Shown here piece by piece: positions 1 to 64,000 of a stretch of DNA of 64,000 bases. The DNA is from Tistrella mobilis (GTDB lineage Bacteria > Pseudomonadota > Alphaproteobacteria > Tistrellales > Tistrellaceae): contig NZ_JBBIAB010000022.1 in the NCBI RefSeq assembly GCF_039634785.1, positions 1 to 64,000 of the forward strand, written 5' to 3'. Under the pieces are notes generated by a model. The model was not told the origin of the DNA. It searched no databases and saw only the letters and a program-made list of their open reading frames with translations. Within the stretch, counting starts at the first letter, position 1; every line of letters starts with the position of its first letter. Both the position numbers and the translations under genes were made by a program.

Positions 1-232
1 ACCTGCTGCGACAAGCACCGGGAAAGGACTCCCTACGCCTCCGACGCAAGGTCGCCGCTTGGGACGACGACTTCCTCGCAAGCCTTATCGCTGCTTAAAA
101 AACTTTCACCCGATTCCCCTGGGTTCGCCACAAGCAGGGCCGGTCGTCGGGAGAAGGCTGGCGGAAATGACACGACCGCCGCCGGAAGGCCCGGCGGCGG
201 TCGTGTCGCATCGTCGATGCCGGCGTTCGATC
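1..232. other. Non-coding left edge downstream of rpoD
   Basis: No convincing gene is visible in this 232-base edge. Open frames crossing it on both strands are the antisense shadows of rpoD. It contains a strong hairpin, listed separately, and a short A-rich stretch near 96-103. The window cuts the region, so a gene end further left cannot be excluded. Confidence 0.5.
169..207 (-). terminator. Hairpin terminator after rpoD
   Basis: A perfect 17-base-pair inverted repeat (169-185 with 191-207) encloses a 5-base loop. It lies 26 bases past the rpoD stop in the direction of rpoD transcription. The U-tract on the minus strand is weak, so it may act as a stabilising 3' hairpin as much as an intrinsic terminator. 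Confidence 0.6.
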
Positions 233-2323
<2,091 letters not shown>

Positions 2324-2489
2324 TATTCGTCGTTCCCCCGCTCAGAAACGCACGCTGCGCCTTGATTCCGATGCTTGCCCATGAGGTCGATGCCCCGTCC
2401 TTCAACGGCCGTGAGGCGCCGCTCCCGCGATGATGACAGCATCACCGCGGCAACGACGCCCCGCGTCATCGCCGAACCCGCCCCGACCC

Positions 2490-4382
2490 TCAAAGGTCGA
2501 AACCGTCGCTCTGATCGAAGGCCGCCAGTCCGCGCTCGTTGTCGTCAACGAGCTTCTTGAGCGCGACGAACCGCTGCAAAGCTTCTTCCGTCATGCTCTC
2601 GACAAGCTCCTGCTCTGCGGCCTTCAATTCGTCGACCAGCTGCGCATGCCGGTGTACAGCCAGCACATTGCGCCATCCGGCCAGAACCCTGTCGAATGCA
2701 GCTCCGGGCCCCGCGAACGGCACACGGCCGGCATTCTCCGCCGCCGTCAACCGGTCCACCAGGTCCGAGAACCCTCGCAGTCTCAAATGGTCCTGCAGCG
2801 TTTCACTGTCAAGACCAGACTCCGATGCGTGCGTATCTACGATCGCAGCCCGCAAGATGTCAAGCTCAGGGGTGGCGACCGGCAGGGCCGCCACCTCGTC
2901 CTCCGCCACCTCAAGCAGTTGAGGATGAAGAAGAACCGCCGCCAGAAGCGCCGCTTCGCGCCGTGCCGACTGGCCCTCGTTTCCCTGGCCGAGCGCCGGG
3001 GCGGCGATGGGCGTCGGGTCGTCGTTCAGCTGGCCGGGCCTGGGCTTGCCGCCGCGACGCTCTCCCTGCGGCCGCTGAAAGCCCGGCCGGCCGGGTGCCG
3101 CCGGCCCGCCGCCGCGCCTGGCGCGACGCAGCTGCCAGACCCGGTCGCGGAAGTCGCGGCGATACAGGTCGCGGATCAGCGGGTCGCGGATCGTATCGGC
3201 CTGGGCCATCAGATCGGCTTCGAGCGCGGCCAGCCGCTCGGGCGTGTCGGTGGCATGGCCTTCCAGCGCCGCCTGCCAGAGCAGGTCGATCATCGGCTGC
3301 GGGACGGCCACGGCCCGATCGAACGCCCCCACCCCTTCGGCCCGGATCAGGCTGTCGGGATCATGGCCGCCGGGCAGGCGCACGAAGCGCAGGCTGTGGC
3401 CGGGCTTCAGCAGCGGCAGGGCGCGCTCGGCCGCGCGGCGCGCGGCACGGATGCCGGCGGCGTCGCCGTCCAGGCACAGCACCGGCTCGGGCGCCATGCG
3501 CCACAGCTCTTCGATCTGATGTTCGGTCAGCGCGGTGCCGAGCGGCGCCACCGCATGGGGCCGGCCGGCCTGAACCAGGGCGGCCACGTCCAGATAGCCT
3601 TCGACCACCAGCACCGTGCCGGCCTTGCGCGCGGCCTCTCGGGCGACCGGCCAGCCATAGAGCACGCGGCCCTTCTCGAACAGCGGCGTGTCGGGGCTGT
3701 TCAGGTATTTGGGCTCGCCATCGCCCAGAACCCGGCCGCCGAAGGCGATGATCCGGCCACGCCGGTCGGCGATGGGGATGATCAGCCGGCCGCGGAAATA
3801 GTCGAAGGCGGAGCGGTCCTCGCGCCGGCGCGCCAGCCCCGATTCGACCAGCCGGTCCAGCGCGATGCCGCGCTGCTCGAAGGTGCGGATCAGCACGTCG
3901 CGCCGGTCGGGCGCATAGCCGAAGCGGAACCGGCCCCAGCTCTCGGGCCCGAAGCCGCGGCGGACCAGATAGTCGCGGGCCGGCGCCGCCTCGTCGGTGC
4001 CGAGCCGGCTTTCGAACCAGCGGCAGGCCTCTTCGACGACGTCGACCAGCCCCTCGCGGCGCTCGGCCTTGCGCTTCGCATCCGGATCCTCGGCGGGGAC
4101 GGTCAGCCCCACCTCCCCCGCCAGCCGCTCCACGGTCTCGCGGAAGTCGAACCCGCCGAGCTTCATCTCGAAATCGATGGCGTCGCCCTTGGCGCCGCAG
4201 CCGAAGCAGTAATAGAAGCCCTTGTCGTCGCTGACCGTGAAACTCGGCGTCTTCTCGTTGTGGAACGGGCAAAGGCCGGTGTGCTCGCGGCCGCGGCGGA
4301 TCAGCTTGACCCGGCGGCCGACCACGTCCGACAGGCGGATGCGGGCACGCAGTTCCTCGATGAAGCCGGGGGGCAGCGCCAT
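2490..4382 (-). CDS. dnaG: DNA primase DnaG
   Basis: DNA primase makes the RNA primers for replication and acts with the DnaB helicase. The 630-residue protein begins with the CHC2 zinc-binding domain: CPFH near residue 39 and CFGCG near residue 62. A central TOPRIM domain carries EGYLD in VVEGYLDVAALV. The C-terminal third is Pro/Arg-rich and then helical, matching the helicase-binding domain. The length is normal for alphaproteobacterial DnaG. It is 10 bases downstream of yqeY and upstream of rpoD, a modified version of the classic macromolecular-synthesis operon in which yqeY takes the place of rpsU. Confidence 0.97.
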   Translation of the reverse strand: MALPPGFIEELRARIRLSDVVGRRVKLIRRGREHTGLCPFHNEKTPSFTVSDDKGFYYCFGCGAKGDAIDFEMKLGGFDFRETVERLAGEVGLTVPAEDPDAKRKAERREGLVDVVEEACRWFESRLGTDEAAPARDYLVRRGFGPESWGRFRFGYAPDRRDVLIRTFEQRGIALDRLVESGLARRREDRSAFDYFRGRLIIPIADRRGRIIAFGGRVLGDGEPKYLNSPDTPLFEKGRVLYGWPVAREAARKAGTVLVVEGYLDVAALVQAGRPHAVAPLGTALTEHQIEELWRMAPEPVLCLDGDAAGIRAARRAAERALPLLKPGHSLRFVRLPGGHDPDSLIRAEGVGAFDRAVAVPQPMIDLLWQAALEGHATDTPERLAALEADLMAQADTIRDPLIRDLYRRDFRDRVWQLRRARRGGGPAAPGRPGFQRPQGERRGGKPRPGQLNDDPTPIAAPALGQGNEGQSARREAALLAAVLLHPQLLEVAEDEVAALPVATPELDILRAAIVDTHASESGLDSETLQDHLRLRGFSDLVDRLTAAENAGRVPFAGPGAAFDRVLAGWRNVLAVHRHAQLVDELKAAEQELVESMTEEALQRFVALKKLVDDNERGLAAFDQSDGFDL

Positions 4383-4392
4383 GGGGTGCGGG

Positions 4393-4860
4393 TCAGCCGG
4401 GCTGGCAGTTGCGCAGCAGGCGCTTGGCCGCAGAGCTGGCGCAGCCCAGGTCCATTTCGGGCCCGTAGGCGGATTTCAGGGCATCGACCGTGCGCCCCAG
4501 ATCCTTCAGCCCCTTGGCGCAGCAGGCGGCGATCGTGGCGCGCACCGCCGCCTCGATCTCGTCCTCCGACATCTGCGGCGGCAGGAAGCGGCGGATCACC
4601 CGCTGCTCCAGCTGCTCCTGCTCGACCAGTTCGATGCGGCCCGACTGCTCATACGCGCCGATGCTCTCGTCGCGCTGACGCAGCATGGTGCGGAGCATGT
4701 CGTGGATCTCGGCATCGTCGATCGCATCCCGCCCCCTCACATGGGCGGCCGCGTCACGGTCCTTGATCGCCGTCCGGATCAGGCGAAGCACGGCCAGCTC
4801 TTCGCTGTCGCCCTGCTGTTCGGCCTGGGCAAGCGCGTCCTTGAGGCGCTCACGAAGCAT
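4393..4860 (-). CDS. GatB/YqeY domain protein
   Basis: A 155-residue protein of the YqeY family, related to the tail domain of the amidotransferase subunit GatB. It begins MLRERLKDALAQAEQQGDSE and contains the typical RLIRTAIKDRD and RRFLPPQMSEDEIEAAV segments. The family is thought to interact with tRNA or amidotransferase, but its function is not settled. The open frame extends upstream to about 5376, but the family match starts at the ATG ending at 4860, so that start is used. It is first in the apparent operon with dnaG and rpoD. The C-terminus (CASSAAKRLLRNCQPG) is less typical of the family than the rest. Confidence 0.88.
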   Translation of the reverse strand: MLRERLKDALAQAEQQGDSEELAVLRLIRTAIKDRDAAAHVRGRDAIDDAEIHDMLRTMLRQRDESIGAYEQSGRIELVEQEQLEQRVIRRFLPPQMSEDEIEAAVRATIAACCAKGLKDLGRTVDALKSAYGPEMDLGCASSAAKRLLRNCQPG

Positions 4861-5393
4861 GGAAGTCGATCCCTCGAAAAGACGGAAACCGGCGACCCCG
4901 TCGCGCCGCGGCCGCCGGGAACCCGGCCCCGGATGCCGCAGATCATGACAGAGACGGCGGCATCGTGGCGGTGCGGGGCAGTTAACGGGGGCACGGACGA
5001 TGTGACAAGCTTTCATATTGCGTGTCAGCCCCCCGGGTTTCAATGGCCGGCACGCGGACGCCCCCCTTGCGAAATCAGCGGAGCCCGCGGCTTGACCGGG
5101 GGGAGGGGTTTGCGTATGGTCCGTCCGGTCGATCCGGCGCCCACCCGCCGGGCGTCTACGCACGCGCCCTCTTCGCTGCCGCAACCGCCTTGCCTGCCTG
5201 CCAGGTCGTTTACAGGTTGCGCCCGTGACCCCCTCCGACGCCCCGCCTTGTGCCGCAGTCCCGCGGCCGGGACGCCGGCCGGCCGGGTCCGCGAGCCGGG
5301 CCAGCGTCCCCGGATGGACCACGCATTCGCTATCATCGGCCGCCTTGGGGCTTCCCGGGCGGCCGCGTCGCATCATCCTGGGGGCTCGCTATC
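4861..5393. promoter_or_regulatory. Divergent yqeY/carA intergenic region (533 bases)
   Basis: This region separates the minus-strand yqeY-dnaG-rpoD genes from plus-strand carAB. A good promoter for carA is listed separately and would give a leader of roughly 265 bases. A 10-base direct repeat (tcgctatcat) occurs at 5327-5336 and 5386-5395, the second copy overlapping the carA start codon. A short ATG frame opens at 5315 and runs past the carA start out of frame, so it could couple to carA translation. No conserved gene was recognised here. Confidence 0.5.
5092..5120 (+). promoter_or_regulatory. Candidate sigma-70 promoter for carAB
   Basis: TTGACC at 5092-5097 and TATGGT at 5115-5120 are separated by 17 bases, close to the housekeeping consensus. 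Transcription would start near 5127. It points at carA and is the best-matching promoter seen in the divergent intergenic region. Confidence 0.5.
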
Positions 5394-6558
5394 ATGCAAG
5401 AGGCGTCGAACTCGCCCGCCCTGGCGGCTACGGCCGCCCTCGTTCTGGCCGACGGCACGGTCTTCTGGGGCCTGGGCGTCGGCGCACGAGGCATCGCCGA
5501 GGGCGAGCTGTGCTTCAACACCTCGATCACCGGCTATCAGGAGATCCTGACCGATCCCTCTTATGCCGGTCAGATCATCACCTTCACCTTCCCGCATATC
5601 GGCAATGTCGGCACCAATGACGAGGACCTGGAAACCACGACGCCGGCGGCGCGCGGTTTCGTCCTGAAGGCGCTGCCGACCGAGCCGTCGAATTTCCGCT
5701 CCACCCGCCGCCTGCAGGACTGGACGGCGGCCCACGGGCTGATCGGCATCGCCGGCGTCGACACCCGCCGCGTCACCCGCCTGCTGCGCGACAAGGGTCC
5801 GCAGAATGCGGTGATCTGGCATGGCGAGGCCGGCTCGGCGGATCTGGACGCGCTGAAGGCGCAGGCGAAGGCCGCCCCCAGCCTGGAAGGTCTCGATCTC
5901 GCGATCACGGTGACCTGCGCCCAGACCTATGCCTGGGACGAGACCCCGTGGGAATTGGGCCAGGGCTTCGGCCGGCAGGAAAGCCCGCGCTTCAAGGTGG
6001 TCGCGGTCGATTACGGCGCCAAGCGCAACATCCTGCGCTGCCTGGCCGGTACCGGTGCCGAGGTGGTGGTGGTGCCCGCGACCGCAACCGCGGACGAGAT
6101 CCTGGCGCACGAGCCCGACGGCATCTTCCTGTCCAACGGCCCCGGCGATCCGGCGGCGACCGGCGAATATGCCGTGCCCCAGATCCGCCGGCTGATCGAG
6201 ACCGGCAAGCCGACCTTCGGCATCTGCCTGGGCCATCAGCTGCTGGCGCTGGCGGTCGGCGCCTCGACCGAAAAGATGGACCGCGGCCATCGCGGCGCCA
6301 ACCAGCCGGTCAAGGACCTGACCACGGGCAAGGTTGAAATCACCTCGCAGAACCATGGCTTCCGCGTCGTCGCCTCGTCGCTGCCGGCCAATGCCGAAGT
6401 GACCCATGTCTCGCTGTTCGACGACACGCTGGAGGGCTTCCGCCTGACCGATCGCCCGGTCTTTGCGGTGCAGTACCACCCCGAAGCCTCGCCGGGACCG
6501 AAGGACAGCCACTACCTCTTCGACCGTTTCGCGCGCCTCATCGAGAAGACCAAGACCG

Positions 6559-6566
<8 letters not shown>
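5394..6566 (+). CDS. carA: Carbamoyl-phosphate synthase small (glutaminase) subunit
   Basis: The glutamine amidotransferase subunit of carbamoyl-phosphate synthase supplies ammonia for the arginine and pyrimidine pathways. The 390-residue product has the CarA N-terminal domain ([18 protein letters not shown], then [16 protein letters not shown]) and a class I glutaminase domain. The latter includes SNGPGDP, the nucleophile-elbow [12 protein letters not shown] with its catalytic Cys, and [11 protein letters not shown] with the catalytic His and Glu. The frame stays open upstream, but homology begins at the ATG at 5394. Its last 8 bases overlap the carB start, indicating translational coupling. 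Confidence 0.97.
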
Positions 6567-9804
<3,238 letters not shown>

Positions 9805-9829
9805 GAAGGCCGCAGAAAACGGCTGATCG

Positions 9830-9863
9830 ACATGCGGGGCCGATGAAAATCGGCCCCGCATGT
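9830..9863 (+). terminator. Hairpin terminator after carB
   Basis: A perfect 15-base-pair stem (9830-9844 with 9849-9863) is closed by a GAAA tetraloop, 25 bases past the carB stop. The following sequence, gttcctgttg, is only moderately U-rich. It separates carAB from greA. Confidence 0.75.
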
Positions 9864-10042
9864 GTTCCTGTTGTCGTGCTGCAGGTGCACAGCGATCTCG
9901 TGCACAACCGACGTTCGGCTGCCGGAAAGCCCGGCCGCCGCGCGCTGAACTGCTGCGGCATGAATTCCTGTCAACCGCGGAACGGCATTCCCTCCGACGA
10001 TCGCCTGACCGTTCGACGACCAACGTGGAAAGCGTCATACCC

Positions 10043-10516
10043 ATGGAAAAAGTTCCCATGACGTTGGAAGGCTTCGACCGACTGACCGCCGAACTCAAGC
10101 ATCTGAAGACGGTGGCCCGTCCCGAGGTGATCAACGCGATCGCCGAAGCCCGGGCGCATGGCGATCTGTCGGAGAACGCCGAGTACCACGCGGCGCGAGA
10201 GCGCCAGAGCTTCATCGAGGGCCGCATCGCCGAGCTGGAGGACAAGCTGTCCCGCTCGGAGGTGATCGACCCCACCAAGCTGTCGGGCGACCGGGTCAAG
10301 TTCGGCGCGACGGTCACCGTCGTCGACGAAGAGACCGAGGAAGAGACGAGCTACAAGATCGTCGGCGTGGACGAGGCCGACCTCAAGATCGGCCGCATCT
10401 CCGTCACCTCGCCGATGGCGCGGGCGCTGATCAACAAGGCGGTGGGCGAAACCGTCGAGGTCGCGACCCCCAAGGGCCGCCGCTCCTACGAGATTCTGGC
10501 GGTGAGCTTCAGCTGA
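10043..10516 (+). CDS. greA: Transcription elongation factor GreA
   Basis: GreA rescues backtracked RNA polymerase by stimulating cleavage of the transcript 3' end. The 157-residue product has the N-terminal coiled-coil ([17 protein letters not shown], then [20 protein letters not shown]). The acidic tip DLSENAEY lies at about residue 41. The FKBP-like C-terminal domain ends with [20 protein letters not shown] and a basic tail. An upstream extension of the frame lacks similarity. The ATG at 10043 gives [11 protein letters not shown], the usual form. Confidence 0.96.
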
Positions 10517-10543
10517 AGCCGGCAACCCCGCCGCAGACATGAA

Positions 10544-10575
10544 GGGCCGGCCCTCCCGAGCGGAAGGGCCGGCCC
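10544..10575. terminator. Bidirectional terminator between greA and the AbrB-type gene
   Basis: A 10-base-pair GC-rich stem (10544-10553 with 10566-10575) is followed by ctttcctttc on the plus strand. It sits between the converging greA and AbrB-type genes, so it probably ends transcription from both sides. Confidence 0.65.
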
Positions 10576-10603
10576 CTTTCCTTTCAGCGGCTCGCCTCGC
10601 CCG

Positions 10604-11662
10604 TCACTCCCGCACCTGCCGCGCCACGAAGCGGGCGAGCGGGGGGCCGAGCAGGACGACCAGGAAGAAGCGCATGGTCTGCAGGGCCATGACGAAGCCG
10701 ATATCGACGCCGCGGCTGGAGGCGGCGATGATCGCGACCGTATCCAGCCCGCCGGGGCTGGTGGCCAGATAGGCCGACAGAAGGTCGATGCCGGTCAGCT
10801 GCGTCAGCACCCAGGCAAGGCCCGCGCAGAAGCCGATCAGCACCGCGATCGAGACCAGGATGGTGGGCAGCGCCTTCAGCGCATGCATCAGCACCGCCCG
10901 GGTGAAGCCCAGGCCCACGCTCCAGGCCAGCACGGCGTAGCTGGCCGCCAGCAGCCATTGCGGCAGCTGAATGGTCATGAGGCCGGTGGCGCTGAGCACG
11001 GCGCCGCCGATCATCGGCAGCATCAGGCCTGCCGCCGGCACCGGGATCAGCCGGCCGGCCGCCACGCCGGCCGCGGCGAGTGCCAGCGTCTCGGCGAAGG
11101 CGAGCGGCTGGATCGGCGGGAACCAGACGATCGGGGCCGCCGCCCCCGCCTCCCCCGCCAGCAGGAAATGCGCAAGCAGGGCGGCGGCAAAGGCCACGAA
11201 CAGCACGCGGGTATACTGCATGAAGGCGACGAGCCGGGCATCGGCGCCGAAGGCTTCGGCCATCACCACCATCGCCGAAGCGGCACCGGCCGAGGTGCCC
11301 CAGACGCCGGTCGTGCCCGGCAGGATATGGTTGCGCGCGATCACCCAGCCGAGCGCGCCGCTGAGCAGGATGGTGGAGAGCACGATCCCAAGGAAGATCG
11401 GCCAGTCTTCGGCCACCGTCACCAGAATCTCGGGCCGCACCGAGCCTGCGATCATGCAGCCCAGCACCGACTGGGCCATCAGGAAGGTGATCCGCGGCAT
11501 CTTCAGCCCGACCCCGCCCAGCGCCAGCAGAATGCCTGAGACCATCGGTCCCAGCAGCAGCGCCGCCGGCAGCTGGATCCAGATCAACCCCGCCGTCAGC
11601 GGCACCGAAACGATCGGCAGCAGCAGCCAGCGCAGCCAGAGGGGAAGGGTCGGCAACGACAT
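10604..11662 (-). CDS. AbrB-family (Gneg_AbrB_dup type) integral membrane protein
   Basis: A 352-residue, very hydrophobic protein with about ten predicted membrane segments in two similar halves. The duplication (LLLGPMVSGIL in the first half, LMLPMIGGAVLSATG in the second) is the hallmark of the AbrB/ammonia-monooxygenase-like membrane family. The family name is historical and it is not the Bacillus DNA-binding AbrB. Some members are described as putative transporters, and the substrate is unknown here. The frame extends upstream, but the start is set at the MSLPTLPLWLRWLLLP methionine, where the first membrane segment begins. It reads away from the Lrp-type gene with a terminator hairpin between them, so it is probably its own transcription unit. 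Confidence 0.8.
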   Translation of the reverse strand: MSLPTLPLWLRWLLLPIVSVPLTAGLIWIQLPAALLLGPMVSGILLALGGVGLKMPRITFLMAQSVLGCMIAGSVRPEILVTVAEDWPIFLGIVLSTILLSGALGWVIARNHILPGTTGVWGTSAGAASAMVVMAEAFGADARLVAFMQYTRVLFVAFAAALLAHFLLAGEAGAAAPIVWFPPIQPLAFAETLALAAAGVAAGRLIPVPAAGLMLPMIGGAVLSATGLMTIQLPQWLLAASYAVLAWSVGLGFTRAVLMHALKALPTILVSIAVLIGFCAGLAWVLTQLTGIDLLSAYLATSPGGLDTVAIIAASSRGVDIGFVMALQTMRFFLVVLLGPPLARFVARQVRE

Positions 11663-11688
11663 CGGATCGGGGTTCTTCCGCAAACGAA

Positions 11689-11718
11689 AACGGCCGCTTT
11701 CACCCGAAAGCGGCCGTT
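11689..11718 (-). terminator. Hairpin terminator after the Lrp/AsnC gene
   Basis: A perfect 13-base-pair stem (11689-11701 with 11706-11718) has a 4-base loop. On the minus strand it is followed by ttcgtttg. It lies 90 bases past the Lrp-type stop and just before the AbrB-type start. Confidence 0.65.
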
Positions 11719-11807
11719 CGGATCGTTTTGCACCGAACCATGATCGGCCCCGCGGCACAACCACCACCCCCGCCCCCAGGGGTCTGCGGTTTCCGCACGG
11801 CTCGGGA

Positions 11808-12314
11808 TCAGTCGTCCTCGCCGGTGGGCTCTTCGGCCTCCAGCAGCTCGATCGGCACCCCCGGCTCATACTTCGAGGTCCGGATGGTGAGCGAGGTGCG
11901 GACGTGGCGCACCGGCGGCGCCGCGGTCAGCCGGGTGGTCAGAAACCGCTGATAGGCGTCCCAGTCCTTGGCGACGATCTTCAGCAGGAAATCGGTCTCA
12001 CCCGCCAGCATGTAGCACTCGCGGACCTCGGGCCAGCTCTGGACCAGCGCCTCGAACTTCTTGAGGTCGAGATCGGCCTGGCTCTCCAGCCCGACCCGGG
12101 CGAAGACGGTGACCGAGAAGCCGAGATGTTCAGGATCGAGTTCCGCGCGATACCCGCGCACGAAGCCCGCCTCTTCGAGGGCCCGGACGCGCCGCAGGCA
12201 GGGCGGTGCCGAGATGCCCGCCCGACGGGCGAGTTCCACATTGGTGATGCGGCCGTCGGACTGGAGATCGGCAAGGATCTTCCGGTCGATGGTGTCGAGT
12301 TTTACCCGCGCCAT
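11808..12314 (-). CDS. Lrp/AsnC family transcriptional regulator
   Basis: A 168-residue regulator with an N-terminal winged helix-turn-helix (LDTIDRKILADLQSDGRITN, then ELARRAGISAPPCLRRVRAL) and a C-terminal RAM/AsnC ligand-binding domain (ECYMLAGETDFLLKIVAKDW). Family members respond to amino acids and form octamers. The acidic tail EAEEPTGEDD is short and not conserved. It is divergent from the ELM1-like gene across 307 bases. An AT-rich patch at about 12380-12394 (tatagcaatattacc) reads on the minus strand as a possible -10/operator region for this gene. The target genes cannot be told from context. Confidence 0.92.
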   Translation of the reverse strand: MARVKLDTIDRKILADLQSDGRITNVELARRAGISAPPCLRRVRALEEAGFVRGYRAELDPEHLGFSVTVFARVGLESQADLDLKKFEALVQSWPEVRECYMLAGETDFLLKIVAKDWDAYQRFLTTRLTAAPPVRHVRTSLTIRTSKYEPGVPIELLEAEEPTGEDD

Positions 12315-12621
12315 AGTGTCGCTGACTCCCTTCCCCCGTCACGGGCCCGTGCGTGCGGGCGAACGTGATCGCTGGGCAGTCTATAGCAATATTACCCGGG
12401 CCCATAGCGGCAGTTTGCGGTTCTGTCGCGACCCATGGGCCATTCGATGGTCTTCATCTGGTGCCGGTTTCAGGCGAACCGCGGCCGGGGGTTGCCCCTC
12501 AGCACCCGAGGCGAAGCGGTTCCGTTCCGGCGCCGCGGACTTTATAGTCCGCCGGAAGGGCTCTCAAGCACGAAACGATCTTTCAGGACCGACCTTCCGT
12601 AATGTCATACCGCAGGCAGCC
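12315..12621. promoter_or_regulatory. Divergent intergenic region between the Lrp and ELM1-like genes
   Basis: A 307-base region without a recognisable gene. It holds an AT-rich minus-strand patch near 12380-12394, probably the Lrp promoter. A perfect palindrome, GCGGACT-ttat-AGTCCGC, lies at 12535-12552 and includes a TATAGT hexamer that could serve as a -10 element for the ELM1-like gene. Whether the palindrome is an operator or part of a leader structure cannot be decided. Confidence 0.4.
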
Positions 12622-13683
12622 ATGACCGATCCGCGCAACACGGGACAGCCGCAGCCGCAGCCACACGTCTGCGTGCTGACCGACGACCGCGCCGGTAACA
12701 ATGCGCAAGCCCTCGGCGTCGCCGAGGCGCTGGGCTGGCCGATCACCGAGATCCGGCTGTCCTATACCCGGCTGGTCCGCCTGCCCAATCTGATCCGCGG
12801 CACCACGACGCTCGGTCTTTCCACATCCGCCGCTGCGGCCCTCGACGCCGTGGCGGCGCCCGACATCGCCATCGCGGCCGGGCGCCGGGCGACGCCGGCG
12901 CTCCGCCGGCTGAAGCGGCGCTTCCCGCAGATGATCGCCGTCCAGATCATGTGGCCGGGCGAGCCCAGCCGCGGGCTGGACCTGATCGCCGTGCCGGCCC
13001 ATGACCGCATCGCCCGCGAAAGCGACCGCCACCCGCGGCTGCTGGTGACCCTGGGCGCGCCCAACCGCGTCACCCCTGCCCGCCTTGCCGAGGCGGCCGG
13101 CAGCTGGGAGCCCCGCTTCGCCGCCGCCGGCATGGGGGCGGGCACAGCGCCGCGGATCGGCCTGCTGGTCGGCGGCACCACCAAGCGCATGCCCTTCGGC
13201 CCCGAAGATGCCCGCCATCTGGCCCGGCTGGTCGCCGATCTGGCCGCCCGCCACGATGCCCGGATCCTGGCGACCAACAGCCGCCGCAGTGGCGCCGAGG
13301 TGACAGCGGCGCTGAGCGACGTGTTCCAGGCCACACGGCCGGGCGCTTTCTGGCTCCATGATGTGGCAATGGGCGGCGACAATCCCTATTTCGGCATACT
13401 GGGTGTGGCGGATCTGATCGTGGTCACCGGCGACAGCATGTCGATGGCCTCGGAAGCCGCCAGCACCGGCCGGCCGGTCGCGATCCTGCCCATAACGGGG
13501 GAGGCATCGAAAGAGGCACGGCTGCACCGGGCGCTCTACGCCCTGGGTGCGGCCCGCCCGCTCGATGCCGACTTCGTCGCCCGGGGTGAGATTGCCTGGC
13601 GCTACCCGCCGCTGGACGATGCCCAGGCGGTGGCGGCGCAGATCCGGCGGTTGGTGCTGGCAAATCCGGCCGTTTCCCGCTAG
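12622..13683 (+). CDS. ELM1-like protein (mitochondrial fission ELM1 family, DUF1022)
   Basis: A 353-residue protein resembling the plant mitochondrial fission factor ELM1 and its bacterial relatives. Typical features are CVLTDDRAGNNAQALGVAEA near residue 19, a TLGLSTSAAAALDAVAAPD stretch, and LIVVTGDSMSMASEAASTG near the C-terminus. The last of these looks like the nucleotide-sugar binding part of GT-B glycosyltransferases. The bacterial proteins are therefore suspected glycosyltransferase-fold enzymes, perhaps acting at the envelope. This is inference. The start is the ATG at 12622. Upstream codons in the frame lack similarity. trxB follows 97 bases later on the same strand. Confidence 0.85.
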   Translation: MTDPRNTGQPQPQPHVCVLTDDRAGNNAQALGVAEALGWPITEIRLSYTRLVRLPNLIRGTTTLGLSTSAAAALDAVAAPDIAIAAGRRATPALRRLKRRFPQMIAVQIMWPGEPSRGLDLIAVPAHDRIARESDRHPRLLVTLGAPNRVTPARLAEAAGSWEPRFAAAGMGAGTAPRIGLLVGGTTKRMPFGPEDARHLARLVADLAARHDARILATNSRRSGAEVTAALSDVFQATRPGAFWLHDVAMGGDNPYFGILGVADLIVVTGDSMSMASEAASTGRPVAILPITGEASKEARLHRALYALGAARPLDADFVARGEIAWRYPPLDDAQAVAAQIRRLVLANPAVSR

Positions 13684-13780
13684 CTTCCCCGCCCCTCCCT
13701 GCTGCCGCCGGGTAGCGGGGGTCAGGGTTCAGGCCGTCCGCCGCCCGTCACATGTCCTGCTCTGGAAAGGCCGCCACGTC

Positions 13781-14752
13781 ATGAGTGCCACCCATCGCAC
13801 CAAGGTCCTCATTCTGGGATCCGGTCCCGCCGGCCTGACCGCCGCGATCTATGCCTCGCGCGCCATGCTGGAGCCGATCCTGGTCCATGGGCTTCAGCCG
13901 GGCGGCCAGATGACGATCACCACCGATGTCGAGAATTTCCCGGGCTTCCCCGACGTGATCCAGGGTCCCTGGCTGATGGAGCAGATGCAGAAGCAGGCCG
14001 AACATGTCGGCACCCGCTTCCATCACGACATCATCACCGATATCGACCTGAAGACCCGCCCCTTCGTCGCCACCGGCGACAGCGGCGACCGCTATGTCGC
14101 CGATGCGGTGATCATCTCCACCGGCGCCCAGGCGAAATGGCTGGGCCTGCCCGACGAGGAACTCCTGAAGGGCTTCGGGCTGTCGGCCTGTGCGACCTGC
14201 GACGGGTTCTTCTACCGCAACCGCACGGTCGCCGTGGTCGGCGGCGGCAACACCGCGGTCGAAGAGGCGCTCTACCTCACCAATCATGCCGACAAGGTCT
14301 ATCTGATCCACCGGCGCGATGCGCTCCGGGCCGAGAAGATGCTGCAGGAGCGGCTGTTCGCCAACCCGAAGATCGAGATGATCTGGAATGCCGTGGTCGA
14401 CGGCTATCTGGCCGGCGGCGAGCCCCGCGGGGTGACCGGCGTGCGGCTGAAGGACACCGCCGACGGCAGCCTGCGGGACCTCACTGTCGACGGCGTGTTC
14501 ATCGCGATCGGCCATGCCCCCGCCACCGCCCTGTTCCAGGGCCAGCTGGAGCTGGACGAGGAAGGCTATCTGATCACCCGTCCCGACAGCACCCGCACCA
14601 GCATTCCGGGCGTGTTCGCGGCCGGCGACGTGCAGGACAAGGTGTTCCGGCAGGCCGTCACCGCCGCCGGAACCGGCTGCATGGCGGCGCTGGAAGCCGA
14701 GCGTTTCCTGGCCGGAACCACCCATGCACCGGCCGATGCCGTCGCGGAATGA
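13781..14752 (+). CDS. trxB: Thioredoxin-disulfide reductase
   Basis: This flavoenzyme transfers electrons from NADPH to thioredoxin. The 323-residue product has the FAD-binding GSGPAGLTAAIYASRA at residue 13. The redox-active CATC is in the SACATCDGFFYRNRTV segment near residue 140. The NADPH-binding GGGNTAVEEALYLT follows, and then the C-terminal FAD motif GVFAAGDVQDKVFRQAVTAA. Length and motifs are complete. The start is the ATG at 13781. It is followed after 160 bases by a LysR regulator on the same strand, an arrangement conserved in many alphaproteobacteria. Confidence 0.96.
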   Translation: MSATHRTKVLILGSGPAGLTAAIYASRAMLEPILVHGLQPGGQMTITTDVENFPGFPDVIQGPWLMEQMQKQAEHVGTRFHHDIITDIDLKTRPFVATGDSGDRYVADAVIISTGAQAKWLGLPDEELLKGFGLSACATCDGFFYRNRTVAVVGGGNTAVEEALYLTNHADKVYLIHRRDALRAEKMLQERLFANPKIEMIWNAVVDGYLAGGEPRGVTGVRLKDTADGSLRDLTVDGVFIAIGHAPATALFQGQLELDEEGYLITRPDSTRTSIPGVFAAGDVQDKVFRQAVTAAGTGCMAALEAERFLAGTTHAPADAVAE

Positions 14753-14912
14753 GCACATGCGGCCGCACCGAAAACGGCGCGGCCGCGCTCAGGACCTTTG
14801 AAGACCGGCGCATCGCGCCGTAAGATCGTCGAAACACCAGCAGCGGACCGGGTGACGGCAGGGAGCCAGACGTCGCCACCCGGCAGCATCAGCGGAGCCG
14901 CGCGAGCCTGAC

Positions 14913-15803
14913 ATGGACTGGGACCGGGTCAAGATCTTCCACACCGTCGCCGAGGCCGGCAGCTTCACGCATGCAAGCGAGTTGCTGAACCTCAGCCAGT
15001 CGGCGATCAGCCGACAGATCAGTGCGCTGGAGGAGAGCCTGGGCGTTCCCCTGTTCCACCGCCACGCCCGCGGCCTGATCCTCACCGAACAGGGTGAGCT
15101 GCTGCGCAACACCGCCCGCGACGTCTTCGCGAAACTGTCCATGGCCGAGGCCATGCTGACCGAAAGCCGCGAACGGCCGAAGGGACCGCTGAAGGTGACG
15201 ACCACGGTCGCCTTCGGCTCGGTCTGGCTGACGCCCAGGATCCACGGCTTCCTCAGCCTGCATCCGGACGTCACCATCACCCTGCTGCTGGACGACAGCG
15301 AGCTGGATCTGGGCATGCGCGAGGCCGACATCGCCATCCGCATGTCGCCGCCCCGCCAGCCGGATCTGGTCAAACGCAAGCTGATGACCATCCGGCACGG
15401 CATCTATGCCTCGCCCGATTACGTCAACCGCCAGGGCATGCCCAAGACCCCGGCGGAGCTGGACGACCACAAGCTGATCGTCTTCGGCGAGGACACGGCC
15501 GCCCCCATCTCCAACGCCAACTGGATCCTGGATGCGGGCGCCACCCCCGGCAAGGCCCGGCGGCCGATCCTGAAGGTGAACAACATCTACGGCATCATGC
15601 GCGCGGTGGAGAGCGGCCTCGGCGTCGCCTCGATCCCCGATTACATGGTGCGCGAGAACGGCAATGTGGTGCAGGTCCTGCCCGAGCTGGAAGGTCCGCA
15701 ATCCGAGGTCTACTTCGTCTATCACGAAGAGCTGCGCCATTCGAAGCGCATCGCCGTCTTCCGCGACTTCCTGATCCGCGAGATCGAACAGAGCCTGCGC
15801 TGA
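14913..15803 (+). CDS. LysR family regulator, LsrB/VtlR-like
   Basis: A 296-residue LysR regulator. The N-terminal helix-turn-helix (WDRVKIFHTVAEAGSFTHAS, then LNLSQSAISRQISALEESLG) is followed by a substrate-binding domain. Position next to trxB, and the MDWD start with FTHASELLNLSQSAISRQI, match the LsrB (Sinorhizobium) / VtlR (Brucella) group. That group controls small RNAs, envelope polysaccharide or oxidative-stress genes. The match is from recall of sequence and synteny. No strong terminator lies between trxB and this gene, so partial co-transcription is possible. Confidence 0.85.
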   Translation: MDWDRVKIFHTVAEAGSFTHASELLNLSQSAISRQISALEESLGVPLFHRHARGLILTEQGELLRNTARDVFAKLSMAEAMLTESRERPKGPLKVTTTVAFGSVWLTPRIHGFLSLHPDVTITLLLDDSELDLGMREADIAIRMSPPRQPDLVKRKLMTIRHGIYASPDYVNRQGMPKTPAELDDHKLIVFGEDTAAPISNANWILDAGATPGKARRPILKVNNIYGIMRAVESGLGVASIPDYMVRENGNVVQVLPELEGPQSEVYFVYHEELRHSKRIAVFRDFLIREIEQSLR

Positions 15804-15879
15804 CGGGCCACGACGTCGACGAGCTTCCCGCCGACGGGTGACGACCGGGCCGCAAGGCAGACCGAGGGGCGGCAGGGGG

Positions 15880-16701
15880 TCAGAGGTCCTCTGCCGCCTC
15901 TTCCGTTGAATCGTCATTGGTTGCGACGCGGTTGCGGCCCGAGCGCTTGGCGGCGTAAAGCGCCTTGTCGGCCCTGGAAAGCACCCGGTCGATGTCGTCG
16001 CCGGGGGCCGAGAAGCGGGCCAGGCCGAAGCTGGCGGTCAGCCGGATCTCGTCGCCCTTCCAGGGCATGCGGATGGCGGCGGTCGTGGCCCGCAGGCGCT
16101 CCGCCACCTCGTCAAGCTCTGCCGCGCCGATCCCCGGCAGCAGCACGGCGAATTCTTCGCCGCCCAGCCGGCCGACCAGATCATCCTCGCGCAGCGTTTC
16201 GGACATCCGGCCCACGAACAGGCGCAGGGCCTCGTCGCCGGCCGCATGGCCGAAGCGGTCGTTGATCGTCTTGAAACGGTCCAGATCGGCCATGATCACG
16301 CCCGAGGAGCGCCCCTCATGGCGCCACTGGTCGGCAAGATGGGCCGCCACATCCATGAAATGGCGGCGGGTGGCGGCGCCGGTCAACTCGTCGACCGCAG
16401 CCAGCGCTTCCAGCCGGTGGGCCAGGGCCTCACGCGTGCGGACCTCGGCTTCCAGCCGCTGGTTCAGCCGGCGCAGTTCTTCCTGCATGCGATCCGAAAG
16501 ACGGACCAGGCGGCGCTGTTCCCGATAGCCCTGGCGATAGGCGCGCATCAGCGTCCGCACGCCATCGGAGACTTCCTCCAGCTTGCGGAGCATCTCCTCG
16601 CTCTGGGCGATCATCGCCTCTTCCTGGTCGAAGAGCGAGAAATCCCCCGTCGTCGCCGGCTCGGGCAGGGTCTTCACCCTGGTCACCTTGGGCCTGGTCA
16701 T
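15880..16701 (-). CDS. GGDEF diguanylate cyclase, SiaD position in a sia-type operon
   Basis: A 273-residue predicted cytoplasmic diguanylate cyclase that would make c-di-GMP. Residues 25-100 form a long charged coiled coil (EEMLRKLEEVSDGVRTLMRA onward). The GGDEF domain follows, with DELTG at 104 and the active-site GGEEF at 180-184. An inhibitory I-site RxxD (REDD, 171-174) sits five residues before it, so product inhibition is expected. It is the last gene of the sia-like operon, 15 bases after the SiaC-like gene. In Pseudomonas aeruginosa, SiaC binds and activates SiaD. The N-terminal coiled coil here is the likely docking site, by analogy. No membrane segment is seen. Confidence 0.88.
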   Translation of the reverse strand: MTRPKVTRVKTLPEPATTGDFSLFDQEEAMIAQSEEMLRKLEEVSDGVRTLMRAYRQGYREQRRLVRLSDRMQEELRRLNQRLEAEVRTREALAHRLEALAAVDELTGAATRRHFMDVAAHLADQWRHEGRSSGVIMADLDRFKTINDRFGHAAGDEALRLFVGRMSETLREDDLVGRLGGEEFAVLLPGIGAAELDEVAERLRATTAAIRMPWKGDEIRLTASFGLARFSAPGDDIDRVLSRADKALYAAKRSGRNRVATNDDSTEEAAEDL

Positions 16702-16716
16702 CTCACGTCATCCCGA

Positions 16717-17127
16717 TCAGTCGCCACCATCTCCGTCCGCGCACATGACGAAGTCGATGTGCTCCAGGTCGGATGCGAAATCCTCCCCGAATTCCTCCAT
16801 CGTCTCATCATCCGGAGCAAAGTGCCAGTTCACAGTGACCGTGCGTCCATCTGCCGCCGATTCTTCCAACATCTGGAAAATGTTCATCAAAGCTTTCGCA
16901 CTCGATGAGTTGAAGTAGATCAGCGAGATGTCCACCGTGACGCTGGGTCCGTCTTCGGCCAGGAAACTGCGCAGCGCATACAGGATCGGCCCGTAGAAGG
17001 CGGCGGCGTCCTCAGGGTAGGACTCGCCCGCCATCGAGAACCGGCCGGCGACCGGATCGAAACGCACCGCCGGCGACCGGTCGGTGGCAGCGATCTCGAT
17101 GGCGAGGGGGGAGTCGGAAGCGGTCAT
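16717..17127 (-). CDS. SiaC-like regulatory phosphoprotein (DUF1987)
   Basis: A 136-residue protein of the SiaC/DUF1987 family, small single-domain partners of the SiaB kinase and SiaA phosphatase. The core VTVDISLIYFNSSSAKALMN is at about residues 63-82. In the family this motif usually reads NTSS, and the Thr is the phosphorylated residue. Here it is Ser (N73-S74-S75-S76). The ATG overlaps the siaB-like stop by 4 bases (ATGA), so translation is coupled. In the family model, unphosphorylated SiaC stimulates the diguanylate cyclase. The strongly acidic C-terminus (after about residue 103) is a feature of this copy. Confidence 0.85.
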   Translation of the reverse strand: MTASDSPLAIEIAATDRSPAVRFDPVAGRFSMAGESYPEDAAAFYGPILYALRSFLAEDGPSVTVDISLIYFNSSSAKALMNIFQMLEESAADGRTVTVNWHFAPDDETMEEFGEDFASDLEHIDFVMCADGDGGD

Positions 17128-17666
17128 ATGAACACCTTGAGGCCATAGAAGGTGGTCTGAGCGTCGATTTCGAAGAAATCATACTCGATGGGGGCACTGG
17201 CACGACGGGCGATCTCGATCAGCCCGAGCGTCGCGCCCTTGCTGTCGACATCGGGGTCTTCTTTCAGCTTCTGGCGGTAGAGCGCCTTCAGTTCATCGGG
17301 CGACAGGGCCGCGATCTCGGCCAGCCGCTGGCGCAGGCGCGGTGCCCGCGCCGCGTCGATCACATTGGCGCAGATCACGAAGAACCGGCCGTCTTCCTTG
17401 CCCACCGTCACGATGCCCGAGCGTGCGGCATCGTCGTCGGGGCCATGGGCATCATCGGAATAGCGGATGATGTTCTGGACCTGCTCGACGAAAACCGAGA
17501 ACACCCGGCGGGTCAGATTGCGGTCGGTGGCGTCCTGCTCCAGCTTGCGGCGCAGCGCTTCCCCCAATGAGAACAGAATGCCTTCGGACATGATGCCGCT
17601 ATAGATCAGCATCAGCTTGTTGGCCTGTATCTGGGTGCGGAAATCGTAAAGGTCTCGGGCCAGCAC
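17124..17666 (-). CDS. SiaB-like protein kinase (DUF6272)
   Basis: A predicted 180-residue GHKL-fold kinase that would phosphorylate the SiaC-like protein encoded next. Visible motifs are IYSGIMSEGILFSLGEALRR near residue 21, the N-box-like VEQVQNIIRYSDD at 60-72 and KGATLGLIEIARRA, a possible glycine box, near the C-terminus. The start is set at a GTG (17664-17666) because GAGGAG lies 7 bases upstream. An in-frame ATG 33 bases earlier (17699) has no ribosome site but would also clear the siaA-like stop. It overlaps the next gene by 4 bases. Identification rests on motifs plus operon context. Confidence 0.8.
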   Translation of the reverse strand: MLARDLYDFRTQIQANKLMLIYSGIMSEGILFSLGEALRRKLEQDATDRNLTRRVFSVFVEQVQNIIRYSDDAHGPDDDAARSGIVTVGKEDGRFFVICANVIDAARAPRLRQRLAEIAALSPDELKALYRQKLKEDPDVDSKGATLGLIEIARRASAPIEYDFFEIDAQTTFYGLKVFI

Positions 17667-17713
17667 CTCTCGGCTCCTCGGACATATGCCGCATCGCATG
17701 CGACGTCGGCGCG

Positions 17714-19378
17714 TTACGGTTCGTCGGGGGTTGGGGTCGGGGTTGGAGTTGGGGTCGGGTGGCCTGCGGTCGTGCTGCCATCGGCCAGAGGCCCGGGCAG
17801 GCGCGGCCGGAAGGCCACCAGGGTCATGTCGTCGCGCCGGGCCTCGGCCCCGCGCCAGTCGTCGAGCGCCGCCGTCAGCGCCCGCAGCCGGTCCGCCAGC
17901 GGCAGATCGGCATGGCTCGCCAGCAGGGCCGCCATCCGGCGCCGGCCGAACAGCCGCCGCGACGGCCCGCCGACATGGTCGGTCACGCCGTCGGTCCACA
18001 GATGGAAGCTCTCCCCCGGCCGGACCTGATGAAGATGGACCGGAATGCGCCCAGGCGGCGGCAGGGTCCGGTAGCCCAGGCTGCGACGCACCCCGGTGAT
18101 CGACGAGACGCCGTCGGGGCCGACCACGGTCAGCGACAGCCCGGCGCCGGCGAAGGCAACCGTCCCGGCCGCCTCGTCATAGAGGCAGACCGCGGCATCG
18201 ACCCCGTCATCCGAGGCATCATGCCCGCCCGGATCCGGCCGGTCCTGGCGCAGCCGCGCCCGCAGCCGCCAGTCCAGCTCCGCCAGGATCAGATCGGGTG
18301 CCGGCATGCTTGCCACGTCCAGGATCGCCTTCAGCTCCGAGGCGACCACCAGGGTCATGAAGGCGCCCGGCACGCCGTGACCGGTGCAATCCGCCAGCAG
18401 GATCAGGCATTTGCCGTCGCGGCGTTCCATCCAGCAATAATCGCCGCCCACCACATCCAGCGGCTCCCAGAGCAGGGCGATATCGGCCATTGCCGGCGCC
18501 AGCACCGCAGGGTCGGGCAGGATGCCCTCCTGGATCCGGCGGGCATAGCGGATGCTCTCCATCACCTGGCGGTTTGCGGTTTCCAGCTCGACATTCTTCT
18601 CGACCAGCGCCGCCTGGGCATCCTGCAGCGCCTCCAGCAGGCGGCGGGCATCGTCGCCGGCGCGCAGCCCCGCCACCATCCGGTTGAAGGCGGCGGCCGC
18701 CTGGCCCAGCTCGTCGTCGGTCGGCTCGTCCAGCGTGGTCCAGCTCTTGTGTTCCACCTGGCGCATCGCCCGCAGCATCCGCCCCAGCGGCTGCACGACC
18801 AGCCGGCGCATGGCGAACTGCACCGTGATCGACAGGGCGCCGGTCAGCAGCAGCACGGCGAAGGCCGCCGTCGCCACCTGCAGGATCGCAATCCGGTTCA
18901 GCTCCCCGGTGGCGAAGGCCACCTCCAGCGTGCCGACCTTGATATGCCCCTGCGGCTCTATGATCGTGCGCGAAACGGTGATCGCGCCGCTGCCGGGCTC
19001 GGGCGGGGTGCCGGTCTCGAACAGCATCTCGTCATTGTCGTCCAGCACCCGGGCGTAGCGGAAACCCCGGTCGCTGACCAGCGCTTCGACCTGCGGCTCG
19101 AACACCGTGCGGTCCAGATACCAGAGCGGAGTGGCGATGGCGGCGGCGGTCAGATCGGTCAGCACCCCGGCGCGACGCTCCAGCGCCCGGCGCTGATCGG
19201 TCCAGGTGATCCAGGCGATGCTGCCCTGGATCAGCAGCACGATCAGCATCACCACCGGCAGGGTACGGCGGAACAGCTTGGCGGCCAGCGAGCGCTTCGG
19301 CGCGCCGGCGGCCTGTGGCCGGCCCACCGCCGCCCGCCCCATTGCCGCCCGGGACAACGTTTCGCGTTTTTCCGTCAT
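17714..19378 (-). CDS. SiaA-like membrane PP2C/SpoIIE phosphatase with HAMP domain
   Basis: A 554-residue sensor phosphatase predicted to dephosphorylate the SiaC-like protein. The order is: cytoplasmic N-terminus, membrane segment 1 (about 40-60), periplasmic sensor region (60-162), membrane segment 2 (163-185), HAMP (about 187-245) and a coiled coil. A SpoIIE/PP2C catalytic domain follows, with metal-binding DVVGGDY, ADCTGHGVPGAFMTLV and DDMTLVAF. The C-terminus ends in a (Thr-Pro)5 tail encoded by hexanucleotide repeats. The start is the ATG ending at 19378, 34 bases after the stop of the solute-binding gene. Domain order matches P. aeruginosa SiaA. Confidence 0.88.
   Translation of the reverse strand: MTEKRETLSRAAMGRAAVGRPQAAGAPKRSLAAKLFRRTLPVVMLIVLLIQGSIAWITWTDQRRALERRAGVLTDLTAAAIATPLWYLDRTVFEPQVEALVSDRGFRYARVLDDNDEMLFETGTPPEPGSGAITVSRTIIEPQGHIKVGTLEVAFATGELNRIAILQVATAAFAVLLLTGALSITVQFAMRRLVVQPLGRMLRAMRQVEHKSWTTLDEPTDDELGQAAAAFNRMVAGLRAGDDARRLLEALQDAQAALVEKNVELETANRQVMESIRYARRIQEGILPDPAVLAPAMADIALLWEPLDVVGGDYCWMERRDGKCLILLADCTGHGVPGAFMTLVVASELKAILDVASMPAPDLILAELDWRLRARLRQDRPDPGGHDASDDGVDAAVCLYDEAAGTVAFAGAGLSLTVVGPDGVSSITGVRRSLGYRTLPPPGRIPVHLHQVRPGESFHLWTDGVTDHVGGPSRRLFGRRRMAALLASHADLPLADRLRALTAALDDWRGAEARRDDMTLVAFRPRLPGPLADGSTTAGHPTPTPTPTPTPDEP
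17726..17760 (+). repeat. GGGGTY hexanucleotide repeat with G-quadruplex potential
   Basis: About five imperfect GGGGTT/GGGGTC units lie at the 3' end of the siaA-like gene, encoding its Thr-Pro tail on the minus strand. The plus strand carries several runs of 3-5 G with 2-base loops, a classic quadruplex pattern. A six-base unit keeps the reading frame when it expands or contracts. Confidence 0.7.
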
Positions 19379-19412
19379 GCCCGCCTCCGGCGCATTGCCC
19401 GCCGTTCCCCCA

Positions 19413-20225
19413 TCAGTCTTCCCTGAACGTCGCCGGGTCCAGCCCATAGGCGTGCCAGAGCGGCGCCAGCCGGCCGGCACGGTCCAGCCGGGCCAGAAGC
19501 CCCCGGATCGCGGCGGCATCCGGATCCAGCCCCGGCCGGGTCAGCACCCGCAGATCGTAAAGCTGATCGACCTGATCCGACACCAGCAACCGCGCCAGAT
19601 CATTGGGCCGATCGGCAAGATAGCGGCTGAGGAAGGATTGCGTCACCACCCCCGCCTCCACCCGTCCCAGCAGCACCAGTTCGATGACCGCGGCATTGTC
19701 GTTCACCAGCACCAGGTCGAAGCGGCGGCGCATCTCGTCGGGGTCGCCGGCGAAATCCGCGAAGGCGTAGTGATAGCCCAGGATGGCGGCGATTTTCGTC
19801 GCCTTGACGCCGGCGAACCAGGATTTGTCGCGCCCGGCGTAAAGCTGGGCGATGAACACCTCGCGATCGGTCGCGATCGTGTCGGAGACGTCGAGCGGAA
19901 TGTCCCGCCGGCTCCAGCCCCAGCCGGCCATTTCGAAGAACATCACGTCGAAACGGCCGCGGGCGAAATCGTCATAGCGCCTGAGCGGCGTGGTCGGCAC
20001 CAGCTCGAAGCGCCACGTGTCCTGGATCTGGTTCAGCAGGGCGATCAGCTCCACCGTCAGCCCCTGCGGCCCCGTTCCGCCCTCGCCGAACGAGACATAG
20101 GGCGCGAACTGATAGCCGCCGACCCTGACGATCTTCGGCTCCGCCCCCGCTGCCATTGCCGCCTGAGCCAGGACGCCGGCCACGGTGATCACGGCTGCCG
20201 CCAGCATCATCATCAGCCGATGCAA
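19413..20225 (-). CDS. Periplasmic solute-binding protein (family 3 / PAAT-like), first gene of the sia-like operon
   Basis: A 270-residue protein with a Sec signal peptide (MHRLMMMLAAAVITVAGVLA, cleavage near AMA-AGAEP at about residue 25). A bilobed amino-acid-type binding domain follows (VRVGGYQFAPYVSFGEGG, then ELIALLNQIQ and YDDFARGRFDVMFFEMAGW). No ABC permease or ATPase is near. Instead it precedes siaA by 34 bases on the same strand, so it is more likely a ligand sensor for the SiaA-like periplasmic domain than a transport component. This is inference from context. The ligand is unknown. Confidence 0.82.
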   Translation of the reverse strand: MHRLMMMLAAAVITVAGVLAQAAMAAGAEPKIVRVGGYQFAPYVSFGEGGTGPQGLTVELIALLNQIQDTWRFELVPTTPLRRYDDFARGRFDVMFFEMAGWGWSRRDIPLDVSDTIATDREVFIAQLYAGRDKSWFAGVKATKIAAILGYHYAFADFAGDPDEMRRRFDLVLVNDNAAVIELVLLGRVEAGVVTQSFLSRYLADRPNDLARLLVSDQVDQLYDLRVLTRPGLDPDAAAIRGLLARLDRAGRLAPLWHAYGLDPATFRED

Positions 20226-20475
20226 CGCAGTTGACCCCCCGCAATCCCGTTCCTAAAGGCAATCGGTGACATGACGGGATACGGCAAGAGTGGCCCGTTC
20301 ACGACGGTGGAGATTATCAACAATGCACGCCAATGCCTACAGCATGCGGCGGTGCCGCCTGCCGTTTCACGGCCGGATTGCATCATGTTTCCGCAGCACG
20401 GCGCGAGACGTTGGTTCGTGATGCGTAAAGCAGTGGTGACCTGCTGCTTTTCATCCGTCTGTCACAATGCTTACG

Positions 20476-20509
20476 CGCAAAAAGAAAGCCATGCACAACG
20501 TGCATGGCT
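20476..20509 (-). terminator. Minus-strand hairpin terminator in the gene-poor region
   Basis: A perfect 10-base-pair stem (AGCCATGCAC, 20487-20496, with 20500-20509) has a 3-base loop. On the minus strand it is followed by ttctttttg. It is 250 bases upstream of the solute-binding gene and nearly 1 kb past msrP, so its transcript is probably an unannotated short RNA. Confidence 0.7.
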
Positions 20510-20643
20510 GAACTGACGTCGTGCCTCTGGCACTTCGACCTCAGGCGTCCTATATGCACTGCAACATCGTCGAGGTTAGCCTCCGATGCCACGGAAGCCG
20601 GCGGCTCCCCCGCTTGTTTCCGCGTCCGGGTCTCCCCCCGGAT

Positions 20644-20666
20644 GTCAGGTCTCCCTGACCTTTTTT
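20644..20666 (+). terminator. Short plus-strand terminator
   Basis: A 6-base-pair stem (GTCAGG with CCTGAC) has a 4-base loop and is followed by C and six T. It is the first of three consecutive plus-strand terminator-like structures. Confidence 0.5.
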
Positions 20667-20703
20667 GCGTCTCCCAGACGTGAAGCCTCCCTGTCAGACT
20701 TCA

Positions 20704-20731
20704 GCCGGGCCTTCGGGCCCGGCTTTTTTTT
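20704..20731 (+). terminator. Strong intrinsic terminator with TTCG tetraloop
   Basis: A perfect 8-base-pair stem (GCCGGGCC/GGCCCGGC) closes a TTCG tetraloop and is followed by eight T. This is a textbook plus-strand terminator, yet no plus-strand gene is recognised upstream of it. Confidence 0.9.
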
Positions 20732-20770
20732 GCCGCCGGGCCTCTTTTTGCGCTCGGGCCTGCAAATACG

Positions 20771-20815
20771 AAAGCCCGGGCGGGGATGTCTGGCCGGCCC
20801 CGCCCGGGCTTTTCG
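20771..20815. terminator. Bidirectional terminator
   Basis: A perfect 15-base-pair stem (20771-20785 with 20798-20812) has A-rich and T-rich flanks, so it could work in both directions. The loop is 12 bases. Confidence 0.75.
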
Positions 20816-21490
20816 CTTCAATCCGTCAGTCTTTGCTGACGGTCGGTCTTTGCTGAGCTTGTCCGTTGTTATGCATCGCGCGTCTCGTCGCGAGGCCCGG
20901 TTCGTGCCGGGCCGGCAGCTCTTGCGGCTGCTGCTGTGGTTGTCCGGCGCCATCTTCGGGCGTCCGGATAAAGATGGGCGTTTCCTCCTGCGCCACATCG
21001 GACCGGCGCGGCATCTGCCGCAGCGGAAGCGCGAAGGACGGAAGCGGCCGACGGGCCTGCGCAACGGTTCCGCAAGGGGCCTCCCCTCCCCTCGGGACTG
21101 CAGCACCCCAAGGATGCTGCAGCGATGCGGGCGCTCACCATGCCCGGAGGGTCGCTCCGGGGCCGGGCCTGGATCCGGGGCGTGTCTCGGCGCCCCGGCG
21201 TGTCGTGTGCGCTGCCAGGCCTGGCAGGATGATCGCAGATCCGCAGTCGCTTCGCTGCGCGGCCGACATCGGCCGTTCCGTCCATCAGACCGTCGGCGAA
21301 CCTCCCCAGCTCCGCCTTCAGCCTGTCGCGACCGTCTTGTCGTCCGGTCCGACGATGTGCGCCAATATGACGCAGCCCGCCGTTCTGCGCAAGTCCGTTC
21401 TGCGTTTGCTGCATAGCGGAATGGCACGAAGCCCGGCGGACTGTCTTCTGTCGTTGAAACTTTGGCGCTGCGGGATGGCCCTGCCCGGCT

Positions 21491-22498
21491 TCAGCGGAAC
21501 AGGCGGTCGCCGTCGCGGATATCGGTATAGAGCCCGGCGATCTGGTCGCCATAGCCGTTCCACTTCAGCGTCGGGATCTCTTCGCCGGTGTCGATCACCT
21601 GTTCGCGCGCCTGGCTCCAGCGCGGATGCGACACCTCGGGGTTCACATTGGCCCAGAAGCCGTATTCCTGGTCCTGCAACTGCTCCCAGAAGCTGACCGG
21701 GCGCTCGTCGGTGAAGGTGAAGCGCACGATCGACTTGATCGACTTGAAGCCGTATTTCCAGGGCACCACCAGCCTGAGCGGCGCGCCGTGCTGGCGGGGC
21801 AGCGGCTTGCCGTAGATGCCGGTGGCGATGAAGGCCAGTTCGTTTGTCGCCTCGGCCATGGTCAGCCCCTCAACATAGGGCCAGGGCAGCCAGATCGAGC
21901 GCTGGCCATGGGCCATCTCGCGATCCTCGAAGGTCTCCATGCGCAGATATTTCGCCCCGGCCTGGGGCTGCGCCAGCCTGACCAGATCGGCGAGCGGAAA
22001 GCCGCTCCAGGGTACGACCATCGACCAGGCCTCGACGCAGCGGAAGCGGTAGATCCGCTCTTCCAGCGCCATGCGGCGGATCAGCGCGTCGGCATCCAGC
22101 GTCTGCGGCGCATCGACCATACCGTCGATCGTCACCGTCCAGGGCTGGACCTTCAGCTTCTGGGCATCGGGCCAGATCCGCTTATGGGTGCCGAATTCGT
22201 AGAAATTATTGTAGGACGAGGCGGTCTTTTCCACCGTCACGGGCCGGCCCGGATCGGCATAGGCCGGGTTGGTCTTCACGGGGTAAAGATCGCTCCAGGG
22301 CGTATCGGGGGTGGGGTCTCCCGGCTGATAGGCGAAGGCGCGGCCGGGCATCAGCAGGCCGCCCCCCAGACCGCCCGCAACCGCCCCCGCCATGCCCAGC
22401 CCCAGCCCTTTGAGCACCGCGCGGCGGTCGCGCCAGACGGCTTCGGGGGTGACGGCACGCTCGGGCAGCTCCCAGCTGCGGCGGCGGATGATGCGCAT
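21491..22498 (-). CDS. msrP: Protein-methionine-sulfoxide reductase catalytic subunit MsrP (YedY)
   Basis: A periplasmic molybdenum-cofactor enzyme that repairs oxidised methionines. The 335-residue protein has a twin-arginine signal (RDRRAVLKGLGLGMAGAVAG, Arg25-Arg26) and a cleavage region near AFA-YQ. The Mo-ligand Cys sits in YRFRCVEAWSMVVPW. The YedY motif YPVKTNPAYADPGRPVT and a C-terminal KWNGYGDQIAGLYTD are present. The start ATG (22498) leaves a 24-residue N-region before the twin Arg, longer than usual. The membrane partner MsrQ is not adjacent. A terminator separates it from the upstream aminotransferase. Confidence 0.94.
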   Translation of the reverse strand: MRIIRRRSWELPERAVTPEAVWRDRRAVLKGLGLGMAGAVAGGLGGGLLMPGRAFAYQPGDPTPDTPWSDLYPVKTNPAYADPGRPVTVEKTASSYNNFYEFGTHKRIWPDAQKLKVQPWTVTIDGMVDAPQTLDADALIRRMALEERIYRFRCVEAWSMVVPWSGFPLADLVRLAQPQAGAKYLRMETFEDREMAHGQRSIWLPWPYVEGLTMAEATNELAFIATGIYGKPLPRQHGAPLRLVVPWKYGFKSIKSIVRFTFTDERPVSFWEQLQDQEYGFWANVNPEVSHPRWSQAREQVIDTGEEIPTLKWNGYGDQIAGLYTDIRDGDRLFR

Positions 22499-22629
22499 GG
22501 GTCCGGCTCCTGACCTGCGGAAAACACGGGCGACGTTGAGGGAGATACGCGCCTTTCCGGATAATGGATGCCGCGGCCGCTTGCGCAAAGACCTCACGGT
22601 CCCGCTCACGCAGGCGTGATCACCCCGAT

Positions 22630-22667
22630 AAAAACGAACCCCCCGGCCGCAGCACGCGACCGGGGGG
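22630..22667 (-). terminator. Intrinsic terminator after the aspartate aminotransferase gene
   Basis: A 12-base-pair stem with one G-T-type mismatch (22639-22650 with 22656-22667) is followed on the minus strand by ttcgttttta. It lies 37 bases past the aminotransferase stop. Confidence 0.85.
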
Positions 22668-22703
22668 CGTCGTCAGAACCGGATCCCTGCGGAAGCTGCG
22701 GGA

Positions 22704-24023
<1,320 letters not shown>

Positions 24024-24108
24024 TCAACGGAAAAGCCCTCATGCAAAAGGGGCTCCGGCCTGCTGACATCTCCTGTCAGGAGGCGGTGCGATCCGCTGCA
24101 CTCGATCG

Positions 24109-24136
24109 CTGAAAATCCTGCCGAAGATCCTATATA
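24109..24136 (+). promoter_or_regulatory. Candidate uvrB promoter
   Basis: CTGAAA at 24109-24114 and TATATA at 24131-24136 are 16 bases apart in an otherwise GC-rich region, with uvrB 65 bases downstream. The -35 match is weak. No alphaproteobacterial LexA box (GTTC-N7-GTTC type) was seen here. Confidence 0.35.
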
Positions 24137-24200
24137 TGGCAGTGGTCCCGCCGCCCGTGCGACGACCCCGCGTCCTGACCGTCTGGAGACCCGATCGCCC

Positions 24201-26411
<2,211 letters not shown>

Positions 26412-26638
26412 CGGCGGACGGGCCGCCATGGCGTGGGTTTTGCCACAGCCGGTGCCCCGAAAATCGATCCGCCCCCTGGAACCGCGCGTAGGAGAAGCGG
26501 CAGCCCCGTCGTATCATCGCCGTTGCGCAGCACCGGGCATCCGGCCCGGGCGGCGCGACGGGACCGTATTCGGGGCATGACGGCGCCGGACGGACACGCC
26601 GAAGGGCGGCCACGGATGCCGAGTGGGGGAACCAGGAC

Positions 26639-27742
26639 GTGCGGATCATCGGGCAGATCATCCTGATCGCGGGCCTTGCCGCGGCCGGCGCCGGCGCGTG
26701 GTACGGCTGGGACCGCCTGGCCGGAGGCGAGGCCGGCAAGGCCTCGGCGACGGTGACGCCGGCGACCGTGCGGCCGGTGACGGTCGAACTCGCCGCCGTG
26801 ACGCCCCGTCAGCTCGCCCGCGTGGTCGAAGCGGTCGGCACCGCCCGCGCCATGGATGCGGTGACGGTCGCCACCAAGATTTCCGGCCGGATCGCGGAAC
26901 TGAACTTCACCCCCGGCACCACGGTTGAAGCCGGCCGCGTGCTGGCCGCGCTCGACGATGCCGCGGCGCGTGCCAATGTCGCCCAGCTGGAAGCGGCAGT
27001 CCACGAGGCCCAGACCCAGCTGGAGCGCACCCGTCAGCTGCGCCAGCGCAATGCCGTCTCCGCCGCGGAATTCGACACCCGCACCACCTCGCTGGCGGGC
27101 GCCCGCGCCCAGCTCGCGGCCGCAAGGGCAGAGCTTGCCGATCACAAGGTGGTGGCCCCCTTCTCGGGCCGGGTGGGTCTGCGTCAGGTCAGCATCGGTG
27201 CGGTGGTCGGCCCCGATACCGCGATCACCACGCTCGACGACATCGACCCGATCAAGCTGTCCTTCGCGGTGCCCGAAACCGCCCTCGCCCAGCTCAGCGC
27301 CGGCCAGACCGTGGCCGCCCGCAGCGCCGCCTATCCCGACGACGCCTTCACCGGCCGGGTGCAGTTCATCGATACGCGCATCGATGTGGCGACCCGTGCC
27401 GTCACGGTGGAAGCCGCGGTCGACAACCCCGACGGGCGGCTGAAGCCGGGCATGTTCATGGCCGTGACCCTCACCCTCGACCCCGGCCCCGACGTGCCGA
27501 CCATCCCCGAGGCCGCGATGATCCGCGAAGGCAGGCTCGCCTATGTCTATGTCGCCGGCACCGACGGCGTCGCCCGGCGGCGGATCATCGAACCCGGCCG
27601 CCGTCAGGACGGGCTGATCGAGGTGCTGAAGGGGCTGGAGCCGGGCGAACCGGTGGTGGTGGCCGGCCATCAGCGCCTGCGCGACGGCGCACCGATCACC
27701 GTTGCAACCGGAACCGGCACCCCGCCGGCCACCGCCGGCTGA
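26639..27742 (+). CDS. RND efflux periplasmic adaptor (membrane fusion protein)
   Basis: A 367-residue adaptor linking an inner-membrane RND pump to an outer-membrane channel. It starts at a GTG (26639) preceded by ccagga and opens with one membrane anchor (IIGQIILIAGLAAAGAGAWY). Next come a lipoyl/barrel-sandwich half (SGRIAELNFTPGTTVEAGRV), an alpha-hairpin (about 115-160), the second lipoyl half (LADHKVVAPFSGRVGLRQVS) and a beta-barrel (FTGRVQFIDTRIDVATRAVT). It is 31 bases upstream of the RND pump. No outer-membrane factor gene follows, so a TolC-like protein from elsewhere is probably used. Confidence 0.9.
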   Translation: MRIIGQIILIAGLAAAGAGAWYGWDRLAGGEAGKASATVTPATVRPVTVELAAVTPRQLARVVEAVGTARAMDAVTVATKISGRIAELNFTPGTTVEAGRVLAALDDAAARANVAQLEAAVHEAQTQLERTRQLRQRNAVSAAEFDTRTTSLAGARAQLAAARAELADHKVVAPFSGRVGLRQVSIGAVVGPDTAITTLDDIDPIKLSFAVPETALAQLSAGQTVAARSAAYPDDAFTGRVQFIDTRIDVATRAVTVEAAVDNPDGRLKPGMFMAVTLTLDPGPDVPTIPEAAMIREGRLAYVYVAGTDGVARRRIIEPGRRQDGLIEVLKGLEPGEPVVVAGHQRLRDGAPITVATGTGTPPATAG

Positions 27743-27773
27743 TGCCCTCCCCGCTGTCGATCCGGGTGCCGTC

Positions 27774-30700
27774 ATGATCCTGTCGGACGTCTCCATCAAG
27801 CGCCCGGTCTTCGCGACCGTCCTGTCGCTGCTGCTCGTGGTTCTGGGCCTGTCCGCCGCCATCCGCCTGGCGGTGCGCGAATACCCGGATGTCGACACGC
27901 CGGAAGTGTCGATCTCCACCGCCTATCGCGGCGCGCCGGCCTCTCTGGTCGAAACCCAGATCACCGAAATCGTCGAGGGCGCGGTCAGCGGCATCGAGGG
28001 CATCCGCAGCATGCGCTCGGTCAGCCGCGACGGCCGGTCCTATGTCTCGATCGAATTCAATGTCGACCGCGACCTGGAAGCCGCGACGAACGACGTGCGC
28101 GACAAGGTCGCCCAGGTGATGGACGACCTGCCCGAGACCGCCGATCAGCCGATCATCTCCAAGGCCGATGCCGATGCCCGGGCGATGCTGTGGGTGACGC
28201 TGACCTCGGATGCGCGGGATTCGCTGGCCCTCACCGACTATGCCGACCGCTATATCGTCGACCGGCTGTCGGTGGTGCCGGGCGTCGCCTCGGTCTATAT
28301 CGGCGGCGAGCGGCGCTATGCGATGCGGATCTGGATCGACCGGCAGGCGCTGGCGGCGCGCGGGCTGACCGTCACCGACATCACCGCCGCGCTCAACCGC
28401 GAGAATCTGGAACTCCCGGCCGGCAGCATCGAGACCACCAATCGCGAGGTCACGATCCGCACCGACACCCGCTTCGCCGGCGAGGATGATTTCCGCCGCC
28501 TGATCCTGGCCGGCGGCACCGATGGCAGCCCGATCCGGCTGGGCGATGTCGCCCGGGTGGAGGTCGGCGCCGAAGACTACAAGAACGAGATCCGCTCCAA
28601 CGGCATGTCGGGCATCGGCATCGGCGTGATCCGCCAGTCGAAGGCCAATACGCTCGACGTCGCCAATGGCGTGCGGGCCGAGATCGAGCAGATCCGCACC
28701 AGCCTGCCCCCGGACATCCGGGTCGCCTATTCCTATGACGAGAGCCTGTTCATCTCGGAAGCGATCTACGAGGTGATGCATGCGCTGGTGATCGCGCTGC
28801 TGCTGGTGGTCGGCATCATCTTCATCTTCCTGCGCTCGATCGCGGCAACGCTGGTGCCGGCTGTGGCGATCCCGGTCTCGGTGATCGCCTCGCTCACCGT
28901 GCTGGGCGCGCTCGGCTTTTCGATCAACGTGCTGACCCTGCTGGCGCTGGTGCTGGCGATCGGGCTGGTGGTCGACGACGCGATCGTGGTGCTGGAGAAC
29001 ATCCATCGCCGCATCGAGGAAGGCGAACCGCCGCTGCTCGCCTCGCTGCGCGGCTCGCGCCAGATCGCCTTCGCGGTGATCGCGACCACGCTGGTTCTGA
29101 TCGCGGTCTTCGTGCCGATCTCGTTCATGGAGGGGCGCACCGGCCGGCTGTTCGGCGAATTCGGCATCGCCATGGCGGCCTCGGTCGCCTTCTCGATGCT
29201 GGTCGCGCTGACCCTGACGCCCATGATGTGCAGCAAGCTGCTGCGCGCACCGGGCAAGGCCAATGCCGCCGAGCGGCTGAGCCAGCGCTTCTTCGACGGC
29301 ATGAACCGGGTCTATGACCGCATCCTGGGCTGGGCGATGGCGGCGAAGCTGGTGGTGATCGCGATCGCGATCGGCATTTCGGTGGTCGCCGGCATCCTCT
29401 ACGACGTCATCCCCCGCGAATTCGCGCCCACCGAAGACCGTGGCAGCTTCATCGTGGTCGTCCAGGCCCCCAAGGGGGCGAGCTACGACTACACCAGCCG
29501 CAATGTCGAAAAGGTGGAAGAGATCCTGCGGCCGCTGGTCGATCGCGGTGTCGCCTCGATCGTCTTCACCATCGTCTCCCCCGGCTCCAACCGCCCCTCG
29601 CCGGTGGATCGCGCCTTCGTGATCGTGCGCCTGGCGCCCTGGTCGGAGCGCGATGTCCGCCAGGCCGATCTGGTGCGCGAGGTGTTGCCCAAACTCTCGG
29701 CGGTGCCGGGCGTGCGGGCGGTGCCGGTCAACCCGCCGGGGCTGGGCCAGCGCGGGTTTTCGGATCCGCTGGAAGTGGTGGTCGCCGGGCTCGACCGCGA
29801 GGACGTGAAGGCCTGGAGCGACATCATGCTCCGCCGGCTGCAGGACAATCCGCAGCTGACCAACGTCAACAGCGACTATGAAGAGACCAAGCCCCAGCTC
29901 GACGTCTCGGTCGACCGCGAGCGGGCGGCCGCCCTCGGCATCACGGCCCAAGAGATCGGCGGGACGCTGGAGGTGATGTTCGGCAGCCGGACCGTCACCC
30001 GCTTCGAGGATCGCGGCGAACAGTACGACGTGGTCCTCCAGGCCGCCGATGCCGATCGTGCCGCGGCGCGCGACCTCTCCAACGTCTTCGTGCGCGCCGG
30101 CACCGACGGCTCGCTGGTGCCGCTGTCCAATCTGGTGCGCATGGAAGAGGTGGCGGTGCCGCCCGAACTGCGCCGCGTCGACCGCCTGCCCGCCATCACC
30201 ATCGAAGCCGGCCTCGCCGAAGGCTATGGTCTCGGCAATGCGATCGAAGAGGTCCGCCGGATCGCCGCCGAGGAACTGCCGACGGCTGCCCGCGTCACTT
30301 TCGATGGCCAGTCGCGCGAATATGTCGATGCCGGCGCCGGCGTAATGATCGTCTTCGCGCTCGCCATTCTGATCGTGTTCCTGGTGCTGGCGGCCCAGTT
30401 CGAAAGCTGGATCCACCCGGTGATCATCCTGCTGGCGGTGCCGGTGGGGCTGACGGGGGGCCTGGCCGGCGTCTGGCTGTCGGGCGGCAGCTTCAACATC
30501 TACAGCCAGATCGGCATGGTGATGCTGGTCGGGCTGATGGCCAAGAACGGCATCCTGATCGTCGAATTCGCCAACCAGCTCCGCGACGAAGAGGGCCTGT
30601 CGCCGGCCGCCGCCGCCCGGAAATCGGCCGTGCTGCGCCTGCGCCCGATCCTGATGACGACGATCGCGACCGTGCTGGGCGCGGTGCCGCTGGCCATGGG

Positions 30701-30974
30701 CCATGGCGCCGGTGTGGAAAGCCGCAGCGCACTGGCGGTGGTGGTGATCGGCGGCATGTCGCTCGCCACCATGATGACCCTGTTCCTGGTGCCGGTGCTC
30801 TATGCGATGCTGGCGGGCTTCACCCGCCCGGCGGGCTCGATCGCAAAGCGCCTGACCGAGCTTGACCGCAACCACCCTTCGGCCCATGTCGGTGCCGAGG
30901 GCCATGGCGGTGAAGATGGCACCGCCGCCCGCGAAACCGGGCCAGGCCGCCCGTTGCCCGGCCCCGGGGAATGA
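27774..30974 (+). CDS. RND multidrug efflux transporter (HAE-1/AcrB-like)
   Basis: A 1066-residue inner-membrane proton-driven pump. It begins ILSDVSIKRPVFATVLSLLL, as AcrB-type pumps do. It has 12 membrane segments with two large periplasmic loops, and carries the RND signature GLVVDDAIVVLENIHRRIEE in membrane segment 4 (Asp pair for proton relay). The second-half counterpart is GLMAKNGILIVEFANQLRDE. Family resemblance is closest to MdtB/MexK-type single pumps, and the substrate is unknown. The start is the ATG at 27774, and codons upstream in the frame belong to the adaptor gene. The C-terminus beyond the last membrane segment is Pro/Gly-rich. Confidence 0.93.
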   Translation: MILSDVSIKRPVFATVLSLLLVVLGLSAAIRLAVREYPDVDTPEVSISTAYRGAPASLVETQITEIVEGAVSGIEGIRSMRSVSRDGRSYVSIEFNVDRDLEAATNDVRDKVAQVMDDLPETADQPIISKADADARAMLWVTLTSDARDSLALTDYADRYIVDRLSVVPGVASVYIGGERRYAMRIWIDRQALAARGLTVTDITAALNRENLELPAGSIETTNREVTIRTDTRFAGEDDFRRLILAGGTDGSPIRLGDVARVEVGAEDYKNEIRSNGMSGIGIGVIRQSKANTLDVANGVRAEIEQIRTSLPPDIRVAYSYDESLFISEAIYEVMHALVIALLLVVGIIFIFLRSIAATLVPAVAIPVSVIASLTVLGALGFSINVLTLLALVLAIGLVVDDAIVVLENIHRRIEEGEPPLLASLRGSRQIAFAVIATTLVLIAVFVPISFMEGRTGRLFGEFGIAMAASVAFSMLVALTLTPMMCSKLLRAPGKANAAERLSQRFFDGMNRVYDRILGWAMAAKLVVIAIAIGISVVAGILYDVIPREFAPTEDRGSFIVVVQAPKGASYDYTSRNVEKVEEILRPLVDRGVASIVFTIVSPGSNRPSPVDRAFVIVRLAPWSERDVRQADLVREVLPKLSAVPGVRAVPVNPPGLGQRGFSDPLEVVVAGLDREDVKAWSDIMLRRLQDNPQLTNVNSDYEETKPQLDVSVDRERAAALGITAQEIGGTLEVMFGSRTVTRFEDRGEQYDVVLQAADADRAAARDLSNVFVRAGTDGSLVPLSNLVRMEEVAVPPELRRVDRLPAITIEAGLAEGYGLGNAIEEVRRIAAEELPTAARVTFDGQSREYVDAGAGVMIVFALAILIVFLVLAAQFESWIHPVIILLAVPVGLTGGLAGVWLSGGSFNIYSQIGMVMLVGLMAKNGILIVEFANQLRDEEGLSPAAAARKSAVLRLRPILMTTIATVLGAVPLAMGHGAGVESRSALAVVVIGGMSLATMMTLFLVPVLYAMLAGFTRPAGSIAKRLTELDRNHPSAHVGAEGHGGEDGTAARETGPGRPLPGPGE

Positions 30975-31041
30975 TCCCGGGGGCGGCATCATCGGGGGCC
31001 GGGCGTCGTTTCGGTCCCCGACACCAACCACGGACCCCGAC

Positions 31042-31857
31042 ATGACCACCAGCCCGACATCACGTCCCGCAGACGGGGCCCGCCCCCTGCCCGCCCTGCC
31101 GCGCGCCGCCCTCGTCACCGGCGGGGCCAGGCGGATCGGCCGGCGCATCGCGCTGGACCTCGCCGCCGACGGCTATGCGGTCGCGGTGCATTACAACGGC
31201 TCGGCCGGGGCGGCCGAGGCGGTGTCGGCCGAGATCCGGAACGGCGGCGGCCGGGCGGTGGCGCTGAAGGCCGATCTGGCGGTGGAGGACGAGGTCGCCA
31301 CGCTGATGCCGCGCGCCGTCGATGCGCTGGGGCCGATCGGGGTGCTGGTCAACAATGCCTCGACCTTCGAATACGACGCCGTCACCACGGCCACTCGCGA
31401 AAGCTGGGATTTTCATATGGAGGTCAACCTGCGGGCGCCGTTCGTGCTGTCGCAGGGCTTCGTGCAGCAGCTGCCGGCCGCGGCCGGTGGCGCGATCATC
31501 AACCTGATCGACCAGCGGGTCTGGAATCTGACGCCCCATTTCATGACCTACACGGTCAGCAAGGCCGGGCTGTGGACGCTGACCCGCACCCTGGCGATGG
31601 CGCTGGCCCCGCGGATCCGGGTGAACGCGATCGGCCCCGGCCCGACGCTCGCCAGCATTCACCAGGATGATGCCGGCTTCCGCGAGCAGTGCGAGAAGAT
31701 GCCGCTCCGGCGCGGCACCTCGCCCGAGGAGATTTCCGAGGCGGTGCGCTTCCTGATCGGTGCCCAGGCGATGACCGGGCAGATGCTGGCACTGGATGGC
31801 GGCCAGCATCTGGGCTGGGCCCAACCGCCCCATGCACATGATGCGGCACTGGACTGA
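31042..31857 (+). CDS. Pteridine-reductase-like SDR (FolM/PTR1 group)
   Basis: A 271-residue short-chain dehydrogenase. The NADPH-binding motif is TGGARRIGRRIALDLAADGY, with the Arg after the glycines typical of pteridine reductases. NNAS follows, and the active-site Tyr/Lys are in YTVSKAGLWTLTRTLAMALA. The usual catalytic Ser is replaced by Asp (INLIDQRVWN), as in Leishmania PTR1. NAIGPGPTLASIHQ and a C-terminal LALDGGQHL complete the fold. It lies 100 bases upstream of folB, so reduction of dihydropterin/dihydromonapterin or dihydrofolate is the likely role. The start is the ATG at 31042. Confidence 0.85.
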   Translation: MTTSPTSRPADGARPLPALPRAALVTGGARRIGRRIALDLAADGYAVAVHYNGSAGAAEAVSAEIRNGGGRAVALKADLAVEDEVATLMPRAVDALGPIGVLVNNASTFEYDAVTTATRESWDFHMEVNLRAPFVLSQGFVQQLPAAAGGAIINLIDQRVWNLTPHFMTYTVSKAGLWTLTRTLAMALAPRIRVNAIGPGPTLASIHQDDAGFREQCEKMPLRRGTSPEEISEAVRFLIGAQAMTGQMLALDGGQHLGWAQPPHAHDAALD

Positions 31858-31957
31858 AGCTCGACGCGACGCGCCGGGCGGTGTAGGACTCCTGCCGCCC
31901 GGGCCGGTCTTCCGGTACCGCCTGCGATCTGATGCCGCCCCCATCCGGGAGAGCCCC

Positions 31958-32365
31958 TTGACCGATCCGATCCAATTGCGTGCCGTCCCCCAGCCGGACC
32001 ACCGGCCGTCGCGACGCCGCCTGTTCATCCGCGATCTGGTGATCGCCTGCGATATCGGCGTCCATGCGCATGAACATGGGCAGCCGCAGCGGGTGGCGTT
32101 CAACATCGACCTCACGCTGCGCGACGACGGCCCGCCGCCGGCGGATGATCTGTCCTGCGTGCTGTCCTATGAGGATCTGGTGGTCGGCATCCGGGCGCTT
32201 GCCGGCAGCGGACACGTCAATCTGGTCGAGACCCTCGCCGAACGCGTGGCTGCCCTGTGTTTTTCGGACGATCGCGTGCTGGTGGCGCGAATCCGGATCG
32301 AGAAGCTCGACGTGTTCCACGATGCCGCCGGCGTCGGTGTGGAAATCGAGCGTATGCGCGCCTGA
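31958..32365 (+). CDS. folB: Dihydroneopterin aldolase FolB
   Basis: This enzyme makes 6-hydroxymethyl-dihydropterin for folate synthesis. The 135-residue product matches the family from RLFIRDLVIACDIGVHAHEH through QRVAFNIDL, VNLVETLAERVAALC and the C-terminal VARIRIEKLDVFHDAAGVGV, with its catalytic Lys. The start chosen is the TTG at 31958 because GGGAGAG lies just upstream and family similarity starts soon after. The ATGs further upstream in the frame overlap the SDR gene and add unrelated residues. The pairing with a pteridine-reductase-like SDR suggests a small folate/pterin unit. Confidence 0.88.
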   Translation: MTDPIQLRAVPQPDHRPSRRRLFIRDLVIACDIGVHAHEHGQPQRVAFNIDLTLRDDGPPPADDLSCVLSYEDLVVGIRALAGSGHVNLVETLAERVAALCFSDDRVLVARIRIEKLDVFHDAAGVGVEIERMRA

Positions 32366-32452
32366 GCGCTGCAGAAACGAGCTTGCGCAAGCGGATGTTT
32401 CCTCATGCCGAATCGTTCGGCGTGACTGCGATCGTATGCCAATCCACCCCCT

Positions 32453-32467
32453 GAACGAGCCGGGAAC
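32453..32467. promoter_or_regulatory. Possible alphaproteobacterial LexA box
   Basis: GAAC-N7-GAAC matches the alphaproteobacterial SOS operator. It lies 283 bases before uvrC, an SOS gene in some bacteria. Only eight positions are fixed, so a chance match within 64 kb is quite possible. Confidence 0.3.
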
Positions 32468-32694
32468 GCCATGCAGCCGGCGCAACACCAGCTTTTTTTT
32501 GCACAGGGGCCCCACAATAAAGCGCTTGACAGCGAATCGGCGGGCTAAGCCCTTGATGGTACGTGGCCAGCAGCCCATTTTGACAAAAAGAACGGAAAAT
32601 CAAAGGCTTAACATTTGCCTGTTTTTTGGGCAAAGCGATGGAAAACCAAGCGGACGGCCCCGTCGCACCGGCCCTCAACACGATATACACATGG

Positions 32695-32717
32695 TTATCC
32701 ACAGTTTCCGTGGATAT
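32695..32717. promoter_or_regulatory. Head-to-head DnaA-box-like sites upstream of uvrC
   Basis: A perfect TTATCCACA (32695-32703) faces an inverted 7-of-9 match (32709-32717). Together they form a perfect inverted repeat TATCCAC-N7-GTGGATA, 33 bases before the uvrC start. Confidence 0.5.
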
Positions 32718-32749
32718 GTTGACGATCAGATGACGCTTGTGAGACGGAC

Positions 32750-35191
32750 ATGACCGAGCGGCCCGAAGATATCCACCGCCCCGCTGCCGCAGAGACGGCC
32801 CAATCCGCCCCTGCCGCGACCCCGTCGGCGGAGAGCGGGGCCGAGGACATCGTCTGGGAAGGCGATGCGGCCGCACTCGACACGCCGGCCCTCACCCGCC
32901 TTCTGACCCGCCGCACTGCAGCACCCGAAGATGCGGCGATGCCCGCCGCCGACGGCGACGCCGAAGACGATGCGGAGGATGGCGACGAGACCGGGGATGC
33001 GGAGGACGACGACGCTGCCGGGACCGCGTCGGGGGATGCCCCGACGGCGGATGCGCCATGGGAGGACGCGCCATCGGAGGATGCGTCACCGGGCCGGCCC
33101 CAGCGCAGCCGCCGGCCGCGCCACGAACAGGGTGATCCGGGCTGGGTGCGTCTGGAACCGGGCGAGGCGGAGGATGACGGCGCCGACGGCGACGACGCTG
33201 CCGAAGACGACCCGGACGACGGACCGGCCGCGCCGGCAGACGCCCCGGCGCCGACGGCCGCGGCCCCTGAGGCCACGGACGGGCCGGCGCCGACCGCCCG
33301 CCCCCTCTCCCGCCACCCGCAGCTGCGGACGGGCCGTGGGGCCATCCTGGCGGCGCTGAAGACCATGCCCGACAGCCCCGGGGTCTATCGGATGCTCGAC
33401 GGCCATGGCGACGTGCTCTATGTCGGCAAGGCCAAGCATCTGAAGCGGCGGGTGGCGAGCTATACCCGGATCAACCAGCTGCAGCCGCGCCTGATGCGGA
33501 TGGTGGCCGAGACCCGGACCATGGAGATCGTCACCACCGCCTCGGAGGCCGAGGCGCTGCTGCTGGAAGCCAATCTGATCAAGCGCCTGCGCCCGCGCTT
33601 CAACGTGCTGCTGCGCGACGACAAGAGCTTCCCCTACATCCTGATCACCGGCGATCACGACTTCCCGCAGATCCTGAAGCATCGGGGCGCCCGCAACCGC
33701 AAGGGCGAGTATTTCGGCCCCTTCGCCAGCGCCGGCGCGGTCAACGAAACCCTGGCGGTGCTGGAAAAGGCTTTCCTGCTGCGCAACTGCTCGGATTCGG
33801 TGTTCGAAAGCCGCAGCCGGCCCTGCCTGCAATACCAGATCAAGCGCTGCAGCGCGCCGTGCTGCGCCTATGTCGACCGCGAGAGCTATGGCCGGCTGGT
33901 GGCCGAGGCCCGTGACTTCCTGCGCGGGCGTTCGGCCGGCGTCCGCCAGGCGATGCAGGACCGCATGGCCGAGGCGGCGAACGATCTGGATTTCGAAACC
34001 GCCGCAGTCTATCGCGACCGGATCAAGGCGCTTGCCCGCGTCACCGCCACCCAGGGAATCAATTTCCAGGGGCTGGAGGATGTCGACGTGGTGGCGATCG
34101 CCGAAGAGGGCGGCCAGAGCTGCATTCAGGTGTTCTTCTTCCGCGGCGGCCAGAACTATGGCAACCGGGCCTATTTCCCGGCCAACGAGGCCGGCAGCAC
34201 GGCGGCCGAGGTGCTCTCGGCCTTCCTCGGCCAGTTCTATGCCGACAAGCTGCCGCCGCGAGAGGTGGTGCTGGACCGCGAGCCCGACGAGGCCGATCTG
34301 GTCGCCCAGGCGCTGTCGGTGCGGGCCGGCCACAAGGTGCGGCTGACCGTGCCCCGGCGCGGCGACAAGCTCCAGGCGGTCACCCATGCCGCCACCAATG
34401 CCCGCGAGGCGCTGGGCCGCAAGCTGGCCGAGACCTCCAGCCAGAAGCGGCTGCTGGAAGGCACGCGCACCGTCTTCGGCCTGGAGCGGGCGCCGCAGCG
34501 GATCGAGGTTTACGACAACGCCCATATCTCGGGCACGCATGCCGTCTGCGGCATGATCGTGGCGGGCCCCGAGGGCTTCGACCGCCGGTCCTATCGCAGC
34601 TTCACCATCCGCGACATCGACCCGGCCAAGGCCGGCGGCGACGATTATGCGATGATGCGCGAGGTGATGCGCCGCCGCTTCGGCCGGCTTGCCCGCGAGC
34701 TGGACGAGGCCGGCGGCGAGACCGACCGCGTCGCCGGCTGGCCCGATCTGGTGCTGCTCGACGGTGGCGAGGGCCAGTTGCAGACCGGCACCGAAGAACT
34801 GGAGGCGGCGGGGCTGACCGGCCGGATCATGGTCGCCGCCATCGCCAAGGGCCCCGACCGCGATGCCGGGCGCGAACGCTTTTTCCTGCCCGGCCGCGCG
34901 CCCTTCCGCCTGCCCGAACGCGACCCGGTGCTGTATTTCCTGCAACGTCTGCGCGACGAGGCGCACCGTTTCGCCGGCGGTCAGCATCGCGCGAAGCGCA
35001 GCCGCGCCATCGGCACCTCGGCGCTGGACGAGATCCCGGGGATCGGGCCGAAGCGCAAGAAGGCGCTGCTGCACCATTTCGGCTCGGCCAAGGCGGTGGA
35101 GGCGGCGAGCCTGACCGACATCGCCCGGGTCGAGGGCATCTCCACCGCCGTCGCCCGCCAGATCTACGGCTTCTTCCATCCCGAAGGCTGA
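32750..35191 (+). CDS. uvrC: Excinuclease ABC subunit C (UvrC) with acidic N-terminal extension
   Basis: UvrC makes the dual incisions in nucleotide excision repair. The 813-residue product is about 190 residues longer than usual. Residues 1-190 are Ala/Asp/Glu/Pro-rich low complexity with no recognised fold. The GIY-YIG nuclease domain starts near 206 ([20 protein letters not shown], then [14 protein letters not shown]). A UVR motif ([18 protein letters not shown]), the RNase H-like endonuclease domain ([26 protein letters not shown]) and a C-terminal helix-hairpin-helix ([20 protein letters not shown]) follow. The ATG at 32750 follows gagacgg. pgsA and moaDE follow on the same strand, a conserved alphaproteobacterial order. 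Confidence 0.95.
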
Positions 35192-35266
35192 TCGCGCCCG
35201 CCGGAGGCTGACGGCGACGCCCGCCTTCCTGTAGACTGACCCGCGGCCCCAATCGCAACGGATCCC

Positions 35267-35818
35267 ATGCGCCAGAGCCTGCCCAACATTCTCACCCTGT
35301 CGCGGATTGTGGTGATCCCGTTCTTCATCGCCGGCTTCGCGCTCGATGCGCCGGCGGGTGCCTGGGTCACCTTCGGCCTGTTCGCCGCCGCTTCCGTCAC
35401 CGACTGGTTCGACGGCTGGCTGGCGCGGCGCTGGGGTGTGGTCTCGGCGGTGGGCCGGTTTCTGGATCCCATCGCCGACAAGCTGCTGGTCACCGCCGCC
35501 CTGCTGATGCTGGTTGCCGACGGCCGCGCCCATCCCCTGCCCGCGCTGATCATCCTCTGCCGCGAGATCCTGATTTCCGGGCTGCGGGAGCATCTGGCCG
35601 GCGATCGGATCGCGGTGCCGGTTTCGAAACTCGCCAAGTGGAAGACCACGGTGCAGATGATCGCCATCGCCATCCTGCTGCTGCTGCCGGCGCTGGGTGG
35701 CTGGGCCTGGTGGGCGGGCGAGACCCTGCTCTGGCTTGCGGCCGTGCTGACGGTGGTGACCGGCTGGAGCTACATGCAGGGCGGCATGCGCCATCTTCTC
35801 GCCGCCGACCGACGCTGA
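35267..35818 (+). CDS. pgsA: CDP-diacylglycerol-glycerol-3-phosphate 3-phosphatidyltransferase
   Basis: A membrane enzyme that commits CDP-diacylglycerol to phosphatidylglycerol and cardiolipin. The 183-residue protein starts MRQSLPNILTLSRIVVIPFF and has the CDP-alcohol phosphotransferase motif D-x2-DG-x2-AR-x8-G-x3-D-x3-D (TDWFDGWLARRWG, then FLDPIADKLLV). About four to six membrane segments follow. It is 75 bases after uvrC and 14 bases before the fused moaD-moaE gene. Confidence 0.94.
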   Translation: MRQSLPNILTLSRIVVIPFFIAGFALDAPAGAWVTFGLFAAASVTDWFDGWLARRWGVVSAVGRFLDPIADKLLVTAALLMLVADGRAHPLPALIILCREILISGLREHLAGDRIAVPVSKLAKWKTTVQMIAIAILLLLPALGGWAWWAGETLLWLAAVLTVVTGWSYMQGGMRHLLAADRR

Positions 35819-35832
35819 CGGAGACACCCCCC

Positions 35833-36591
35833 ATGCCCCTGCAGATCCTCTATTTCGCCTGGATGCGCGCCCGGATCGGCCGCGGTGAGGACGAGATCGC
35901 CTGGACGCCGGCGCTGTCGACCGTGGGCGCCCTGCTGGACTACCTGGCGGGGGTAAGCCCCGCCCATGCCCAGGCGCTCGCCGACCGGTCGGCGGTGCGG
36001 GTGGCGGTGAACCAGGATTATGCCGGCCCCGATGCCGCGGTCCGGGACGGTGACGAGATCGCGATCTTCCCGCCGGTGACCGGCGGATCGGGGGCGGAGG
36101 CCAGCGCCTGCGCAATCGACATCCGGGTCCAGACGGCGGATTTCGATGTCGGTGCCGAATATGCCGCCGCGGCGACCGGTACGGCGACCGGCGGGGTCGC
36201 CCTGTTCGTGGGCCAGGTGCGCGGCCGCGATGGCGCCGACGAGGTGGCGGCCATGACCCTGGAGCACTATCCCGGGATGACCGAGCGCGAGATCGACCGC
36301 ATCGCGCGGGAGGCCGCGGAACGCTGGCCGCTTCAGGCAATCCGCATCATCCACCGCGTCGGCCGGCTGATGCCGGGGGATCGGATCGTGCTGGTGATCG
36401 CGGCTTCCGCCCATCGGGCGGCGGCCTTCGATGCCTGCGCCTTCCTGATCGACTGGTTGAAGACCCGGGCGCCGTTCTGGAAACTGGAAGAAACACCCGA
36501 CGGGGAACGATGGGTGGCTGCGAAGTCGAGCGACGACGACGCCGCCCTCAGATGGCAGACGCCTTCGGACGGAAAACGGGGAGCTGCGTAG
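35833..36591 (+). CDS. MoaD-MoaE fusion, molybdopterin synthase in one polypeptide
   Basis: Molybdopterin synthase converts cyclic pyranopterin monophosphate to molybdopterin using sulfur carried on the MoaD C-terminal glycine. Here residues 1-85 are a complete MoaD (MPLQILYFAWMRARIGRGED, ending IFPPVTGG with Gly84-Gly85). They run without a stop into MoaE (about 90-225: LFVGQVRGRD, LEHYPGMTE, RIIHRVGRLMPGD, and the FWKLEE end with the active-site Lys). A 25-30 residue tail follows. In most bacteria these are separate genes, and MoaX of mycobacteria is a known fusion that is processed. The MoaD thiocarboxylate could form only if the chain is cut after Gly85 or the enzyme works differently. 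Confidence 0.92.
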   Translation: MPLQILYFAWMRARIGRGEDEIAWTPALSTVGALLDYLAGVSPAHAQALADRSAVRVAVNQDYAGPDAAVRDGDEIAIFPPVTGGSGAEASACAIDIRVQTADFDVGAEYAAAATGTATGGVALFVGQVRGRDGADEVAAMTLEHYPGMTEREIDRIAREAAERWPLQAIRIIHRVGRLMPGDRIVLVIAASAHRAAAFDACAFLIDWLKTRAPFWKLEETPDGERWVAAKSSDDDAALRWQTPSDGKRGAA

Positions 36592-36722
36592 GGAACCGGC
36601 GGGGGCCGCGTGAAAGCTACAGGAACGGGGCAGGACGACGCCCGGTTCTTCCAACGGTTCGAACCGCCGCTCTCTCACGCTCCCCCCACCATCCATGGTG
36701 GCTCCCAAGGAGACCCGATCCC

Positions 36723-37223
36723 ATGACCCGCAACAGCTTCCGCAGGACTGCCTTCGCCGCCGGCTTCGCCACCCTTCTGGCACTGCCTGGCCTTGCCATT
36801 GCGGCCCCGGGCGACGGCCCCGACGGTCAGGGCATGACGCTGGAACAGATGCAGGCGCGCACCGCCGAACGCTTCCAGAAGCTCGACACCAACCAGGACG
36901 GCCGCGTCAGCCGCGACGAGATGAAGGCCGGGCGCGCGATGATGCACGACGGCAAGGCCGGCGACGGCATGCCCGGCTGGGGCCACAAGGGGCCGCGCGG
37001 CGACCATATGGCGCGCATGGCCGACACCAATGGCGACGGCATCATCTCGCGCGATGAATTCATGGCCGGCGCCGACAAGATGTTCTCGCGGCTGGACGCC
37101 GATGGCGACGGCCAGATCACCAAGGCTGAACGCGACAGTGCCCGCGAACGGATGCGCGACTATATGCGCAACAACGGCCCGGCCGCCGACAAGCCGGCCG
37201 ATGCCCCGAAGACCGGCGGGTGA
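36723..37223 (+). CDS. Exported EF-hand calcium-binding protein
   Basis: A 166-residue protein with an N-terminal signal peptide (FRRTAFAAGFATLLALPGLA, cleavage near AIA-APG). Three EF-hand loops follow: DTNQDGRVSRDE at 55-66, DTNGDGIISRDE at 101-112 and DADGDGQITKAE at 125-136. Each has Asp/Asn at the coordinating positions and Glu at position 12. It is predicted to bind Ca2+ in the periplasm. It is followed within 2 bases, or overlapping, by an ECF sigma factor, so it may be a target or a sensor component of that system. The start is the ATG at 36723, with aaggag upstream. Confidence 0.87.
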   Translation: MTRNSFRRTAFAAGFATLLALPGLAIAAPGDGPDGQGMTLEQMQARTAERFQKLDTNQDGRVSRDEMKAGRAMMHDGKAGDGMPGWGHKGPRGDHMARMADTNGDGIISRDEFMAGADKMFSRLDADGDGQITKAERDSARERMRDYMRNNGPAADKPADAPKTGG

Positions 37224-37225
37224 TC

Positions 37226-37828
37226 ATGGTCGCATCCTCGTCGGATACCGGGGCCGCCGGGCGGCCGCATGACGAGGACGACCTCCTGCTGGCCCGCGTG
37301 GCCGCAGGCGATGCCGCCGCTTTCGGGCGGCTGGTGGACCGCCATGGCGAGCGTGCGCTCGCCGTGGCGACCCGCATGCTCGGCAGCCGTGCCGACGCCG
37401 AAGACGCCGTTCAGGATGTCTTCACCCGCCTCTGGGCGGGGGCGGCGGCGCGGTGGCGGCCGGGTGGTGCGCGCTTCGGCACCTGGCTCTGGCGGGCGGT
37501 GGCCAATCGCTGCCTGGACCAGCTGCGCCGGCCGCGCATGGGCGAACTCACCGACGCAATCGACCCGCCCGACCCGTCCCCCGGCGCGCTGGAGCGCCTG
37601 GAACGGGACCGGGTGCTCCGCCAGGTGACCGATGCGATCGAGACCCTGCCCGAACGGCAACGCATGGCGATCGCCCTGGTCTACGATGCCGGGTTGAGCG
37701 GCGCCGAGGCGGCCGAGGCGATGGGGGTCAGCGCCGGGGCGATGGAACAGCTTCTGGTCAGGGCCCGGCGCAGCCTGCGCACCGGGCTCCGGCCACTGAT
37801 GGACGAAGAAGACGAGGGAGGCGCGTGA
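37226..37828 (+). CDS. ECF-type RNA polymerase sigma factor
   Basis: A 200-residue extracytoplasmic-function sigma factor with region 2 (LVDRHGERALAVATRMLGSR, then ADAEDAVQDVFTRLW) and region 4 (LPERQRMAIALVYDAGLSGA, then EAMGVSAGAMEQLLVRARR). The typical FGTWLWRAVANRCLDQLRRP stretch is present. The ATG at 37226 is chosen. A GTG at 37220, overlapping the EF-hand stop as GTGA, is an equally good alternative. It overlaps the next gene by 3 bases (TGATG). Self-regulation from the GGAAC-rich region at 36592-36640 is possible but unproven. Confidence 0.9.
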   Translation: MVASSSDTGAAGRPHDEDDLLLARVAAGDAAAFGRLVDRHGERALAVATRMLGSRADAEDAVQDVFTRLWAGAAARWRPGGARFGTWLWRAVANRCLDQLRRPRMGELTDAIDPPDPSPGALERLERDRVLRQVTDAIETLPERQRMAIALVYDAGLSGAEAAEAMGVSAGAMEQLLVRARRSLRTGLRPLMDEEDEGGA

Positions 37829-38403
37829 TGGATATCGACAGCTTCCGGGCGTTGCTGGACGCCCATGGCGGCGATCCGGCGCGCTGGCCCGAAACCGCCC
37901 GCGACGATGCCCTGGTGCTGCTGGCGACCGAGCCGGCCGCCCGCGCGGTGCTGGACGAGGCCCGCCGGCTGGACAGCCTGATCCGCGCCGCCGCACCGGG
38001 CAGCGCGGGGGGCGGTGCCGGGCGGGATGCGGCGGCCCGCGATACCGCCTTTCTCGACCGGCTGAAGGCGATTCCGGCCGCCCGGCCGCAGATCACCGTG
38101 ATCGAAGGCGGCCGGGGCATGCCCAGCCCCCAGATGCCCGCCGCCCAGCCGCTGCCATCGAGGATTGCGAGGCCTCTTGAAACCACGCGGCCGGCCAGGA
38201 CGCGCGCGCGCCAGGGCAGCGGGCACAGCCCCGCCTTCGTCGCCCGGCTGGGTGGTGCCGTCGCCGCGGCCGCCCTGGTGATGGGGCTGCTGATCGGCGG
38301 CAATGGCTGGGTCGCGCCCCCGGCGCTGGCGCTGGACGGCGCCGAGGTCGATCTTGCCGCCGTGCTCTATGGCGAACAGGGCAGCCTGGAGGAAGCCCCA
38401 TGA
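37828..38403 (+). CDS. Probable anti-sigma factor (single-pass membrane protein)
   Basis: A 191-residue protein with no clear family match. The N-terminal 60 residues are helical and charged (MDIDSFRALLDAHGGDPARW). A Pro/Arg-rich linker leads to one membrane segment near residues 145-165 (LGGAVAAAALVMGLLIGG). A short periplasmic tail with DLAAVLYGE ends it. Position right after an ECF sigma gene, overlapping by 3 bases, and the cytoplasmic-linker-membrane layout are those of an anti-sigma factor. The ZAS zinc motif (HxxxCxxC) is absent. It overlaps the next gene by 4 bases. The assignment is inferred from context. Confidence 0.65.
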   Translation: MDIDSFRALLDAHGGDPARWPETARDDALVLLATEPAARAVLDEARRLDSLIRAAAPGSAGGGAGRDAAARDTAFLDRLKAIPAARPQITVIEGGRGMPSPQMPAAQPLPSRIARPLETTRPARTRARQGSGHSPAFVARLGGAVAAAALVMGLLIGGNGWVAPPALALDGAEVDLAAVLYGEQGSLEEAP

Positions 38404-38801
38404 CGCTGACCGGACGCCGGGCCCGCTGGGTGGTGGGCGGGCTGATCGCCAGCCTGGCGCTGAACCTGTTCGTGGCCGGCATCTTCCTGTCGGGCGTGCT
38501 GATGCGGCCCGGCGGGCACGACCGCGGCATCCACCGCCTGCTCCACGACCTGCCCGAGCCGCAGCGCGATGCGGTGAAGACGGCCTTCGAGGCCCGCCGG
38601 CCCGAGCTTCGGCAGCGGCTGATGGCGCTCAAGGATGCCCGCGGCGAGCTGAAGGCCGTGATCCGCGCCACCCCGATGGCGAGCCCCGAGGCCCTGGAAG
38701 AGGCCCTTGCCCGCGTCGCCGCCCGCGACCGCGAGATGCAGGATCTCACCTCCGATCTGATGGTCGAGGGCTGGCGCCGCGCCGCAGCCGCGCCGCGCTG
38801 A
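38400..38801 (+). CDS. Membrane-anchored periplasmic protein, metal-resistance sensor type (CnrX/ZraP-like)
   Basis: A 133-residue protein with one N-terminal membrane segment (RWVVGGLIASLALNLFVAGI) and a helical periplasmic domain rich in Arg, Glu and Asp (residues 50-125). The layout resembles the heavy-metal-sensor family that includes CnrX and ZraP. HDRGIHRLLHDLPEPQRDAV contains three His that could bind metal. It overlaps the anti-sigma gene by 4 bases (ATGA), so the four genes from the EF-hand protein onward form one unit. In CnrYXH the sensor releases the anti-sigma, and a similar role is plausible. The metal is unknown. Confidence 0.7.
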   Translation: MTLTGRRARWVVGGLIASLALNLFVAGIFLSGVLMRPGGHDRGIHRLLHDLPEPQRDAVKTAFEARRPELRQRLMALKDARGELKAVIRATPMASPEALEEALARVAARDREMQDLTSDLMVEGWRRAAAAPR

Positions 38802-38826
38802 TCCCCATCCGGCCCCCCTACAACGC

Positions 38827-38862
38827 AACGCGCCCGCTCCGGTTCCCCGGGGCGGGCGCGTT
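38827..38862. terminator. Terminator between the ECF operon and ilvE
   Basis: A perfect 11-base-pair stem (38827-38837 with 38852-38862) is followed by tcgtcgtttc. It sits between converging transcription units and may serve both. Confidence 0.7.
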
Positions 38863-38944
38863 TCGTCGTTTCAGGCGCGGTTCTGGCGGGCGGCACCATC
38901 AGGCAGGGCCAGACAGGACGGCGCGGGATGGGACCGGCGACCGA

Positions 38945-39853
38945 TCACTCCGCCGCGGCGGCGGCCCGGGCGGCACGGCCCTCGACGCGCACCAGGTCGG
39001 AATAGGCGTGCAGCAGGGTCGAGCAGGCCTCGGCCGGCTTGAAGCTGTAATCGCCGATCTGCCGGACCGGGGTGACTTCAGCGGCCGAACCGGTCAGGAA
39101 GCACTCGTCGAACTCGGCCATCTCTTCCGGGCGGATATGGCGCTCGACGATGGTATAGCCCGCCTCGCGCGCCAGACCCATCACCGTGCGGCGGGTGATG
39201 CCGTCCAGGAAGCAGTCCGGGGTCGGGGTGTGCAGTTCCTTGCCGCGGCCGAAGAAGATGTTCGCACCGGTCGCCTCGGCGACATAGCCGCGATAATCCA
39301 GCATCAGCGCATCGTCGAAGCCACGACCATCCGCCTCGCGGCGGCTCATGGTGCAGATCATGTAAAGGCCGGCGGCCTTGCTCTCGGTCGGCGCGGTGTC
39401 GGGCGCCGGACGCTTCCAGCGCGAGATCTCCAGCCGGATGCCCTTCAGCTTCTCTTCGGGCGAGAAGTAGGACGGCCATTCCCAGCAGGCGATGGCCATG
39501 TGGACCTTCGAGCCGCGGGTATAGACGCCCATCTGCTCGCTGCCGAGCCAGGCCACCGGGCGGACATAGGCGTCGGAGAGGCCGTTGGCCGCCAGAAGTT
39601 CCGCAGTTGCGGTATTCACTTCGGCCGGCGTATACGGCAGCTCGAAGCCGAGCAGTTGTGCCGAACGGGCAAGCCGCTCAGAATGCTCGTTGAGCTTGAA
39701 AACCACACCGTCATACGCCCTCTGGCCTTCGAACACGCAGCTCGCATAGTGAAGGCCGTGGTTGAGCACGTGGATGCGTGCCTCGCGCCACGGAGTGAGC
39801 TTGCCGTCGAACCAGACCCAGCCGTCGCGGTCGTCGAAGGGGATGAGTGCCAT
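38945..39853 (-). CDS. ilvE: Branched-chain amino acid aminotransferase
   Basis: This enzyme performs the last step of leucine, isoleucine and valine synthesis. The 302-residue protein is a class IV PLP aminotransferase: FDGKLTPWREARIHVLNHGL near the start, YVRPVAWLGSEQMGVYTRGS, the PLP-lysine region ESKAAGLYMICTMSRREADG, then EATGANIFFGRG and ECFLTGSAAEVTPVRQIGD. The N-terminal FDDRDGWVWFDG form is typical of alphaproteobacteria. It is divergent from the MarR/PetP-like gene with only 73 bases between. The Ala-rich C-terminus (RAARAAAAAE) is unremarkable. Confidence 0.95.
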   Translation of the reverse strand: MALIPFDDRDGWVWFDGKLTPWREARIHVLNHGLHYASCVFEGQRAYDGVVFKLNEHSERLARSAQLLGFELPYTPAEVNTATAELLAANGLSDAYVRPVAWLGSEQMGVYTRGSKVHMAIACWEWPSYFSPEEKLKGIRLEISRWKRPAPDTAPTESKAAGLYMICTMSRREADGRGFDDALMLDYRGYVAEATGANIFFGRGKELHTPTPDCFLDGITRRTVMGLAREAGYTIVERHIRPEEMAEFDECFLTGSAAEVTPVRQIGDYSFKPAEACSTLLHAYSDLVRVEGRAARAAAAAE

Positions 39854-39896
39854 TGTCGCGCGCCTTGGCTAATTTGCGAACAAAAACTGGATGGGA

Positions 39897-39925
39897 TGAG
39901 TAACATTCCGTTCCAACTATGTCAA
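39897..39925 (-). promoter_or_regulatory. Candidate ilvE promoter in the ilvE/marR gap
   Basis: On the minus strand a perfect TTGACA (39920-39925) is followed after 17 bases by TACTCA (39897-39902). The -10 match is poor. The -35 element ends one base before the divergent MarR start codon, so regulation by that MarR protein is possible. Confidence 0.35.
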
Positions 39926-39926
39926 C

Positions 39927-40421
39927 ATGGCTGCCGTAATGTCCAATCCGAACGCAAATCCGAATCCGCTCTTCCTCCGCGAGGAGGAGCTGAACCAGGG
40001 CATCGAACTGCTGTTCTATGGCTATCGCGACTTCACCGCCGAGCCGGACCGCATCCTGGAAAAGCACGGCCTGGGCCGTGCGCATCACCGGGCGATCTAT
40101 TTCGTGGGTCGCAATCCCGGGACGACTATTACAGAATTGTTGCGCATCCTGCGCATCACCAAACAGTCCCTGAGCCGTGTTCTGAAGCAGCTGATCGATC
40201 AGGGGCTGATCGATCAGCAATCGGGGCTCCGCGATCGTCGGCAGAGACTTCTGTATCTGACCGAGACCGGCAAGGCTCTGGAACGCGAACTCTCGGGAAA
40301 TCAGCGCAAGCGCATGGCCCGTGCCTATCGTGAGGCCGGCGCCGAAGCGGTCGAAGGGTTTCGCAAGGTGATGCTGGGCGTGATGGACGATCCCGAGCGC
40401 GACGGGTTCAACCGGCCATGA
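39927..40421 (+). CDS. MarR family regulator, PetP-like
   Basis: A 164-residue winged-helix regulator (NQGIELLFYGYRDFTAEPDR, then HHRAIYFVGRNPGTTITELL, KQSLSRVLKQLIDQGLI, and the wing DRRQRLLYLTETG). It overlaps the next response-regulator gene by 4 bases. A MarR-OmpR pair in this order matches PetP-PetR of Rhodobacter capsulatus, named for their neighbourhood to petABC. Here petABC is 10 kb away and ilvE is the neighbour. Control of ilvE or of its own operon through the 73-base gap is likely, by position only. Confidence 0.82.
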   Translation: MAAVMSNPNANPNPLFLREEELNQGIELLFYGYRDFTAEPDRILEKHGLGRAHHRAIYFVGRNPGTTITELLRILRITKQSLSRVLKQLIDQGLIDQQSGLRDRRQRLLYLTETGKALERELSGNQRKRMARAYREAGAEAVEGFRKVMLGVMDDPERDGFNRP

Positions 40422-41224
40422 GCGATCACGACAGCCGGGGCGGGCCGCCAGAGGCCTGCGGCGCCGGATCGGCTGCCATGCAGCCGGCGCAGGGCGCGAC
40501 CTCACCTCCCGACCCCGACGCCCCCCATATCCTGGTGGTCGACGACGACCGCCGGCTGTGCGGGCTCATCGCCCGGTTGCTGCGGGAAAGCGGCTTCATG
40601 GTCTCCACCGCCCATGACGCCGCCGAGGCCCGCGCCAAGCTCGCCATGCTGACCGTCGATCTGCTGGTGCTGGACGTGATGATGCCGGGCGAAAGCGGGC
40701 TGGACCTCACCCAGGCGCTGCGCCGCGACGGCGATCTGCCGATCCTGCTGCTGACCGCCATGGACGGGGCGGAAGATCGCATTGCAGGGCTGGAGACCGG
40801 GGCCGACGACTATCTGACCAAGCCGTTCGAGCCGCGCGAGCTGCTGGCCCGGGTGAAATCGATCCTCCGCCGATCGGTGCCGCGGGCGGCGGCGGCCGCA
40901 CCGGCATTCGCCGGCGGCCTTCAGGGGGTGACGCTGCGTTTCGGCCCCTGGAGCTTCGATCTCGGCCGCCAGGAACTGCGCCGCCATGGGGAGATCGTGC
41001 ATCTGACCCAGGGTGAGGCCACGCTGCTGGGCGTGCTGGCGGCCGCCCCCAACCACCCGATCAGCCGCGACGAACTGGCCGACCGGGCCCAGATCCGCGG
41101 CGGCGATCGGGCGGTGGACGTGCAGATCGTGCGGCTGCGCCGCAAGATCGAAGACGACCCGCGCAATCCGCGCCATATCCACACCCTGCGCGGCGCCGGC
41201 TATGCGCTGCGCACCGATGGCTGA
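40418..41224 (+). CDS. OmpR-family response regulator, PetR-like
   Basis: A 268-residue response regulator. A 36-residue disordered N-terminus precedes the receiver domain (HILVVDDDRRLCGLIARLLR, phospho-acceptor Asp in LLVLDVMMPGESG, Lys in DDYLTKPFEPREL). An OmpR winged helix follows (LTQGEATLLGVLAAAPNHPI, then VDVQIVRLRRKIEDDPRNPR). It is between the MarR-like gene (4-base overlap) and a histidine kinase (21 bases), which completes a two-component pair. The long unstructured N-terminus suggests the real start may be the internal methionine at residue 21. The upstream start keeps the coupling overlap. Confidence 0.9.
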   Translation: MSDHDSRGGPPEACGAGSAAMQPAQGATSPPDPDAPHILVVDDDRRLCGLIARLLRESGFMVSTAHDAAEARAKLAMLTVDLLVLDVMMPGESGLDLTQALRRDGDLPILLLTAMDGAEDRIAGLETGADDYLTKPFEPRELLARVKSILRRSVPRAAAAAPAFAGGLQGVTLRFGPWSFDLGRQELRRHGEIVHLTQGEATLLGVLAAAPNHPISRDELADRAQIRGGDRAVDVQIVRLRRKIEDDPRNPRHIHTLRGAGYALRTDG

Positions 41225-41245
41225 TCCGCCCCCCGGAGATCCTGC

Positions 41246-42607
41246 GTGACCCCTGTCGACCGCATCCTGAGGACCATCCTGCCCCGCTCTCTCTACGGGC
41301 GGTCCTTTCTGATGATCGTGGCGCCGCTGGTGGTGCTGCTCGGCCTGTCGACCTATCTGTTCTACAATCGCCACTGGGACAACGTCACCCGGCATATGAC
41401 GCTGGCGGTCGCGGGCGACATCGCGCTGACGGTAGAGGTGCTGCGCAACTATCCCGAGGGCGAGGAACGCGATCGCCTGCTGCGTCTGATCCAGGTCTAT
41501 ACCGATATCCGCTTCGATTTCCGGCCGGGGGAAATCCTGCCCAATACCGGCCGGCGGACGGTGAATACCCTGCTGGAGCGGATGATGACCTCGGCGCTCG
41601 ACAGCCGGGTCTACCGGCCCTTCGTGCTGGATGCGGTTTCGGACGAGAACTGGGTGATCATCGACGTGCAGCTGCAGGACGGGGTGCTGGGGGTGAAAGT
41701 CCCCCGCAAGCGCGTGACCAGCGCCACGACCTACATCTTCATCATGTGGCTGATCGGCATTTCGCTGACCCTGATGATCGTGGCCATGATCTTCCTGCGC
41801 AACCAGATGCGATCCCTGCGCCGGCTCGCCTCGGCGGCCGACAATCTGGGCAAGGGCCGCGACGATCTGGCAGGGTTCAAACCCTCGGGCGCGACCGAGG
41901 TGCGGCAGGTGGCCCATGCCTTCATCCGCATGCGTGACCGCATTCACCGGCAGGTGAACCAGCGCACCGAGATGCTGGCCGGGGTCAGTCACGACCTGCG
42001 CACCCCGCTCACCCGCATGAAGCTGCAGCTGGCCCTGATGCCGCCCTCGCCCGATGTCGCGGAGCTTGAGGCGGATGTCGAAGAGATGACCCGCATGGTC
42101 GAGGGCTATCTGGCCTTCGCCCGCGGCGAGGGCGCCGAAGAGCCGGCGGTGCTGGCCGATCTGGCCCAGCTGGTGCAGCAGGTGGTGTTCCGCGCCCGCG
42201 GCCTGTCGGACGCGCGGATCGACCTGAAGGGCGCCGATCACGCCATGGTCCTGGTCCGCACCCAGGCCTTCCGCCGCTGCCTGGGCAATGTGATCGACAA
42301 TGCCATCCGCCATGCCGACCGGGTGGAAGTCACCATCCTGCCCGGGCGCCAGTCGATCCAGGTGCTGATCGATGATGACGGCCCGGGCATTCCGGCCGAT
42401 CTGCGTGTCGAGGCCTTCCGCCCCTTCCGGCGGCTGGACGACGTGGAGCCCACGGCCGAGGCCGGAACCGGCCTCGCCTCGGGCATCACCGGTGTCGGGC
42501 TCGGCCTCGCCATCGCCCGCGACGTGATGCGCGGTCATGGCGGCGATATCCGGCTGGAAGACAGCCCCCTCGGCGGGCTCAGGGTCGTGCTCGACCTGCC
42601 GGTCTGA
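41246..42607 (+). CDS. Sensor histidine kinase, EnvZ-like
   Basis: A 453-residue membrane kinase starting at a GTG (41246) after ggagat. Membrane segment 1 (SFLMIVAPLVVLLGLSTYLF) precedes a periplasmic domain (about 43-165). Membrane segment 2 (TYIFIMWLIGISLTLMIVAM), a HAMP domain and the phospho-acceptor His in MLAGVSHDLRTPLTRMKLQL come next. The ATP-binding domain has the N-box RCLGNVIDNAIRHADRV, DDDGPGIP and GVGLGLAIARDVMRGHGG. It probably phosphorylates the OmpR-family regulator encoded just upstream. The stimulus is unknown. Confidence 0.92.
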   Translation: MTPVDRILRTILPRSLYGRSFLMIVAPLVVLLGLSTYLFYNRHWDNVTRHMTLAVAGDIALTVEVLRNYPEGEERDRLLRLIQVYTDIRFDFRPGEILPNTGRRTVNTLLERMMTSALDSRVYRPFVLDAVSDENWVIIDVQLQDGVLGVKVPRKRVTSATTYIFIMWLIGISLTLMIVAMIFLRNQMRSLRRLASAADNLGKGRDDLAGFKPSGATEVRQVAHAFIRMRDRIHRQVNQRTEMLAGVSHDLRTPLTRMKLQLALMPPSPDVAELEADVEEMTRMVEGYLAFARGEGAEEPAVLADLAQLVQQVVFRARGLSDARIDLKGADHAMVLVRTQAFRRCLGNVIDNAIRHADRVEVTILPGRQSIQVLIDDDGPGIPADLRVEAFRPFRRLDDVEPTAEAGTGLASGITGVGLGLAIARDVMRGHGGDIRLEDSPLGGLRVVLDLPV

Positions 42608-42610
42608 TCC

Positions 42611-42991
42611 TCACTTGCGGACCCAGGTTTCGGTGCCCTTGGACCCCTTGTCCTTATAGCGCCACCAGCGGGTGACGATCGACCCGTCGGGCCGGATGGT
42701 GCCGATCGAAATGCTGTTCTTGCCCTCGGCCATCGATGCGAACGAGAAGGTGTCGCCGGTGACCTGGCCGACGCCGGTATAGGCGCCGCCGTCATAGACG
42801 ATCTCATAGGCGCCCGACGGGGCCTTGGTCACGACCACCTCGCCGGCGCCGTCATAGGCGCTGCCGTCGGTGTCGGTGCCGGTATAGGTGTAGCGGCCGG
42901 CGATGGAGCTTTCGGCCCGGGCCGCGGAATACGGGCCGGATGCGGCAAGGGACAGGGCGACCATCATGCCCAAGGCGAGGCTGCGAAGCAT
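42611..42991 (-). CDS. Small exported protein of unknown function
   Basis: A 126-residue protein with a signal peptide (MLRSLALGMMVALSLAASGP, cleavage near ARA-ESS). The roughly 100-residue mature part is rich in Gly, Tyr, Thr and Ser (GRYTYTGTDTDGSAYDGAGE, then YEIVYDGGAYTGVGQVTGDT) and looks like a small beta-barrel. It resembles short exported proteins annotated as hypothetical in alphaproteobacteria. No catalytic motif is visible. It converges with the histidine kinase, with 3 bases between stops. Confidence 0.75.
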   Translation of the reverse strand: MLRSLALGMMVALSLAASGPYSAARAESSIAGRYTYTGTDTDGSAYDGAGEVVVTKAPSGAYEIVYDGGAYTGVGQVTGDTFSFASMAEGKNSISIGTIRPDGSIVTRWWRYKDKGSKGTETWVRK

Positions 42992-43114
42992 GGAAGACCT
43001 CGGATGCTGACAAGACCGGCTCTGCGGCCGGCCCGGGACAGTATCCGCGCGGCCCCGGGCGGCTGACGCAGGCCGGCCGCTGGCCGGTAAACCGCGGTTT
43101 ATGGGTGGTGATGC

Positions 43115-43885
43115 TCAGCCATATGCCGCGGTCTCGTCCTCGTGCACCACCCGATCACGGCCGCTTTCCTTGGCGGTGTAGAGGCTGCGATCGGCCCGCA
43201 GCAGCGCGTCCTCGAAATCATGGCCGGCACGGATCGCGGCGATGCCGATGCTCACCGTCACCGCCGTGCGCTCCAGCCCCGGGATCACCCGGCCGCAATT
43301 GGCGACCCCGCGGCGTACCCGCTCGGCGATCTCGTCGGCCCGCCGCCCTTCCGCACCGTGCAGCAGGACCGCGAATTCCTCGCCCCCCAGCCGGGCGGCG
43401 ATGCCGGCCTCGCCCACCACCGTCCGGATGATCGCCCCCAGCTCCTTCAGCACGGCATCGCCGGTGGCATGGCCGAAATCGTCGTTTACGGCCTTGAAGT
43501 GGTCGACATCGATGAACAGGATCGCCCCCTGATCGCGGGCGGCGACCTGTTCCGCCACCAGCCGCCGGGCCTCGGCGAAGAAGGTCCGCCGGTTGAACAG
43601 GCCGGTCAGGTCGTCGATCTTCGACAACCGGTCCAGTTCCAGCGCCATCTCGCGCAGTTTGACATTCTGGCCGATGAAGAAGAAACCAAGGGGATAGCCG
43701 ACGATCAGTACGATGATCGTGGTCAGCACGATGTCCAGCGGCAGGCGATCGAACTCAAAATACCAGTAGAAGAAGGCCGTCAGCAGATCCGCCCCGGCCA
43801 CCGCGACGCAGATCATCAGCGTCACCTGCCGGAAGACCGACATCGAACTCAGCTTATGGGTCCAGGACCCGGCCTTGATCTGCAT
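43115..43885 (-). CDS. Membrane-bound GGDEF diguanylate cyclase
   Basis: A predicted 256-residue protein with two N-terminal membrane segments (VTLMICVAVAGADLLTAFFY and DIVLTTIIVLIVGYPLGFFF). A short coiled coil and a complete GGDEF domain follow: DDLTGLFNRRTFFAEARRL, active-site GGEEF in AARLGGEEFAVLLHG. The inhibitory RxxD site is missing (GEAG at the expected position), so product inhibition is not expected. The start chosen is the second methionine (ATG ending at 43885) because ggaagggg precedes it. The first, 30 bases earlier, has no ribosome site. It stands alone. Confidence 0.87.
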   Translation of the reverse strand: MQIKAGSWTHKLSSMSVFRQVTLMICVAVAGADLLTAFFYWYFEFDRLPLDIVLTTIIVLIVGYPLGFFFIGQNVKLREMALELDRLSKIDDLTGLFNRRTFFAEARRLVAEQVAARDQGAILFIDVDHFKAVNDDFGHATGDAVLKELGAIIRTVVGEAGIAARLGGEEFAVLLHGAEGRRADEIAERVRRGVANCGRVIPGLERTAVTVSIGIAAIRAGHDFEDALLRADRSLYTAKESGRDRVVHEDETAAYG

Positions 43886-43966
43886 GCGCTGCCCCTTCCT
43901 CTGCGTCCAGGACATACACCGGACGCGGCATCAGGAAAAGCGCAGAACCGTGACGATGCGACAGGT

Positions 43967-44323
43967 TCAACTCAGGCGGGCGCCGTCCGGCACGTCATGA
44001 TCCGGGGCGATCAGGCTGATCCGCCCTTCGGCATCGGCGAAGCCCAGCACCAGCACCTCCGACAGGAAGCGGCCGATCTGCCGGGGCGGGAAGTTCACCA
44101 CCGCGGCGACCTTGCGGCCGACCAGCGTTTCGGGCGTGTAGAGATGGGTGATCTGGGCCGAACTCCGCTTCTCGCCGATCCCGGGTCCGAAATCGATCCA
44201 CAGCTTGATCGCCGGCTTGCGGGCCTCGGGATAGGGCTCGGCGCGCAGCACGGTTCCGGCACGGATGTCGACCTTCAGAAAATCGTCGAAGCCGATCTGA
44301 GAGGCAGGGCTGGCATCGGTCAT
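43967..44323 (-). CDS. tRNA-binding protein, CsaA-like
   Basis: A 118-residue OB-fold protein of the CsaA/tRNA-binding-domain family (FLKVDIRAGTVLRAEPYPEA, then IKLWIDFGPGIGEKRSSAQI, VAAVVNFPPRQIGRFLSEVL). The family is homologous to the tRNA-binding domain of methionyl-tRNA synthetase and has been linked to export chaperoning in Bacillus. The ATG ending at 44323 is preferred over one 39 bases earlier because it follows gaggtg and gives the usual length. No operon partner. Confidence 0.88.
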   Translation of the reverse strand: MTDASPASQIGFDDFLKVDIRAGTVLRAEPYPEARKPAIKLWIDFGPGIGEKRSSAQITHLYTPETLVGRKVAAVVNFPPRQIGRFLSEVLVLGFADAEGRISLIAPDHDVPDGARLS

Positions 44324-44379
44324 GGGGCGGGGCACCTCGGCGGACATCGAAGATGTCGCCATCCTGCCCCGGAACGGCC

Positions 44380-44415
44380 GAAGGGCGCCACCCCCTTGCG
44401 GGAGCGGCGCCCTTC
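44380..44415 (-). terminator. Terminator hairpin after phasin
   Basis: A perfect 10-base-pair stem (44380-44389 with 44406-44415) has a 16-base loop, 48 bases past the phasin stop. The minus-strand sequence after it is not U-rich, so efficiency is uncertain. Confidence 0.55.
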
Positions 44416-44462
44416 GAAACCTGTCGGTGACCAGACCGGACGGCGATGCGCCCGGCGCCGGA

Positions 44463-44888
44463 TCACTTCACGACGGCGAGGGTCTTCACCTCGTCGACGC
44501 TCTCGATGAAGCGCTTGTTGAGGACGTCGAACGCCTCACCCTGCGACTTCGTCGCCAGCTCGGTCAGCTCGCGGGCGTTGGCAACGGCCTTCTCGACCGC
44601 GGCCTTCACGACCTCGGCCTGCTTCTCGGCCTTCGCCTCGACGGTGCCCGCGTTCATGACTTCCTGGGTGGCCTTCCAGGCGTCCTCGAACGAGGCGCGG
44701 GCAACTTCGGCCTGGCGCTTGGCCAAGGCCTGGAAGCCCTCGGCGATCAGCTTGTTCGCCTGGGCAACCGCTTCGTAGTTGCGGCGGGCGGTGCTCATCA
44801 TCGCCTCGACGTCGACGGCCGGAACCGCCGGCATCTTGAACTCGCCGAACATCTTGGTGTAGTCGAGGGGATTGATCTTCTCGGCCAT
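44463..44888 (-). CDS. Phasin family protein
   Basis: A 141-residue helical, Ala/Lys/Glu-rich protein that coats polyhydroxyalkanoate granules. It shows the phasin layout MAEKINPLDYTKMFGEFKMP, then AMMSTARRNYEAVAQANKLI, EGFQALAKRQAEVARASFED, and long amphipathic helices to the end. The start is set at the ATG ending at 44888, directly after a GGAGG ribosome site. A methionine 36 bases earlier lacks one. The likely promoter and a TGCA-rich motif lie upstream. It implies the organism stores PHA, although no phaC is in the window. Confidence 0.9.
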   Translation of the reverse strand: MAEKINPLDYTKMFGEFKMPAVPAVDVEAMMSTARRNYEAVAQANKLIAEGFQALAKRQAEVARASFEDAWKATQEVMNAGTVEAKAEKQAEVVKAAVEKAVANARELTELATKSQGEAFDVLNKRFIESVDEVKTLAVVK

Positions 44889-44990
44889 TTCAAAACCTCC
44901 GTTCGCCTTTGCGACCGATGGCATGGCTTGGCATCAGGTCGCTCGCGGCGCAGCGTCGGGGTTTATGCTGCGCTGCAAAATCCTCAGCCA

Positions 44991-45019
44991 TATATGCGGC
45001 ATCGGACCCGGAAGGTCAA
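44991..45019 (-). promoter_or_regulatory. Candidate phasin promoter
   Basis: On the minus strand TTGACC (45014-45019) and CATATA (44991-44996) are 17 bases apart, with phasin about 100 bases downstream. A TTGCATTGCA-type motif upstream at about 45031-45040 could be a PhaR-like operator. Confidence 0.45.
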
Positions 45020-45107
45020 GGGCGGTTTTTGCATTGCACAAAAATGGCGGCGCGATGACGGGCGCAGGCGACCCCGCTTTGCGGTTGCGTGGAAATCGCC
45101 GGGGTCG

Positions 45108-45782
45108 TCATCCCGCAGCGGGGGTGTCGGCGGCCGGAGAGGCCCCCGCGGACGGCTCGGATCCGGGGCGGAACCCACGCCGCCCGCCGGCCATCCGGCC
45201 GGCCATGCGTGACCAGCGCCCGGCCCGGTCGAGCAGGCGGTCCAGCGTCTTCATGGTCTTCGCCCGGTCCTCGCTGTCGTCCTTCAGCCAGGCGCGCAGC
45301 GTGGCGAGATAGATCGCCGCCAGCCCCTGACGTCGGGCCAGCCCGGCGATGCCGCGGGATTCGAGCCCGGCCGCGGCGGCCAGCCATCCCATGCTGCGTT
45401 GCAGGCGCATCCCCTGCCCGCAGATCAGATCCAGCGCGGGAATGCCGCGGTCGGACCGGTCGGCCAGGCGCTGCATCACCGCCCGGTGCGGCTCCAGCGC
45501 ATCCAGCCGGGCCATGATCAGCGCCATCAGCCGGTCCTTCACCGGCTGGGCGGCGAAGTCTTCGGGTTCATCCTCGGCCTCGGTCAGCATGGCGCGGTCG
45601 ATACGGCGCGAGAAGGCATCCAGAATTTCGGAGACGGAGCCGACATGCCCCGACAGTTCGGACAGCGACATCCCCGCCTCTTCGGCGATGCCGGACAGCG
45701 TCAGCCCGTCCCAGCCGTCGATGGCGGCACGGGCGAGGGCTGCGTCGATGATCCGGGCCTCGGCGTCCTTGACCTTGGGCAT
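45108..45782 (-). CDS. TetR family transcriptional regulator
   Basis: A 224-residue regulator with an N-terminal helix-turn-helix (DAEARIIDAALARAAIDGWD, then LTLSGIAEEAGMSLSELSGH) and a helical C-terminal domain of the COQ9/TetR-like type (residues 60-195). The tail is Ala/Pro/Gly-rich. The recognition helix (MSLSELSGHVGSVSEILDAF) departs from the usual YxHF pattern, so target prediction is not possible. It is divergent from rpoH across about 200 bases. Confidence 0.8.
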   Translation of the reverse strand: MPKVKDAEARIIDAALARAAIDGWDGLTLSGIAEEAGMSLSELSGHVGSVSEILDAFSRRIDRAMLTEAEDEPEDFAAQPVKDRLMALIMARLDALEPHRAVMQRLADRSDRGIPALDLICGQGMRLQRSMGWLAAAAGLESRGIAGLARRQGLAAIYLATLRAWLKDDSEDRAKTMKTLDRLLDRAGRWSRMAGRMAGGRRGFRPGSEPSAGASPAADTPAAG

Positions 45783-45899
45783 GGGGCGTCCTCCTGGGTT
45801 GATGGACGAGGGCGGAACTGCCTCTGTTCAAACATAGTTGATGCGGCGGTCCATACCAGATCGAAAGCCTGTGAGAAATTCGGACCATTCCGGTGCGGA

Positions 45900-45929
45900 T
45901 TGGCGTTCCCACCGGACACGGGATATGGA
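45900..45929 (+). promoter_or_regulatory. Candidate rpoH promoter
   Basis: TTGGCG (45900-45905) and TATGGA (45924-45929) are 18 bases apart, about 50 bases before the rpoH start and reading toward it. Confidence 0.4.
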
Positions 45930-45980
45930 ATCCTGTACATTCACGATGTTGCGAAGGCCATGAGAGTCTGGAGGGACGTC

Positions 45981-46898
45981 ATGATCGACCGGCTGACCAG
46001 GAATGTCCGTGCCGCGGGTCGCAGCCAGGATCGCGGCGACACCCGCTATTTCTCGGCCGTCCAGCGCCAGCCCCTGCTGACCCGCGAGGAAGAGGCCGAT
46101 CTGGCCATGCGGGTGAAGGCCGGTGACCGCGAAGCTGCCGATATTCTGGTCCGCAGCCATCTGCGCCTGGTGATCAAGGTCGCCTCGCGCTACCGCAATT
46201 ACGGCCTGCCGATGAACGAGCTGGTTCAGGAAGGCTCCATCGGGCTGATGCAGGCGGTGGAGCGGTTCGATCCCGAACGCGGGGTCCGGCTCGCCACCTA
46301 TGCCATGTGGTGGATCAAGGCCGCGATCCAGGACTATATCCTGCGATCCTGGTCGATGGTGCGCATCGGCACCACCGCCGCCCAGAAGGCGCTGTTCTTC
46401 AACCTCCGCAAGCTGAAGGCCCGCCTGCGGCGCAGCGACGAAACCCGCGCCTCGGAAAGCCTGGACCCGACCGATGTCGGCCAGATCGCCACCACGCTGG
46501 GCGTGCGCGACCGCGACGTGCGGATGATGGAGATGCGGCTCTCGGGCGGCGACCAGTCGCTGAACGCGCCGATGTCGGCCGACAGCGGCGATGAATGGCT
46601 GGATCAGCTGGCCGACGACAAGCCCGACCAGGAAGAGCAGCTGGTCGAACGCGATCTGGCCTCGTTCCGCAAGCGCATCGTCCGCGGCGCGCTGGGGGCG
46701 CTGAATGCCCGCGAACGGCTGATCATCACCCGCCGTCATCTGGCCGAGGCCTCGGCGACGCTGGATGCGCTGGGCTCGGAACTCGGCATCTCGAAAGAGC
46801 GGGTGCGCCAGATCGAAAGCCGGGCGATGCGCAAGCTGGCCGATCTGGTGGAGCCGCAGCTGCGCAAGGCCCTGGGTCGCTCCGGCAGCCCGGCCTGA
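45981..46898 (+). CDS. rpoH: RNA polymerase heat-shock sigma factor RpoH (sigma-32)
   Basis: A 305-residue sigma-32 that directs heat-shock transcription. It has region 2 (LVRSHLRLVIKVASRYRNYG, then LVQEGSIGLMQAVERFDPER and YAMWWIKAAIQDYILRSWSM). The RpoH box QKALFFNLRKLKARL, specific to this class, follows. Region 4 (ERLIITRRHLAEASATLDAL, then ISKERVRQIESRAMRKLADL) ends the protein. The ATG at 45981, after ggaggga, is preferred to one 21 bases upstream. Alphaproteobacteria often have two RpoH copies, and which one this is cannot be told here. Confidence 0.95.
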   Translation: MIDRLTRNVRAAGRSQDRGDTRYFSAVQRQPLLTREEEADLAMRVKAGDREAADILVRSHLRLVIKVASRYRNYGLPMNELVQEGSIGLMQAVERFDPERGVRLATYAMWWIKAAIQDYILRSWSMVRIGTTAAQKALFFNLRKLKARLRRSDETRASESLDPTDVGQIATTLGVRDRDVRMMEMRLSGGDQSLNAPMSADSGDEWLDQLADDKPDQEEQLVERDLASFRKRIVRGALGALNARERLIITRRHLAEASATLDALGSELGISKERVRQIESRAMRKLADLVEPQLRKALGRSGSPA

Positions 46899-46923
46899 TA
46901 CGGCCGATCCGACACGGCATCGC

Positions 46924-46947
46924 AAGAGGGGGCAGCCGCCCCCTCTT
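46924..46947 (+). terminator. rpoH terminator
   Basis: A perfect 10-base-pair stem (AAGAGGGGGC with GCCCCCTCTT) has a 4-base loop, 26 bases past rpoH, followed by ctgcttt. It could also stop leftward transcription from the aldolase operon. Confidence 0.85.
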
Positions 46948-46959
46948 CTGCTTTGCGTC

Positions 46960-46994
46960 CCGGTTACCTCAGCTTTCCGTTCCGGTTACCTCAG
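46960..46994. repeat. Short direct repeat at the 3' end of the aldolase/SDR gene
   Basis: A 13-base motif (ccggttacctcag) occurs at 46960-46972 and 46982-46994. The second copy holds the stop codon and final residues of the aldolase/SDR gene. The copies are 22 bases apart, so this is a partial tandem duplication of the gene end. Confidence 0.8.
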
Positions 46995-49037
46995 GGCCGC
47001 AGCGATATTGCCGCCGTCGACCGTGGTGACTGAGCCGGTGGTCTTCTGCGCCAGCGCCAGATCCACGAAAGCCTGGGCGACATCGGCCGCGGTCACCTCG
47101 CGCCCCAGCAGATTGCCGCCCATGTAATCCGCCTCGCTGAGGCCGCGAGCCTTCGAGCGCGCGGCCACCATCTCGTCGGTCAGCAGCCCCGACCGCACCC
47201 GATCGGCATTCACCGCATTGGCGCGGATGCCGTCGCGGCCGTGGTCGAGCGCATATTGCCGCGACAGGAACAGCGTCGCCGCCTTGGGCAGGCCATAGGG
47301 GCCGAAATCCGGGCCCGGATTGACCGCCTGTTTCGAGGCATTGAACAGCAGCTGGCCGCCGAAGCCCTGGGCTTTCATCACCTTCACCGCCGCCTGGGCG
47401 GCGCGCTGATGGCCGTAGAAATTCAGCTCGAAGCTCTGGCGCAGCACCGCCTCGTCCACTTCGCCGATCCGGCCCTGCCAGGCGGCGCCGGCATTGCTGA
47501 CCAGGATGTCGAGCCCGCCGAAGCGCGCCACCACCGCCTCGATCGCGGCAGTCACCGAGGCCGGGTCAGTCACGTCGCAGGCGATGCCGATACCGCCCAG
47601 CGGCCTGGCCACCCCGGCTGCCGCTTCGGGGTTCAGATCCAGCACCGCCACCTCGGCACCGGCGGCGGCAAAGGCCCGGGCGGTGGCCGCACCGATCCCC
47701 CCTGCCCCGCCGGTGACGGCGACGATCCGGCGCTGCAGCGGCTTCTCGCCGCCCTTGCCCAGCTTCGCCTGTTCCAGCGACCAGTATTCCACATCGAAGA
47801 GATCGGCTTCGGAAATGCTCTCGAAGCGGCCGATGCCCTCGGCACCGGTGATCACCTCGATCGCGGCCTCGTAGACATCGGCCGCAATCCGCGCCTCCTT
47901 CGACGACTTGCCGAGCGCGAAGATGCCGAGCCCCTTCACCGCCACGATCCGCGGCATGGGGTCGAGCTCGGTCTTGATGCCGCCGAGCCGCGCATTGTTG
48001 CGGGCGAAATAGGCATGATAGGCCTCGACATAGCGGCCGAGCGCCGCCTCTGCCGCCGCCCTGAAGCCCGCGAGGTCGTCCGCCCCGGGGGGAGGCAGGA
48101 TCAGCGGGGCCGGCTTGGTGCGGATCACATGATCCGGCGTCGCGACCCCTGAATTGGCGATGCGGTCCAGATCGACGGCGTTGACGAAGGCCATCACCGC
48201 CGGTCCGGCGCGATGTTCCAGAACGAACGGCTTGCGCCCGCCCTCGGCGGCAGGGTCGGCCAGCGCCGTCAGGCCGCGCAGCACCGGCGCCACCGCGGCG
48301 ACCGGCGCCAGCCCCGCCGGAACGGCCGCCTGGACCAGCGTCCGCCGGCCGCGGGCCAGCCGTTCTTCGGCCATCGACACGAAATCGATCATCAGCTCAT
48401 AGGCGGTGCGGCCGTCGTCGTCGAAGCTGAAGATGCCGTGCTTCAGCAGCACCATGCCCTTGACGCCCGGCGTCTCGCGCACGATCCGCGCCGCGGTCCT
48501 GGCCAGCAGAAAGCCCGGCATGATGTAGGGGATATAGGCGACCCGGTCGCCATACAGCTCGCGGACGATCGCCTCGCCATCCGGCTGATCGGTCAGCGAC
48601 AGCACCGCATTGGCATGGGTGTGGTCGATGAATTTCTGCGGCAGGAAGGCATGGAGCAGGGTCTCGACCGAGGGGTTGGGGGCGGTCGAGTCCAGCAGGT
48701 TCAGCCGCTGGACATTGACCATCTCTTCGTCGGTCAGCGCCTCCAGCCGCTCCAGCCGGCGCAGCGGCTCCAGCCGCACCGCCGGCAGGCCCGCGGGTTC
48801 GATCACCCCCATATCCCAGCCGCTGCCCTTCACGCACAGCACGTCCAGCGGATCGCCCAGGATGTCGGTCATCCGGGTCTTGACCGAGGTGTTGCCGCCG
48901 CCATGCAGCACCAGTCGCGGATCGGAGCCGAGCAGCCGGGTGGTATAGACCCTGAGCGCCAGATCCTCGTTCACACCCTGATCGACATAGCGGGCGACCA
49001 TGGCGGCCGCATCGGCATCGGACCAGCGGTTCTGCAT
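46986..49037 (-). CDS. Class II aldolase fused to a short-chain dehydrogenase
   Basis: A 683-residue two-domain enzyme. The N-terminal half (1-420) is a class II aldolase with metal ligands in FIDHTHANAVLSL (His139, His141) and LLKHGIFSFDDDG, and the glycine loop VLHGGGNTSVKT. The C-terminal half (about 435-683) is a complete SDR: TGGAGGIGAATARAFAAAGA, NAG in LVSNAGAAWQG, and YGLPK. The whole chain resembles the rhamnulose-1-phosphate aldolase/lactaldehyde dehydrogenase fusions (RhaD/RhaEW type). It is third in an operon after mtnP and mtnA. The more likely substrate is therefore 5-methylthioribulose-1-phosphate (or the 5-deoxy analogue), split to DHAP plus an aldehyde for the SDR half. The substrate is inferred from context. 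Confidence 0.85.
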   Translation of the reverse strand: MQNRWSDADAAAMVARYVDQGVNEDLALRVYTTRLLGSDPRLVLHGGGNTSVKTRMTDILGDPLDVLCVKGSGWDMGVIEPAGLPAVRLEPLRRLERLEALTDEEMVNVQRLNLLDSTAPNPSVETLLHAFLPQKFIDHTHANAVLSLTDQPDGEAIVRELYGDRVAYIPYIMPGFLLARTAARIVRETPGVKGMVLLKHGIFSFDDDGRTAYELMIDFVSMAEERLARGRRTLVQAAVPAGLAPVAAVAPVLRGLTALADPAAEGGRKPFVLEHRAGPAVMAFVNAVDLDRIANSGVATPDHVIRTKPAPLILPPPGADDLAGFRAAAEAALGRYVEAYHAYFARNNARLGGIKTELDPMPRIVAVKGLGIFALGKSSKEARIAADVYEAAIEVITGAEGIGRFESISEADLFDVEYWSLEQAKLGKGGEKPLQRRIVAVTGGAGGIGAATARAFAAAGAEVAVLDLNPEAAAGVARPLGGIGIACDVTDPASVTAAIEAVVARFGGLDILVSNAGAAWQGRIGEVDEAVLRQSFELNFYGHQRAAQAAVKVMKAQGFGGQLLFNASKQAVNPGPDFGPYGLPKAATLFLSRQYALDHGRDGIRANAVNADRVRSGLLTDEMVAARSKARGLSEADYMGGNLLGREVTAADVAQAFVDLALAQKTTGSVTTVDGGNIAAALR

Positions 49038-49086
49038 CGTCTTCACCTCAGCTTCAATTCGCAGGCAGGCCGGATCGGGTACGCGG

Positions 49087-50187
49087 TCACTCGGCCGCGG
49101 CACGCTCGGGATAAAGGCCGCGCAGCCCCTCGGCCGAAGCGGCACAGACGCCGCGTTCGGTGATCAGCCCGGTGACCAGCCGGCCCGGGGTCACGTCGAA
49201 GGCCGGGTTGGCGGCGGGGCTGTCCTCGATCACCGTCACATCGGCGATGCCGCCATCGGGCAGCCGCCCGCGCACCACCGTCACCTCGGTCGCCGACCGT
49301 TCCTCGATCGGGATGTCGCGCACGCCGTCGGCGATCCGCCAGTCGATGGTCGGATAGGGCAGCGCCACATAGAACGGCACCCCGTTGTCATGGGCGGCCA
49401 GCGCCTTCAGATAGGTGCCGATCTTATTGCAGACATCGCCGTTGGCGGCGACCCGGTCGGTGCCGACGATGCACATGTCGACCCGGCCGTGCTGCATCAG
49501 ATGCCCGCCGGCATTGTCGGCGATCACGGTATGGGGCACGCCGGCCCAGCGCATCTCCCAGGCGGTCAGATAGGCGCCCTGGCTGCGCGGCCGGGTCTCG
49601 TCCACCCAGACATGCACAGGGATCCCGCGGGCATGGGCCAGGAAGATGCCGGCCAGCGCCGTGCCCCAACCCACCGTCGCCAGGAAGCCGGCATTGCAAT
49701 GGGTCAGGATCTCCACCGGCCGGCTGCGGCCGATCGCCTCGTAACGCGCCTCGATCAGCCGGAAGGCGTTCTCGCCGATCGCCCGGTTGATCGCCACATC
49801 TTCGTCAGAAATCTCCCGCGCGCGGGCATAGGCGGCATCGGCCCGCGCCGCTTCCGGCAGCGGCGTCACCCGTTCGCGCAGATCATCCAGCGCCCAGCGC
49901 AGGTTGATCGCGGTCGGCCGGGTCGCGAACAGCCGGTCATAGGCGGTGGCGATCATGGCATCCGACGGGTCTTCCGCCAGCGCCAGCGCCATGCCGTAGG
50001 CGCCCACCGCACCGATCAGCGGCGCGCCGCGGACCAGCATGTCGCGGATGGCGGTTTCGGCATCGGTCAGGCTGGTCAGCCGGACGTCCACGGTCTCGAA
50101 GGGCAGCCGGGTCTGGTCCAGGATGCCGACGGTCCGCCCGTCGGCTTCCAGCCAGACGGTGCGGTGGGTGAAACGGCTCTCGTCCAT
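49087..50187 (-). CDS. mtnA: Methylthioribose-1-phosphate isomerase
   Basis: This enzyme converts 5-methylthioribose-1-phosphate to the ribulose form in methionine salvage. The 366-residue protein has GAPLIGAVGAYGMALALAED near residue 54, the catalytic Cys in LTHCNAGFLATVGWGTALAG, TRPRSQGAYLTAWEM and the catalytic Asp in IVGTDRVAANGDVCNKIGTY. All key residues are present. It is 30 bases downstream of mtnP and 49 bases upstream of the aldolase/SDR gene. The usual next enzymes MtnB, MtnC, MtnD and MtnE are not in the window. Confidence 0.95.
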   Translation of the reverse strand: MDESRFTHRTVWLEADGRTVGILDQTRLPFETVDVRLTSLTDAETAIRDMLVRGAPLIGAVGAYGMALALAEDPSDAMIATAYDRLFATRPTAINLRWALDDLRERVTPLPEAARADAAYARAREISDEDVAINRAIGENAFRLIEARYEAIGRSRPVEILTHCNAGFLATVGWGTALAGIFLAHARGIPVHVWVDETRPRSQGAYLTAWEMRWAGVPHTVIADNAGGHLMQHGRVDMCIVGTDRVAANGDVCNKIGTYLKALAAHDNGVPFYVALPYPTIDWRIADGVRDIPIEERSATEVTVVRGRLPDGGIADVTVIEDSPAANPAFDVTPGRLVTGLITERGVCAASAEGLRGLYPERAAAE

Positions 50188-50217
50188 GGGGCGGGGCTCC
50201 GGATCTCTGTGGGCGGA

Positions 50218-51138
50218 TCAGGCGCCGAGCACGCGGCCGGCGACGGCGTCGAGCCGGGCGAGCAGCTCGGGATCGCGCTTCTCGGGCGCGGTGATCAGGG
50301 CATGATCGAGCGCCGTGTGGCAGCCGGCGTGGCAGGGCTCGCGGCGGTCGGCCAGCGCGGGCGCCACCTCTTTCACCAGGGCGCGGGCATGATCGGCATT
50401 GCCCAGCAGCACCTTCACCACCTGCTCCACCGTCACCTTGTCGTGCTCGGGATGCCAGCAGTCGAAATCGGTCACCATGGCGACGGTCGCGTAGCACAGC
50501 TCCGCCTCGCGGGCGAGCTTGGCTTCGGGCATGTTGGTCATGCCGATGACGCTCGCCCCCCAGCTGCGATAGAGCTTCGATTCCGCAAGCGTCGAGAATT
50601 GCGGGCCTTCCATGGCGATATACGTGCCGCCGCGGCGGATATCGAGACCGAGCCGCTGGCCCGCCGCCTCCACCGCATCGCCCAGACGCCGGCAGACCGG
50701 ATGGGCCATGGAGACATGGGCGACGCAGCCTTTGGTGAAGAAGCTCTTCTCACGCGCGAAGGTGCGGTCGATGAAATCGTCGACGATGACGAAGGTGCCG
50801 GGCGGCAGATCCTCTTTCAGCGAGCCGACCGCCGAGACCGACAGGATCTCGGTCACGCCCGCCCGCTTCATCGCATCGACATTCGCACGGTAGTTGAGGT
50901 CGGACGGCGCATGGACATGGCCGCGGCCATGGCGCGGCAGGAAGACCAGCTGCACATCGCCCAGGCGGCCGAACATCAACTCGTCCGAGGGGGCCCCGAA
51001 GGGCGAGGAGATCCGCCGCCAGCCGATATCGGTTAGGCCCGGAATGTCGTAGACGCCGCTGCCGCCGATGATGCCGATCACCGGGCGGCCGTCGCTGCCC
51101 AATCCGATGCCTGCGCCCGCTGCACTGGTCGATGCCAT
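50218..51138 (-). CDS. mtnP: S-methyl-5'-thioadenosine phosphorylase
   Basis: This enzyme splits 5'-methylthioadenosine to adenine and methylthioribose-1-phosphate. The 306-residue product has the phosphorylase core: IGIIGGSGVYDIPGLTDIGW, LPRHGRGHVHAPSDLNYRAN, MEGPQFSTLAESKLYRSWGA, and MTNMPEAKLAREAELCYATV with VTDFDCWH. CHTALDHALITAPEKRD follows near the end. The start is the ATG ending at 51138, after a gagggg stretch. It is the first gene of the mtnP-mtnA-aldolase/SDR set. Confidence 0.95.
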   Translation of the reverse strand: MASTSAAGAGIGLGSDGRPVIGIIGGSGVYDIPGLTDIGWRRISSPFGAPSDELMFGRLGDVQLVFLPRHGRGHVHAPSDLNYRANVDAMKRAGVTEILSVSAVGSLKEDLPPGTFVIVDDFIDRTFAREKSFFTKGCVAHVSMAHPVCRRLGDAVEAAGQRLGLDIRRGGTYIAMEGPQFSTLAESKLYRSWGASVIGMTNMPEAKLAREAELCYATVAMVTDFDCWHPEHDKVTVEQVVKVLLGNADHARALVKEVAPALADRREPCHAGCHTALDHALITAPEKRDPELLARLDAVAGRVLGA

Positions 51139-51459
51139 GCCCGTCACCCCTCGTCTGGTTCGTCTCGTCATCCGGCCCCGGATCCATCCGCGGGCCCTGC
51201 TCTTCCCGGCTGCTCGCATTCTGCGTGGTTCGGCAGGAATTTTCTACCCTGCGTTAAGAACCCGCCATCAGGTTCCCGCGACACGGCGCCCTTTCCTGCA
51301 CATCCGGAGCGGCACACCCTGGCCGAGCCGTGGCCTGAATGCAACAATCCGAAAAGCGACAGGGGCCCGAAACGCAACGGGGACCTGAAACGCAACGGGG
51401 GCCGCCCCTCCGCAAAAGGGCGACCCCCGTTTCGATCCGGTCGGATCAGTCAGGCTGCA
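51139..51459. other. Intergenic region upstream of mtnP
   Basis: 321 bases between mtnP and the petC stop, both on the minus strand. It contains the petC terminator and a tandem repeat of about 17-18 bases (gaaacgcaacgggg twice, about 51368-51399). A modestly AT-rich patch near 51235-51260 could hold the mtnP promoter. No gene or recognised riboswitch was found. Confidence 0.45.
51395..51431 (-). terminator. petABC terminator
   Basis: A 13-14-base-pair stem with one mismatch (51395-51407 with 51418-51430) has a 10-base loop, about 30 bases past the petC stop. It is followed on the minus strand by gttgcgtttc. Confidence 0.75.
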
Positions 51460-52224
51460 TCAATGGATGCGGGCCCAGATCCGCCGCTTGGCAACGTAGA
51501 ACACGATGGTCAGCGCAATCAGGAACAGGATCACCTTGATACCGGTCTGCTTGCGCTCTTCCATCTTCGGCTCGGCAAGCCAGGTCAGGAAGGTCGCGAC
51601 GTCGTGGGTCATCTGCTCCACGGTCGCCGGCGTGCCGTCGCCATAGGGCACCATGTCGGCCGCCAGCGGCGGCGGCATGCCGATCTGATGGCCCGGGAAG
51701 TAGGCGTTGTAATACATGCCGGGCCGCACTTCCATGCCCGCCGGCGGCTCGGTATAGCCGGTCAGCAGCGCATAGATGTAGTGCTCGCCACCCAGACGGG
51801 CCTTCGCCATCAGCGACAGGTCCGGCGGATAGGCGCCGCCATTGGAGGCGCGGGCCTGCTTCTCGTTGGCATAGGGGCTGGGCCAGCGATCCGAGGCGAC
51901 GGCCGGGCGCATGAACATGTCGCCATTGTCGTCCGGGCCGTCCTGGACCTGCTTCTTCGCCGCAATCGCCTTGATCTCGTCCTCGTTGTAGCCGAGGTCG
52001 GCAAGGTTGCGGAATGCCAGATACTTGGCCGAGTGGCAGGCCGAGCAGACCTGTTCGAAGACCTGGAAGCCGCGCTGCGCCGCCGCGCGGTCATAGGTAC
52101 CGAACGGGCCCTCGTGGCTGAACGAGACCTCGGGCAGTTCGACCGCTTCGGCAGCGATCGCGGTGGCCTGGACGCCCATCAGGGCGCCGAGGCCGGCCAG
52201 GGTGCTGATCAGGAGCTTACGCAT
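51460..52224 (-). CDS. petC: Cytochrome c1 of the bc1 complex
   Basis: The membrane-anchored c-type cytochrome subunit of ubiquinol-cytochrome c reductase. The 254-residue protein has a signal peptide (KLLISTLAGLGALMGVQATA), the haem-attachment CSACH in FEQVCSACHSAKYLAFRNLA and the distal-Met-region motif MPPPLAADMV. One C-terminal membrane anchor is present (IKVILFLIALTIVFYVAKRR). The ATG at 52224 overlaps the petB stop (TGATG). A GTG one codon earlier is also possible. Last gene of petABC. Confidence 0.97.
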   Translation of the reverse strand: MRKLLISTLAGLGALMGVQATAIAAEAVELPEVSFSHEGPFGTYDRAAAQRGFQVFEQVCSACHSAKYLAFRNLADLGYNEDEIKAIAAKKQVQDGPDDNGDMFMRPAVASDRWPSPYANEKQARASNGGAYPPDLSLMAKARLGGEHYIYALLTGYTEPPAGMEVRPGMYYNAYFPGHQIGMPPPLAADMVPYGDGTPATVEQMTHDVATFLTWLAEPKMEERKQTGIKVILFLIALTIVFYVAKRRIWARIH

Positions 52225-53453
52225 CACGCCTTCTCCATCGCGCGGTCACCGAGCACGGCAGAGGCGATGCTCTCGGGCAGCGGCCGTGGCCGCTCGAACC
52301 AGCCGAGCAGCGGCAGCAGCACCACGAAATGCAGGAAGTACCAGGCGGTGGCAATGCGGCCGATGACCACGGCCATGCCTTCCGCCGGCTGCGCACCGGC
52401 CCAGCCGAGCGCCAGGACGTCGACCACCAGCAGCAGGTAGAAGACCTTGAACACCGGGCGGAACTTGGCACTGCGCACCCGCGAGGTGTCCAGCCAGGGC
52501 AGCAGGAACAGCACGAAGATTGCGGCGAACATCAGCAGCACGCCGCCGAGCTTGCTCGGGACCGAGCGCAGGATCGCGTAGAACGGCAGGAAGTACCATT
52601 CGGGCACGATATGCGCCGGCGTGACCAGCGGGTTGGCCGGGATGTAGTTATCCGGCTCGCCGAAGAAGTTCGGTGCGAAGAACAGGAAGACGGCAAAGAA
52701 GGTCAGGAACACGCCCAGCCCGAACAGATCCTTGATCGTGTAATACGGGTGGAAGGGAATGACGTCCTTCTTGGTCTTCTTGTCGATGCCCAGCGGGTTA
52801 TTGGAGCCGTGCGTGTGCAGCGCCGCCAGATGCAGAACCACCACGCCGACGATCACGAAGGGCAGCAGGTAATGCAGGCTGAAGAAGCGGTTCAGCGTGG
52901 GGTTGTCGACCGAGAAGCCGCCCCAGAGCCAGGTCACGATGCTCTCACCCACCAATGGTATGGCCGAGAACAGGTTGGTGATCACGGTGGCGCCCCAGAA
53001 GCTCATCTGACCCCAGGGGAGCACATAGCCCATGAAAGCGGTCGCCATCATGAGCAGCAGGATGATCACGCCCAGCCACCACAGGATCTCACGCGGGGCC
53101 TTGTACGAGCCGTAATACAGACCGCGGAAGATGTGGATGTAGACGATGATGAAGAACATCGACGCGCCGTTGGCATGCGCATAGCGCAGCAGCCAGCCGA
53201 AATTCACGTCGCGCATGATGCGCTCGACGCTGTCGAAGGCGAGTGACGTGTGCGCGGTATAGGCCATGGCCAGCACGATGCCGGTCACGATCTGCAGGAC
53301 CAGCGCGATGCCCGCCAGCGAACCGAAGTTCCACCAGTAATTCAGATTCCGCGGCGCCGGGTACTCGATCAAGTGTTCCCGCGCGAAGGAGATGATCGGC
53401 AAACGGTGGTCGATCCAGTTCGACACACGGCTGCCGGTCGAGGGACTGCTCAT
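52224..53453 (-). CDS. petB: Cytochrome b of the bc1 complex
   Basis: The central quinone-binding subunit of the bc1 complex. The 409-residue protein has eight membrane segments and two pairs of haem-ligand His in helices B and D ([32 protein letters not shown]). The Qo-site PEWY motif is present ([20 protein letters not shown]). The length is as expected, and the N-terminus ([20 protein letters not shown]) is typical. It lies between petA (27 bases) and petC (overlapping). Confidence 0.98.
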
Positions 53454-53480
53454 CGCCTAACCCCAACCCTGTTCTTGGTT

Positions 53481-54026
53481 TTACCCGATGCGGATGGTGT
53501 TGTCGTCCAGGAACGCATATTCCGGAACGGCGAGGTTCGCGGGTGCCGGACCCTTGCGGATGCGGCCCGACGTGTCGTAATGCGAACCATGGCACGGGCA
53601 GAACCAGCCGTCGTAATCGCCCTGGTAGCCCAGCGGGACGCAGCCCAGATGGGTGCAGACGCCGACGACCACCAGCCATTCCGGCTTTTCGACGCGATCC
53701 GCATCGGGCTGCGGATCGGGCAGGTCGGCCACATTGACCGCCCGGGCCTCCTCGATCTCCTTCTCGGTCCGGTGACGGATGAACACCGGCTTGCCGCGCC
53801 AGGTGATGGTCACCGACTGACCGGCCTCGATCTGGGAGATGTTCACTTCAGTGGACGACAACGCCAGAACGTCCGCCGCCGGATTCATGCTGTCGATCAG
53901 CGGCCATGCCAGAGCCGCGGCACCCACCGCAGCGCCGCCGCCCGCCAGCAGCATCAGGAAGTCGCGGCGCGTGGCATCGTCACCATGGTCGTGGTGGCCG
54001 TCGCCGGATGGCACCGTGTTCGCCAT
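53481..54026 (-). CDS. petA: Rieske iron-sulfur subunit of the bc1 complex
   Basis: The 2Fe-2S subunit that passes electrons from quinol to cytochrome c1. The 181-residue protein has a Tat-type N-terminus ([20 protein letters not shown]), which stays as a membrane anchor in this family. The cluster-binding motifs are CTHLGC and CPCHGSHYD near residues 123-150. First gene of petABC. It is divergent from trmL across 471 bases that hold a good promoter. Confidence 0.97.
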
Positions 54027-54497
54027 TTCGCAAACCTTTCGTCGCTCTCACACCTTATCGGGCGTAAAGCCTCGGTCTCGCCTGCGGTCGCACGGGATCC
54101 GGCCGAACACCGCTCACTCCGTCCCCGCCGTTTCCCCGTTCCCGGGGATCCGCCGATATACACGGATACTGTCCGCGGCACCCGGACTGGTGGATGCGTC
54201 AGGTTGTCGCACCACCATAGGGTGGCCTTGCGAAGCCCCGACGTCGTTCCTTTTCCTCCCGTCGATCACGGCCACTCGTCCAACGCCCGAAGCGAGGCAC
54301 CACCTCTTGCCCGAACGGGTCGGATTACTGCCGTGTCGCAAAGGGGTATACCGAAAAAACGCCCTCTTTGCAAAGGATGCCCCCCTGGGCATGTTACAGA
54401 CGCCTACGCGATCCGTCGCCCGTCATCGGTGTCCCGCCCAGATATTTTTCCGCCGACCGCGGCAAGAGAGACACGTCTCCTTCACCCGGAGCCCGCC
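54027..54497. promoter_or_regulatory. Divergent petABC/trmL intergenic region
   Basis: 471 bases without a recognised gene. The petA promoter is listed separately and would give a leader of about 310 bases. The palindromic TTGCAA at 54368-54373 could also act as -35 element for trmL, with TGTTAC 18 bases further right. Frames crossing the region lack similarity to known proteins. Confidence 0.5.
54345..54373 (-). promoter_or_regulatory. Candidate petABC promoter
   Basis: On the minus strand TTGCAA (54368-54373) and TATACC (54345-54350) are separated by 17 bases, reading toward petA. The spacer contains a run of six T. This is the best promoter-like pair in the gap. Confidence 0.5.
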
Positions 54498-55037
54498 ATG
54501 CGCCTCGCCCTGTACGAACCGGACATCCCCGGAAATGCCGGAACCTGCATAAGGCTGTGCGCGTGCCTGGGCATCGGCATCGACATCATCGAGCCCTGCG
54601 GTTTCATTCTGTCGGATGCGCGTATGAAGCGGGCGGGGATGGATTATGCCCTGCGTGCGACGATCCGTCGCCATGCCGACTGGGCCGGTTTCGTCGCGGC
54701 ACGCAGCGCCGAGGCCCCGGAAGGCCGCCTGGTGCTGGCCACCACCCGCGGCGCGGTGCCGCATACCGATTTCGCCTTCCGGCCCGACGACGTGCTGCTG
54801 ATGGGCAGCGAAACCGCCGGCGTGCCCGATGCCGTGCACGACGCGGTCGATGCCCGGGTGCGGATCGCGATGGTGCCCGGCATGCGATCGCTGAATGTCG
54901 CCGTGGCCGCATCCATGATATTGGGAGAGGCACTGCGCCAGACCGGCGGCTTTCCCGCGGCGCTCACCTCTTCCGAGCCGGGCTCTTCGCAGTCCCCCGC
55001 CCTCCAGCCAGTCCTCCCCGAGGAGACCAGCCGATGA
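54498..55037 (+). CDS. trmL: tRNA (cytidine(34)-2'-O)-methyltransferase TrmL
   Basis: A SPOUT methyltransferase that modifies the wobble base of tRNA-Leu. The 179-residue protein starts [20 protein letters not shown] and has the knot motifs [20 protein letters not shown] and [20 protein letters not shown]. The last 25 residues are Ser/Pro-rich and beyond the usual end. The start is the ATG at 54498, with the frame open far upstream but without similarity. It overlaps hemF by 4 bases (ATGA). Confidence 0.93.
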
Positions 55038-55975
55038 GTTTCGACGCCCGCGCCGTGCTCGACGCCCGCGCCCGCACCAGCCCGCCCGAGGATCCGGAGG
55101 TCGCGGCCGAACGCCGCCAGGCCGCATCGGGCTGGTTCCGCGAGCTGCGCGACCGGCTCTGCGCGGCGTTCGAGGCGATCGAGGATGATTATGCCGGGCC
55201 GATGAACCCGGATCTCGCCCCCGGCCGGTTCGAGCGCACGGCATGGGAACGGCCGGGCGGCGGTGGCGGCGAGATGTCCGTCATGCGCGGCCGGGTGTTC
55301 GAAAAGGTCGGCGTGAACATCTCGGTCGTCCATGGCGGCTTCTCGCCGGAATTCGCGAAGCAGATCCCCGGCGCCGACCGAGACCCGGCCCCCGGCGGTG
55401 CCGATGGCGCCGGCGCGCAGTTCTGGGCTGCGGGGGTGTCGCTGGTGGCGCATATGTGGTCGCCGCATGTGCCGGCCGCCCATATGAACACCCGCCATAT
55501 CCGCACCACGCTCGGCTGGTTCGGCGGCGGCGGCGACCTGACCCCGATCACCCCGCACGCCCCCGACACGGCGCGCTTCCACGGGGCGTTCAAGGCCGCC
55601 TGCGACGCCCATGACGCCGATTACTATCCGCGCTTCAAGGCCTGGTGCGACGACTATTTCTTCCTGCCCCATCGCGGCGAGACCCGTGGCGTGGGCGGCA
55701 TTTTCTACGACTATCTGGACAGCGGCGACTGGGCGCGCGACTTCGCCTTCACCCGCGATGTCGGGCTCGCCTTCCTGGATGCCTATCCTGCGATCATCCG
55801 GGCCCATATGAACCGGTCCTGGACCGAGGCCGAGCGCGACTATCAGCTGATCCGCCGCGGCCGCTATGCCGAATTCAACCTGCTCTACGACCGGGGCACC
55901 CAGTTCGGCCTGAAGACCGGCGGCAACACCGAGGCGATCCTGATGTCCATGCCGCCGCATGCGAAGTGGCCCTGA
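55034..55975 (+). CDS. hemF: Oxygen-dependent coproporphyrinogen III oxidase
   Basis: This enzyme performs the oxidative decarboxylation step of haem synthesis when oxygen is present. The 313-residue product has the family signatures [29 protein letters not shown]-like [20 protein letters not shown] and [20 protein letters not shown]. The C-terminal [20 protein letters not shown] is also present. All expected regions are there. It overlaps trmL by 4 bases. Coupling a haem enzyme to a tRNA methylase next to petABC is a known alphaproteobacterial arrangement, though functionally it may be incidental. Confidence 0.96.
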
Positions 55976-55992
55976 GCCGCGGGGCCGTCTGC

Positions 55993-57216
55993 TCAGCTTT
56001 CAGCCCCGCGCCTGACCGCCCAGACCGCCAGCACGACCAGTGCGGCGGCGCCCGCCACCATGGGCAGGCCGTGCATCGACAGCATTTCGGTGGCGAGGCC
56101 GGCGGCGGCCGGGCCGGCGAAACCGCCCAGCGTGTAGCAGAAGGCGATCGCGGTCATGGCCGCACTCATCCGCATCTCGTCGACCCGCGCGCCCGCCTCG
56201 ATCACCGCCAGCGTGTTCAGCCCGCCGACCGCGCCCCCCCACAGGAAGGCGATCAGCCAGGGCAGGATCGCGTCATCGGCCAGCGGCAGCAGGATCGCCC
56301 CCAGGATGACGGCGGTCGCCGCCAGCGCCTGGGCCCGGTCGAAGCCCAGCCGGTCGGCGATGGCGCCGAGCGGGATCTGCAGGATGGTGCCGCCGGCGCC
56401 GAAGGCGGTGGCGAAGAGCGGGGCCGCCACCGCCCCCATGCCGGCCGCCGCGGCGTAAAGCGGCAGGAAGGCGATGGAGGCGGTCTCGGCCACGCCGCAG
56501 GCGAAGGCTGCGGTCAAGGCCACCGGCAGCAGCCGCACCAGCCCCCAGCCCGATCGCCGGCCGGCGCCGTCGCGGACGGGCGCAACGCCCGGCCGGCCGT
56601 CGAAGCCCAGCCGTTTCAGCACCACCAGCGGCGGGATCGCCGCCGCCATCACCGCGGCCGCCGCCAGGAAAGGCAGGCTGCCCTGATGGCCCGTCAGCGC
56701 CACCAGCCCGGGGCCGAGCGCGATGCCCAGGCCCATCAGGGTTTCATGGGTGCCGATGGCACGACCGCGGATCGCCTCTGGCGCGATGCGCACGATCCAG
56801 GTGTCGCAGGCGATCCAGCGCAGGATCAGCCCGATACCGGCAAGCGCGTTCAACCCCGCCAGGGCGATCGGATCTTCCACCACCGCCATGCCGCCGAGCG
56901 CCGCGATCCCCACGATCAGCGCCAGGGCCACCGTTCCCGCCAGCCCCAGCCGGGCGATGATCGCCGGCACGAAGCGCGAGACCAGCAGGATCATCGCCCA
57001 GGGGGCCGCCGCCACCAGGCCGATGGTGCCGGCATCGACGCCGCGCCCGTCGAGCATCAGCGCCAGCAACGGAGCGGTCGCCCCGATCTGGACGATCTGG
57101 GCAAGCCCTGACAGCAGGTTGACCGCCACAAGCCCGACCATGACCCGGGGCTGCTTGCGATCGTCGTCGCGGGACACGGCCGCCGGCCGGTCGGAATTGG
57201 TCGAGGAGGCGGTCAT
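55993..57216 (-). CDS. MFS transporter
   Basis: A 407-residue major facilitator with 12 hydrophobic segments from about residue 25 on (VMVGLVAVNLLSGLAQIVQI to MVAGAAALVVLAVWAVRRGA). The first half contains RFVPAIIARLG and RGRAIGTHETLMGLGIALGP. The second-half loop carries GAIADRLGFDRAQ, close to the MFS GxxxDRxGR pattern. It looks like the YcaD/small-drug branch, but the substrate is not predictable. It converges with hemF, and a GCGGGGC/GCCCCGC stem at 55979-56009 may end both. Confidence 0.87.
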   Translation of the reverse strand: MTASSTNSDRPAAVSRDDDRKQPRVMVGLVAVNLLSGLAQIVQIGATAPLLALMLDGRGVDAGTIGLVAAAPWAMILLVSRFVPAIIARLGLAGTVALALIVGIAALGGMAVVEDPIALAGLNALAGIGLILRWIACDTWIVRIAPEAIRGRAIGTHETLMGLGIALGPGLVALTGHQGSLPFLAAAAVMAAAIPPLVVLKRLGFDGRPGVAPVRDGAGRRSGWGLVRLLPVALTAAFACGVAETASIAFLPLYAAAAGMGAVAAPLFATAFGAGGTILQIPLGAIADRLGFDRAQALAATAVILGAILLPLADDAILPWLIAFLWGGAVGGLNTLAVIEAGARVDEMRMSAAMTAIAFCYTLGGFAGPAAAGLATEMLSMHGLPMVAGAAALVVLAVWAVRRGAES

Positions 57217-57289
57217 CGGGAAGAGACCTCGGAGGGCGCGGTTCGGGAGGAAACGATCCTGCAGCTGAAACGATTATCACGGCATCGTC

Positions 57290-57334
57290 GTCAACTTATA
57301 ATTATGATTTTCAGGTGCGTTCTATTATAGATAG
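57290..57334 (+). promoter_or_regulatory. AT-rich promoter-like segment
   Basis: A 45-base AT-rich island directly precedes the 329-residue hypothetical gene. TATTAT or TATAGA at 57323-57331 is a good -10, but no clear -35 is spaced from it. The -10 is so close to the ATG at 57335 that the transcript would be leaderless, or the gene starts later (57365 or 57377). Confidence 0.4.
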
Positions 57335-58324
57335 ATGAATTCGCACCCCGGATCCACGACCGAAATGGTTCGTCCCATGATCCCCTTATCCCCCGCCGAC
57401 GACGCCGCCCCGGAAACATCCGCCGGGACGGATACGCGAGACGACGCCCTCGACACGCTGCGCGACTGGATGGTCAGCGGCCTCGGCTGTGTCGCCGGCC
57501 GCCGCGAGTTCCTCCGCAACCGCTATTACATCGCCCCGGTCGCGACCCCCGACGACGTGCGCCGCGCCTTCACGGGTTTCGTGGAAGCCCTGGAGGCGCG
57601 CCGCACGGTCGCCGGGCTGTTCGTGGCCACCCGCCCCGATGGCGGCATGCTGCCGCCGGAACCGGTCGCCACCGCCATCCGGCGCATGGCCGATCTGATG
57701 TCCGTGCTGACCACCCGCCCGCCCGAGGTCCTGGTCGATGGCGGCCAGCTGAACCGCGCGATCGAGCTGACCTGCCCGGTCACCAACCGGCGGCTGCTCT
57801 TCGACGATTTCGATGCCGTCGCCTTCTGCCCGGCGGCCGCCGATCCGGGCGATCCGCTCTACGACCCGATGATGGCGGCGCCCGTGATCTGCGCCAACCT
57901 CAATTCCGACGTCTATGCCTTTTCGATGTTCACCCGCGATCTCTGCCTGCAGGCGCATGACTGCGAAGTGTTCGAGATTGCGGATCACCGCACCCGCCGG
58001 GCCCTGTTCGCCCGGGCCTCGGAGCTGTGGCAGCGCTTTGCCGAGCGCACGGTGCGGAACTATGTCTCGATCACCGATACCGGCCTCTGCCCCACCTATC
58101 TGGATACCGATCGTCACCACTGGTATGCCAGCCATCAGGATCCCGCCTTCGCCGAGATGCGCAAGGAGCTGTACCGCCACGACATGCCGGTGCTGTATAC
58201 CGGCCGCATCCTGCGGCGCTGGATCGCCTGGTTCGAGGGGGGCGATGCGGCAGAGGAGGCACATTTCGAACCCTCGGCCCTCACCCCCGCCGGCTGCCCG
58301 GTGCATGGCGTCGGCCGCAGCTGA
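57335..58324 (+). CDS. Protein of unknown function
   Basis: A 329-residue protein with no family recognised. It is predicted soluble, with no signal peptide or membrane segment. Its codon use fits a real gene in this genome. Visible features are LRDWMVSGLGCVAGRREFLR near residue 42, a Cys/His-containing core (AIELTCPVTNRRLLFDDFDA, then MFTRDLCLQAHDCEVFEIAD) and GLCPTYLDTDRHHWYASHQD. The C-terminus is TPAGCPVHGVGRS. Several Cys and His could bind a metal. Its start is uncertain (57335, 57365 or 57377). It is isolated between an MFS gene and the pcnB-like cluster. Confidence 0.75.
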   Translation: MNSHPGSTTEMVRPMIPLSPADDAAPETSAGTDTRDDALDTLRDWMVSGLGCVAGRREFLRNRYYIAPVATPDDVRRAFTGFVEALEARRTVAGLFVATRPDGGMLPPEPVATAIRRMADLMSVLTTRPPEVLVDGGQLNRAIELTCPVTNRRLLFDDFDAVAFCPAAADPGDPLYDPMMAAPVICANLNSDVYAFSMFTRDLCLQAHDCEVFEIADHRTRRALFARASELWQRFAERTVRNYVSITDTGLCPTYLDTDRHHWYASHQDPAFAEMRKELYRHDMPVLYTGRILRRWIAWFEGGDAAEEAHFEPSALTPAGCPVHGVGRS

Positions 58325-58346
58325 ACCGCCTGGCTGACGCTTTCGC

Positions 58347-59714
58347 CTAGCTGCCGCCCCCGCCAGGGCTGCTGCCCCCACCCACACTGGTACCGATGGG
58401 CACGAAGCGGCGCCGCGCCTCGGCAAGGCAGGCGCCGCGGTCGGGGGCGAAGCCCTCGTCCAGCCACCAGGCCTCGATCTCGGACAGCGCCTGCCCCAGA
58501 CCGGGGCCGGGCTTCAGGCCAAGCGCGATCAGATCGGCGCCGCCCAGCGGCAGATGCGGCTGGCTCCAGCCCGACAGCGCCCCGATCGCCGACCGGAACC
58601 CGGCCTCGTCGTCGGCCGCCAGCGTGCCGCGGGCCTGTGCCCGGGCCCAGCCGGCGAACAGCCGGTCGCGGATGGTGGTGATCCCCTCGCGATAGGCGGC
58701 GACCCGCACCGTCATCGGGCTCGGCGGTCTGGCCGGCAGGCGGGCCGTCGCCTCGGCCACCGCCCCCACCCGGGCCGCCAGCTGGTTCGACGGCTTCAGC
58801 CGCTCGATCCGCCGGCGCCAGTGGTCGACGGCCCCGAAGGCCGGGCCGCAGGTGGCCGTCAGCACCGCCAGCCGGCGTGCGGCATCGGCCATGTCCAGCG
58901 CCTCTTCGATCGCGATCAGCGCGTCCAGGGGCCCCGTGTCGACGATCCCGCCCAGCACCTGGTCGAGCACGCCCAGATCGGCCATCAGCAGCAGAATGCC
59001 GTCGCCGCCGGCCACGCGCGGCCCGCCCAGAATCCGCAGGAATTCCTCGCGGATCCGCTCGCCAGACAGCGCCTGGATGCGCTCGGCGAATTCCCGGCAG
59101 GCATCGACGGCCGCCCGGTCGGGCTCGCCGCGGCCCAGCCGCGCCTGGAAGCGGAAGAAGCGCAGAATGCGCAGAATGTCTTCCAGGATCCGCCGCCGGG
59201 CATCGCCGATGAACCGCACCCGCCCCGCCGCCAGATCCGACAGCCCGTCGAAGGGATCGTAGAGCCGGCCGGCAAGGTCCAGCGACATGGCATTCACGGT
59301 GAAGTCGCGCCGCCGGGCATCCTCGGCCCAGTCGCGGCTGAAGGCCACCACCGCCCGCCGCCCGTCGGTAGCGACGTCGCGGCGCAGCGTCGTCACCTCC
59401 ACCGGAAACCGGTCGGCGATCAGCGTAACGGTCCCGTGCTCGATGCCGGTCGGCACCGCCTTGATCCCGGCGGCGGCCGCCGCCGCCATCACCGCCGGCG
59501 GCTCCAGGGTCGTGGCGACGTCGATATCGCCGATGGGGTCGCCCGAGATCAGGTCGCGGACGGCACCGCCCACGAAGCGCGCTTCGCCGCCCGCGGCCGC
59601 CAGCGCCGCGAAGACCCGGCGCACGGGCGCCGCCGCCATCTCGGGCGGCAGCACGACATCGGTTCGGACGGGATCGGTGCGCGCGGGCAGAAGGGGTTCG
59701 GGGGCGTCGGCCAT
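58347..59714 (-). CDS. CCA tRNA nucleotidyltransferase / poly(A) polymerase family protein
   Basis: A 455-residue class II nucleotidyltransferase. The head domain has FVGGAVRDLISGDPIGDIDV (metal-binding Asp pair), RDWAEDARRRDFTVNAMSLD and YDPFDGLSDLAAGRVRFIGD. The RNA-binding domain follows (RILEDILRILRFFRFQARLG). In alphaproteobacteria this family usually adds CCA to tRNA, and poly(A) polymerase activity cannot be excluded by reading. The C-terminus ends in a Gly/Ser-rich tail. The start is the ATG ending at 59714. It is the last gene of the NUDIX cluster, 55 bases after DUF6111. Confidence 0.92.
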   Translation of the reverse strand: MADAPEPLLPARTDPVRTDVVLPPEMAAAPVRRVFAALAAAGGEARFVGGAVRDLISGDPIGDIDVATTLEPPAVMAAAAAAGIKAVPTGIEHGTVTLIADRFPVEVTTLRRDVATDGRRAVVAFSRDWAEDARRRDFTVNAMSLDLAGRLYDPFDGLSDLAAGRVRFIGDARRRILEDILRILRFFRFQARLGRGEPDRAAVDACREFAERIQALSGERIREEFLRILGGPRVAGGDGILLLMADLGVLDQVLGGIVDTGPLDALIAIEEALDMADAARRLAVLTATCGPAFGAVDHWRRRIERLKPSNQLAARVGAVAEATARLPARPPSPMTVRVAAYREGITTIRDRLFAGWARAQARGTLAADDEAGFRSAIGALSGWSQPHLPLGGADLIALGLKPGPGLGQALSEIEAWWLDEGFAPDRGACLAEARRRFVPIGTSVGGGSSPGGGGS

Positions 59715-59769
59715 GATGCAGGGGTCACGCTGGAGCGGGGGACGGACGGTAAGGCGAAGATGGGCGCGG

Positions 59770-60039
59770 TCAGTCCTGCCCGTAATGGCCCGGGACGATC
59801 CGGCCGTCCTCCACCCTGGGTGGAACATAGACGCCCGGGTCGGGCCGGGGACCGACCGCATGGCCCACCAGGAACAATGCCGCCGCCAGCACCACCACCG
59901 CAAGCCCGGTGACCCAGACCGGCGGCGCATCGGGCCGGCTGCCCCGCTGCCGCTCCACCCGCCCGGCCCAGGCCATCCAGGCGGCATAGGCGAGGAAGGG
60001 GGCCAGGAAGGGCAGGATATAGGTCAGCAGGATCCGCAT
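59770..60039 (-). CDS. Small membrane protein, DUF6111 family
   Basis: An 89-residue protein with two membrane segments (ILLTYILPFLAPFLAYAAWM and VWVTGLAVVVLAAALFLVGH) and a Pro-rich end. Similar small proteins (DUF6111) occur between NUDIX and CCA-transferase genes in alphaproteobacteria. The function is unknown. It lies 8 bases after the CoA-pyrophosphatase stop and is probably co-transcribed with the pcnB-like gene. Confidence 0.78.
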   Translation of the reverse strand: MRILLTYILPFLAPFLAYAAWMAWAGRVERQRGSRPDAPPVWVTGLAVVVLAAALFLVGHAVGPRPDPGVYVPPRVEDGRIVPGHYGQD

Positions 60040-60047
60040 CGCCCGGC

Positions 60048-60758
60048 CTAGCCCGCCCCGGCCGTCATGGTGCCGGCGGCGGCGAAATCGGCGACCCTGG
60101 GGCCGGGCATGCGGCCCTCGCCATCGGTGTCCTTCAGCGACAGCCCGGCATCCAGCACCCGGGTCAGATTGACCAGCATGCCCGCGGTCGCCCCCCAGAT
60201 GTAGTAGCGGCCGAAGGGGAAGGCATACCAGTGGCGCACCACCCCGCCGCGTTCCAGCGAATGGCGCTTGCGGTTGCGCGGGTCCATGAAGAAGGCGAGC
60301 GGCACCTCGAAGACGTCGGCCACCTCGAAAGGATCGGGGATCACCTCGAAGGGCGGCGTCACCAGGCCCACGATCGGCACCACATGGAAGCCGGTGATGG
60401 TTTCGTAGGTGTCCAGCCGGCCGATGATCCGGATATGGTCGCGGGTGACGCCGATCTCTTCCCGGGTCTCGCGAAGGGCCGTGTCCACCGCGTCGATATC
60501 GCCCTCGTCCACCCGGCCGCCGGGAAAGGCGACCTGGCCCGCATGGGCATGCAGATGCTGGGTGCGCTGGGTCAGCAGCACGGTCAGCCCCCCGGACCGT
60601 TCCACCAGCGGCACCAGCACGGCCGCCGGCCGCTTGGCGCCGCCATGGCGGGAGCCGGGGTTGAGCACATAGTCGCCGTTCACCGCCGGCATCGCCGGGT
60701 CGATGCCGGCGGCATTGGGCTCGTTGAACAGGGCGGCGATATCGGCACCGGTGGTCAT
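60048..60758 (-). CDS. CoA pyrophosphatase (NUDIX hydrolase, NudL-like)
   Basis: A 236-residue hydrolase of the CoA-pyrophosphatase NUDIX group. The Nudix box is GGRVDEGDIDAVDTALRETR followed by EEIGV, preceded by the CoA-group signature LLTQRTQHLHAHAGQVAFPG. The N-terminal 40 residues are variable. It is expected to cut CoA or acyl-CoA to 3',5'-ADP and phosphopantetheine. It overlaps the DUF1285 gene by 4 bases (ATGA), so the two are coupled. Confidence 0.92.
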   Translation of the reverse strand: MTTGADIAALFNEPNAAGIDPAMPAVNGDYVLNPGSRHGGAKRPAAVLVPLVERSGGLTVLLTQRTQHLHAHAGQVAFPGGRVDEGDIDAVDTALRETREEIGVTRDHIRIIGRLDTYETITGFHVVPIVGLVTPPFEVIPDPFEVADVFEVPLAFFMDPRNRKRHSLERGGVVRHWYAFPFGRYYIWGATAGMLVNLTRVLDAGLSLKDTDGEGRMPGPRVADFAAAGTMTAGAG

Positions 60759-61420
60759 GCGCGGCCTCCGGCGCGGCGCGGCTGCCCGGCGAGTTCGATA
60801 TCGGGGGAGCCCAGATAATGGGTCAGACCGGCACTTTTCACCGCCAGCAATTCCTCTCCGGTTTCGGGCGAAATAGCCAGATCGGCTATATTGACCAGCT
60901 CATAATAGACGGAACGGCTAAGCAGCGCCTCCAGCCCGCGGCCGACCGCCAGATAGGGGGCGGGGTCGCCGCTTTCGGGGCGCGGGCGCAGCACCAGCGG
61001 GTGGTCGGCGTCCAGCGGCACCTCGGCATCGACATTGGTGCGGAAGATGATCCGGGCGTCGTCTCCCTCGCCCTCGATACGCATGGCGGTCACGATATAG
61101 GCGGCGTCCTCGACCTGGATGCGGCATTTTTCGACCGGGGTCTCCAGCCAGTAGTCGCCGTCCTGGTCGCGGTGGAGCACGGTCGAGAACAGCTTGACCA
61201 GCGGCATCCGGCCGATCGGCGTGCCCTGGTAGAACCAGGTGCCGTCGCGGGCGATGCGCATGTCGATATCGCCGCAGAAGAACGGCCCCCGGCGCTGTTC
61301 CGCCGGCCGGGCCCCCGGGGCGGAATTGCCCAGCCCCAGCCGTCCGGCCAGGTCGGCCCCACCCCGATCGGTCCCATTCTTGGCGGCCCCCTCCTTATCG
61401 GTTCTGTCCGCGCTGGTCAT
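60755..61420 (-). CDS. DUF1285 family protein
   Basis: A 221-residue protein of the DUF1285 family, conserved in alphaproteobacteria next to NUDIX genes. The core starts at about residue 47 (FFCGDIDMRIARDGTWFYQG) and continues with PIGRMPLVKLFSTVLHRDQD and LETPVEKCRIQVEDAAYIV. The function is unknown. The first 45 residues are charged and variable. It overlaps both neighbours by 4 bases (the upstream ADP-ribose-type NUDIX gene and the downstream CoA-pyrophosphatase gene), giving a chain of coupled genes. Confidence 0.88.
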   Translation of the reverse strand: MTSADRTDKEGAAKNGTDRGGADLAGRLGLGNSAPGARPAEQRRGPFFCGDIDMRIARDGTWFYQGTPIGRMPLVKLFSTVLHRDQDGDYWLETPVEKCRIQVEDAAYIVTAMRIEGEGDDARIIFRTNVDAEVPLDADHPLVLRPRPESGDPAPYLAVGRGLEALLSRSVYYELVNIADLAISPETGEELLAVKSAGLTHYLGSPDIELAGQPRRAGGRA

Positions 61421-62112
61421 GCCTCCTCCTCCCTGGTCTTGCGATCGCTCAGCCACCGCGCTCTCAGCGCCGCGCCGTGGCGGGCCAGCCAGCCCAGCGC
61501 CACGATGGTGGTCGCATTGTCCAGCCGGTCGCCATCCAGCAGGGCCACCGCCGCCTCGCGCGGCAGGGCGAAGATGCGGATGTCCTCGTGCTCTTCCACA
61601 AGGCCGCCGGTCGAGCCGCGGTGCTCGGCCCGCACCTCGCCGACATAGAGATGCAACCATTCGTCGCAGGCGCCGGGCGAGGGCTGATAAGTCGATATGG
61701 CTTCGATCCGGCCAAGCTCAAGCCCGGCCTCTTCCACCGCCTCGCGCCGGGCGACCGCCTCGGGCGTCTCGCCCGGCTCGATGATGCCGGCGACGATCTC
61801 GACCATCCAGGGGCTGGCATCGGCGGGGCCGTAGAGCCCCCCGGGGCGGAACTGTTCGATCAGCACCACCTCGTCGCGCACGGGATCGTAAGGCAGCACC
61901 GCGGCCGCGGTGCCCCGCTCGAAGATCTCGCGGGTGAAGGGCGCGCTCCAGCCGCCGGCCAGAAGACGGTGGCGGAGCGTCAGCCGCACCATGCGGAAAT
62001 AGCCCTGATGGACCACCTCGCGCGCCAGGATCTCGACATCCTCGCGGCCGTAAGAGGCGGCGGCGGGATCGGGGTCGGGGACACCGCGGACGGCGGGTCG
62101 GTCGGCAGGCAT
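61417..62112 (-). CDS. NUDIX hydrolase, ADP-ribose pyrophosphatase-like (NudF)
   Basis: A 231-residue enzyme predicted to hydrolyse ADP-ribose or a similar nucleotide-sugar pyrophosphate. The Nudix box is GIIEPGETPEAVARREAVEE with AGLEL. The upstream RGTAAAVLPYDPVRDEVVLI and EQFRPGGLYGP match NudF. A Gly-Trp-rich end follows. The start ATG ending at 62112 is chosen because GGAGAG precedes it. An earlier ATG (62163) adds 17 residues without a ribosome site. First gene of the coupled cluster. Confidence 0.9.
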   Translation of the reverse strand: MPADRPAVRGVPDPDPAAASYGREDVEILAREVVHQGYFRMVRLTLRHRLLAGGWSAPFTREIFERGTAAAVLPYDPVRDEVVLIEQFRPGGLYGPADASPWMVEIVAGIIEPGETPEAVARREAVEEAGLELGRIEAISTYQPSPGACDEWLHLYVGEVRAEHRGSTGGLVEEHEDIRIFALPREAAVALLDGDRLDNATTIVALGWLARHGAALRARWLSDRKTREEEA

Positions 62113-62204
62113 GGCGCTCTCCGGTCGGGACGGCAGGGGTGTATGACGTGTCGATGACGCCATTCTGACCCCGGCCGCCCCGCCGGTCGAGTGGGCTTCG
62201 TGTG

Positions 62205-63887
62205 TCAGGCCGCCACGGCTGCACGCTCGACGATGCCGGCGGCATCGACGCCCGGCGCCAGCGTGCCGTAGAGCCCGCCATGATCGCCGGCAAGCCGGCT
62301 GGCGAACCAGGCCTCGGCCAGGCTCTGGGGCGTGCGCTCCATCAGCTCGGCCCCGGCCAGCGCCACCGCCAGATCGCCGACCAGACGGCGGGCGCGGAAC
62401 TCCATCTCGTCATTGGAGCCGAGCGCGCGCAGCGTGGCGTCCAGATGGGCATCGTACCGGCTGTCCTGGCCGCGCGACCGGGTCAGATGCGCCACCAGCG
62501 CCTCGCGCGCCGCCGGTTCCCGCGCAAGGGCGCGCAGCACGTCCAGCGCGATGACATTGCCCGAGCCTTCCCAGATCGCGTTGACCGGCACCTCGCGATA
62601 AAGCCTGGGCAGGCCGCTGTCCTCGACATAACCGTTGCCGCCCAGGCATTCCATCGCCTCGTAGACGAAGCCGGGCGCGCGCTTGCACACCCAGTATTTC
62701 ACGATCGCGGTGGCGATGCGGGCGAAGGCCGCCTCCTGCGGCTCGCTCGACCGCGCCTCGAAGGCCTGAGACAGACGCATCACCATGCGCATGGCGGCTT
62801 CCTGCTCCAGCGCCAGATCGGCCAGCACATTCACCATCGCCGGCTGATCGACCAGTCGCTTGCCGAAGGCCTGGCGGTGGCGGGCATGGTGGATGGCCTG
62901 GGTCAGCGCCTGACGCATCAGCCCGGCGGAGCCCAGCGCACAATCCAGCCGGGTGTGGTGAACCATCTCGATGATCGTGCGCACGCCCCGCCCCTCAGGC
63001 CCGACCCTCGCCGCCCAGGCACCCCGGGTCTCGATCTCGGAGGAGGCGTTGGAGCGGTTGCCGAGCTTGTCCTTGAGCCGCTGGAGATGGACGGCATTGC
63101 GACTGCCGTCGGGGCGCCGGCGCGGCAGCAGGAAACAGGTCAGCCCGGCCTCGGTCTGGGCCAGCGTCAGGAAGGCATCGGACATCGGCGCCGAGCAGAA
63201 CCATTTATGGCCGGTGATCTCGTAGACCTCCTGGCCGTCCTCGTGGCCGACGCGGACCGCGCGGCTGGTATTGGCACGAACATCCGACCCGCCCTGCTTT
63301 TCGGTCATCGCCATGCCCAGCGTCAGGCCGCGCTTTTCGGCCGCCGGCAGGGGCCGCGGGTCGTAGTCGCGCGACAGCACCCCCGGCAGCCAGTTGCGCG
63401 CGACCGCCGGCTCGGCCTCGAGCGCCGGGGCGACGGCGAAGGTCATGGTCAGCGGGCACATGGTGCCGGCCTCGGCCTGGCAGTGCAGATAGACCAGCGC
63501 CGAGCGCGCCACCATGGCGCCGGGGCGGCGCTCGTTCCAGGCGAAGGCATGCACCCCCGCCCCGATCCCCTCGGCCATGATCGCATGATAGGAGGGGTGG
63601 AAACGCACCTCGTCGATCCGGTTGCCGTAACGGTCGTGGGTGACCAGCTCGGGCGTGTACCGGTTGGCATCGAAGCCCAGCGCCATCAGCGGCCCGCCGG
63701 TCTTGGCGCCATAGTCGGACAGATGCTCGAAAGCCCAGCCGCCGCCGAAACCATCCACCGCGTCGACCAGCGCATGGTCGCCGGCGAAGAGATTGGCCTC
63801 CAGCGGCGGGGCCTGGTTGAAGACGGCATGGGTGGCGCCGGAAAGCGGCTGGGGCGCACCGGCGGCCTTGAGGCTCTGATCGGTCAT
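62205..63887 (-). CDS. Acyl-CoA dehydrogenase family protein, AidB-like
   Basis: A 560-residue flavoprotein. It is longer than ordinary acyl-CoA dehydrogenases and matches the AidB group: N-terminal HAVFNQAPPLEANLFAGDHA, FAD-site LGMAMTEKQGGSDVRANTSR, GHKWFCSAPMSDAFLTLAQT, and the C-terminal MECLGGNGYVEDSGLPRLYR with EVPVNAIWEGSGNVIALDVL. E. coli AidB protects DNA during the adaptive response to alkylation, and the enzyme substrate is unclear. This copy has no ada or alkB neighbour, so the role is uncertain. Confidence 0.9.
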   Translation of the reverse strand: MTDQSLKAAGAPQPLSGATHAVFNQAPPLEANLFAGDHALVDAVDGFGGGWAFEHLSDYGAKTGGPLMALGFDANRYTPELVTHDRYGNRIDEVRFHPSYHAIMAEGIGAGVHAFAWNERRPGAMVARSALVYLHCQAEAGTMCPLTMTFAVAPALEAEPAVARNWLPGVLSRDYDPRPLPAAEKRGLTLGMAMTEKQGGSDVRANTSRAVRVGHEDGQEVYEITGHKWFCSAPMSDAFLTLAQTEAGLTCFLLPRRRPDGSRNAVHLQRLKDKLGNRSNASSEIETRGAWAARVGPEGRGVRTIIEMVHHTRLDCALGSAGLMRQALTQAIHHARHRQAFGKRLVDQPAMVNVLADLALEQEAAMRMVMRLSQAFEARSSEPQEAAFARIATAIVKYWVCKRAPGFVYEAMECLGGNGYVEDSGLPRLYREVPVNAIWEGSGNVIALDVLRALAREPAAREALVAHLTRSRGQDSRYDAHLDATLRALGSNDEMEFRARRLVGDLAVALAGAELMERTPQSLAEAWFASRLAGDHGGLYGTLAPGVDAAGIVERAAVAA

Positions 63888-63977
63888 GGGGAGGGTCCTT
63901 TGGGGCGATGACGACGACGGGAGGGCAGCCGTGACGGGGGGCGGCTGCGGCGGAGAGGCGGGGCGATGGCAGCGGCG

Positions 63978-64000
63978 TCAGCCGCGACCCACGGCCTCGG
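63978..64000 (-). CDS. Possible 3' end of a minus-strand gene cut by the window
   Basis: The minus-strand sequence at the right edge ends a frame with EAVGRG and a TGA stop at 63978-63980. Only seven codons are visible, so this is a hint of an upstream gene, not an identification. Confidence 0.25.

Follow-up and report, generated by a model that had tools for sequence, protein, structure and literature searches.

A Sia-type partner-switching operon headed by a periplasmic binding protein gene in Tistrella mobilis

The window analysed here is a stretch of 64,000 nucleotides belonging to a Tistrella mobilis contig of 75,535 bases (C22, genome G000). Between positions 15880 and 20225, its minus strand carries five open reading frames (ORFs) encoding successively a solute-binding protein (SBP), a SiaA-like membrane phosphatase, a SiaB-family protein kinase, a SiaC phosphoprotein and a SiaD-like diguanylate cyclase. 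These ORFs and their profile matches bear out the first-pass annotation, which had proposed that a binding-protein gene heads a Sia-type switch. The SBP gene (P0001, 19413..20225) starts at TTG 20225 or at ATG 20213 and ends at 19413, leading to an orphan periplasmic protein of 266-270 residues. It is followed after 34 bp by siaA (P0002, 554 residues, 17714..19378), then after 47 bp by siaB (180 residues, 17124..17666), by siaC (136 residues, 16717..17127), which overlaps siaB by 4 bases, and, 15 bp further, by siaD (273 residues, 15880..16701), all on the minus strand. The 47-bp gap corresponds to the most likely siaB start, GTG 17666; the alternative start GTG 17717 would give a 4-base overlap with siaA. 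With three short gaps and one 4-base overlap, the same-strand run is as it had been described.

A pattern scan of the minus strand found no terminator-like or promoter-like site between the five genes. Terminator-like hairpins lie upstream of the operon (20487..20509, minus strand) and, weaker, upstream of the SBP gene (20325..20347); in the region as a whole, both strands included, the scan gave 8 terminator-like sites against 2.4 in shuffled sequences. Along its entire length, the operon shares 96.0% DNA identity with the T. mobilis plasmid pTM3, whose record is devoid of annotation and which was the sole match in a protein search of plasmid records; no SBP relative was found in the viral contigs searched. 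The taxonomic order is represented in the genome collection by three genomes of a single genus. Between Tistrella genomes, dN/dS ranges from 0 to 0.23 over the five genes, which are under purifying selection. The values are 0.17-0.23 for the SBP and 0.15-0.16 for SiaA, against 0-0.10 for SiaB, SiaC and SiaD; the higher values of the first two are weakly suggestive of an input unit, of which they would be expected.

The three downstream proteins display the features of a Sia partner-switching module. SiaB belongs to the family NF038262 (205.6 bits for a cut-off of 85), and its only significant relative among solved structures is 6kko_A. SiaC matches PF09345 with 143.3 bits (cut-off 24.5), so that the SiaB and SiaC profiles, on which the earlier reading depended, both find their targets. 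In the alignment with 6kko, Ser74 of SiaC faces the threonine of the NTSS motif, which is the phosphorylated Thr68 of Pseudomonas aeruginosa; SiaC thus appears to carry a phosphorylatable residue at this site. SiaD combines an N-terminal stalk with a GGEEF-bearing GGDEF domain (PF00990, 147.1 bits, cut-off 23.8), stalk and cyclase being matched together by NF038266 (170.5 bits, residues 44-259) and by solved SiaD 7e6g (residues 35-258). Globally, a SiaC-family protein, a SiaB-family protein, a SiaA-type PP2C phosphatase and a stalked GGDEF SiaD are all present, as expected of a Sia module. The assignment to SiaA, SiaB, SiaC and SiaD holds, however, at the level of families (PP2C, SiaB family, SiaC and GGDEF all exceed their cut-offs) and not at that of the NCBI equivalogs of the P. 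aeruginosa proteins, whose cut-offs are reached by none of the four: SiaB scores 116.8 for 225 bits, SiaC 99.6 for 150, SiaD 170.5 for 290 and SiaA 222.9 for 700.

The SiaA equivalog covers only residues 168-524 and leaves the N-terminus unmatched, and it is by this end that the phosphatase differs from its known counterparts. The cytoplasmic part is conventional: a HAMP domain (PF00672, 38.8 bits; residues 190-240, 18659..18811) precedes a PP2C domain (residues 264-526, 17801..18589) that matches PF07228 (SpoIIE/PP2C) with 80.2 bits (cut-off 25) and the P. aeruginosa SiaA-PP2C structure 6k4e with Z 31.1 and 35% identity, the metal-binding and catalytic Asp residues being aligned. The structural matches listed for SiaA were taken up by this PP2C domain. 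A hydropathy scan predicts two transmembrane helices (residues 32-50 and 163-181) separated by a putative periplasmic sensor of 112 residues (51-162, 18893..19228), versus a loop of about 286 residues in two P. aeruginosa-type SiaAs (L201 and L202). The large sensor of these proteins is absent here.

The short sensor bears some resemblance to receptors associated with YfiR. In P0002 itself, it matches CHASE5 weakly (14.3 bits), and HK_near_YfiR_like (26.3 bits) and DgcN/YfiN below their cut-offs. Among 27 aligned SiaAs, the sensor region matches HK_near_YfiR_like in 26 and DgcN/YfiN in 20 (E <= 0.001), and CHASE5 in 9 (E <= 0.01), although these matches partly lie in the HAMP region, which is common to many receptors. 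Such likeness would fit a scheme in which the SBP binds no ligand and acts as a docking repressor or scaffold, keeping SiaA off or on much as YfiR acts on YfiN, and responding to redox, envelope stress or its own abundance rather than to a solute. The loss of the canonical amino-acid anchors in the SBP (see below) points the same way; the share of the HAMP region in the matches, the flytrap fold and a conserved set of residues that suggests a kept pocket argue against this scheme, which we regard as unlikely.

The SBP had been assigned to family 3, and this assignment stands for the fold and for most relatives but not for the sequence of the protein itself. P0001 does not reach the gathering score of SBP_bac_3 (PF00497, 14.4 bits for 26.4), is absent from the 10 PF00497 matches of the genome and falls just under the cut-off of PF12974 (26.8 bits for 27); used alone in a phmmer search of solved structures, it gave no match at E <= 1. 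PF00497 is nevertheless matched at E <= 0.01 by 44 of its 53 aligned relatives. The AlphaFold model (mean pLDDT 94.1) best matches 8gtu_A (Z 20.8, rmsd 3.2 A, 223 residues), then 3h7m (Z 20.4), so that P0001 can confidently be predicted to adopt the venus-flytrap fold of amino-acid SBPs and SBP-like kinase sensors. A hydrophobic segment at the N-terminus (residues 4-22, hydropathy scan) probably corresponds to a signal sequence.

The 53-row alignment contains twelve invariant residues, including W102, W104, H152, Y153 and D220, and the WxW motif is found in all 53 proteins. The relatives were selected with the pattern G[YF]HY[AGR]F[AT][DGN][FM], so that the conservation of the GxHYxFA motif among them is partly built in; this motif is also kept in five rows gathered without the pattern, and WxW lies outside it. 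The Arg and Asp residues responsible for holding an alpha-amino acid, whose positions we take from LAO/HisJ, correspond to residues 105 and 195 of P0001 when HMMER is used to align the family with amino-acid SBPs of solved structure; the control alignment was flawed, as a wrong-strand ORF made up one of its five rows. Position 105 is variable, with Arg in 5 of 53 proteins, and position 195 is Thr in 43 of 53 and never Asp. As both canonical anchors are lost, the ligand is not expected to be an ordinary amino acid. The amino-acid-like ligand proposed by the first-pass annotation was therefore rejected.

The invariant W, H and Y residues are unusual, and could be seen as those of an enzyme that makes or destroys a signal in the periplasm. 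SBP-fold periplasmic enzymes do exist, the cyclohexadienyl dehydratases, and the reconstructed AncCDT-1 comes first both in the Foldseek search with P0001 and in the profile search of solved structures. However, the AncCDT-1 entry describes an ancestral amino-acid-binding protein, and the later Foldseek matches, which are tied, are binding proteins; an enzymatic role is therefore highly improbable.

A binding protein could also serve a transporter, and the SBP could be a passenger of the operon or work with a permease encoded elsewhere, SiaA sensing alone, for example a membrane perturbation. The latter has been proposed as the signal of P. aeruginosa SiaA (PMC12834913), where it would act through a sensor that Tistrella SiaA does not have. 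The genome carries 111 PF00528 ABC permeases, many SBP relatives stand alone, and two genomes (G282 and G513) have a short-sensor SiaA without SBP. However, none of the 111 permeases lies on the 75.5-kb contig, in agreement with the earlier description of a binding protein without transport genes, and several lineages and settings preserve the SBP-SiaA order, with the two genes often closely spaced. A passenger or uptake role is thus rather improbable.

The recurrence of the pair was examined in a scan of species genomes, which gave 404 SBP relatives, the best 80 being kept for locus study. Genes were called by a codon-based script, self-trained for each locus, so that start sites are approximate, and nine loci whose SBP had been missed were rescanned over all ORFs. 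In 25 of these best 80 of 404 relatives, the SBP gene lies directly upstream of a same-strand short-sensor SiaA gene, with a spacing ranging, given the approximate starts, from a 28-base overlap to 74 bases (a 4-base overlap in 7 of the 25). Seventeen of these pairs belong to one lineage, the Azospirillum group, and 8 to others. For 18 of the pairs, the retrieved sequence includes a called siaC gene, accompanied in 2 by a GGDEF SiaD (L059 and L076) and in 16 by a histidine kinase fused to a SiaD stalk (L061 and 15 loci of the Azospirillum group). The complete five-gene order with a GGDEF protein, whose recurrence had been suggested as a point to survey, is found in the window, G002, L059/G001, G160 and L076, the SBP reading frame of G160 being broken near its end. 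Since the same order recurs elsewhere, it is not due to chance.

The Azospirillum-group loci separate the input from the rest of the module. In 15 of them, the SBP-SiaA pair adjoins a convergent SiaD-stalk kinase/siaC/siaB set, which lies on the opposite strand beyond an OmpR-type regulator gene, and in all 17 the pair is apart from siaB-siaC. As the SBP gene adjoins siaA but not siaB-siaC, the SBP would belong to the input of SiaA. The pair stands alone in L062, L063, L065 and L066, siaC being located elsewhere in these genomes, and L125 has siaB and a SiaD-stalk kinase without any called siaC. All of the 11 Rhodospirillales-type genomes chosen hold SiaC; 5 have a short-sensor SiaA beside the SBP. 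In the other 6, the SBP is not beside SiaA, and the SiaA matches (E <= 1e-20) start at query residues 202-231, i.e. they comprise the cytoplasmic part only, without the short sensor. Comparative data thus indicate that the SBP is associated with SiaA and not with the operon in its entirety. The tie to c-di-GMP that had been proposed fares less well: the SBP-SiaA pairing recurs, but it ties the SBP to the short sensor of SiaA and not to a c-di-GMP output, as the target of SiaC is a histidine kinase in 15 Azospirillum-group loci and L061.

The SBP-linked SiaAs form two sequence groups, with 44-49% and 31-34% identity to P0002, L062 being at 39%. In L062, the SBP gene is located between two siaA genes, overlapping by 4 bases the upstream one, which encodes a 758-residue large-sensor SiaA, with a short-sensor SiaA gene on its other side; its partner there is ambiguous. 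A single origin of the pairing was also considered and rejected: the tree, part of which is poorly supported, needs 7 changes, at least 3 of them forced by well-supported branches.

The pairing is far from universal. No siaA gene adjoins the SBP gene in 55 of the best 80 of 404 relatives; in Pseudomonas, the SBP gene has no sensor gene next to it and is often followed by a second copy in tandem. Some SBPs precede other receptors: in L135 (Desulfobacteraceae), the gene lies 3 bp upstream of that of a hybrid histidine kinase, and the N-terminus of this kinase shows a weak match to the SiaA sensor (E 4.8e-4); in L101, it precedes a histidine kinase gene, the sensor stretch being masked; and in L074, the following gene, 111 bases on, encodes a chemoreceptor. 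Conversely, the SBP profile gave no match in G282 and G513, where short-sensor SiaA has no adjoining SBP, and the one G282 SiaA included in the alignment does not retain the LWxLD stretch. Twenty further SiaC loci were inspected, mostly from other classes and from two other alphaproteobacterial genera: there is no P0001-type gene among those listed around SiaC in 18, and no SiaC was called in the remaining two (L198 and L206).

Co-occurrence counts depend on the sample. Among 385 alphaproteobacterial genomes, SiaC exceeds its cut-off in 12 and a strong P0001 relative (E <= 1e-15) occurs in 13, weak matches (E > 1e-5), i.e. G036, G041, G357 and a second one in G052, being left out of the counts. 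Five genomes (three Tistrella, G160 and G052) have both, as neighbours in every case, 7 have SiaC without the SBP and 8 the SBP without SiaC. The expected number of co-occurrences is 0.4, or 0.3 versus 3 observed when Tistrella is counted once (p 0.002). In a phylum sample of 398 genomes, SiaC is found in 66, a strong SBP (E < 1e-40) in 23 and both in 2, for 3.8 expected. The idea that SBP and SiaC generally occur together, which holds in the class sample and not in the phylum sample, was therefore discarded.

The five genes of Tistrella probably constitute a Sia partner-switching module in which a dedicated periplasmic SBP provides the input to the membrane phosphatase SiaA, a reading of the comparative data that is well supported but not proven. 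In P. aeruginosa, according to the available parts of two studies, SiaA dephosphorylates and SiaB phosphorylates SiaC, at Thr68 (PMC7647112), and unphosphorylated SiaC binds and activates the SiaD stalk (PMC7647112, PMC8457831). By analogy, the Tistrella SBP, either empty or loaded with its ligand, would dock on the short sensor of SiaA, and the HAMP domain and a coiled coil would relay this docking to the PP2C domain. SiaA would then dephosphorylate SiaC at Ser74, opposing the kinase SiaB, and unphosphorylated SiaC could bind the SiaD stalk and turn on c-di-GMP synthesis. The step new to this scheme is the first one, by which the SBP would set the activity of SiaA via the short sensor; the contact, the ligand and the sign of its effect are inferred. 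SBP-SiaA may then be viewed as a separable input cassette, the target of SiaC being a cyclase in Tistrella or a SiaD-stalk histidine kinase in the Azospirillum group. A broader proposal, to which we give a slightly better than even chance, is that of an SBP-gated PP2C through which a solute sets SiaC phosphorylation and thereby a c-di-GMP or a two-component pathway, via interchangeable SiaD-stalk enzymes. The orphan WxW/GxHYxFA SBPs would then be a family that signals rather than transports, with a PP2C as main receptor in Rhodospirillales-type bacteria and histidine kinases fed by it in Desulfobacterota.

If this is true, phosphatases would join the receptors under the control of binding proteins, and SiaC switches would be pluggable into different inputs and outputs. 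Furthermore, the Sia module would gain a sensor amenable to purification and ligand screening, when the signal sensed by SiaA is still debated in P. aeruginosa. The plant-associated genus Azospirillum, which many laboratories grow, would then be a convenient test case. Searches of the open literature yielded no description of an SBP associated with a Sia system, so that the variant suspected by the first-pass annotation to be undescribed can provisionally be considered as new.

Among the closest known systems is SiaABCD of P. aeruginosa, which shares with that of Tistrella a PP2C SiaA, a SiaB kinase, a SiaC with a Ser/Thr phosphosite, a stalked GGDEF SiaD and their grouping in one operon. Tistrella differs by the additional SBP gene, by the loop of SiaA, shorter than in L201 and L202, and by equivalog scores under cut-off. 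With polar amino acid ABC binding proteins (SBP_bac_3), P0001 shares the fold and most relatives share the PF00497 match, but its own score is under cut-off, the ligand-holding Arg and Asp are not kept and the contig has no permease. YfiBNR (TpbAB) also has a separate periplasmic partner, and the short sensor and HAMP domain of Tistrella SiaA resemble YfiN and YfiR-associated kinases. However, the Tistrella partner is a flytrap SBP without any YfiR-family match in Pfam or NCBIfam, and the output enzyme is a phosphatase. SBP-activated receptors include chemoreceptors, sensor kinases, cyclases/phosphodiesterases and Ser/Thr kinases (PMC9602780); in the available portion of that text, phosphatases are named as a receptor class only and not among the receptors activated by SBPs. 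A gene pair conserved beside a receptor, as expected of such systems, is what the 25 loci among the best 80 of 404 relatives display. In NspS-MbaA, described as a polyamine-binding protein acting with a c-di-GMP enzyme, the gene of a periplasmic binding protein likewise lies beside that of a membrane receptor feeding c-di-GMP, whereas the receptor of Tistrella is a PP2C phosphatase that would work via SiaB and SiaC.

The output of the SiaC switch does not always appear to be a cyclase. A histidine kinase replaces the GGDEF domain behind the SiaD stalk in two loci of other genomes (L040:8055-9080 and L042:8986-10056) and in 15 loci of the Azospirillum group, and this fusion of the stalk to a histidine kinase appears to provide a two-component output for the SiaC phosphoprotein. 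In Magnetospirillum aberrantis, a distinct orphan SBP-like protein of 250 aa (L216:2545-3297), a weak relative of the family of P0001, the orphan periplasmic binding protein (SBP) of the window, is encoded 55 bases upstream of siaB, siaC and a kinase carrying the SiaD stalk. Furthermore, SBPs of the P0001 family precede hybrid histidine kinases in Desulfobacterota (L135:7926-12071 and L101:8001-10948, the sensor stretch of the L101 kinase being masked).

A single SBP gene is flanked by two SiaAs, one with a large sensor and one with a short sensor, at L062:2117-6784. Various Pseudomonas loci, including L075, L085, L088, L091, L093 and L094, carry a tandem of the SBP and a second relative. Often the next gene is convergent, encodes about 252 aa and has a 50-base overlap. 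In the alphaproteobacterial genome G160, a frameshift close to a G-run disrupts the SBP reading frame (L039:6009-6843); either the sequence contains an error here or the gene has recently become a pseudogene.

In three other loci, a small secreted-type protein precedes SiaA (L045:11627-12016, L047:3914-4192 and L213:5869-6246). These proteins, 92-129 aa as called, are all mutually similar as judged by eye, and neither of the two scanned against Pfam matched. The associated SiaAs are alphaproteobacterial and their sensors are short but of a different kind. The small protein may be a second type of periplasmic SiaA partner.

The contig of the operon also carries rpoD-, dnaG-, carAB- and uvrB-like genes, identified by eye (window 233-9804 and 24201-26411), and the 1.13-Mb T. 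mobilis 'plasmid' pTM3 holds both the operon and a uvrB-like gene. Given these genes, the pTM3 replicon looks like a chromid.
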